DNA from: an uncultured Burkholderiales bacterium
GTDB taxonomy: Bacteria; Pseudomonadota; Gammaproteobacteria; Burkholderiales; Thiobacillaceae
Reading direction: 5' to 3'
Length of the DNA: 32,610 bases
Assembly (NCBI GenBank): GCA_938038385.1
Contig: CALHRD010000095.1
Location: forward strand, 1-32,610
The first letter of the stretch is position 1; the number at the start of each line of letters is the position of its first letter. Below, one piece after another: positions 1 through 32,610 of this stretch. A model generated the notes under the pieces. That model ran no database searches. It saw nothing but the letters and a program-made list of their open reading frames with translations, and had not been told where the DNA came from. Both the position numbers and the translations under genes were made by a program.

Positions 1-1
1 C

Positions 2-349
2 AACGACCAGGCCATTCGCGCCCTGGACGACATCGCCGTGCAGGCGGCGAAGGACCTGATGCTCGAGACCATAGACCAGCGCCTCCGGGAGATCGTCGGA
101 CGCAGCGCCGAGTGGCAGCAGATCGCCAAGCAGTTCCGCGACCAGGCCGCGGAGGCGGACCGGTGCGCGGCGGAGATCCGTCTGGAAAAGGCGCACAAGG
201 TGGCCGTCTCCCTGACCGAGAGCGTACACCTGCTACAGGACCTGCGCGCCAGCCTGAGTGACACCGACGACCCGGAGTTCGCCAGGAATGTCGCCAAGGC
301 GGTGGAGACACTGCAGAAACTGCGGGCCCAGATCGAGCGGGTGGCGTGA
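2..349 (+). CDS. C-terminal fragment of a helical/coiled-coil protein of the TIR-MoxR island
   Basis: The frame is open from the first bases of the window and ends at TGA 347-349, so only the last ~115 residues are visible and the true start lies upstream. A GTG at 38 could start a shorter protein but has no convincing ribosome binding site. The fragment has no recognisable catalytic motif. It is rich in Ala, Glu, Arg, Leu and Gln, with long runs expected to be helical (for example AEADRCAAEIRLEKAHKVAV), so a coiled-coil or helical bundle is likely. It ends 31 bases before the first TIR gene on the same strand, which suggests a shared operon. I do not recognise the family; it could be an adaptor or sensor subunit of the conflict system downstream. 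Confidence 0.6.
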   Translation, partial: NDQAIRALDDIAVQAAKDLMLETIDQRLREIVGRSAEWQQIAKQFRDQAAEADRCAAEIRLEKAHKVAVSLTESVHLLQDLRASLSDTDDPEFARNVAKAVETLQKLRAQIERVA

Positions 350-380
350 GGCTGCCAGGCGGCCGTCCCGCCACATCAGG

Positions 381-1592
381 ATGAGCGACATCTTCATCAG
401 CTACCGCCGCGCCGATGCCGGCTGGGCCGGCCGGCTGCTCGAGTGCCTGGAGGATCGTTTCGACGTCTTCTTCGACACCGAGGACATCGACAGCGGCGAC
501 CTCTTCCCGGAACGGATCGAGTCGGCCCTGGCGGCGTGCAGGGTCTGCTGCGTGGCCATCGGTCCCGAGTGGGGCAGGCCCAGACAGCTCAGGCGGCTGG
601 CCGATGCGCGCGACTGGGTCAGACAGGAGATCGTCGGCGTGCTCGGCCGGCCGCGGGTACGGGTGATCCCCCTGCTGCTGGGCGGGGCCAACATGCCCGA
701 GGAGGCGGCTCTGCCCGAACCGCTGCGCCCGCTATTGCAGCGCAACGCCTTCATCCTCAGCCACGACAAGTGGAAGAGCGACTGTGACGAGCTGATCCGG
801 CGCATGGAGGGCTGGCTCTCCACCCAGGCCCCGGAGGGTGCCGCGCGCGGTGAGCTACCGCCGGTATTGCCCTTCCTGTGCGACCGCGTGCCCCAGGAGG
901 ACGGGCTGGTGGACCAGCTGGCGGCCCAGGGGCACCGTCATCCCGTCTGCATCGTGCACGGCTATCTGCTGGAGGCGCACGAGGGCTTCCTCGATCGCCT
1001 CCGGCACCGACAATTCCTCGGCGACCTGTTCGGCTGCCGGGAGCTGGGGGTGGCGGTCTGCCGTCTGGAATGGAATCGCGAGGCGGCTGCTGCGGGGCTC
1101 TACCAGGACCTGCTCAAGCGGGCCCTGCGGCGCAACGTGCTCAAGCGCCTGACCGCCACCGAGGCCGACCTAAAGGCCCTGCTGGCGAATCCGGGACAAC
1201 CCCTGGTGCTCGTCATGCAGGTGTCCTGGGCCGACCTCCTGGCCTGCGGCGAGGGTTTCCTGCCCGGCGTCACCCAGGCCTGGCACGGCCTGTTTGCGGC
1301 GGGCGAGCCGGCCTGGCCCATGTTGCTGTGGATCAACGTCGCCTATGACAGCATGGACCAGGCGCTGGCCACGGACACCCTGCCGGGTGTCCTGCCCCGG
1401 CTGGGTCCCATCACCCAGGGCCATGTGCAGGAATGGCTGGGCCAGGACGACGTGCGCCGTTTCGCGCTCGGCCAGGAGGCGCAGGTCCTGGCCCTGACAC
1501 AGGACAGCAGCTGCTGCTTCGAGCCGGGCAAGCTGCACATGCAGGACTTTGCCGACCATGTGCGCCAAGTCCTGACCGGACGCCGGGCCTGA
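381..1592 (+). CDS. TIR domain protein with C-terminal inactive-STAND-like domain
   Basis: 403 residues from ATG 381. This start gives MSDIFISYRR, matching the N-termini of the three TIR paralogues downstream; the frame is open further upstream to 258, but that part is low-complexity Arg/Pro. Residues 1-145 form a TIR domain: FISYRR box, FDTEDI, and DWVRQE with Glu83 aligning to the catalytic glutamate of SARM1 (WVHKE), followed by VRVIPLLLGGANMP. NAD+ cleavage is therefore plausible. Residues ~158-400 (starting PPVLPFLCDRVPQEDGLVDQL) resemble the 'inactive STAND' domain of prokaryotic conflict proteins. The P-loop position reads VCIVHGYLLEAHEGF and has no GK[ST], so ATP binding is unlikely. 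No membrane span is seen. It sits between the coiled-coil fragment and the MoxR ATPase (35-bp gap). The TIR call is firm; the STAND-like call is from remembered family patterns. Confidence 0.88.
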   Translation: MSDIFISYRRADAGWAGRLLECLEDRFDVFFDTEDIDSGDLFPERIESALAACRVCCVAIGPEWGRPRQLRRLADARDWVRQEIVGVLGRPRVRVIPLLLGGANMPEEAALPEPLRPLLQRNAFILSHDKWKSDCDELIRRMEGWLSTQAPEGAARGELPPVLPFLCDRVPQEDGLVDQLAAQGHRHPVCIVHGYLLEAHEGFLDRLRHRQFLGDLFGCRELGVAVCRLEWNREAAAAGLYQDLLKRALRRNVLKRLTATEADLKALLANPGQPLVLVMQVSWADLLACGEGFLPGVTQAWHGLFAAGEPAWPMLLWINVAYDSMDQALATDTLPGVLPRLGPITQGHVQEWLGQDDVRRFALGQEAQVLALTQDSSCCFEPGKLHMQDFADHVRQVLTGRRA

Positions 1593-1627
1593 TCGGCAGG
1601 CATCGGACATGAACGAGGGATGATCCT

Positions 1628-2629
1628 ATGTACTACACACTCGACATCAGCGACATCCGGGACGTACCCAGCCAATCCGGACTGCCCCCAAGCGACCACC
1701 CTTCCGGCTACCGGCCCGACCCCGGCCTGGTGGACGCGGTCGACGTGGCCCTGGTGCTCAACAAACCCCTGTTGCTGACCGGCGAGCCCGGTACCGGCAA
1801 GACCCAGCTCGCCTACAGCGTCGCCTGGCAGCTGGCGGCGCGCGGCCAGCTCAACGTCGCCACCGACCGCCTGGAGAAGTTCGAGACCAAGTCCACCAGC
1901 CAGGCCATGGACCTGTTCTACACCTTCGACACGCTGCGTCGTTTCCAGGCCGCCCAGACCGGCGGCAGCACCAACAATGCCGACTATCTGAGCTTCAACG
2001 CCCTCGGACGCGCCCTGATCAACGCCCTGCCGCTGGATGCGGTGCGGGCCTGGTTGCCGCCGGGTTTCGTGCATGCGGGGCCGACACGCAGCGTTGTGTT
2101 GATCGACGAGATCGACAAGGCGCCGCGCGACTTCCCCAACGACCTGTTGAACGAGATCGAACAGATGTACTTCCGCGTGCCGGAACTGGGCAACGTGGCC
2201 ATCGGCGGACCCGGCGTCCTGGCCGAGACGTTGCGGCCCATCGTCTTCCTCACCAGCAATTCGGAGAAGAACCTGCCCGACCCCTTCCTACGCCGCTGCG
2301 TCTACTACCACATCCCCTTCCCGGACCGCGACCGCCTGCAGGAGATCCTACTCGCGCGCCTGACCCGTCTTGGGGCCACGGCAGGCCCCCTGCTGGAGGA
2401 GGCCCTCGCCTTTTTCCTCGATCTGCGCGAGGCACATGCCCTGCACCGTCGCATCTCCCCCGCCGAACTGATCCAGTGGCTGACCTGGATGTTGGCGGCC
2501 GGCGCCCGCCCCGAGCAGCGCCTGCGGGAGGCCAGACAGCTCGCCCTGGCCGGTCTCGGGGCCATCGTCAAGGACCCCGCCGACCAGCCCCAGGTACGCG
2601 CCCTGCTGGAAGACTTTCTCGCGGCCTGA
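1628..2629 (+). CDS. MoxR-type AAA+ ATPase
   Basis: 333 residues from ATG 1628, with GAGGGA about 8 bases upstream. Walker A is GEPGTGKT (residues ~56-63), Walker B is VVLIDEID (~157-164), and sensor 1 lies in VFLTSNSEKNLPDPFLRRC, which also supplies the arginine finger region. The C-terminal helical lid is present, and the length fits MoxR-like ATPases. MoxR proteins act as chaperone-like hexamers that remodel partners, usually a vWA-domain protein encoded next door. Here the next gene, 15 bases downstream, carries a CoxE-like N-terminus and a degenerate vWA-like domain. That pairing matches the MoxR-vWA unit of the ternary conflict systems described by Aravind and co-workers (from memory). 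It is likely co-transcribed with the TIR gene upstream. The ATPase call is secure; its exact role here is inferred. Confidence 0.9.
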   Translation: MYYTLDISDIRDVPSQSGLPPSDHPSGYRPDPGLVDAVDVALVLNKPLLLTGEPGTGKTQLAYSVAWQLAARGQLNVATDRLEKFETKSTSQAMDLFYTFDTLRRFQAAQTGGSTNNADYLSFNALGRALINALPLDAVRAWLPPGFVHAGPTRSVVLIDEIDKAPRDFPNDLLNEIEQMYFRVPELGNVAIGGPGVLAETLRPIVFLTSNSEKNLPDPFLRRCVYYHIPFPDRDRLQEILLARLTRLGATAGPLLEEALAFFLDLREAHALHRRISPAELIQWLTWMLAAGARPEQRLREARQLALAGLGAIVKDPADQPQVRALLEDFLAA

Positions 2630-2644
2630 CCGCCGCACCGCTCC

Positions 2645-5600
2645 ATGCCCCGCAACCGAGCACCTGAGCGCGACCTCGCCGATCTGGTCGAACGGCTGCG
2701 CTCCGCCGGCTTCAGGGTCGATACCCGCCAGTACCTGACGGCACACGAACTGCTGCTCGCCTGGGCCGCCCGCGGTCGACGTCTGGAAGACGACACCGCG
2801 GCTTTGATCTCGCATCTGGGTCCGGTGTTCTGCACCTCCGCCCGCGAGCAGGACCGCTTCGGCGACGTGGTGCGGGCCTGGCTCAGCCCGCCTCGACGGG
2901 AACGCCGCCGTCCGCTGCGTGAGCCAACACCGTTCCGTTCCTGGCGACATCGACGCTGGCTGTTGCCGTCGCTGCTCATCCTCCTGGCGGCCCTCGCCGC
3001 GGCCCTGCCGGCCTGGTGGTACGCCACCCAGCCGGTCCTGCTGCCGGGCAGGGTCTACACCCTCACGCCGGACGGGGCGCGCCTGCCGGCCGCGCAGGCC
3101 AGGCTCGACCTGGCCGGGACAACGGTGGTCGTGGACGCGACAGGCCGTTTCCAGCTCGAACTGCGCCGGCGTGACGGTCCGCAGGACCTGTCGGTGGAAT
3201 TGCCGGGCTACCGGGGCACGATCTACCGCGTGGACGCCGAGACCCCGCAGCCGCTGGAATTGTGGCTCTCGCCGCTGCCAGCCCTGCCGCCCGTGCCCCC
3301 TGCCACGACCGAGGCCCTGGTGACGTTCGGTGAACCGCGCGTCATCCACCATCCGCCCAGCCCGCCGAATCTCCTCGTCGAACGCGTGACCCCCTGGGGT
3401 CTGGCAATCCCATGGGGTGTCCTGACGGCCTTGGTCGCCTATGCGCTCTGGACCCTGGCCGAGTGGCTGCGTCGGACCCTGATCCTGCGCCGTCTGCCCG
3501 CGGACGGGCGTGCCGAACTCAAGACCCTGGTCACCGACCCGCCCGCGCCGCGTAGCCTGGACGACCGTGCCTTCCGCCGTCTGGCGGCCGATCTGCGGCG
3601 GCCGCGCGGCCAGGCCGCACGCGATCTGGACGTGAAAGCCAGCGTGCAGGCCACCATCCGCCGCAGTGGCCTGTTCCAGCCGGTCTGGAAGGCGCGCCAG
3701 GTCACGCCCGAGTATCTGGTGCTCATCGGCCGCCACGACCTGGAGGATCACCAGACTCGCCTGTACGACGAACTCATGCAGCGGCTGGCGGATCGCGGCG
3801 TGGCCCTCGATGTGCTGTATTTCCGCGACGATCCACGCCTGTGTCACCGCGAAGACGCGCGACCGGCTGCCCTGGGTGAGCTCGTGCAACAACACCACCG
3901 CGCGGTGCTGTTCCTTCACATGGAGGCCCAGCGCTGCTTCAACCCCATCAGCGGCGAGCCGGAACCCTGGCTGGAGGCCTGCACGGTCTGGTCGCGGCGG
4001 GTGCTGTTCACGCCCGTGCCGCCGGCGCACTGGACCCGGCACGAAAAGGCCCTGGCGGAGGCCGGTTGGCTGGTCCTGCCAGCGGGCGAGGCAGGACTTG
4101 CGGCCTATACCGGCATTGGCGAGGAATGGCGTATCGACAGCCTGTTCCCCGCAGCCTACGCGCGGCCCTATCCACCCTTGCTCACCGACACGCCGGGTCG
4201 CTGGCTGCTGCATAGCGCGCCGCCCGCACCAGTGGTCGAGAACCTGGTGCGGCAACTGCATGGCTACCTCGGCAAGGACGGCTTTGCCTGGCTGGCGGCC
4301 TGCGCCGTCTACCCGGAGGTGGCCTGGCCGCTCACCCTGCGCATGGCCGAGACCCTGCCCGAGCTCGCCCGGCGGCCCGAGCGGGTGGCGGCGTTGCTGC
4401 CGGCGCTGGCCAGACTGCCCTGGTTCCGCCACGGGGCCATGCCTGACTGGCTGCGCCTGACCCTGATCAGCCTGCTCACCCCGGCGCAGAAGCACGTCGT
4501 GCATCGCTCGCTGGAAGCCCTGTTGGAGCGCGCAGCGGATGCGATGCTGGCCGGACGGCGCGCGCCCGGCCTCAATATCGCGGCCTGGATCGGCCCCATG
4601 GACGTGCTGCGCACCGAGCCGGCCGGCAGCCCGCTGCGCGATACGGTGTTCATCGGCTACCTGTCCGGGGTGAATCTGGACGCGCTATCGCTGCTGGCAC
4701 CTTCCAGCCTGGGCAGGCTGTTTCGCCGACTCCACCCGCTGCCGGCAGGGCGAAGAACCCTCGGTGCCGCGGGCGGCTGGTTGCGCCGCATGCTGGGTCG
4801 ACTGCGCGGCTGGCTGCTCGATCGGCCCGCCCTCGGTCGCAGCATGATCGCCGGTGCACTGGGCCTGGCGGTTACCGGCCTGCTGGCGACCCTGCTCACG
4901 CGCACGGTGGAACAGACCCTGGCCCCCCAACCCGGTGAATTCACCGCCATGGCCCTGTCGCAGGACGGCCGGCGGCTTGCCGCCGCCTCCACGGACAGCC
5001 TCGGCCGGATCTGGGACGTGACGGGCGGCGCCCCGGTGGTGCTGGAGGGCCATGGCGGCGGCGTGGCCGACATCGCCTTCAGTCCCGACGGCAGCCGCGT
5101 GGCCACCGCCTCGGAGGATGGCAGTGCCAAGCTTTGGGACGCCGCCAGCGGCAGCTTGCTTCACGTCCTGCAACACGAGGGACCGGTCGGCGCCGTCGCC
5201 TTCAGCCCGGACGGCAACCGGGTGGCCACGGGCGCTGCGGACGGTACGGTCAGGCTCTGGGCCACGGCGAACGGCAGCGAACTGACTCGGGTGGATGCCG
5301 GCAGGCCGGTCGCCTCGGTACGCTTCGTCCCCGACGGCAGCCAGCTCGTCACCGAAGCGCGCGGCGAGGGCTGGCAACAGTGGCGCCTGGAGGCTGCGGG
5401 CCTGCGTACGCTGGCGGTGGTGCCGGCGGCCGGCATCGCCGGGCTTCGTTTCAGCCCCGACGGGTCGCGCCTGGTGACGGTGTCAAGCGCTGGCCCGGTC
5501 CAGGTGCTGGCCACGTCGGACCGCCGTGTGCTGGCCACCCTCGGCGCACGGGACGCACCAGCGGCGGACGCCGCCTTCAGCCCGGACGGCAGGTGGGTGG

Positions 5601-6274
5601 TGACCGCCGGTGAGGATGGGGTGGTACGCCTGTGGGAGGCCGGCAGCGGCCGCCTCCTGGCGAGCCTGCCGGGCGATGGTCGTCCCCTGCGTCAGGCCCT
5701 CATCGGCCCTGACGGGGCATCGCTCATCACCCTGGGTTCAGACCGGGTATTGAGCTGGCCCCTGCGCAGCAAGCCGCCCGCAATACGCCCTCCCGAGCAG
5801 AAGACAGCCGATGTCCGGCTGCCCGACAGGCAGGCCCTGGTCATCACGCCGCGTGTCGTGGGGCTGCGCCTGGATATGGCGGAGAAGACCCTGGCCGGGG
5901 CTGGCCTCAGGATGGGACCGGTCGCCACCCAGACCCTGGACGGCCGCATGCCCCCGGGGACCATCATCGGCCAGTCGCCGCAGCCGGGAGCCCAGGTGGC
6001 GCGCGGCAGCGCCGTCAGCCTGCAGGTTCAGGGGGTGCCCGTGACCGCGCAGAAAGCAACAGTGGGCTGGTGCTGCATCATCGCGGATCAGACCAGCCAG
6101 CGCCAGCAGCCCGGCGGCGTGTTCCCCATGGATGTGAAGGAATGCCAGAGTCGGGGTGGCCTATATTACGAGGACGAAGTTCGTGCCCGGGAGGAGTGTG
6201 CACGCTTCGCCGGTCTTGGCCGGGACAACGTCGCACCCACCGCGCCGGCGCAACTGCGCCTGCAGGCGTATTGA
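2645..6274 (+). CDS. Membrane protein with CoxE-like/degenerate vWA, WD40 propeller and PASTA domain
   Basis: 1209 residues from ATG 2645, 15 bases after the MoxR gene. Residues 1-82 form a helical domain (LVERLRSAGFRVDTRQYLTA...) like the N-terminus of CoxE-type vWA proteins. A membrane span at ~105-126 is followed by a beta domain (~130-210), a Pro-rich linker and a second span (~250-272). Residues ~350-495 look vWA-like (PEYLVLIGRHDLEDHQ, GVALDVLYFRDDP) but lack the DxSxS MIDAS motif. A helical region (~530-690) leads to a third span (~733-752). Seven WD40 blades follow (~761-1040; FSPDG...LWD signatures), then a PASTA domain (~1064-1130) and a tail with WCC, C1167 and C1185. This predicts a cytoplasmic vWA region facing MoxR and an exported propeller plus PASTA, the latter a fold that often binds peptidoglycan. 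It probably transmits envelope signals to the ATPase; this is inference. Confidence 0.85.
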   Translation: MPRNRAPERDLADLVERLRSAGFRVDTRQYLTAHELLLAWAARGRRLEDDTAALISHLGPVFCTSAREQDRFGDVVRAWLSPPRRERRRPLREPTPFRSWRHRRWLLPSLLILLAALAAALPAWWYATQPVLLPGRVYTLTPDGARLPAAQARLDLAGTTVVVDATGRFQLELRRRDGPQDLSVELPGYRGTIYRVDAETPQPLELWLSPLPALPPVPPATTEALVTFGEPRVIHHPPSPPNLLVERVTPWGLAIPWGVLTALVAYALWTLAEWLRRTLILRRLPADGRAELKTLVTDPPAPRSLDDRAFRRLAADLRRPRGQAARDLDVKASVQATIRRSGLFQPVWKARQVTPEYLVLIGRHDLEDHQTRLYDELMQRLADRGVALDVLYFRDDPRLCHREDARPAALGELVQQHHRAVLFLHMEAQRCFNPISGEPEPWLEACTVWSRRVLFTPVPPAHWTRHEKALAEAGWLVLPAGEAGLAAYTGIGEEWRIDSLFPAAYARPYPPLLTDTPGRWLLHSAPPAPVVENLVRQLHGYLGKDGFAWLAACAVYPEVAWPLTLRMAETLPELARRPERVAALLPALARLPWFRHGAMPDWLRLTLISLLTPAQKHVVHRSLEALLERAADAMLAGRRAPGLNIAAWIGPMDVLRTEPAGSPLRDTVFIGYLSGVNLDALSLLAPSSLGRLFRRLHPLPAGRRTLGAAGGWLRRMLGRLRGWLLDRPALGRSMIAGALGLAVTGLLATLLTRTVEQTLAPQPGEFTAMALSQDGRRLAAASTDSLGRIWDVTGGAPVVLEGHGGGVADIAFSPDGSRVATASEDGSAKLWDAASGSLLHVLQHEGPVGAVAFSPDGNRVATGAADGTVRLWATANGSELTRVDAGRPVASVRFVPDGSQLVTEARGEGWQQWRLEAAGLRTLAVVPAAGIAGLRFSPDGSRLVTVSSAGPVQVLATSDRRVLATLGARDAPAADAAFSPDGRWVVTAGEDGVVRLWEAGSGRLLASLPGDGRPLRQALIGPDGASLITLGSDRVLSWPLRSKPPAIRPPEQKTADVRLPDRQALVITPRVVGLRLDMAEKTLAGAGLRMGPVATQTLDGRMPPGTIIGQSPQPGAQVARGSAVSLQVQGVPVTAQKATVGWCCIIADQTSQRQQPGGVFPMDVKECQSRGGLYYEDEVRAREECARFAGLGRDNVAPTAPAQLRLQAY

Positions 6275-6372
6275 TGGCCTGCCGCCACGATGGCATTGAC
6301 CCTACGGTCTGGGCGTGGAATGGTTGCTGCGTCCGAGTCCGGTAGGCCGCCGGCATGAACCAGGAGACGAAC

Positions 6373-7860
6373 ATGAAGGGCATGTTCATCAGCTATCGCA
6401 GGGTGGATGCGGCCGGCCACGCCGGCAGGCTGTTCGACCGGCTGGCGGCCCACTTCGGCAAGGACGCCGTCTTCATGGACGTCGAGGGGATCGAGGCCGG
6501 CGTCGACTTCGTCGAGGTCATCGAGCAGGCCGTGGGCGGCTGTGCCGTGCTGCTCGCGGTCATCGGCCGTAGCTGGCTGACCTGCATGGACGAGCAGGGT
6601 CGGCGGCGGCTGGACGACCCGCAGGATTTCATCCGCCTGGAGATCGGCAGCGCCCTGGCGCGCAAGGTGCGGGTCGTGCCGGTCCTGGTGGAAGGGGCGC
6701 TGATGCCGCCGGTCGAGACCCTGCCCGAGGACCTGCGTCCCCTGGCCCGGCGCCAGGCGGTGGAGTTGCGCGACAGCCGCTGGGACAGCGATGTGGAGGC
6801 CCTGATCGCCGTGCTGGAGCGGATCCTGGCCATGGAACGGTCCCCCGCCCAGGCCACGCCGCCCGGCCAGCAGCGTATTCCGACCCAGGCGGGGCAGGGT
6901 GGCAGTCCGGTCCGGCGCAATCCCACCGCCTGGCTGGGTGGTGCCCTCGCCCTGATAGCCGCGGTGCTCGTGGCGGCATATCTGCTCAGGCCCGTGACGG
7001 CAGGGCGGGGCGCGGAGGATGCGGCAGCCGGGATCGAGACCGGAGCGGCTTCCCCTACCGCGCAAACCCGTGGCGCGCAGCCTGCCGCGGAGACGTCCAT
7101 AGCCGTGCCGGCCACGCAGGCGTCCCGGCCCGAACCAGCGGCGCCGCCCGACGAGGGGATGACGAGGGCGGCCATACCGGCTGCGCCGAGCGGCGTGCAG
7201 ACGCCACCGAAGGCCCAGGCCGACATCCGTCGTGCGGGACCTCAGGCTGCCCCGGACCCTGCCCGCGCGACAGCCGCCGCCGTGCCCCGTTTACCCGAAG
7301 CGTCCACCGAGATGGCGCAGGCGGCACCGCCGCCCGAAACACCCGTCAGTCCCGGCAGCACGACCCAGACCGTCATGAGCCAGCCGCCTGACCCGACGCC
7401 CCCGCCGCGGATCATCGCCGTTCTGGCCCGTGGTGAACCCAGCCGTCGGGATTTCTGGGCGGGAGAATCGACCCAGACCTACAGCGCCAAGATGGCCGCC
7501 CTTTACGGCGAGACTCTGCAGGAGCTGGCCACCGCCGGGGTCATGGTCAGGGCACGATCCAGCGGCGAATCGGTGTTGGCCCTGATGGAGGGCATACCCG
7601 CTGCCCGGCGTCAGGTCTGTGACGGCACGGGCGCGGCCGTCGTCTATGTGGCTCAGGCACAGGAGGGCTTCAGTATCTCGCGCACCGAGAGCGCCTATTG
7701 GCCTGAGCTCCGCCTGGCTGCCTTCCCCTGCGACCGCGACCGGTTGTACACGAACAGGTACGGCCTCTCCCCTCGTCGCGGCGATGCCTTCCCGTTCGCC
7801 AAGGACATGGGCGAGGCCATGCTGGGTTTCGCGCGCGACAGCCGGCATCTGCTGCCGTGA
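6373..7860 (+). CDS. Transmembrane TIR protein with novel exported C-terminal domain
   Basis: 495 residues from ATG 6373. That start is preceded by CAGGAG at good spacing and gives MKGMFISYRR like the paralogues; an in-frame ATG at 6355 lacks a site. Residues 1-150 form a TIR domain with FISYRR, FMDVEGIEAG, DFIRLE (Glu90 at the SARM1 catalytic position) and VRVVPVLVEGALMP. A single membrane span (~185-205, AWLGGALALIAAVLVAAYLL) is preceded by Arg residues, predicting a cytoplasmic N-terminus. A Pro/Ala-rich linker of about 140 residues, suited to crossing periplasm or cell wall, ends in a compact domain (~346-495) that I do not recognise. That domain has two cysteines (RQVCDG, FPCDRD) that could form a disulfide. 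It starts 98 bases after the WD40 gene. The TIR and topology calls are firm; a sensor role for the tail is inferred. Confidence 0.87.
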   Translation: MKGMFISYRRVDAAGHAGRLFDRLAAHFGKDAVFMDVEGIEAGVDFVEVIEQAVGGCAVLLAVIGRSWLTCMDEQGRRRLDDPQDFIRLEIGSALARKVRVVPVLVEGALMPPVETLPEDLRPLARRQAVELRDSRWDSDVEALIAVLERILAMERSPAQATPPGQQRIPTQAGQGGSPVRRNPTAWLGGALALIAAVLVAAYLLRPVTAGRGAEDAAAGIETGAASPTAQTRGAQPAAETSIAVPATQASRPEPAAPPDEGMTRAAIPAAPSGVQTPPKAQADIRRAGPQAAPDPARATAAAVPRLPEASTEMAQAAPPPETPVSPGSTTQTVMSQPPDPTPPPRIIAVLARGEPSRRDFWAGESTQTYSAKMAALYGETLQELATAGVMVRARSSGESVLALMEGIPAARRQVCDGTGAAVVYVAQAQEGFSISRTESAYWPELRLAAFPCDRDRLYTNRYGLSPRRGDAFPFAKDMGEAMLGFARDSRHLLP

Positions 7861-7872
7861 ACGATTGAGGCC

Positions 7873-9024
7873 ATGTCCGGCATCTTCATCAGCTACCGCC
7901 GCGAGGACAGCGCAGGTTTTGCCGGACGTCTGGCTGACGCCCTGGAAAAAGGGCTCGGTTCCGAGCAGGTCTTCCGCGACGTGGACGACATCCGGCCGGG
8001 CCAGGACTTCGTCGAGGCCATCGAGAACCAGTTGCGCGCCATGGACGTGGTGCTGGTCCTGATCGGGCCGCAGTGGCCGCGAATCGCGCGCGACGGCGTG
8101 CGCCGTCTGGATGACCCGGACGATTTCGTGCGGCTGGAGGTCCGCCTGGCGCTGGCGCTGGGCAAGCCGCTGATCCCGGTCCTCGTCGGCGGCGCCCGCA
8201 TGCCGGCAGAGGCGGACCTGCCAGAGGACATCCGCGCCCTGGCCAGACGACAGGCCCTCAGCCTGTCCGACGCCGGCTGGAAGACGGACGTCGCCCGCCT
8301 GAGCGAGGCCATCCGGTCCCTGCTCGGCGGCCGTCGCTGGGTCGGCCCGGGTCGGCGCCCCCTGGCCTGGGGGCTGGCGGGGGCAGTCCTGGCCGGATTG
8401 CTGGCGATCCTGATCCTGATGCTCGCCCCCTGGCAGGCAGAGGAACCCAGTATGCCATCGCCTCCGCAGGCATCGGACAGCGCATCGACGCCATCCGGCC
8501 ACAGGCCGTCCGAGGAAACACCCCGACCGACTGTGAGCACACCCCAGCCGTCATTGCCCGCGCCACCGCGTGTCGCGCCGGTGACACCAGTGCCCGCTGA
8601 ACCGCGGCCGGCAACGATCCCTCGGGCGCAGCCGCAGTCCGCGGGGCCGAACCTCACACCCGTGCAACCGCAGCCCGTCGTCCCCCCCGCGCCATCCGGT
8701 CGCTGGACGGCCACGATCCGCTACGACTGGGGTGACACGCATCCGGAGGTGTTCGAATTCGAGGTCGCAGCGGGCGAGGTGTTCGGCACCGCCAGCTACC
8801 TGAGGACGCCGCGCGCCATTCAGGACGGCCGCATCAGCGGTAACCGTCTGAGCTTCATCACCCAGAGCCAGGAGATGCTGGGCGGCGGCGATGCGATCAG
8901 GACGGTCACGCACCGCTACCGCGGTACCCTCGAGGGGGATGTCATCCGCTTCAGCCTTGAAAGCGGCGGTGGCCACTCCATCCATGCACCGGTGCGATTC
9001 GAGGCCCGGCGCGCCACCGAGTGA
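7873..9024 (+). CDS. Transmembrane TIR protein with beta-rich exported C-terminal domain
   Basis: 383 residues from ATG 7873, with GAGG 4 bases upstream and 12 bases after the previous stop, so probably the same transcript. Residues 1-150 form a TIR domain: MSGIFISYRR, FRDVDDIRPG, DFVRLE with Glu89 as the putative catalytic residue, then LIPVLVGGARMP and LPED. A membrane span at ~164-186 is followed by a Pro/Ser/Thr-rich linker (~187-278). The C-terminal ~100 residues (from GRWTATIRYDWGD) have alternating hydrophobic residues and Gly turns typical of a beta-barrel or sandwich ligand-binding fold, with FEVAAGEVFGTASY and DGRISGNRLSF. The predicted arrangement is a cytoplasmic TIR effector tethered to an exported sensor. 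The ligand cannot be inferred. Confidence 0.87.
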   Translation: MSGIFISYRREDSAGFAGRLADALEKGLGSEQVFRDVDDIRPGQDFVEAIENQLRAMDVVLVLIGPQWPRIARDGVRRLDDPDDFVRLEVRLALALGKPLIPVLVGGARMPAEADLPEDIRALARRQALSLSDAGWKTDVARLSEAIRSLLGGRRWVGPGRRPLAWGLAGAVLAGLLAILILMLAPWQAEEPSMPSPPQASDSASTPSGHRPSEETPRPTVSTPQPSLPAPPRVAPVTPVPAEPRPATIPRAQPQSAGPNLTPVQPQPVVPPAPSGRWTATIRYDWGDTHPEVFEFEVAAGEVFGTASYLRTPRAIQDGRISGNRLSFITQSQEMLGGGDAIRTVTHRYRGTLEGDVIRFSLESGGGHSIHAPVRFEARRATE

Positions 9025-9071
9025 CGCTGCTATGCTGAGATCAAATCTGCACAGGACGGGAGGGTGACGCG

Positions 9072-10091
9072 ATGCCAGGGATCTTCATCAGCTATCGCCG
9101 CCAGGACAGCCAGAGCGCTGCCGGGCGCCTGGCCGATCATCTGCGCGAGCATCTGCCGCAGGTCACCATCTTCCGCGATGTCGAGACCATCGAACCGGGT
9201 GTGGACTTCGTCCAGGCGATCGAAAAGGCCCTGGCCAGTTGCGGCGTGATGCTGGTGGTGATCGGACCGCGCTGGCTCACCGTGACGGACGCCGCTGGGC
9301 GGCGTCGTCTGGACGATCCGCGCGACTACACCCGACTGGAGGGGGCCACCGCGTTGGGCCGGGAATCGGTGCGTGTCATCCCGGTGCTGGTGGAGGGGGC
9401 CAGCATGCCTGCGGAGACGGACCTGCCGGAGGACTTGCTGCCGCTGTGCCGGCGCAATGCCATCGAACTGACGGACAAGCGCTGGGAATACGATGTCTCC
9501 CAGCTGGTGGAGACCGTGCGCAAGGTCCTGGGCGTGGCCGCAGACTCCCCCCGGCCCGTGCCGACCATCCAACCAGCAGCACCTCCTCCGACCAGGGCGT
9601 TTGCCAGGTGGACCGTGATCGGCGGCGCGCTCCTGTTGGTCGTCGCCGGCTATCTGCTCGTCAACGGCGGCGAAGAGCCCCTCTCCGTACCGGGGCCGGA
9701 GATCACTGCCGGCAACCCCGCCATACCCGCCGACCCGTCCCCGCCGGCCGTGTCGGGCCCTGTGGCGGAACTGCCGCCGGGTATCGAGCCGACCCCCACC
9801 CAACCCGCCCAGCCGATCAATCTGACCGGACTGTGGCAGGACGACGAGGGCGGCCGGCATCAGATCGCCCAGCAGGGCAACCGCATCGCGGTGCAGGGGG
9901 TGACGCCAGAGGGAATCGTCTATGGCGCCGGCGAACTGCGGGGCCGCACCGGCTGGGTGGAGTACACCCTGAACGGCTACCCGTTGCGCGCAGCTCTGGA
10001 GGTCGCGGCCAACGGCGAACAGATGCGGGTGGTAGTCGTCGATGCAGCCACAGGGGAGCGCGACGTCCTGACCATGCATCGGATAAAGTAG
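9072..10091 (+). CDS. Transmembrane TIR protein with small exported beta-domain
   Basis: 339 residues from ATG 9072, preceded by GGGAGGG at good spacing. The TIR domain (1-150) has MPGIFISYRR, FRDVETIEPG, DYTRLE with Glu90 in the catalytic position, and VRVIPVLVEGASMP. A membrane span (~179-197) and a Pro-rich linker lead to a C-terminal domain (~250-339) beginning LTGLWQDDEGGRHQIAQQGN. That domain resembles the short beta-rich 'G-W...Q-G' modules common in exported hypothetical proteins. It is distinct from the C-terminal domains of the two preceding paralogues, so the TIR part was duplicated while the outer part changed. The 47-base gap upstream includes a slightly A/T-richer stretch (TATGCTGAGATCAAAT) that might hold a weak promoter, but I cannot show this. 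Confidence 0.87.
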   Translation: MPGIFISYRRQDSQSAAGRLADHLREHLPQVTIFRDVETIEPGVDFVQAIEKALASCGVMLVVIGPRWLTVTDAAGRRRLDDPRDYTRLEGATALGRESVRVIPVLVEGASMPAETDLPEDLLPLCRRNAIELTDKRWEYDVSQLVETVRKVLGVAADSPRPVPTIQPAAPPPTRAFARWTVIGGALLLVVAGYLLVNGGEEPLSVPGPEITAGNPAIPADPSPPAVSGPVAELPPGIEPTPTQPAQPINLTGLWQDDEGGRHQIAQQGNRIAVQGVTPEGIVYGAGELRGRTGWVEYTLNGYPLRAALEVAANGEQMRVVVVDAATGERDVLTMHRIK

Positions 10092-10095
10092 GGTC

Positions 10096-11514
10096 ATGGC
10101 GGCCGTGCAGATCAGCTTCCTGGGTTCCGCGCGCGAGGTGACCGGCGCGTGCTTCATGGTGCAGGCCGAGGGCCTGCGCTTCCTGGTCGAGTGCGGCCTG
10201 TTCCAGGGCGGCCGCGATGCGGACGTGAAAAACCGGGCCTTTCCCGCCTTCGACCCGGAGTCGATCGACTTCGTCCTGCTCACCCATGCCCATATCGACC
10301 ACTCCGGGCTGCTGCCACGGTTGGTCACATTGGGTTTCCGCGGCCCGGTCTACTGCACCCGAGCCACCGCCGACCTGCTTGCCGTGATGCTGCCGGATGC
10401 CGCCTTCATCCAGGAGAAAGAGGCGGAGTGGGCGAACTACGACCGGCGCAAGAAGAACGGCGAACTCAGGGACGAGGTGGCACCCCTGTACACCGTCGCC
10501 CAGGCCCACGCCTGTCTGCGCCGGTTGCAGGGGGTCGGCTACGACCAGGCGCTGCACCCGCATCCGCAGGTCCGGGTGCGTTTCCGCGACGCCGGCCACA
10601 TCCTCGGCTCCGCCAGCCTGGAGGTCTGGCTGGAGGCGGGCGGACACACCCGCAAGCTGGTGTTCTCCGGCGATCTGGGCATGCCCGGCCGGCCGGTGGT
10701 GAACGACCCGACGCCGATCGAGGCGGCCGACTACCTGCTGGTCGAATCCACCTACGGCAACCGCCTGCACAAGGGGATGAAGGAGACGGTCGACGAACTC
10801 GCGCACGCCGTCAACGACACCCTGGGTCGCAAAGGCGGCAACGTCATCATTCCCGCCTTCGCCGTGGGACGCACGCAGGAGATCCTCTATCTGCTCATGG
10901 ACCTGGTGCGCAAAGGGCGGCTGCCGCGCAACCTGGCAGTGTTCGTCGACTCCCCCATGGCCAGCGCCGCCACCGAGATCACCCTCAAGCACCAGGCCCT
11001 GCTCGACCCGGATACGCAGGCACTGCTGGCGTGGTTCCGATCCAGCCCGGACGCCCCCTACCTGCGGGTGACCGAGGACGTGGAGGATTCCATGGCCCTG
11101 AACAAGATCAAACAAGGGGCCGTCATCATCTCCGCCTCCGGCATGTGCGATGCCGGGCGCATCAAGCATCACCTCAAGTTCAACCTGCCGCGGCCCGAGT
11201 GCACGGTCGTCATCACCGGCTTTCAGGCGCAAGGCACCTTGGGCCGCCAACTAGTGGACGGGGCGAAGACGGTGCGCATCTTTCGCGAGGAGGTGCCGGT
11301 GCGTGCCGATCTCTACACCCTGGGCGGACTCTCCGCCCATGCCGACCGCGATGCCCTCGTCGCCTGGTTGCGCCACTTCCGGCAGCCGCCGCGCAAGACC
11401 TTCGTCGTGCACGGCGAGGCGCAGACGGCCATGGGCTTCGGCGATCTGATCCGCGATGCGATGGGCTGGCCGGTCGAGATTCCCGAGGCGGGTGCGGTCC
11501 ATCAACTGGGCTGA
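10096..11514 (+). CDS. Beta-CASP metallo-beta-lactamase RNA-processing nuclease (YSH1/CPSF73-like)
   Basis: 472 residues from ATG 10096, only 4 bases after the preceding TIR stop, so translational coupling is likely. The MBL core has THAHIDHSG (the HxHxDH zinc motif), FRDAGHILGSAS and FSGDLG. The beta-CASP insert is marked by LLVESTYGNRLH, IPAFAVGRTQEILY and VFVDSPMA, with SASGMCDAGRI, GFQAQGTLGR, GGLSAHAD and VVHGE in the C-terminal half. Length and motif order match bacterial and archaeal members of COG1236, zinc-dependent endo/exoribonucleases. Such genes are usually housekeeping or of unknown role. Here the gene closes an otherwise conflict-system-like operon, so it could be an RNA-degrading effector, or an unrelated gene that happens to follow. 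The enzyme family is certain; membership of the system is not. Confidence 0.92.
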   Translation: MAAVQISFLGSAREVTGACFMVQAEGLRFLVECGLFQGGRDADVKNRAFPAFDPESIDFVLLTHAHIDHSGLLPRLVTLGFRGPVYCTRATADLLAVMLPDAAFIQEKEAEWANYDRRKKNGELRDEVAPLYTVAQAHACLRRLQGVGYDQALHPHPQVRVRFRDAGHILGSASLEVWLEAGGHTRKLVFSGDLGMPGRPVVNDPTPIEAADYLLVESTYGNRLHKGMKETVDELAHAVNDTLGRKGGNVIIPAFAVGRTQEILYLLMDLVRKGRLPRNLAVFVDSPMASAATEITLKHQALLDPDTQALLAWFRSSPDAPYLRVTEDVEDSMALNKIKQGAVIISASGMCDAGRIKHHLKFNLPRPECTVVITGFQAQGTLGRQLVDGAKTVRIFREEVPVRADLYTLGGLSAHADRDALVAWLRHFRQPPRKTFVVHGEAQTAMGFGDLIRDAMGWPVEIPEAGAVHQLG

Positions 11515-11681
11515 GAGCGGCGCTACCCGGCAGCCCAGACAATCAGGTCGATGGCGCCGCGGCGGGGGCTGCCGCGAGGGGTGCGAGGCAACGGGGCCAA
11601 AGGCGAGAGAGCCATGGCGAAAGAACCGAAGGCACCCGTGGACCCGGTTGTTGCCTCCTTGCAGATGGACGCCAATCGACA

Positions 11682-11700
11682 CCCACCCGGTCCGGGTGGG
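11682..11700. repeat. 19-nt perfect palindrome upstream of cytochrome c gene
   Basis: CCCACCCGGTCCGGGTGGG is symmetrical around one central T at 11691. It lies 167 bases after the nuclease gene and 100 bases before the cytochrome start. As RNA it would form a strong GC hairpin, but no T-run follows on either strand, so it is not a classical intrinsic terminator; an operator or Rho-assisted stop is possible. Between it and the cytochrome gene an A/T-rich tract (11729-11760) contains TAAAAT and TATGCT, possible -10 elements, but no clear -35 box. The rest of 11515-11800 shows no gene I can support. Confidence 0.5.
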
Positions 11701-11800
11701 ATACACATCAGTCGGCGGGGTGGTCCGGTAAAATCAGAATATGCTAACGCAATAGCAAAACTTACCAACCTGTCCTGTCAACCCCTCCAAGGAGAACGTC

Positions 11801-12163
11801 ATGAAAAAAGCCCTGTTGATGTCTGCCCTCGCAGTTGGAATCAGTATGCCCGCCATGGCCGGCGATCCGGTCGCCGGCCAGCAGAAGGCCGGCGCCTGCA
11901 TCGTCTGTCACGGCACCACCGGCTTCCCGGGCATCTTCTATAGCTATCAGCTGGCTGGTCGCAATGCCGACAAGCTGACCGTCAAGACCAACAAGTACCG
12001 CACCGGCAAGATCCTGCACCCGATCATGAACCTGGCGGTGCTGCCACTGACCGACAAGGACGTGGAAGACATCTCCGCCTACTACCAGTCCCTGCAGCAG
12101 CCGGTCATGATCCCCTTCGTCGCCATCAAGGGTGACGACGACGAGCCCACCCAGGCCAAGTAA
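11801..12163 (+). CDS. Small periplasmic c-type cytochrome
   Basis: 120 residues from ATG 11801, with AAGGAG 8 bases upstream. A Sec signal peptide (MKKALLMSALAVGISMPAMA, cleavage before Gly21) precedes a single haem-binding site CIVCH (Cys33, Cys36, His37). Met76 in ILHPIMN is the probable sixth ligand, so this is a class I monohaem cytochrome of the c4/c5/c553 type. It would shuttle electrons in the periplasm. The acidic tail (GDDDEPTQAK) is exposed and flexible. No oxidase or dehydrogenase partner is adjacent, so its redox partners cannot be named. It appears to be a single-gene unit. Confidence 0.9.
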   Translation: MKKALLMSALAVGISMPAMAGDPVAGQQKAGACIVCHGTTGFPGIFYSYQLAGRNADKLTVKTNKYRTGKILHPIMNLAVLPLTDKDVEDISAYYQSLQQPVMIPFVAIKGDDDEPTQAK

Positions 12164-12258
12164 GGCCGTTCCATATTGCCCTGCGGGGCATCCCTCATGT
12201 GCACGTCTCGCTCATACACTCCGGGCGGGGCGTGCCTGAGATCACCACAGGCTGTAGA

Positions 12259-12275
12259 GACCCGTTTCTCGGGTC
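12259..12275 (+). other. Short hairpin in the leader of the Hsp15-like gene
   Basis: GACCCG-TTTCT-CGGGTC forms a perfect 6-bp stem with a 5-base loop, ending 33 bases before the hslR-like start. No T-run follows. It could be a leader structure or chance in GC-rich DNA. Confidence 0.25.
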
Positions 12276-12308
12276 CCGGATCACCCCCTGCAGCAGACGG
12301 CCTCCCGC

Positions 12309-12683
12309 ATGCGCATAGACAAGTGGCTGTGGGCCGCCCGCTTCTTCAAGACCCGCACACTCGCCACTCAGGCGGTGGAGGGGGGCAAGGTCAAGCTCGA
12401 CGGCGTGCGCGTCAAACCCGCCAAGGAAGTTCGACCGGGTGACCGCCTGCAGGTGCAGGTCGGAGAATACGCATGGGACCTCACCGTGGTGTCCCTGTCA
12501 GACCGGCGTGGCCCGGCGACCGAGGCCCGCACGCTTTACCAGGAAGACGAGACGAGCCGCGCCAGACGTGAGCAACAACAGCGCGACCGGGGCCTGCACG
12601 CGAGCCCTGGCGGGGACCTGAGGGGCCGTCCGACGAAGAAGTCGCGCCGGCTGATCCGCCGCTTCACCGAAGGACCGGATTGA
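12309..12683 (+). CDS. hslR: S4-domain RNA-binding protein, Hsp15-like
   Basis: 124 residues. The N-terminus MRIDKWLWAARFFKTRTLA with AVEGGKVKLDGVRVKP and VRPGDRLQV is the S4 RNA-binding fold (residues ~1-60) as found in Hsp15. The C-terminal half is highly charged (SRARREQQQRDRG, KKSRRLIRRF), as in the family. Hsp15 binds free 50S subunits carrying a stalled nascent chain with peptidyl-tRNA and helps recycle them under heat stress. The length is close to the E. coli protein. No obvious heat-shock promoter was recognised upstream. The family call is strong. Confidence 0.88.
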   Translation: MRIDKWLWAARFFKTRTLATQAVEGGKVKLDGVRVKPAKEVRPGDRLQVQVGEYAWDLTVVSLSDRRGPATEARTLYQEDETSRARREQQQRDRGLHASPGGDLRGRPTKKSRRLIRRFTEGPD

Positions 12684-12765
12684 CCGGGCGGTAAAGCAAA
12701 GAACCTGTATCCGTGTCGATCACGCCCAACCTTGCGGAGGCCAGACTCGCAGGTCGGACTCGCAG

Positions 12766-12870
12766 GTCAGGCTTCAGTCCGACGCTTTCCCGACGCTTTC
12801 GTTGTCGGGCTGAAACCCGACCTACGGACCATGCTGGGGGGTCGGGCTGAAACCCGACCCACGGACCATG
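12766..12870. repeat. REP-like hairpin repeats (two near-identical copies and one diverged)
   Basis: Two 30-nt units at 12804-12833 and 12841-12870 differ at a single base and lie 37 nt apart. Each holds the hairpin GTCGGG-CTGAAA-CCCGAC followed by C(T/C)ACGGACCATG. A diverged third hairpin, GTCAGGCTTCAGTCCGAC, lies at 12766-12783, preceded by a doubled GACTCGCAGGTC motif (12744-12768). The pattern (short GTCGGGCT...CCGAC palindrome in an intergenic space) matches REP-type elements scattered in gammaproteobacterial genomes. No RAYT transposase gene is in the window. Confidence 0.7.
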
Positions 12871-12939
12871 TGGTGTGAGGACCACGGATTCAGGAAAGAA
12901 GATTGTCAGCGGGCCATGCGGCAGGCTATTTTTCGACCT

Positions 12940-14202
12940 ATGGACCAATACGACCTGATCATCGTCGGCGGCGGCATCAGCGGACTGACCCTGGCCTGCA
13001 GGGCGGTCTACGGCAACCGGCTGTCCATCCTGGTCCTGGAGAAGGAAGAGCGACTGGGCGGCAGCCTGCATACCTGGCGGGTGGGGAGCGATTTCTGGGT
13101 CGAACTCGGTGCCCACACTGCATACAACTCCTACAAGAACCTCCTCCAGGTGCTGCAGGAGAGACAGGGTTTGGACCGGCTCACACGGCGGGCCAAGTTG
13201 GGTTACCGCTTCCTGAACGAGGATCGTCTGCAGTCCCCCATTGCCAGACTGGGCTGGTTCGAACTGATGACCAGCCTGCCCTTCGGCCTCATGCGCGGGC
13301 AGGAGGGGGCCTGCCTGGCCGAGTACTATGGCGCCCTGTTCGGCCGGCGCAACTATGCGCGTCTGCTCGCTCCCGCCTTCGCGGCCGTGCTGTCCCAGCC
13401 GGCAGACGGCTTTCCGGCGCAATGGCTGTTCCGGCGCAAACCGCGCATGAAGGAGGCGCCGCGCAAATACACCTGGCCCACAGGCCTGCAGGGGCTGGCC
13501 GAGGCCCTGGTCGAGGAGGCCCCCTTCGAGGTCAGGACCGGCGTGGGGGTGACCGCGGTGCGCAGAAAGGCGGATGGCTACGAGATCGACGCCGGTGGCC
13601 GCAGCATGCATTGCCGCTACCTCGCCATGGCAACTCCGCCCGACGTGGCGGCACACCTGCTCCTGGACGGTCATCCCAGGCTGGCCACCAGGCTGAGCGC
13701 CATACCCATGGCCGAGATCGAATCCATGGCGGTGGCGGTTGCGGCAGAGAAGGTCAAACTGCCCCAGCTTGCCGGCCTCATCGGTGTGAACGATGTCTTC
13801 TACTCCGTTGTCAGCCGTGATTACCTGGCGCATCCCAGGCTCCGCGGTTTTACCTTCCATTTCCGCCCGCACCGGTTGGACCGGGATGCGAAACTCACCC
13901 GCATTTGCCAGGTGCTGGGAATTACAGCGGACGACCTCATGGCCCAGCGCGAGGTGTGCAACCGTCTGCCCGCCCTGGAGGTCAGCCATGTCAGTCTGAT
14001 GGAGGAGGTCAACGACCTGATCAAGGGCCGGCGGCTGTTTCTCACCGGCAATTATTTCCAGGGCATGTCCATCGGTGATTGCGCCGATCGGTCGACCCGG
14101 GAGGCGTATCGATTGCTCAAGACCGTCAAGAAGCACGCCGGGTCTCACCCGGCTGTACCCGATACCCCGACGACAGGTGGGGTGACGGTCGTGGACGCCT
14201 GA
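12940..14202 (+). CDS. FAD-dependent amine-oxidase-fold protein, protoporphyrinogen oxidase-like
   Basis: 420 residues from ATG 12940 (MDQYDLIIVGGG), the start that puts the Rossmann motif at the N-terminus. The frame is open back to 12868, but that ATG lies inside the REP-like repeat; 12916 is an alternative. The dinucleotide-binding motif GGGISGLTLA is followed by LEKEERLGGSLHTW and FWVELGAHTAYNS. Near the C-terminus FLTGNYFQGMSIGDCADRS resembles the FAD-contacting GNYxxGVSxGDC segment of protoporphyrinogen IX oxidase. The family oxidises protoporphyrinogen in haem synthesis or related polycyclic substrates. The N-terminal ELGAH departs from the usual PPO pattern, so the substrate is uncertain. 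The DJ-1 gene begins 24 bases downstream and may be co-transcribed. Confidence 0.78.
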   Translation: MDQYDLIIVGGGISGLTLACRAVYGNRLSILVLEKEERLGGSLHTWRVGSDFWVELGAHTAYNSYKNLLQVLQERQGLDRLTRRAKLGYRFLNEDRLQSPIARLGWFELMTSLPFGLMRGQEGACLAEYYGALFGRRNYARLLAPAFAAVLSQPADGFPAQWLFRRKPRMKEAPRKYTWPTGLQGLAEALVEEAPFEVRTGVGVTAVRRKADGYEIDAGGRSMHCRYLAMATPPDVAAHLLLDGHPRLATRLSAIPMAEIESMAVAVAAEKVKLPQLAGLIGVNDVFYSVVSRDYLAHPRLRGFTFHFRPHRLDRDAKLTRICQVLGITADDLMAQREVCNRLPALEVSHVSLMEEVNDLIKGRRLFLTGNYFQGMSIGDCADRSTREAYRLLKTVKKHAGSHPAVPDTPTTGGVTVVDA

Positions 14203-14226
14203 AGACACGACTCAAGGAGCATCGCG

Positions 14227-14784
14227 ATGCCGACTGTACTGGTTCCCCTGGCGCCGGGTTTCGAGGACCTCGAGGCCACCACCATCGTTGACATCCTGCG
14301 CCGTGCCGGCGTCGAGGTGATCACTGCCGGCCTGGTATCCGGACTGGTGCAGGGCAGCCGGGGCCTGCGCGTCCAACCCGACGCGTACCTGGACGAAGTG
14401 CTGGACCGGGAGTTCGACATGATCGCTCTGCCCGGGGGATTGCCGGGGTCGGAGCACCTGAAGAACGACCCGCGCGTTCAGACCCTGCTCAAGCGCCTGT
14501 CCGCAGAGGGGCGCGTCACGGCCGCCATCTGCGCCGCCCCCATGGCACTGGCCGCAGCCGGTCTGCTCGACGGCAGGCGCGTCACCGGCTACCCCGGCGT
14601 GGTGGACAAACTTGGATTGCCCGGCACGGTCTATCTCGACGATCCGGTGGTGGTGGACGGCAGGGTGGTCACCTCGCGCGGACCGGGCACTGCCATGGAT
14701 TTTGCCCTGACGCTGGCGGAACTGCTGGTTGGCCGGGAAGCGCGTGACCGGGTCGAGGCCGCCCTGGTGCGGCCCAGGCATTGA
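14227..14784 (+). CDS. DJ-1/PfpI family protein (YajL-like)
   Basis: 185 residues from ATG 14227 with AAGGAG upstream. The DJ-1 fold is shown by VLVPLAPGFEDLEATTIVDILRRAG, LPGGLPGSEHLKND and the nucleophile elbow AAICAAP with Cys102; Glu13 is the conserved acid that tunes it. TSRGPGTAMDFALTL near the end is typical of the YajL/DJ-1 branch. Family members act in redox stress defence, with glyoxalase- or deglycase-like activities reported and debated. It lies in a compact + strand run between a flavoprotein and a CBS protein. Confidence 0.92.
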   Translation: MPTVLVPLAPGFEDLEATTIVDILRRAGVEVITAGLVSGLVQGSRGLRVQPDAYLDEVLDREFDMIALPGGLPGSEHLKNDPRVQTLLKRLSAEGRVTAAICAAPMALAAAGLLDGRRVTGYPGVVDKLGLPGTVYLDDPVVVDGRVVTSRGPGTAMDFALTLAELLVGREARDRVEAALVRPRH

Positions 14785-14811
14785 ATCGCTTGCAATCTCA
14801 GGAGGCTGGCC

Positions 14812-15249
14812 ATGTTCATACGCGATGTAATGTCCGTGAAGGCGGGGAGCGAGATCGTCGGCATCGGGCCGGGTGCCCCCATCTCCGAAGCCGTGAAGCG
14901 CATGGTGGAGAAGGACATCGGCTCCCTAGTGGTGATGCATGACGGCAGGATGGTGGGCTTCATCACCGAGCGCGACATCATGCGCGGCATGCACGCCCAC
15001 GGCTGCTCGCTGGCCGACGTCAAGGTCAGCGAGCTGATGGAGAAGGAGCCCATCATCTGCAACCCTGAGGACAGCGTGGACTATGCGCGCGACGTCCTGA
15101 CCAAGAGCCGCCTGAGTCATCTGGTGGTGATGGACGACAATCAGCTCATGGGTGTGATCTCCTTCCACGACGTCGCCAAGGCCTGTCTGAAACAGGCCAA
15201 TTTCGAGAACTCCCTGCTCAAGCGCTATATCCGCAACTGGCCGGAGTGA
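14812..15249 (+). CDS. Two-CBS-domain protein
   Basis: 145 residues from ATG 14812 with AGGAGG upstream. The protein is a Bateman module: CBS1 (~1-65: VMSVKAG, ISEAVKRMVEKDIGSLVVM, GFITERDIMRG) and CBS2 (~72-130: VSELMEKEPIICNPEDSV, SHLVVMDDNQLMGVISFHDV). There is no attached catalytic domain. Stand-alone CBS pairs usually bind adenine nucleotides and regulate partners in trans. The partner is not evident from the neighbours, though the DJ-1 gene lies 27 bases upstream. The gene converges with the DsrE-like gene. Confidence 0.92.
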   Translation: MFIRDVMSVKAGSEIVGIGPGAPISEAVKRMVEKDIGSLVVMHDGRMVGFITERDIMRGMHAHGCSLADVKVSELMEKEPIICNPEDSVDYARDVLTKSRLSHLVVMDDNQLMGVISFHDVAKACLKQANFENSLLKRYIRNWPE

Positions 15250-15291
15250 TGCCGGCCGACGGGAGACGCGGGGACATGCCGGCCGCCGAAT

Positions 15292-15789
15292 TCAGCGTAT
15301 GTCCTCGATATTGAATTTCTTGTCCATGACCTGCGGGATGAGCAGGGCATAACCCTGGTTCTGCCAGTGGATCAGCTCCGTCATGGCCGAGGGGACGGCC
15401 TGGACGAAGTCCTGCAGGTCCTTCAGGGCGTAGCCATAGTCCTCCATGGCCAGCATGCAGACCTTGAACGCCACGCCCTTGTCGGCGTAATAACGCATGC
15501 GTTCCACCACCTCCTTGTATTTCGCCTCGTTCTTCTTGGCCACGGTGACCAGCTCGGTGCCGTGCAGCACCACCTTGATGGTCTCCGGGTCGTAATCGTA
15601 AGGCGCGACGGACAGGGGCAGCACGATTCCCCGTAACCAATAGAGGGCGGATGCCATCTTGGCCGGGTCGTCGAGGTAGATGTCCAGCACCACCCTGGGT
15701 GGTGCATAGGGGGTTTGTACGAAGCGGGCCTCGCCGTGAACGGTGGGGGACAGCGCCAACAACAGACTGAGCATGAACGGACGCAGCAT
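15292..15789 (-). CDS. Secreted DsrE/DsrF-like family protein
   Basis: 165 residues from ATG at 15789, with CGGAGA upstream on the minus strand. The N-terminus MLRPFMLSLLLALSPTVHG is a signal peptide. The rest (VVLDIYLDDPAKMASALYWLRG, IKVVLHGTELVTVAKKN, MRYYADKGVAFKVCMLAMEDYG, DFVQAVPSAMTELIHWQNQGYALLIP) matches the DsrE/F-like fold of 'intracellular sulfur oxidation' annotated proteins. DsrE proteins carry sulfur on a cysteine; the one candidate here is in VCMLAM. The exported location suggests a periplasmic sulfur or thiol role, but none is shown. It follows rsgA at a 126-base gap and probably has its own promoter, which I could not place. Confidence 0.82.
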   Translation of the reverse strand: MLRPFMLSLLLALSPTVHGEARFVQTPYAPPRVVLDIYLDDPAKMASALYWLRGIVLPLSVAPYDYDPETIKVVLHGTELVTVAKKNEAKYKEVVERMRYYADKGVAFKVCMLAMEDYGYALKDLQDFVQAVPSAMTELIHWQNQGYALLIPQVMDKKFNIEDIR

Positions 15790-15915
15790 GATTATCTCCG
15801 GGATTAGTCGACATTTTCAGTCTAGTACTGGCGACCGGGTTTGCCATGAGTATGCGGCCCCAAACCGGTCAGGCCCCTGGGCGAGCGGTCCGGGTCAAGC
15901 CCGTACCAGGGGGGC

Positions 15916-16857
15916 TCAGTATCTCGCTTGGGCGTTTTCCCGCACCAGATCCCGATAGACCCGCCACCGCTCCGCCATGATGCGGCCGGACTGCACGGCT
16001 GCCAGGACGGCGCAATCGGGTTCGTTGAGGTGGCGGCAGTCGTGGAACCGGCATTGTCCCGCCAGGCGGCGAAATTCGGGAAAAACCGCCCTGAGTTCGT
16101 CCAGGGTGAGATGTCGCAAACCGAATTCCTGCATGCCGGGCGAATCGATGATCGTCCCCCCGCCGGATAGCGGGTACAGACGGGTATGGGTGGTGGTGTG
16201 CCGGCCGGTGTCGAGCGCGCTCGAGATCTCGGCGGTGGCTGCCCCAGCCTGCGGGACGAGGGCATTGACCAGGGTGCTCTTGCCGACGCCCGAGGCGCCG
16301 ACCAGCACCGATGTCCGCCCGGTCAGCCAGGGCAGAAGCGGCTTGATGTCCTGCCTGGCGGACAGGCAGACGAGGGGGTAGCCCAGATCGGCATAGGCAC
16401 GCAGCCGTGTGAGGTAGGCCGCCGTTTCGGGCAGTTCGACCTTGTTCAGCAGGATCAGGGCATCAATGCTGGCGGCCTCGGCGGCCACCAGACAGCGGTT
16501 GAGCAGTTCAGCCCGCGGAGTCGGTACCGCCGCCGTCACGACGACGACCCGATCGACGTTCGCAGCCAGCAGTTTCGAGCGCTGTCCGTCCGAGCGCCAG
16601 AGCAGGTTGTCCCTGGGCAGGATGCGTTCGATCACCCCGGCAGACGGACCGGTTGCGCGGATCTCCACCCGGTCGTTGCAGGCCACGCCCCCCTTCTTGC
16701 CGCGGGTCACGCAATCGACCAGCGCACCCTCCGCATCCACCAGATAATGCCTGCCGTGGACGGCGACCACGCGGCCTGTGACTGAGCGGCCGCTCACCGC
16801 GGAAGCATGGGCTGATGGAACGGTTTCTTGCACCCCGCCGGTATGCGGGCCGGGCAT
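15916..16857 (-). CDS. rsgA: Ribosome small subunit biogenesis GTPase RsgA
   Basis: 313 residues from ATG at 16857. An OB-fold (~25-85) precedes a circularly permuted GTPase: G4 as NKVE (138-141), G5 at LSA, G1 as GASGVGKST (187-195), G2 around the TTTHT segment, and G3 as DSPG (238-241). The C-terminal zinc site is Cys269, Cys274, His276 and Cys282 in QCRFHDCRHLNEPDC. RsgA releases assembly factors and checks the decoding centre during late 30S maturation. It is followed by an RRNA-independent gene (DsrE-like) and preceded by phhB, whose stop is 19 bases upstream of the rsgA start; the pair may be co-transcribed. Confidence 0.96.
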   Translation of the reverse strand: MPGPHTGGVQETVPSAHASAVSGRSVTGRVVAVHGRHYLVDAEGALVDCVTRGKKGGVACNDRVEIRATGPSAGVIERILPRDNLLWRSDGQRSKLLAANVDRVVVVTAAVPTPRAELLNRCLVAAEAASIDALILLNKVELPETAAYLTRLRAYADLGYPLVCLSARQDIKPLLPWLTGRTSVLVGASGVGKSTLVNALVPQAGAATAEISSALDTGRHTTTHTRLYPLSGGGTIIDSPGMQEFGLRHLTLDELRAVFPEFRRLAGQCRFHDCRHLNEPDCAVLAAVQSGRIMAERWRVYRDLVRENAQARY

Positions 16858-16876
16858 GACCCGGCCTGGGTCGCGA

Positions 16877-17218
16877 TCACAGATCGAACAGGGCGTCGAT
16901 CTTGGCCGCGCAGATGAAGTCGCTCTCCGACAGGCCGTTGATGGCGTGGGTGACGTATTCCACGCGGCAGGTGTTGTAGCCCACGCTGAGGTCGGGATGG
17001 TGTCCCTGCTGGTGCGAGACCCAGGCGATGGCGTTGACGAAGGTCATGGTCACGTAGTGATCGGGGAAGCCGAAATCCTTGCGCAGCTTGCCGTCCACCA
17101 CCTGCCAGCCCTCGAGCTCGGGCAGCAGCCTGGCGATCTCCGCCTCGCCCAGTGGCGGCACGCCGCCCTCACACGGTTTGCACTTGCCCTTGGCCAGATC
17201 GCAGAAGACGTCGGTCAT
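16877..17218 (-). CDS. phhB: 4a-hydroxytetrahydrobiopterin (pterin-4a-carbinolamine) dehydratase
   Basis: 113 residues. The active-site region HQQGHHPDLSVGYNTCRVEY and the following THAINGLSESDFICAAKID are diagnostic of the PCD/DCoH family, and the length is typical. The enzyme dehydrates 4a-hydroxytetrahydropterin, recycling the cofactor of aromatic amino acid hydroxylases; no phenylalanine hydroxylase gene is in view. The N-terminal cysteines (MTDVFCDLAKGKCKPCEGG) are a common feature of the bacterial branch, of unclear function. It starts 9 bases after the end of the cytochrome gene. Confidence 0.95.
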   Translation of the reverse strand: MTDVFCDLAKGKCKPCEGGVPPLGEAEIARLLPELEGWQVVDGKLRKDFGFPDHYVTMTFVNAIAWVSHQQGHHPDLSVGYNTCRVEYVTHAINGLSESDFICAAKIDALFDL

Positions 17219-17227
17219 GGCTTGCCC

Positions 17228-17536
17228 TCATTTGAACTTGTAGAAGGTGGCGTTCAGATACGCGCCGAGGTTGGCCTCGTCCTCCGGGAACAGCTGGGTG
17301 GCCAGCATGGTGTTGCAGGTGGCGATCTGCTGCGCCAGGGCGGAGGCGTTCTTCACCCGGCGGTCGGGGCGGGTGTAGATCTTCGAGCCATCGCCGCCAA
17401 AGCGCGAAATGTGACAGGACGTGCACAATTCCTTGTGCAGCTTCTCGCCAGCCTTGGCATCGCCCTTGGCGAAGGGCGCGGCGTGCAGGCTCAAGGGCAG
17501 GGTGGCCAGGCTCAGGATCAACAGACGTGCTTTCAT
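17228..17536 (-). CDS. Small monohaem cytochrome c
   Basis: 102 residues with a signal peptide (MKARLLILSLATLPLSLHAA) and a haem site CTSCH (Cys38, Cys41, His42). A possible axial Met is in CNTMLATQLF. The family is the short 'cytochrome c, putative' type of chemolithotrophic and photosynthetic proteobacteria, with unknown electron partners. One extra cysteine (ATCNTM) is unusual for the periplasm. The start is 13 bases after the M48 protease stop, so the two are probably one transcript. Confidence 0.88.
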   Translation of the reverse strand: MKARLLILSLATLPLSLHAAPFAKGDAKAGEKLHKELCTSCHISRFGGDGSKIYTRPDRRVKNASALAQQIATCNTMLATQLFPEDEANLGAYLNATFYKFK

Positions 17537-17549
17537 GGTTTCCTCCTCG

Positions 17550-18818
17550 TCAGGCGCGCAGGGGTTGCGCGGTCATGCTGCTCAGAGACGACAGTCGGCG
17601 GATGCGTTCCGTCGCCTTGGGGTGGCTGTCGTAAAAAATTGAATAGAGGGGGTCGGGCGTCAGGGTGGCGGCATTGTCCCGATAGAGCCTGACGAGCGCG
17701 GCGATCAGATGACCGGGTTCGCTGTGTTGCGCGGCAAAGGCATCGGCCTCGAACTCGTGCTTGCGCGAATAAAGGCTCATCAGCGGCGACAGGGGAAACA
17801 GGAAGACCGGCAGCACGAGGAAGAACAGGGCCAGCGCCGTGGCATCGGTCTGCGTCGAGACCTGCAGTCCGGCATAGAACCAGGCGGATTCCTTCAGCCA
17901 GGCCAGGACCAGCAGCAGTACGAGGCTGACCACGAACATGAAGGCGATGCGTTTGGTCACGTGCCGTCGCCTGAAGTGACCCAGTTCATGCGCGAGCACG
18001 GCCTCGGTTTGCTCGGGCGAGAGTTGCGAGAGCAGGGTATCGAAGAAGACGATGCGCTTGGATTTGCCCAGACCGGTGAAATAGGCGTTGCCGTGACTGG
18101 AGCGGCGCGAGCCGTCCATGACGAACACCCCGTCCGACTCGAAGCCCGTGCGCGCCAGCAGTCGTTCGATGCGCTGCTTGAGCGCGGCATCCGCCAGGGG
18201 GGTGAACTTGTTGAACATTGGGGCGATGAGCGTGGGATACACCGCCAGCACCAGCAGATTGAAGCCCATCCAGGCAAGCCACACCCACAGCCACCACAGC
18301 TCGCCCATGGCAGCCATCAGCCAGAGCACGAGCAGGATCAGCGGCCCGCCCAGGGCCAGGCCGAGGCCGGTCTGCTTGACCAGATCGGCGGCGAACCCGG
18401 CCAGGGTCTGGCGGTTGAAGCCGAATCGTGCCTCGATGCGAAACTGTCGATACAGGGCGAGGGGAAGCTCCGCCGCCGAGAGCAGCGCGGCCAGGGCCAG
18501 CAGCAGGAGGGTGCCCTGCACCAGGGGGCCATCGACGAGGCCGCTGATCAGCTCATGCAGCCACTGCAGGCCGCCGCCCAGGGTGAACGCCCACAGCAGC
18601 GCGGCCTCCAGTGCGAGGTGGACGATGCCCAGGCGTGTCTTGGCCAGGGTGTAGTCCGCGGCCCGTTGGTGCTGCTCCGGCGTGATGCTGCCGGCGAAGG
18701 CTGCCGGTACCGTCTGCCGATGCAGCCAGACATGGCGCATCTGGCGCAGGGCCAGCCAAAGCCGCAGACCGAAGGTCAGGATGAAGAAGGCGAGAAACAG
18801 GCTGGTGAAGCTGGGCAT
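17550..18818 (-). CDS. Ste24-like M48 family integral membrane metalloprotease
   Basis: 422 residues with about seven hydrophobic segments. The zinc motif is HELGH (277-281), and the third ligand lies in SRKHEFEADAFA (Glu355 of ExxAD). The region FGFNRQT near 132-138 is the signature of the CAAX prenyl protease 1 / Ste24 branch (M48A) rather than HtpX, which is shorter. In eukaryotes Ste24 cleaves prenylated proteins and clears clogged translocons; bacterial homologues probably take part in membrane protein quality control. It starts 107 bases from orn on the opposite strand, so a divergent promoter region is shared (18819-18925). No clear promoter boxes were found there. Confidence 0.92.
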   Translation of the reverse strand: MPSFTSLFLAFFILTFGLRLWLALRQMRHVWLHRQTVPAAFAGSITPEQHQRAADYTLAKTRLGIVHLALEAALLWAFTLGGGLQWLHELISGLVDGPLVQGTLLLLALAALLSAAELPLALYRQFRIEARFGFNRQTLAGFAADLVKQTGLGLALGGPLILLVLWLMAAMGELWWLWVWLAWMGFNLLVLAVYPTLIAPMFNKFTPLADAALKQRIERLLARTGFESDGVFVMDGSRRSSHGNAYFTGLGKSKRIVFFDTLLSQLSPEQTEAVLAHELGHFRRRHVTKRIAFMFVVSLVLLLVLAWLKESAWFYAGLQVSTQTDATALALFFLVLPVFLFPLSPLMSLYSRKHEFEADAFAAQHSEPGHLIAALVRLYRDNAATLTPDPLYSIFYDSHPKATERIRRLSSLSSMTAQPLRA

Positions 18819-18925
18819 GACGGCAAGGAGTCAAAAACCTCTTTAATTTCAGGTGATTAAGCCCGACTCAGGACGATTTCGGGTCGATTATGCCACAATA
18901 GCACGCCTTGCTTTCGGGAGGCACC

Positions 18926-19471
18926 ATGCCGCAATGCGATACCCACCTGGTCTGGATCGATATGGAGATGAGCGGTCTCGATCCCGATGCCAACCGCATC
19001 CTGGAGGTCGCCCTGGTGGTCACCGACAAGAACCTGGAGACGGTGGCGGAGGGGCCCGTGCTGGTGGTACACCAGCCCGACACCCTGCTGGACGCCATGG
19101 ACAGCTGGAACAAAGGCACGCATGGCAAATCCGGCCTGATCGACAAGGTCAAGGCCTCGCGTCTCACCGAGGCGGATGTGGAGGCGCAGATGCTGGCCTT
19201 CATGCAGCAACACGTGCCCAAGCGCACCTCACCCATGTGCGGCAACTCCATCTGCCAGGACCGCCGCTTCCTCGCCCGCTACATGCCCAGACTGGAGGAG
19301 TACTTCCACTACCGCAACCTGGACGTCTCCACCCTCAAGGAACTGGCGGCGCGTTGGCGGCCGGAACTCAAGGACGGCTACAAGAAGGAGAACAAGCACA
19401 CCGCCCTGGCCGACATCTACGAATCCATCGGCGAACTCAGGTACTACCGCGAGCACTTCATCAAAGGATGA
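18926..19471 (+). CDS. orn: Oligoribonuclease
   Basis: 181 residues from ATG 18926, preceded by GGGAGG; an upstream in-frame TTG (18908) is less likely. It is a DEDDh exonuclease: [13 protein letters not shown] supplies Asp12 and Glu14, [16 protein letters not shown] and the C-terminal [12 protein letters not shown] supply the remaining Asp and catalytic His. Length and sequence match the standard proteobacterial enzyme, which degrades 2-5 nt RNAs and pGpG and is usually essential. Confidence 0.97.
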
Positions 19472-19582
19472 GACCGAACTGGTAGGCTATGCGGCGTTGG
19501 CCACCCTGAGTCACCGACCGCATCGTGGTGCCTCGACCGCCAGACCTCAGCCGTTACCCGCAGTCAGTAAAGGAACAAGAAC

Positions 19583-22135
19583 ATGAAACCCGGCACCCCC
19601 TTCGTCATCGAGGTGAACCCTCGTCTTCCCCGCCGTCTCTCCCGCCTGACCGAGCTGTCGGAAAATCTCTGGTACAGCTGGGACCATCTCACACGCACCC
19701 TGTTCGCCCGCCTGCACCCCGGCCTGTGGGACGCCGTCGGTCACAATCCCAAGGCCTTCCTCAAACGGGTGGACGAGCAGCGACTGGTCGAGGCTGCCGA
19801 AGACCACATCTTCCTGGGCAACTACAACCGGGTGCTGTCGTCCTTCGACACCTACCTGAGCGAGCCCCTGCGCCTGGAGCAGCACCTGGACCTGAAGGCA
19901 GGCGATCTCATCGCCTATTTCTGCGCCGAGTTCGGCCTGCACGAGAGCTTTCCGGTCTATTCCGGCGGCCTCGGCATCCTTGCCGGCGACCACTGCAAGA
20001 GCGCCTCCGACCTGAGGCTGCCCTTCGTCGCCGTGGGGCTGCTTTATCGGCAGGGCTATTTCGCCCAGAGAATCGACAATGACGGCAACCAGATCGCCAC
20101 GTATACCGACGCCGATTTCGACGACCTGCCGATCGAGCCCGCCCGGCGCGAGGACGGCAGCGAGGTGCACGTGCACGTCGACATGCCCGGTCGCCGCGTC
20201 GAGGTCAAGGTGTGGATCGCCCACGTCGGTCATATCAAGCTCTATCTGCTGGATACCGACCTGCCGGAGAACCGGGCCGAGGACCGCTACATCACCCACC
20301 AGCTCTACGGCGGCGACCGCCACACCCGCATCCAGCAGGAAATCGTCCTCGGTGTAGGCGGCATCCGCGCCCTGGAGCAGCTCGGCATCAAGCCCACCGT
20401 CTATCACATCAACGAGGGCCATGCCGCCTTTCTGGTGCTGGAGCGCACCCGCCGCAAGGTGAAGACGGGCCTCTCGTTCCATGCCGCCCTGGAGGCGGTG
20501 GCTGCCTCCACCGTGTTCACCACGCATACACCGGTGCCGGCGGGTCATGATCACTTCGCCGAGGAGATGATCTGGGACTATTTCGGCAACTGCTGCACGG
20601 ACCTGGGCGTGGGTCGTGACGAGTTCATGCGTCTGGGCGGTGCCGGTCATGGCCAGGATTTCAACATGACCAAACTGGCCCTGCACGGCTCGCGCCACCA
20701 CAACGGTGTCTCCCGCATCCACGGCGAGGTCTCCGCCCGCATCTGCGCCGACATGTGGCCACAGGTCAGCCCGCACGAGTCGCCCATGGACTACATCACC
20801 AACGGCGTGCACGTGCCCACCGTGCTGGCTCAGGACTGGCAGGACCTGTTCGACAACAAGCTGGGCTATGAATGGCGCCGGCGTCTGCGCGATGTGGAAT
20901 TTTGGCAGCGCGTCGGGAATATCCCCGACAACCAGTTCTGGTCAGTGCACCAGACGCTCAAGACGCAGATGCTGCATACCGTGCGCTATCGCTACACGCA
21001 GCAGCACCTGCGCAACCATGGTTCCGAGGCGCATCTCGAGCGCATGTTGAAGAACGCCAACCCGCTCGATCCCAATGTGCTGACCATCGGTTTTGCACGC
21101 CGCTTCGCCACCTACAAGCGGGCAACCCTGTTGTTCGAGAACATGGACTGGCTGCGCGAGATCGTGCACGACGACAAACGTCCGGTGCTGTTCATTTTCG
21201 CCGGCAAGGCCCACCCGGCCGACAAACCCGGTCAGGAACTGATCCGCCGCATCCACGAGATCACCCGCAGCTCCGAGTTCGAGGGCAAGTTCCTGCTGGT
21301 CGAGGGTTACGACCTGGGGCTCGCTCGCCGTCTGGTCTCCGGCTGTGACGTCTGGCTCAACAACCCCATCTATCCGCTCGAGGCCTCGGGCACCTCCGGC
21401 ATGAAGGCCGGCATGAACGGCGTGATCAACCTGTCCGTATTGGATGGCTGGTGGGGCGAGGGCTACGACGGAACCAACGGCTGGGCCATCCGCCCTTCAC
21501 CTGAATACTACGACGACGCACGCCGGAATCTGGAAGACAGCCGCGACCTCTACGAACTGCTGCAGGATCAGGTCATCCCCATGTACTACCGGCGGAACGA
21601 ACTGGGCTTCTCGCCCGAGTGGGTGAAGATGGCCAAGCGCTCCATCGCTACCCTCCTGCCGCGGTTCAATGCCTCGCGCATGGTGGTGGAATACGTCAAC
21701 CGCTTCTACGCCCCGGCCAGCCGGCAGTGGCGCCGCTATTCCGAAAACGGCTTCGCCGCCGCCAAGGCGCTGGCCGCCTGGAAGGCGAGGGTGCGCGAGG
21801 CCTGGAGTGGTGTCGGGATCCGCCGTCTGGACGACCCGCGCCGGCGCATCACCTTCGGCGAGAGCGTGGACCTCAAGGTCGCGGTCAACCTGAACGGGCT
21901 CGCCCCCGAGGATGTGCGCGTGGAGCTGCTCATCGGTCGCGCCTCCAAGAACGGCCAGGACAAGGACCTCACGGTCCTGCAGTTCCAGGCGGTGAGCTGC
22001 ACCGGCAAGGAGTGCGACTTTGCGCTGGAGCTCACGCCCGAGCTCTGTGGCCGTCTGCTCTACCGTATCCGAGTCTATCCCTACCACGAACTGCTGACCC
22101 ACCCGTTCGAGACCGGGCTGATGGTATGGCTCTGA
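19583..22135 (+). CDS. glgP: Alpha-glucan (glycogen/starch) phosphorylase, DUF3417 type
   Basis: 850 residues, start ATG 19583 with AAAGGA upstream. The N-terminal ~110 residues (LPRRLSRLTELSENLWYSWD) are the DUF3417 module of the TIGR02094 phosphorylase branch. The catalytic region has CAEFGLHESFPVYSGGLGILAGDH, YHINEGHAAFLVLE and FARRFATYKRATLLF. The PLP lysine motif is EASGTSGMKAGMNGV with Lys608. It releases glucose-1-phosphate from alpha-1,4-glucans; this branch (as in Thermotoga and Thermus maltodextrin phosphorylases) differs from E. coli GlgP. No other glycogen gene is nearby. Confidence 0.94.
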   Translation: MKPGTPFVIEVNPRLPRRLSRLTELSENLWYSWDHLTRTLFARLHPGLWDAVGHNPKAFLKRVDEQRLVEAAEDHIFLGNYNRVLSSFDTYLSEPLRLEQHLDLKAGDLIAYFCAEFGLHESFPVYSGGLGILAGDHCKSASDLRLPFVAVGLLYRQGYFAQRIDNDGNQIATYTDADFDDLPIEPARREDGSEVHVHVDMPGRRVEVKVWIAHVGHIKLYLLDTDLPENRAEDRYITHQLYGGDRHTRIQQEIVLGVGGIRALEQLGIKPTVYHINEGHAAFLVLERTRRKVKTGLSFHAALEAVAASTVFTTHTPVPAGHDHFAEEMIWDYFGNCCTDLGVGRDEFMRLGGAGHGQDFNMTKLALHGSRHHNGVSRIHGEVSARICADMWPQVSPHESPMDYITNGVHVPTVLAQDWQDLFDNKLGYEWRRRLRDVEFWQRVGNIPDNQFWSVHQTLKTQMLHTVRYRYTQQHLRNHGSEAHLERMLKNANPLDPNVLTIGFARRFATYKRATLLFENMDWLREIVHDDKRPVLFIFAGKAHPADKPGQELIRRIHEITRSSEFEGKFLLVEGYDLGLARRLVSGCDVWLNNPIYPLEASGTSGMKAGMNGVINLSVLDGWWGEGYDGTNGWAIRPSPEYYDDARRNLEDSRDLYELLQDQVIPMYYRRNELGFSPEWVKMAKRSIATLLPRFNASRMVVEYVNRFYAPASRQWRRYSENGFAAAKALAAWKARVREAWSGVGIRRLDDPRRRITFGESVDLKVAVNLNGLAPEDVRVELLIGRASKNGQDKDLTVLQFQAVSCTGKECDFALELTPELCGRLLYRIRVYPYHELLTHPFETGLMVWL

Positions 22136-22227
22136 TCGACCAGGGCCTGGCTTCGCCCTACCCGAGCGCCGAGGGAGGGTAAGACTCTCCTGAGGGCGGG
22201 CGCATTTTCTGATGGGTGCCGCCTCCG

Positions 22228-22253
22228 CTGTGCCACTCGTACCTGTGGCACAG
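22228..22253. repeat. 9-bp perfect inverted repeat upstream of the exosortase gene
   Basis: CTGTGCCAC (22228-22236) and GTGGCACAG (22245-22253) are perfect reverse complements separated by TCGTACCT. No T-run follows. It could be an operator for the exosortase gene, 131 bases downstream, or a terminator-like structure for glgP, 93 bases upstream. The rest of 22136-22383 shows no gene I can support. Confidence 0.55.
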
Positions 22254-22383
22254 ACCCAATCCGATGGTAATGGCGACACGCTGCACGGGGGGCTTCTTGT
22301 CTGCGACCATGCAATCCGGCATGCGGAACCGGAGATTTCCGGTGGTAACAAAATGTCATCGTCCCCTGCTATCCTTTCGCCGC

Positions 22384-23277
22384 ATGAACCAGACCTCCTC
22401 CGCACCCGGTTTTCCCGCCCAGCTCACTCTCTGGTGGCCGGTTCTCCTCGGCCTCCTGGTGCTGTACGTCCCCACCTACTACGATCTGGCAAACGGCATC
22501 TGGAACACCGAAGAGCAGGCGCACGGTCCCATCGTCCTGATCGTCGCCCTCTACCTGATCTGGACCAAGCGCCACATCTTGCTTCCGGCGGACGGCGCGA
22601 CGGTCGAAGTCCGACCGAGGCCGGTGCTCGGCTGGACGCTGCTCGTCTTCGGCCTGCTGCTCTATGCCCTGGGGCGATCCCAGGAGATCCTGTTGTTCGA
22701 GGTCGGCTCACAGATCCCCGTGCTGCTGGGGGCCCTGCTCATCACCCTGGGTGTCGGCGCTGCACGTAGCCTGTGGTTCGCCCTGTTTTTCCTGCTGTTC
22801 ATGGTGCCCCTGCCGGGCTTCCTGGTCGATGCCGCCACGGGGCCGCTCAAGCAGAACGTCTCCATCATTGCCGAACATCTGCTCTATTTTTTCGGTTATC
22901 CCATCGGCCGCAGCGGCGTCACCCTGACCGTGGGGCCCTACCAGCTCCTTGTGGCCGACGCCTGTTCCGGCCTGCACTCGATGTTCAGCCTCACCGCCAT
23001 GGGGCTGCTCTATCTCTACCTGATGGAACACAAGAGCTGGCTCAGGAACGGCATCCTCATCGCCAGCATCCTGCCCATCGCCTTCGCCGCCAACGTGGTG
23101 CGCGTCATGGTGCTGGTGCTGGTCACCTACCACTTCGGTGACGAGGCCGGGCAGGGCTTCATCCACGACTCCGCCGGCATCGTGTTGTTCGTGGTGGCGC
23201 TGTTGTTCCTTTTCGCCCTCGATGGGCTGTTGGGGCTGTTCCTGGGCCGCAAGCCGCGCGCCGAGGGTGCGCGGTAG
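22384..23277 (+). CDS. Exosortase (XrtB-like)
   Basis: 297 residues from ATG 22384 (MNQTSSAPG); the open frame reaches 22216, but that part is not hydrophobic and looks non-coding. Several membrane spans surround the three catalytic residues: Cys194 in ADACSGLHSM, Arg240 in NVVRVMVL and His261 in FIHDSAGIVLF. Exosortases cleave and sort PEP-CTERM proteins to the surface, usually with exopolysaccharide genes. The length and the lack of a fused EpsI domain fit the XrtB type, though I assign that subtype from memory. No PEP-CTERM protein, EpsI or EPS gene is in the window. It is the last gene before the convergent lpdA. Confidence 0.9.
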   Translation: MNQTSSAPGFPAQLTLWWPVLLGLLVLYVPTYYDLANGIWNTEEQAHGPIVLIVALYLIWTKRHILLPADGATVEVRPRPVLGWTLLVFGLLLYALGRSQEILLFEVGSQIPVLLGALLITLGVGAARSLWFALFFLLFMVPLPGFLVDAATGPLKQNVSIIAEHLLYFFGYPIGRSGVTLTVGPYQLLVADACSGLHSMFSLTAMGLLYLYLMEHKSWLRNGILIASILPIAFAANVVRVMVLVLVTYHFGDEAGQGFIHDSAGIVLFVVALLFLFALDGLLGLFLGRKPRAEGAR

Positions 23278-23284
23278 CGTCATA

Positions 23285-23313
23285 CCCGTCGCGGCCTTCA
23301 CGCCGCAAAGGGT
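23285..23313. terminator. Possible bidirectional terminator between exosortase and lpdA
   Basis: ACCC-GTC-GCGGC-CTTCAC-GCCGC-AAA-GGGT can fold into a stem with one 3x3 internal loop, placed between two convergent genes. There is no T-run, so efficiency is doubtful. Confidence 0.3.
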
Positions 23314-23360
23314 GGCGGGTGCCGACAGGGGCCGCTTGCCGTCGAGCCGTTCTCGGTTGG

Positions 23361-25109
23361 CTATTTCCTGGGCGGGAGCAGGTCGGTGATGGTGCCTTCC
23401 GCCATCTCGGCGGCGAAGCAGACCGTCTCGGAGAGGGTGGGGTGGGCGTGGATGGTCAGCCCGATGTCCTCCGCCGTTGCACCCATCTCGATGGCGAGCA
23501 CCGCTTCGGCCAACAGCTCGCCGGCATTGACGCCGACCAGGCCGGCGCCGATCACCCGGCCGGTGGCCTTGTCCAGGATCAGCTTGGTCATGCCTTCGGT
23601 GCGGCCGACGGAGAGGGCGCGGCCGCTCGCGGCCCAGGGGAAGACGCCCTTTTCGATCACCATGCCGCGTGCCTTGGCCTCGGCCTCGGTCACCCCCACC
23701 CAGGCCACTTCGGGATCGGTATAGGCCACTGAGGGGATCGCCAGGGCCTGGAATTCCACCTTGTGGCCGGCAACGACCTCCGCCGCCACCTTGCCTTCGT
23801 GCACCGCCTTGTGCGCCAGCATAGGCTGGCCGACGATGTCGCCGATGGCGAAGATGTGCGGCACGTTGGTGCGCATCTGCCGGTCCACCGGTATGAAACC
23901 GCCTTCGTCCACTGCGACGCCGGCCGCCTCGGCGCCGATCAGCCTGCCGTTGGGCCGGCGGCCGATGGCGACCAGGACGCGGTCATAGATCTCCGTCGAG
24001 GTCTGACCACCGGCCTCCAGGCTGACATGGAGGCCGTCGGGCCTGGCCTCCATGCCGGTGACGCCGGTATTGAGCAGGATCATTTCGAAGCGCTTTTCCA
24101 TGCGCTTGGCCAGCGGCCTGACCAGATCGGCGTCGCAGCCGGGGATGAGTTGTCCACCGCGCTCCACCACCGTGACCCGGCTGCCGAGGGCGTCGTAGAC
24201 GGTCCCCATCTCCAGGCCGATGATGCCGCCGCCGACCACCAGCAGCCGCTTGGGTATATCGGTCAGGGCGAGGGCGCCGGTGGAGTCCATCACGCGCGGG
24301 TCATCCGGCTGGAAAGGCAGCCTGATGGGCTGCGAACCGGCGGCGATGATGGCGTTGTCGAAGGCGATGGTCTTGCTGCCATCGGCGGTGGCGACCTCCA
24401 TGCTGTGTGGACCGGTGAAGCGACCGACGCCTTGCACCACCGTGACCTGGCGCTGTTTGGCCAACTGCGCCAGGCCCCCTGTGAGTTTGCCCACCACCTC
24501 GTGTTCCTTCCAGTGACGCAATTTATCGAGGTCGACCTGGGCCGGACCGAAGGCGATGCCATGTGTGGCCATCTCCTGCGCCTCGGTGATGACGCGGGCG
24601 GCATGCAGCAGGGCCTTGGAGGGGATGCAGCCGACGTTGAGGCAGACGCCGCCGAGGGTCGGATAGCGTTCCACCAGAACTACCGAGAGACCCAGGTCGG
24701 CGGCGCGGAAGGCGGCGGTGTAGCCGCCGGGGCCGGCGCCGAGGACCAGGACTTGGGCGTGCAGGTCGGCACCAGCCGATTCCGGGCGGGGCGGGGAGGA
24801 GGGGGCGTGGGCCGGTGCGGCGGACGGCTGGGCCTCAGTCGGGGCCGTTGCAGCTTCCGTCCTCGATGCCGCAGCGTTCAGCAAGACGATCGGCGTGCCC
24901 TCCGACACCTTGTCGCCGACTTGGACGAGGAGCTTCTCGACCACGCCGGACTGTGGGCAGGGGATATCCATGGCCGCCTTGTCGGATTCCACCGTGATCA
25001 GCGGATCGTCCTTGGCCACTGTGTCGCCCGGCTTGACCATGACTTCGATGACGGCAACATCATTGAAGTTGCCGATGTCGGGGACTTTGATTTCGAGACT
25101 GGCAGGCAT
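23361..25109 (-). CDS. lpdA: Dihydrolipoamide dehydrogenase (E3) with N-terminal lipoyl domain
   Basis: 582 residues. An N-terminal lipoyl domain (1-80, Lys44 in ESDKAAMD) and a Pro/Ala linker (~81-115) precede the flavoprotein. FAD binding is by VLGAGPGGYTAA; the redox disulfide is Cys156-Cys161 in GGVCLNVGCIPSK; NAD binding is near LLVVGGGIIGLEMG; and the dimer-partner base is in HAHPTLSETV near the C-terminus. It reoxidises lipoyl groups of the pyruvate dehydrogenase complex. A lipoyl-bearing E3 is known in several proteobacteria with an aceE-type E1. It is the last gene of the operon. Confidence 0.97.
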   Translation of the reverse strand: MPASLEIKVPDIGNFNDVAVIEVMVKPGDTVAKDDPLITVESDKAAMDIPCPQSGVVEKLLVQVGDKVSEGTPIVLLNAAASRTEAATAPTEAQPSAAPAHAPSSPPRPESAGADLHAQVLVLGAGPGGYTAAFRAADLGLSVVLVERYPTLGGVCLNVGCIPSKALLHAARVITEAQEMATHGIAFGPAQVDLDKLRHWKEHEVVGKLTGGLAQLAKQRQVTVVQGVGRFTGPHSMEVATADGSKTIAFDNAIIAAGSQPIRLPFQPDDPRVMDSTGALALTDIPKRLLVVGGGIIGLEMGTVYDALGSRVTVVERGGQLIPGCDADLVRPLAKRMEKRFEMILLNTGVTGMEARPDGLHVSLEAGGQTSTEIYDRVLVAIGRRPNGRLIGAEAAGVAVDEGGFIPVDRQMRTNVPHIFAIGDIVGQPMLAHKAVHEGKVAAEVVAGHKVEFQALAIPSVAYTDPEVAWVGVTEAEAKARGMVIEKGVFPWAASGRALSVGRTEGMTKLILDKATGRVIGAGLVGVNAGELLAEAVLAIEMGATAEDIGLTIHAHPTLSETVCFAAEMAEGTITDLLPPRK

Positions 25110-25158
25110 GGGGTGGGGTATGAGGGGTGAGCGGGCGGTAGCCGGTTGGCAAAAACCG

Positions 25159-26496
25159 TCAAAGCAGCAGGCGGCGCACGTCGGAGAGCATCTGACGCAA
25201 ATGGCTGGTGAAGCGCGCGCCGTCGGCGCCGTCGATGACGCGGTGGTCGTAGGACAGTGACAGCGGCAGCATCAGCCGCGGCTCGAAGCTGGCCGACTTT
25301 TCGTCCCAGACCGGTTTCATGGCGGCGCGCGACACGCCCAGGATGGCGACCTCGGGGCAGTTGATGATCGGGGTGAAGGCGGTGCCACCGATGCCGCCCA
25401 AGCTGGTGATGGTGAAACAGCCGCCCTGCATCTCCTCGACCTTGAGCTTGCGCTCTCGCGCGCGGGCCGACAGGTCGCCCAGGTCGCGGGCGATGTCGAG
25501 CACGTCCTTGCGGTTGACGTCGCGGATCACCGGCACCACCAAGCCGTCCGGCGTCTCGCAGGCGAAGCCGATGTGAAAGTATTTCTTCAGGATCAGGCGC
25601 TCGCCATCCGCTGCAAGCGATGCGTTGAATTGGGGATAGGTGCGCAGGGCATTGACCACCGCCTTCATCAGGAAGGCGAGCAGCGTGAGCTTGGCCCCGC
25701 GCTTGGCGGCCTCGTCCTGCATGGATTTGCGGAAGTCTTCCAGGTCGGTGATGTCGGCCTCGTCGAACTGGGTGACATGCGGGGCGGTGATCCAGTTTCG
25801 CGCGAGGTTGGCACCGGAGAGTTTCTTGATGCGCGACAGGGGCTGGGTTTCGATCTCGCCGAACTGGGCAAAGTCGATGATCGGTGCGCCAGGCAGGCCG
25901 AGACCCGGGGCCTCGGCGCGCGGTTTCTCGAGTTCGCCCTTGACCCAGGCCTGCACGTCCTCCCTGAGGATGCGGCCGCGCGGGCCGCTGCCTTTGACCC
26001 GGCCGAGGTCTACGCCCAGTTCCCGCGCGAAGCGCCGGACGGAGGGGCTGGCATGGGCGGGCTTGCCGGGCACGAACTCGGCCCGCGCCGCCACCGGTGC
26101 AGGCTTGTCCCTGGGCGGGATGGGGCCCAGCACCTCCGGCATGGGGTGGGAGGGGGGGGGCACGTTGGCGATGGCGGCGGCCATGCCCCCCGCCTCTGGT
26201 GCAGGCGGCGGTACGAAGGCCTTGACCACCGGTGCGGCAGCGGCCGGGGCCTCGGCGCTGGCGGTGTCCAGCAGCAGGATGGGACTGCCTTCGGAGACCT
26301 TGTCCCCCACCTTGATCTTCAGTTCCTGCACGGTGCCGGCGAACGGGGCAGGGATGTCCATGGCCGCCTTGTCCGATTCCAGAGTGAGGATGGGGGCGTC
26401 CTTGGCGATCTGGTCGCCCGGCTGGACCAGGACCTCGATGACCTCGACGTCCTTGAAATTGCCGATATCCGGCACGAGTATTTCCTTGATCGCCAT
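25159..26496 (-). CDS. aceF: Pyruvate dehydrogenase E2, dihydrolipoamide acetyltransferase
   Basis: 445 residues from ATG at 26496 (MAIKEILVPDIG), with GGGAG upstream; an in-frame ATG at 26529 lies in the palindromic leader and is unlikely. A single lipoyl domain (1-78, Lys43 in ESDKAAMD) is followed by an Ala/Pro linker and a peripheral-subunit-binding domain (SPSVRRFARELGVDLGRVKGSGPRGRI). The acetyltransferase core contains DHRVIDG near the C-terminus, with the catalytic His and Asp. With one lipoyl domain here and one on E3, the complex carries fewer lipoyls on E2 than E. coli (three). It is the middle gene of the operon. Confidence 0.97.
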   Translation of the reverse strand: MAIKEILVPDIGNFKDVEVIEVLVQPGDQIAKDAPILTLESDKAAMDIPAPFAGTVQELKIKVGDKVSEGSPILLLDTASAEAPAAAAPVVKAFVPPPAPEAGGMAAAIANVPPPSHPMPEVLGPIPPRDKPAPVAARAEFVPGKPAHASPSVRRFARELGVDLGRVKGSGPRGRILREDVQAWVKGELEKPRAEAPGLGLPGAPIIDFAQFGEIETQPLSRIKKLSGANLARNWITAPHVTQFDEADITDLEDFRKSMQDEAAKRGAKLTLLAFLMKAVVNALRTYPQFNASLAADGERLILKKYFHIGFACETPDGLVVPVIRDVNRKDVLDIARDLGDLSARARERKLKVEEMQGGCFTITSLGGIGGTAFTPIINCPEVAILGVSRAAMKPVWDEKSASFEPRLMLPLSLSYDHRVIDGADGARFTSHLRQMLSDVRRLLL

Positions 26497-26518
26497 GGTC
26501 AGGACTCCCGCCGGGTCG

Positions 26519-26564
26519 CCACCGGGCATGCCCGGTGGGCGCCCTGATTCCCCCGCCGGGGGAA
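26519..26564. repeat. Back-to-back palindromic hairpins between aceE and aceF
   Basis: A perfect 20-nt palindrome (26519-26538: CCACCGGGCATGCCCGGTGG) overlaps GGGCGCCC (26537-26544) and is followed by TTCCCCC-GCC-GGGGGAA (26548-26564), a perfect 7-bp stem. All lie in the 107-base aceE-aceF gap, upstream of the aceF ribosome binding site. They could slow RNA decay, mark a processing site or partly stop transcription, tuning E1:E2 ratio. No T-run follows in the transcribed direction. Confidence 0.6.
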
Positions 26565-26603
26565 GCGATCGAGGTCTGCAAGCAGGTGGTTCATCGCGTC
26601 TCC

Positions 26604-29273
26604 TCAGACCGACATCGGGTTGGGCCGCTCGGCATCGATGCCGTATTTGACGATGGCCTCGGCGGCGCGGGCATGCGGCAGCACGCCGTCGTCGGCCAGG
26701 GCCTTGAGGGCGGCGAGCACGACGTAATGACGGTCGACCTCGAAAAAGCGGCGCAGGTGCGCGCGCGAGTCGGAACGGCCGAAGCCGTCGGTGCCGAGGG
26801 TCACATAGCGGCGCTGGACATAGGGCCGGATCAGGTCGGGATAGGCACGGATGTAATCAGTGGCGGCGACGACGGGGCCTTGCGTGCCCTCCAGACACTG
26901 CTCGACGTAGCTCTTGCGCTGCGGCTGGTCGGGGTGCAACAGGTTCCAGCGGTGTGCGTCCTGCGCCTCGCGGCGCAACTCGTTGAAGCTGGTGGCGCTC
27001 CAGACGTCGGCGGCCACCCCCCAGTCCGCCGCCAGCAGCTCGGCCGCGGCGATGACCTCGCGCAGGATGGTGCCTGAACCCAGCAGTTGCACGCGCGGTT
27101 TTGCCTCGCCCATCGCGCTGCCGCCATCCCGCAGTCTGTACATCCCCTTGAGGATGCCCGCCTCGGCCCCGCGCGGCATGTCCGGGTGGCTGTAGTTCTC
27201 GTTCATCACCGTGATGTAGTAGAACACGTCCTGCTGTTCCTGCACCATGCGCCGCAGGCCGTCCTGGATGATGACCGCGAGCTCGTAATGGAAGGTCGGG
27301 TCGTAGGCGATGCAGTTGGGGATGAGTGCGGCCTGGATGTGGCTATGGCCGTCCTCGTGCTGCAGGCCCTCGCCGTTCAGCGTCGTGCGCCCGGCGGTGC
27401 CGCCGAGCAGGAAGCCGCGCGCGCGCGAGTCGCCCGCCGCCCACGCGAGATCGCCGATGCGCTGGAAGCCGAACATGGAGTAGTAGATGTAGAACGGGAT
27501 CATCTGCACCCCGTTCACGCTGTAGGAGGTGGCCGCGGCCAGCCAGGAGGAGAAGGCGCCGGCCTCGTTGATGCCTTCCTCCAGGATCTGGCCGCTTTTG
27601 TCCTCGCGGTAATACATCACCTGGTCCTGGTCCACCGGCTCATAGAGCTGCCCGGAGGAGGAGTAGATGCCGACCTGGCGGAACAGGCCCTCCATGCCGA
27701 AGGTGCGCGCCTCGTCCGGGACGATGGGGACGATGTGTTTGCCGATCGTCTTGTCGCGCAGCAGGGTGGTGAGGATGCGCACGAAGGCCATGGTGGTGGA
27801 GATCTGGCGCTCGCCGGTGGTCTCCAGCATGTTCTGGAAGGCAGCCAGCGGGGGGACGGTCAGCGCCTCGGCGCGCCGCCGACGGGCCGGAAGCCAGCCG
27901 CCCAGGGCTGTGCGGCGCTCGCGCAGGTATTTCATCTCCGGACTGTCATCGGCCGGCCGGTAGAACGGCAGCCTCGGCAGGTCCTCGTCGGAGATGGGGA
28001 TGCGGAAGCGGTCGCGGAAGGCCTTGAGCGATTCCAGGTCCATCTTCTTCTGCTGATGCGTGGGGTTTTGCGCCTCGCCGGCCGCCCCCATGCCGTAGCC
28101 CTTCACCGTCTTGGCCAGGATCACGGTGGGCTGGCCCTCGTGGTGCACTGCGGCATGGTAGGCCGCATAGACCTTGTGCGGATCGTGGCCGCCGCGGTTC
28201 AGCCGCCAGATGTCCTCGTCGGACATGGCGGCCACCATCTCCTTCAACTCCGGATACTTGCCGAAGAAGTGTTCACGCGTATAGGCGCCGCCCTTGGCCT
28301 TGAAGTTCTGGTATTCGCCGTCCAGGCACTCCTCCATGCGCTGGCGCAGCAGGCCCTTGGTGTCCATGGCCAGCAGGGGGTCCCAGTAGGAGCCCCAGAT
28401 CACCTTGATGACGTTCCAGCCGGCACCGCGGAAGGCCGCCTCCAGTTCCTGGATGATCTTGCCGTTGCCGCGCACGGGGCCGTCCAGGCGCTGCAGATTG
28501 CAGTTGACGACGAAGATCAGGTTGTCCAGTCGTTCGCGCGAGGCCAGGGTGATGGCGCCCAGGGTCTCCGGTTCGTCGGTCTCACCATCGCCCAGGAAGG
28601 CCCAGACCTTGCGCCCGCTGGTGTCGGCGATGCCGCGGTCGTGCAGATACTTCAGGAAGCGTGCCTGGTAGATGGCCTGGATCGGCCCCAACCCCATGGA
28701 CACCGTGGGGAACTGCCAGAAGTCGGGCATCAGCCAGGGATGGGGGTAGGACGACAGGCCGTTGCCGTTGGCTTCCTGGCGAAAGTTGGCGAACTGTTCC
28801 TCGCTGATGCGGCCCTCCAGAAAGGCACGGGCGTAGATGCCGGGCGAGGAATGGCCCTGGAAGAAGACCAGGTCGCCGCCACCGGGCGCCTCCGGCCCGC
28901 GGAAGAAATGGTTGAAGCCCACCTCGTAAAGGGTGGCGGCCGACTGATAACTGGCGATGTGTCCACCCACACCCGGCGCCTTCTCGTTCGCGCGCATCAC
29001 GCAGGCCACCGCGTTCCAGCGGATCAGGGCCTTGATGCGGCCTTCCAGGGGGACGTCGCCGGGGTGTTTGGCCTGCAGGTGGAGAGGGATGGTGTTGACG
29101 TAGGCGGTGGTGGCGTTGTAGGGCAGATAGGCGCCGGAGCGGCGCGCCTGGTCGACCAGCTTTTCCAGCAGAAAGTGCGCGCGTTCCGGCCCCTCCTCCT
29201 CGATGACCGCCGCCAGGGCATCCAGCCACTCACGGGTTTCCTGAGGATCGATGTCGGGGGTCAAGGTGGACAT
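26604..29273 (-). CDS. aceE: Pyruvate dehydrogenase E1, homodimeric type
   Basis: 889 residues, the usual length of AceE. The thiamine diphosphate motif is FLGDGETDEPETLGAI...NLIFVVNCN, and the N-terminus (DPQETREWLDALAAVIEEEG) and C-terminus (VVAATDYIRAYPDLIRPY, GTDGFGRSDSRAHLRRFFEVD) are diagnostic. It decarboxylates pyruvate and acetylates the lipoyl group of AceF. The start is ATG 29273 with GGAGATAG upstream. It is the first gene of the aceE-aceF-lpdA operon, so the promoter should lie in 29274-29508, but no PdhR-type operator or clear boxes were seen there. Confidence 0.97.
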   Translation of the reverse strand: MSTLTPDIDPQETREWLDALAAVIEEEGPERAHFLLEKLVDQARRSGAYLPYNATTAYVNTIPLHLQAKHPGDVPLEGRIKALIRWNAVACVMRANEKAPGVGGHIASYQSAATLYEVGFNHFFRGPEAPGGGDLVFFQGHSSPGIYARAFLEGRISEEQFANFRQEANGNGLSSYPHPWLMPDFWQFPTVSMGLGPIQAIYQARFLKYLHDRGIADTSGRKVWAFLGDGETDEPETLGAITLASRERLDNLIFVVNCNLQRLDGPVRGNGKIIQELEAAFRGAGWNVIKVIWGSYWDPLLAMDTKGLLRQRMEECLDGEYQNFKAKGGAYTREHFFGKYPELKEMVAAMSDEDIWRLNRGGHDPHKVYAAYHAAVHHEGQPTVILAKTVKGYGMGAAGEAQNPTHQQKKMDLESLKAFRDRFRIPISDEDLPRLPFYRPADDSPEMKYLRERRTALGGWLPARRRRAEALTVPPLAAFQNMLETTGERQISTTMAFVRILTTLLRDKTIGKHIVPIVPDEARTFGMEGLFRQVGIYSSSGQLYEPVDQDQVMYYREDKSGQILEEGINEAGAFSSWLAAATSYSVNGVQMIPFYIYYSMFGFQRIGDLAWAAGDSRARGFLLGGTAGRTTLNGEGLQHEDGHSHIQAALIPNCIAYDPTFHYELAVIIQDGLRRMVQEQQDVFYYITVMNENYSHPDMPRGAEAGILKGMYRLRDGGSAMGEAKPRVQLLGSGTILREVIAAAELLAADWGVAADVWSATSFNELRREAQDAHRWNLLHPDQPQRKSYVEQCLEGTQGPVVAATDYIRAYPDLIRPYVQRRYVTLGTDGFGRSDSRAHLRRFFEVDRHYVVLAALKALADDGVLPHARAAEAIVKYGIDAERPNPMSV

Positions 29274-29508
29274 TGATAACTATCTCCGAAGGCGAAAGCG
29301 GACGCAGGTCTGGGGATGGCAGCCAGTTGCGGGCCGTTTGTGAGGCTGGGCTGTGCGGCGGGGCGATGCTTTATCGTTCGACAGCCGAATTATCGCGGGG
29401 GGGCTCGTGCCCGGTCAATTCAGCCCCGTTACCGACGCCGATGGGTGGTTGGCGATGGGGACCGGGGCGGGGGAGAATGCGACGCCGATTCCCTTGCCTG
29501 ACAATACG

Positions 29509-30999
29509 ATGAAGCCAGACTTTCAACTCATCCCCGAGCTCGCCAAGCCGGTGGTCCGGAAGGCGCCGTTGCGCGATGTCGGCGGCAGGACCACCCATCT
29601 GCTGATCGTCCTGCCAGCCGGTGAGGATTGGTTCGATGCGCCCGCGCGGGAAGTCCTGCAGGCTGCCCTGCGCCGGCGGGGGCTCAAGCCCGCGGAGCTG
29701 GCCAGCAAGCCGGTGACCCTGGAGCTGCCGGACGGCGGCCTGTCCGCCTGGCTGCGGCTGGACGACAGGCACAGCGTCTTCCACTGGCAGGCCCTGCTGC
29801 GCCAGGCCATGAAACCCCTGTTGGACGAGCACCCGGCCGAGCTCCACATCGCCGTATACGGCGGCGACGCCTTCCGGGCCCGGGCCGCGCGCTGGGCCGC
29901 CTATGTCGCCTGGGTGAACGGCAGCCCGTTGCCGAGCTGGAAGGGCGGCAAACCAGTCACACCGCTCGGGCGCATCGTGCTCCACGGCGTTGCGGCTTTG
30001 GATCTGCGCCGCGAACGCGCCATGGCCGAGGGCAACACCCTGGCGCGGCGGCTCACCTGGCTGCCGCCGAATCTGCTCACCCCTGCCGCCTACCGTGCCC
30101 GCATCCGCGAACTGGCCCGGGCGGAGGGCTGGGGGCTGGAGGAATACGACGTCAGGCGCCTGCGCAGGCTCAAGGCCGGCGCCTTCCTCGCCGTGGCCCG
30201 CGGCAGCCAGCATGAGGATGCGGCGATCGTGCGCCTGACTCAGGGCAAGCCGGCGAGGGTTGCAGGCAAGCGTATCGCCCTGGTCGGCAAGGGCATCTGC
30301 TTCGATACCGGCGGCCACAACCTCAAGCCGGCGCGCTACATGCACAACATGCACGACGACATGAACGGCTCGGCGGTCGCCCTCGGCCTGCTGCTCGCGG
30401 CCACGCGGCTGAAAATACCCGTGCGGCTCGACGTCTGGCTGGCCATCGCCCAGAACCACCTCTCGCCCGAGGCCTACACCCAGAACGAGGTGGTCACGGC
30501 GCTGAACGGCACCACCATCGAGATCGTCCACACCGATGCGGAAGGGCGGATGGTGCTGGCCGATACCCTGACCCTGGCAGCGCGCGCGAAACCGGATGTC
30601 ATCCTCGACTTCGCCACCCTCACCGGCAGCATGGGTGTGGCCCTGGGCGAACGCATGAGCGGCGTGCTCGCCAACCGGGCAGAACTGGCCCAGCAGGCGA
30701 TGGCGGCGGGTGACGCGGTGGGCGAGCGGGTGGTGGCCTTCCCGGTGCCGGAGGACTACGACGAGGCGCTGGAGTCCCAGATCGCCGACGTCAAACAATG
30801 CACCCTGGAGGGCGAGGCCGACCACATCCTGGCCGCGCGTTTCCTCAACCGCTTCGTCGACGACCGGCCCTGGCTGCACGTGGACCTCTCCGCCAGCCGC
30901 TGCAAAGGCGGGCTGGGTGCGGTGGCCACCGACATCACCGGCTTCGGCGTGGCGTGGGGGGTGGAATGGCTGCAGCATCTGCGCCAGGGCGCGAGCTGA
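29509..30999 (+). CDS. M17 leucyl aminopeptidase family protein
   Basis: 496 residues from ATG 29509 (MKPDFQLIP); the frame is open to 29353 and a start at 29455 is possible. The metal- and active-site motifs are GKGICFDTGGHNLKP (Lys261, Asp266), MHDDMNGSAVAL (Asp284) and HTDAEGRMVLADTL (Asp343, Glu345, Arg347). Canonical PepA reads GKGITFDSGG and NTDAEGRL, so this is a divergent branch, but all ligands are kept. The N-terminal domain is short and unrelated in detail to PepA. It should cleave N-terminal residues from peptides in the cytosol. aroC follows after 36 bases. Confidence 0.9.
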   Translation: MKPDFQLIPELAKPVVRKAPLRDVGGRTTHLLIVLPAGEDWFDAPAREVLQAALRRRGLKPAELASKPVTLELPDGGLSAWLRLDDRHSVFHWQALLRQAMKPLLDEHPAELHIAVYGGDAFRARAARWAAYVAWVNGSPLPSWKGGKPVTPLGRIVLHGVAALDLRRERAMAEGNTLARRLTWLPPNLLTPAAYRARIRELARAEGWGLEEYDVRRLRRLKAGAFLAVARGSQHEDAAIVRLTQGKPARVAGKRIALVGKGICFDTGGHNLKPARYMHNMHDDMNGSAVALGLLLAATRLKIPVRLDVWLAIAQNHLSPEAYTQNEVVTALNGTTIEIVHTDAEGRMVLADTLTLAARAKPDVILDFATLTGSMGVALGERMSGVLANRAELAQQAMAAGDAVGERVVAFPVPEDYDEALESQIADVKQCTLEGEADHILAARFLNRFVDDRPWLHVDLSASRCKGGLGAVATDITGFGVAWGVEWLQHLRQGAS

Positions 31000-31035
31000 C
31001 ATGAGATAATTTGGCCATCAACAAATCCGATCATC

Positions 31036-32142
31036 ATGTCCGGCAACACTCTCGGCCTCGTCTTCACCGTCACTTCCTTCGGCGAATCGCACGGACCGGC
31101 CATCGGCTGTGTCGTCGACGGTTGTCCGCCGGGGATGACGCTGGCCGCCGAGGACATCCAGCGCGACCTGGACCGGCGCAAGCCGGGCAGCTCGCGTCAC
31201 GTCACCCAGCGTCGCGAGTCGGACACGGTGGAGATCCTGTCGGGGGTGTTCGAGGGACGCACCACCGGCAGCCCCATCGCGCTGCTCATACGCAACGAGG
31301 ACCAGCGCAGCAAGGACTATTCCGAGATCGCCCGCACCTTCCGGCCGGGCCATGCCGATTACACCTACTGGCAGAAATACGGCATCCGCGACTACCGCGG
31401 CGGCGGCCGTTCCAGTGCCCGCGAAACGGCGGTGCGCGTGGCCGCCGGCGCCATCGCGAAGAAGTGGCTGCAGGAAAAGCATGGCACTGTCATCCGCGGC
31501 TATCTGGCCCAGCTGGGTCCGCTCGCCCTGACCTTCAGGACCTGGGAGGCCGTCGATCAGAACCCCTTCTTCTCGCCGGACCCGGACAGCGTCCCCGAAC
31601 TTGAGCGTTACATGGACGCCCTGCGCAAGGAAGGCAACTCGGTCGGTGCGCGCATCAACGTGGTGGCGGAGCACGTCCCCGTAGGCCTGGGCGAACCGGT
31701 CTATGACCGCCTGGATGCGGACATCGCCCACGCCCTGATGAGCATCAACGCGGTCAAGGGTGTGGAGATCGGGGCCGGCTTCGCCTGTGTGGCGCAGAAG
31801 GGCACCGAGCACCGCGACGAGCTGACACCCGAGGGATTCCTGTCCAACCATGCCGGCGGCATCCTCGGCGGCATCTCCACCGGGCAGGACATCCTCGCCT
31901 CCATCGCCATCAAGCCCACCTCCTCGATCCGTATCCCCGGCCGTTCCATCGATCTCGACGGCCAGCCGGTGGAGGTGGTCACGCACGGCCGCCACGACCC
32001 CTGCGTGGGCATACGCGCCACGCCCATCGCCGAGGCCATGTTGGCCATCGTGCTCATGGACCACGCCCTGCGCCACCGGGCGCAGAACGCCGATGTCGTC
32101 TGTCCCACCCCGGCCATCCCGGGGCGTGCCCCGCTCACCTGA
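31036..32142 (+). CDS. aroC: Chorismate synthase
   Basis: 368 residues from ATG 31036. [59 protein letters not shown] and [19 protein letters not shown] are the family signatures, including the conserved histidines at the FMN-bound active site. It converts EPSP to chorismate, the last step of the shikimate pathway, using reduced FMN. Length and sequence are standard. Confidence 0.98.
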
Positions 32143-32170
32143 ACCGAATCCCACCGACAAGGAGAAACCC

Positions 32171-32413
32171 ATGATTGAAAGTCACGACCTGTTCCACGAG
32201 TTTCCCGAGCATCAGGAGACCATCCGCAAGCTCATGCTCAGCAACGACGAGTTCACGCGCATGATGCGCGATTACGACGACGTCGATCACAAGATCGTGC
32301 GCATCGAGCAGCGGGTGGAGGCGGCCTCCGACCTGTATTTCGAGGAGTTGAAGAAGCTGCGCGTCGGGCTGAAGGACAAGCTCTACAAGATGATCGTTGC
32401 GGCCAACCACTGA
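32171..32413 (+). CDS. DUF465/YdcH-like small helical protein
   Basis: 80 residues from ATG 32171, with AAGGAG upstream, 28 bases after aroC. The sequence (FPEHQETIRKLMLSNDEFTRMMRDYDDVDHKIVRIEQ, then LKKLRVGLKDKLYKMI) matches the short coiled-coil DUF465 family, whose function is not established. It is probably a helical hairpin and is followed by an intrinsic terminator. Confidence 0.88.
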   Translation: MIESHDLFHEFPEHQETIRKLMLSNDEFTRMMRDYDDVDHKIVRIEQRVEAASDLYFEELKKLRVGLKDKLYKMIVAANH

Positions 32414-32436
32414 TCCGCCGGCCCACCCAGATACAG

Positions 32437-32467
32437 CGGCCCGGAGCTTGCCCTTCGGGCCGTTTTC
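32437..32467 (+). terminator. Intrinsic terminator after the DUF465 gene
   Basis: CGGCCCG (32437-32443) pairs with CGGGCCG (32456-32462), with a 12-base loop and an immediate TTTT. It ends the aroC-DUF465 transcript. Confidence 0.8.
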
Positions 32468-32487
32468 ATCCCAGATTTTCCATTAGG

Positions 32488-32610
32488 ACGCGCGATGATG
32501 GCGAGGTGGAGCGCGAGGCAGTTCGGGCGGTTGGGAGGAGGCCATAGCCGTGCCTATGGCCGACGAGCAAGCGCACGAAATGGCCGCGCTTCGACCGCCA
32601 GGGCGCGCGT
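32488..32610. repeat. Large imperfect palindrome, MITE- or REP-like, at the window edge
   Basis: The outer ends are ACGCGCG (32488-32494) and CGCGCGT (32604-32610). The arms match imperfectly throughout, including TGGCG, AGCGCG and TTCG blocks, and close on a perfect 8-bp hairpin GGCCATAG-CCGTGC-CTATGGCC (32540-32561). The whole unit is about 120 nt and non-coding as far as I can tell; a frame open through it (from 32494) looks like an artefact. The flank CATTAG precedes the left end; the right flank is outside the window. Confidence 0.6.

Follow-up and report, generated by a model that had tools for sequence, protein, structure and literature searches.

The closest described systems are the iSTAND ternary conflict systems, which were described from sequence by Kaur et al. 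in 2020 (eLife; PMC7159879). They are built on a CoxE-like 4-helix N-domain, with N-terminal TM segments in ~28%, PASTA, PEGA or OmpA domains placed after a TM segment, and TIR domains located on the iSTAND protein. No experimental tests of any iSTAND system were found in the literature searched, and the conflict role is a predicted one. The closest solved fold is that of NorQ/NorD (PMC13036017, PMC9976466), which shares with the protein studied here the order of N-domain, linker, finger and vWA, together with a MoxR-type motor. CoxD/CoxE and the ~390-aa CoxE-like proteins have an N-domain and a vWA domain that are homologous by profile; however, they have no TM hairpin, keep DxGGSMD and carry no C-terminal modules. 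The DGR-diversified vWA-CLec targets (PMC10907252) also join a vWA to a binding module in a protein next to MoxR, but theirs is a CLec fold with variable repeats, mostly in VMAP systems, whereas the module here is WD40-PASTA. The Bat-type BB0173 (PMC5700661) is likewise a membrane-bound vWA protein beside MoxR; its vWA is periplasmic with an intact MIDAS, in contrast to the predicted cytoplasmic vWA described below.

The window is the whole 32,610-nucleotide stretch of DNA that was analysed, from an uncultured Burkholderiales bacterium. We read ORF 2645-6274, with a probability of roughly 0.7, as the membrane-spanning vWA co-chaperone and sensor or platform subunit in a ternary conflict system of the iSTAND type, putatively directed against invaders and comprising a TIR-iSTAND protein, MoxR, the vWA component and three membrane-anchored TIR proteins. 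The initial annotation had proposed a direct envelope-to-ATPase signalling device; the system is of the iSTAND type rather than an undescribed device.

Gene order and system assignment

The genes of the system are as follows.

381..1592, + strand: TIR-iSTAND protein with N-terminal TIR and C-terminal inactive STAND, the third core component (Pfam, TIR alignment)
1628..2629, + strand: MoxR AAA+ ATPase, 333 aa, adjoining the vWA gene (AAA_5 1.9e-8, alignment)
2645..6274, + strand: vWA component gene, 1209 aa (ORF coordinates, Pfam)
6355..7860, + strand: TIR-TM-periplasmic protein, TIR2 (Pfam, TIR alignment)
7873..9024, + strand: TIR-TM-periplasmic protein, TIR3 (Pfam, TIR alignment)
9072..10091, + strand: TIR-TM-periplasmic protein, TIR4, likely the last gene of the accessory module (Pfam, TIR alignment)

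The features that mark an iSTAND system are all found in this locus. First, the third component is an inactive STAND: PF19995 scores 26.3 bits against a cut-off of 24, and a profile built from the homologous upstream genes finds this component across the loci. The ORF of this TIR-iSTAND protein opens at 258, with the ATG at 381 as the likely start; its TIR_2 match has an E-value of 4e-14, and the TIR alignment places a catalytic-type Glu in DWVRQE. Second, a MoxR without VMAP-type extensions adjoins the vWA gene, and homologs show the same order. By comparison, its motifs are intact (Walker A GEPGTGKT, Walker B VLIDEID, sensor 1 TSNSE and the FLRRC arginine-finger region). Third, the vWA protein combines a CoxE-like 4-helix N-domain with a variable C-terminal module. 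The locus thus shares with the systems of Kaur et al. the TIR-iSTAND, the MoxR, the vWA with CoxE-like N-domain, the N-terminal TMs, the PASTA after a TM and the variable C-terminus, but differs in placing WD40 and PASTA together behind TM3, in having lost the strand-1 MIDAS Asp within an iSTAND lineage and in carrying three extra TIR-TM genes. An FtsH ternary system was rejected because the third component is TIR-iSTAND and no FtsH-type gene lies among 258-14202. A VMAP ternary system was rejected as well, since the neighbouring genes give no VMAP match and the third component is iSTAND.

Family membership and gene order were established by comparison across loci, and the protein is no isolated fusion. 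An iSTAND-profile match and MoxR lie directly upstream of the vWA gene, as they do here, in nearly all homologous loci with enough flank; iSTAND-MoxR-vWA loci occur in cyanobacteria, Beggiatoa relatives, Gallionella, Azospirillum, Bacteroidota, an acidobacterium and an Anaerolineae MAG. In 36 further genomes from the host's family, the MoxR search found no close MoxR, indicating a sporadic distribution. Pfam iSTAND is insensitive for such a census (genome G364 gave no match despite a vWA relative, L011, beside MoxR), so it is chiefly the MoxR search that speaks for absence from relatives. The proposed partnership with the adjoining MoxR is supported by the conserved operon, the CoxE profile link and the fold match to MoxR-bound NorD. 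No VWA_CoxE match was found in the host's own genome, so a canonical CoxE partner for this MoxR was not found there. That genome also encodes two further VWA_2 proteins and additional MoxR genes, which counts against our preferred reading.

Domain build and predicted topology of the vWA component

A CoxE/vWA part, membrane spans, a WD40 propeller and a PASTA domain do occur in a single protein, as first annotated.

2666..2884, + strand: CoxE-type helical N-terminal domain, residues 8-80, predicted cytoplasmic (hhalign against CoxE N-terminal domains)
2957..3013, + strand: TM1, residues 105-123, in to out (TM prediction; kept in 30/33 family members)
3014..3400, + strand: loop domain between TM1 and TM2, residues 124-252, predicted periplasmic (topology prediction)
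3401..3457, + strand: TM2, residues 253-271, out to in (TM prediction; family comparison)
3557..4144, + strand: vWA domain, MIDAS-degenerate, residues 305-500 (AF2, Foldseek, hhalign)
4157..4744, + strand: helical linker domain after the vWA, vWA-L position (conserved LARLPWFRxGxMPDWLR)
4844..4900, + strand: TM3, residues 734-752, in to out (TM prediction)
4913..5779, + strand: WD40 beta-propeller, residues ~757-1045, predicted periplasmic (PF00400, E 7e-39)
5843..6028, + strand: PASTA domain, residues 1067-1128, predicted periplasmic (PF03793)
6047..6271, + strand: Cys-containing tail, WCC...C......C (relatives searched, none found)

The WD40 and PASTA assignments are certain: the propeller has about seven blade-like repeats, counted by eye, and PF03793 scores 44.1 bits against a cut-off of 23.2. 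The N-domain is of CoxE type by comparison with CoxE N-terminal domains (hhalign E 1.9e-6, prob 90), and the vWA-L position follows the definition in PMC8195603. The TM1-TM2 loop of this ORF (residues 124-252) has no Pfam match. Regarding the Cys-containing tail, homologs and plasmids yielded no relatives and the host's own genome only a weak PASTA match. A separate viral_contigs scan gave no relative.

Topology was read from hydropathy and charge only. The numbers of K+R in the flanking 15 residues are 5/1 for TM1, 1/4 for TM2 and 4/1 for TM3, which predicts the N-terminus and vWA inside, and loop 1 and the C-terminus (propeller and PASTA) outside. A TM hairpin separates CoxE-N from the vWA in 30/33 relatives, and the mean flanking K+R over the 30 hairpin-bearing proteins is 3.7/1.1/1.2/3.7. 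The earlier placement of propeller and PASTA outside the cytoplasm and vWA inside is therefore supported by the sequence statistics of both this protein and its family. In a cyanobacterial homolog (L051) the WD40 also lies behind TM3, and in another (L002) a WD40 propeller occupies the TM1-TM2 loop, predicted outside, beside a weak CarboxypepD_reg match. Other modules predicted outside in several homologs are LRR, an FGE/CLec fold and IcmF.

The hairpin occupies the position of the NorD linker, a segment proposed to be twisted and stretched by NorQ. That linker is not resolved in the NorD structure (PMC13036017, PMC9976466), and its place is taken here by a TM hairpin that carries an outside domain. 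A tentative, and in our view rather doubtful, extension is that the linker between a CoxE/NorD-type N-domain and a finger vWA became a two-helix membrane hairpin, on which MoxR ATP hydrolysis would directly exert torque (or through which an envelope event would gate the motor); this would form a trans-envelope mechanical relay from the AAA+ ring to the cell wall, controlling TIR-mediated death without a MIDAS. A membrane hairpin in the linker that the related NorQ motor may twist makes motor-to-envelope coupling directly testable.

The vWA fold and its eroded MIDAS

The vWA-like region had been placed at residues 350-495; comparison of the predicted structure with vWA folds supports the fold, but the domain is larger, at about residues 305-500. 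The AF2 model of the domain has a pLDDT of 88.5. The best two PDB matches in Foldseek are the NorD vWA chains in the NorQ complex, with E-values of 3.7e-4 and 7.0e-4 and prob 1.00, and these chains are the top two matches for both models. In profile-profile alignment (hhalign), the vWA domain matches CoxE proteins with E 3.3e-13. Ahead of strand 1, ~residues 321-353 form a strand-helix-strand hairpin where NorD has its finger. Together, sequence profiles and models support a vWA/Rossmann fold homologous to CoxE/NorD. Across the 34 aligned members, the vWA cores have no Pfam family in common, and the vWA part of this ORF has no match of its own; a PDB sequence search with the family profile gave nothing convincing, and no NorD candidate ORF was found on Sinorhizobium pSymA. 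VIA-align against NorD gave Z 7-8, but response regulators and cobalamin domains reach equal Z; because this score fails to tell a vWA apart from other Rossmann folds, it was left out as vWA-specific evidence.

Three positions describe the state of the MIDAS.

3728..3730, + strand: G362, the MIDAS strand-1 Asp position (35-member alignment)
3746..3748, + strand: D368, invariant in 35/35, aligned with the Asp of the CoxE GGSMD motif (alignment)
3923..3925, + strand: E427, the MIDAS strand-4 Asp position, 24 D and 7 E in the family (alignment)

A MoxR-partner vWA would be expected to carry DxSxS and a strand-4 Asp; here, LIGRHDLED and a strand-4 E are found. The missing DxSxS, with LIGRHDLEDHQ in its place, was correctly noted at the outset, but its reading as a local oddity beside a canonical MoxR pair fails, since DxSxS occurs in 0/35 family members and its loss is thus a family trait. 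The position of G362 holds D, E or N in 32/35 members (22 D, 5 E, 5 N), and the glycine is unique in the family. This ORF has therefore lost the strand-1 acidic residue and kept the strand-4 acidic residue and the NorD-like finger region; a reading from six sequences, that the strand-4 residue is lost as well, was ruled out by the 35-member alignment. Kaur et al. placed missing MIDAS aspartates in FtsH and propeller systems (PMC7159879). NorD, unlike this protein, has a DxSxS-T-D MIDAS that is required for its target (PMC13036017, PMC9976466). In NorD MIDAS mutants, NorQ still co-purifies while target function is lost (PMC9976466), so the MIDAS is dispensable for the AAA+ partner. A MoxR-partner vWA can thus persist across phyla without DxSxS, and such a family sets motor engagement by the finger apart from target capture by the MIDAS.

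Direction of signalling and alternative readings

An envelope-to-ATPase connection, as initially annotated, is plausible, and has already been proposed for related systems: PMC10907252 suggests that in DGR-diversified ternary systems the vWA component relays signals outside-in via MoxR. We put outside-in signalling slightly above even odds. Much as NorQ holds NorD, the MoxR hexamer would grip the vWA at two places, the retained finger region and the CoxE-like N-domain. Metal-dependent target capture would make no use of the eroded MIDAS; the helical vWA-L region, the membrane hairpin and the C-terminal modules may have taken over target choice. The propeller and PASTA may bind the cell wall or some ligand in the envelope. 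Being occupied or damaged there would change the hairpin and vWA and alter the MoxR cycle, and TIR-iSTAND would then be released or assembled for NAD+ cleavage, into which the membrane TIR proteins could be recruited by TIR-TIR contact.

The opposite, inside-out direction is possible but judged less likely: iSTAND would sense a cytoplasmic invader, MoxR would remodel the vWA protein, and WD40-PASTA would be an effector acting in the periplasm or cell wall. The two papers differ on this point, the C-terminus being an effector in PMC7159879 and the C-terminal module a sensor in PMC10907252. The C-terminal modules are the variable part, and homologs carry caspase domains (two), TIR/PNP domains (one) and multi-TM regions; the caspase and TIR/PNP domains fit an effector role at this end, against our preferred reading. 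However, the outside modules, both WD40-PASTA and those of the homologs, are binding folds without known toxic activity, and the potentially toxic enzymes are located on the cytoplasmic iSTAND and TIR genes. With binding folds predicted outside and a tie to MoxR through the TM hairpin, which end senses and which kills becomes testable.

A CoxDE/NorQD-like chaperone that matures an envelope metalloenzyme is improbable. In favour of it, the two cytoplasmic domains resemble CoxE and the fold matches NorD, but the gene is surrounded by iSTAND and four TIR domains, genes 258 to 10091 include no client-like respiratory or metalloenzyme gene, the MIDAS that NorD requires for its target is missing, and the distribution is sporadic. 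Membership in the beta-propeller ternary systems (Kaur subsystem 4), with vWA and propeller fused, would account for the domain order and for the degenerate vWA, which those systems also show; it is very improbable given a bpMoxR PF20030 score of 15.6 bits against a cut-off of 27, a P-loop of GEPGTGKT rather than GXXXTAKS, an iSTAND third component and TM3 between vWA and propeller. Lastly, the unique G362 could mark a dying gene in a decayed system, an equally slim prospect, as the 1209-codon ORF, the MoxR motifs and the TIR glutamates are intact, the strand-4 acidic residue, D368 and the finger region are retained, and the absence of DxSxS in 35/35 members argues against decay in this lineage.

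Operon layout and predicted membrane topology

The locus is an iSTAND ternary conflict system, a predicted immune class of iSTAND, MoxR and vWA proteins; it is ordinary as a class, for which PASTA and transmembrane (TM) segments are already on record. Two points add to what is known: DxSxS, the motif of the MIDAS metal site, is lost family-wide in an iSTAND lineage, and a TM hairpin appears in place of a NorD-type linker.

258–1592 (likely start 381), + strand: TIR protein whose iSTAND match exceeds the Pfam cut-off
1628–2629, + strand: MoxR, motifs intact
2645–6274, + strand: vWA component, one uninterrupted frame of 1209 aa
residues 105–123, 253–271 and 734–752 of the vWA component, + strand: TM helices (hydropathy)
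residues about 757–1045 of the vWA component, + strand: WD40 propeller (Pfam)
residues 1067–1128 of the vWA component, + strand: PASTA domain (Pfam, 44.1 bits against a cut-off of 23.2)
6355–7860, + strand: TIR2, TIR-TM-outside domain
7873–9024, + strand: TIR3, same layout
9072–10091, + strand: TIR4, same layout
10096–11514: beta-CASP RNase gene, starting 4 bases past the TIR4 stop

Gaps of 12–80 bases separate the genes from TIR-iSTAND to TIR4. TIR2, TIR3 and TIR4 align a Glu with the catalytic-residue position of TIR NADases, the residue responsible for catalysis in TIR enzymes. Their outside domains (window 6355–10091) differ from one another, and a Pfam scan of the three gave no match beyond TIR; they are possible homotypic partners for the TIR on the iSTAND protein.

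The K+R counts on either side of the three TM helices of the vWA component are 5/1, 1/4 and 4/1, respectively; thus, the N-terminus and vWA part are predicted to lie inside, and the loop 124–252 and everything beyond residue 752 outside. This agrees with the initial annotation, which had placed the propeller and PASTA domain outside and the vWA-like part inside. The tail (window 6047–6271) has the Cys pattern WCC...C......C; a search found no relatives of it. If it lies in the periplasm, it may form a small disulfide domain.

The vWA fold, its MIDAS site and the hairpin

The vWA family profile picked out ORFs of ~390 aa, and both of those scanned with Pfam (n = 2) are VWA_CoxE. In profile–profile comparison, the vWA part matches 13 such CoxE-type proteins with an E of 3.3e-13 (probability 97.9), and the family N-domain matches theirs with an E of 1.9e-6. 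AlphaFold2 models reached pLDDT values of 79 (residues 286–740) and 88.5 (residues 304–507). For both, the best two PDB chains in Foldseek are the vWA domain of NorD complexed with its MoxR-type motor NorQ (probability 0.99–1.00), with E values of 1.6e-3 and 2.4e-3 for the longer model and 3.7e-4 and 7.0e-4 for the single-domain model. The vWA/Rossmann fold in question for residues 350–495 is thus supported. VIA-align places NorD at Z 7–8, but many other Rossmann folds score equally, so it supports only an alpha/beta Rossmann-like fold. Its alignment to NorD 387–638 covers 181 residues within model residues 1–191. Since the Paracoccus denitrificans NorD finger, which engages NorQ, spans about 403–448 (PMC13036017) and falls inside this range, the modelled strand-helix-strand hairpin at about residues 321–353 would occupy the place of the finger.

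The absence of DxSxS, noted at the outset for this protein, is borne out and extends to all aligned family members, none of which has the motif. The strand 1 Asp (column 362) is D in 22, E in 5, N in 5, R in 1 and P in 1, and G in the protein here; the strand 4 Asp (column 427) is D in 24 and E in 7, including the protein here. D368 is invariant. Kaur et al. assigned missing vWA aspartates to FtsH and propeller systems (PMC7159879), whereas here the motif is eroded also in an iSTAND lineage. Because MIDAS mutants of NorD still bind NorQ while target function fails (PMC9976466), by analogy the loss need not uncouple MoxR.

Two TM helices separate the CoxE-N domain and vWA in 30 of the 33 family members, with mean K+R of 3.7 before TM1, 1.1 and 1.2 in the loop and 3.7 after TM2. 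The equivalent position in NorD is taken by an unresolved linker; NorQ is proposed to twist and stretch this segment, and deleting it abolishes function (PMC13036017). In the vWA family, the sequences show a membrane hairpin at this position, on which the MoxR motor may act by analogy.

Variable modules and the possible direction of signalling

Protein, profile and genome-contig searches collected 36 homologs of the vWA component (two identical), with hosts including cyanobacteria, Beggiatoa relatives, Gallionella, Accumulibacter, Azospirillum, Haliscomenobacter, an acidobacterium and an Anaerolineae MAG. Nearly all loci with enough flank keep the order iSTAND, MoxR, vWA. The C-terminal modules comprise FGE-sulfatase fold, caspase, LRR, WD40, IcmF/TssM C-terminal domains, GUN4, TIR-EAD2-TPR-PNP and multi-TM; PASTA occurs only in the protein here among the 13 full-length proteins scanned. 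The Mastigocoleus homolog (L051) shares the layout of TM3 followed by WD40. In another homolog (L002:76-4134, identical to L047:6528-10586), WD40 lies between TM1 and TM2, predicted outside and adjoining a weak CarboxypepD_reg match, and TM3 is followed by T6SS IcmF/TssM C-terminal domains.

The C-terminal module has been read as an effector (PMC7159879) and as a sensor relaying through MoxR (PMC10907252). We moderately favour the sensor for this locus, since the binding folds are predicted to lie outside and the toxic-type enzymes inside. Caspase domains follow TM3 in two homologs (L045:7254-10898 and L056:7035-11024); in the former, the prediction gives just three TM helices, so that the caspase would end up outside the cytoplasm, an odd place for one.

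Recent history of the locus

A search of the 36 further genomes from the bacterium's own family gave no close MoxR, and the own genome has no VWA_CoxE match. In 60 related genomes there was no Pfam iSTAND match, by a search that is insensitive for iSTAND. The beta-CASP gene flanking the operon is kept across the genus, also without TIR genes, and is therefore probably host sequence bordering the insertion. In two congeners, no TIR gene lies upstream of it. In a third (G658, contig 61), TIR4 is missing and the contig stops inside TIR2, short of where any core genes would lie; TIR2 and TIR3 there are 97% identical to those here, whereas the adjoining beta-CASP is 88% identical. The operon module is thus accessory and was probably exchanged recently.
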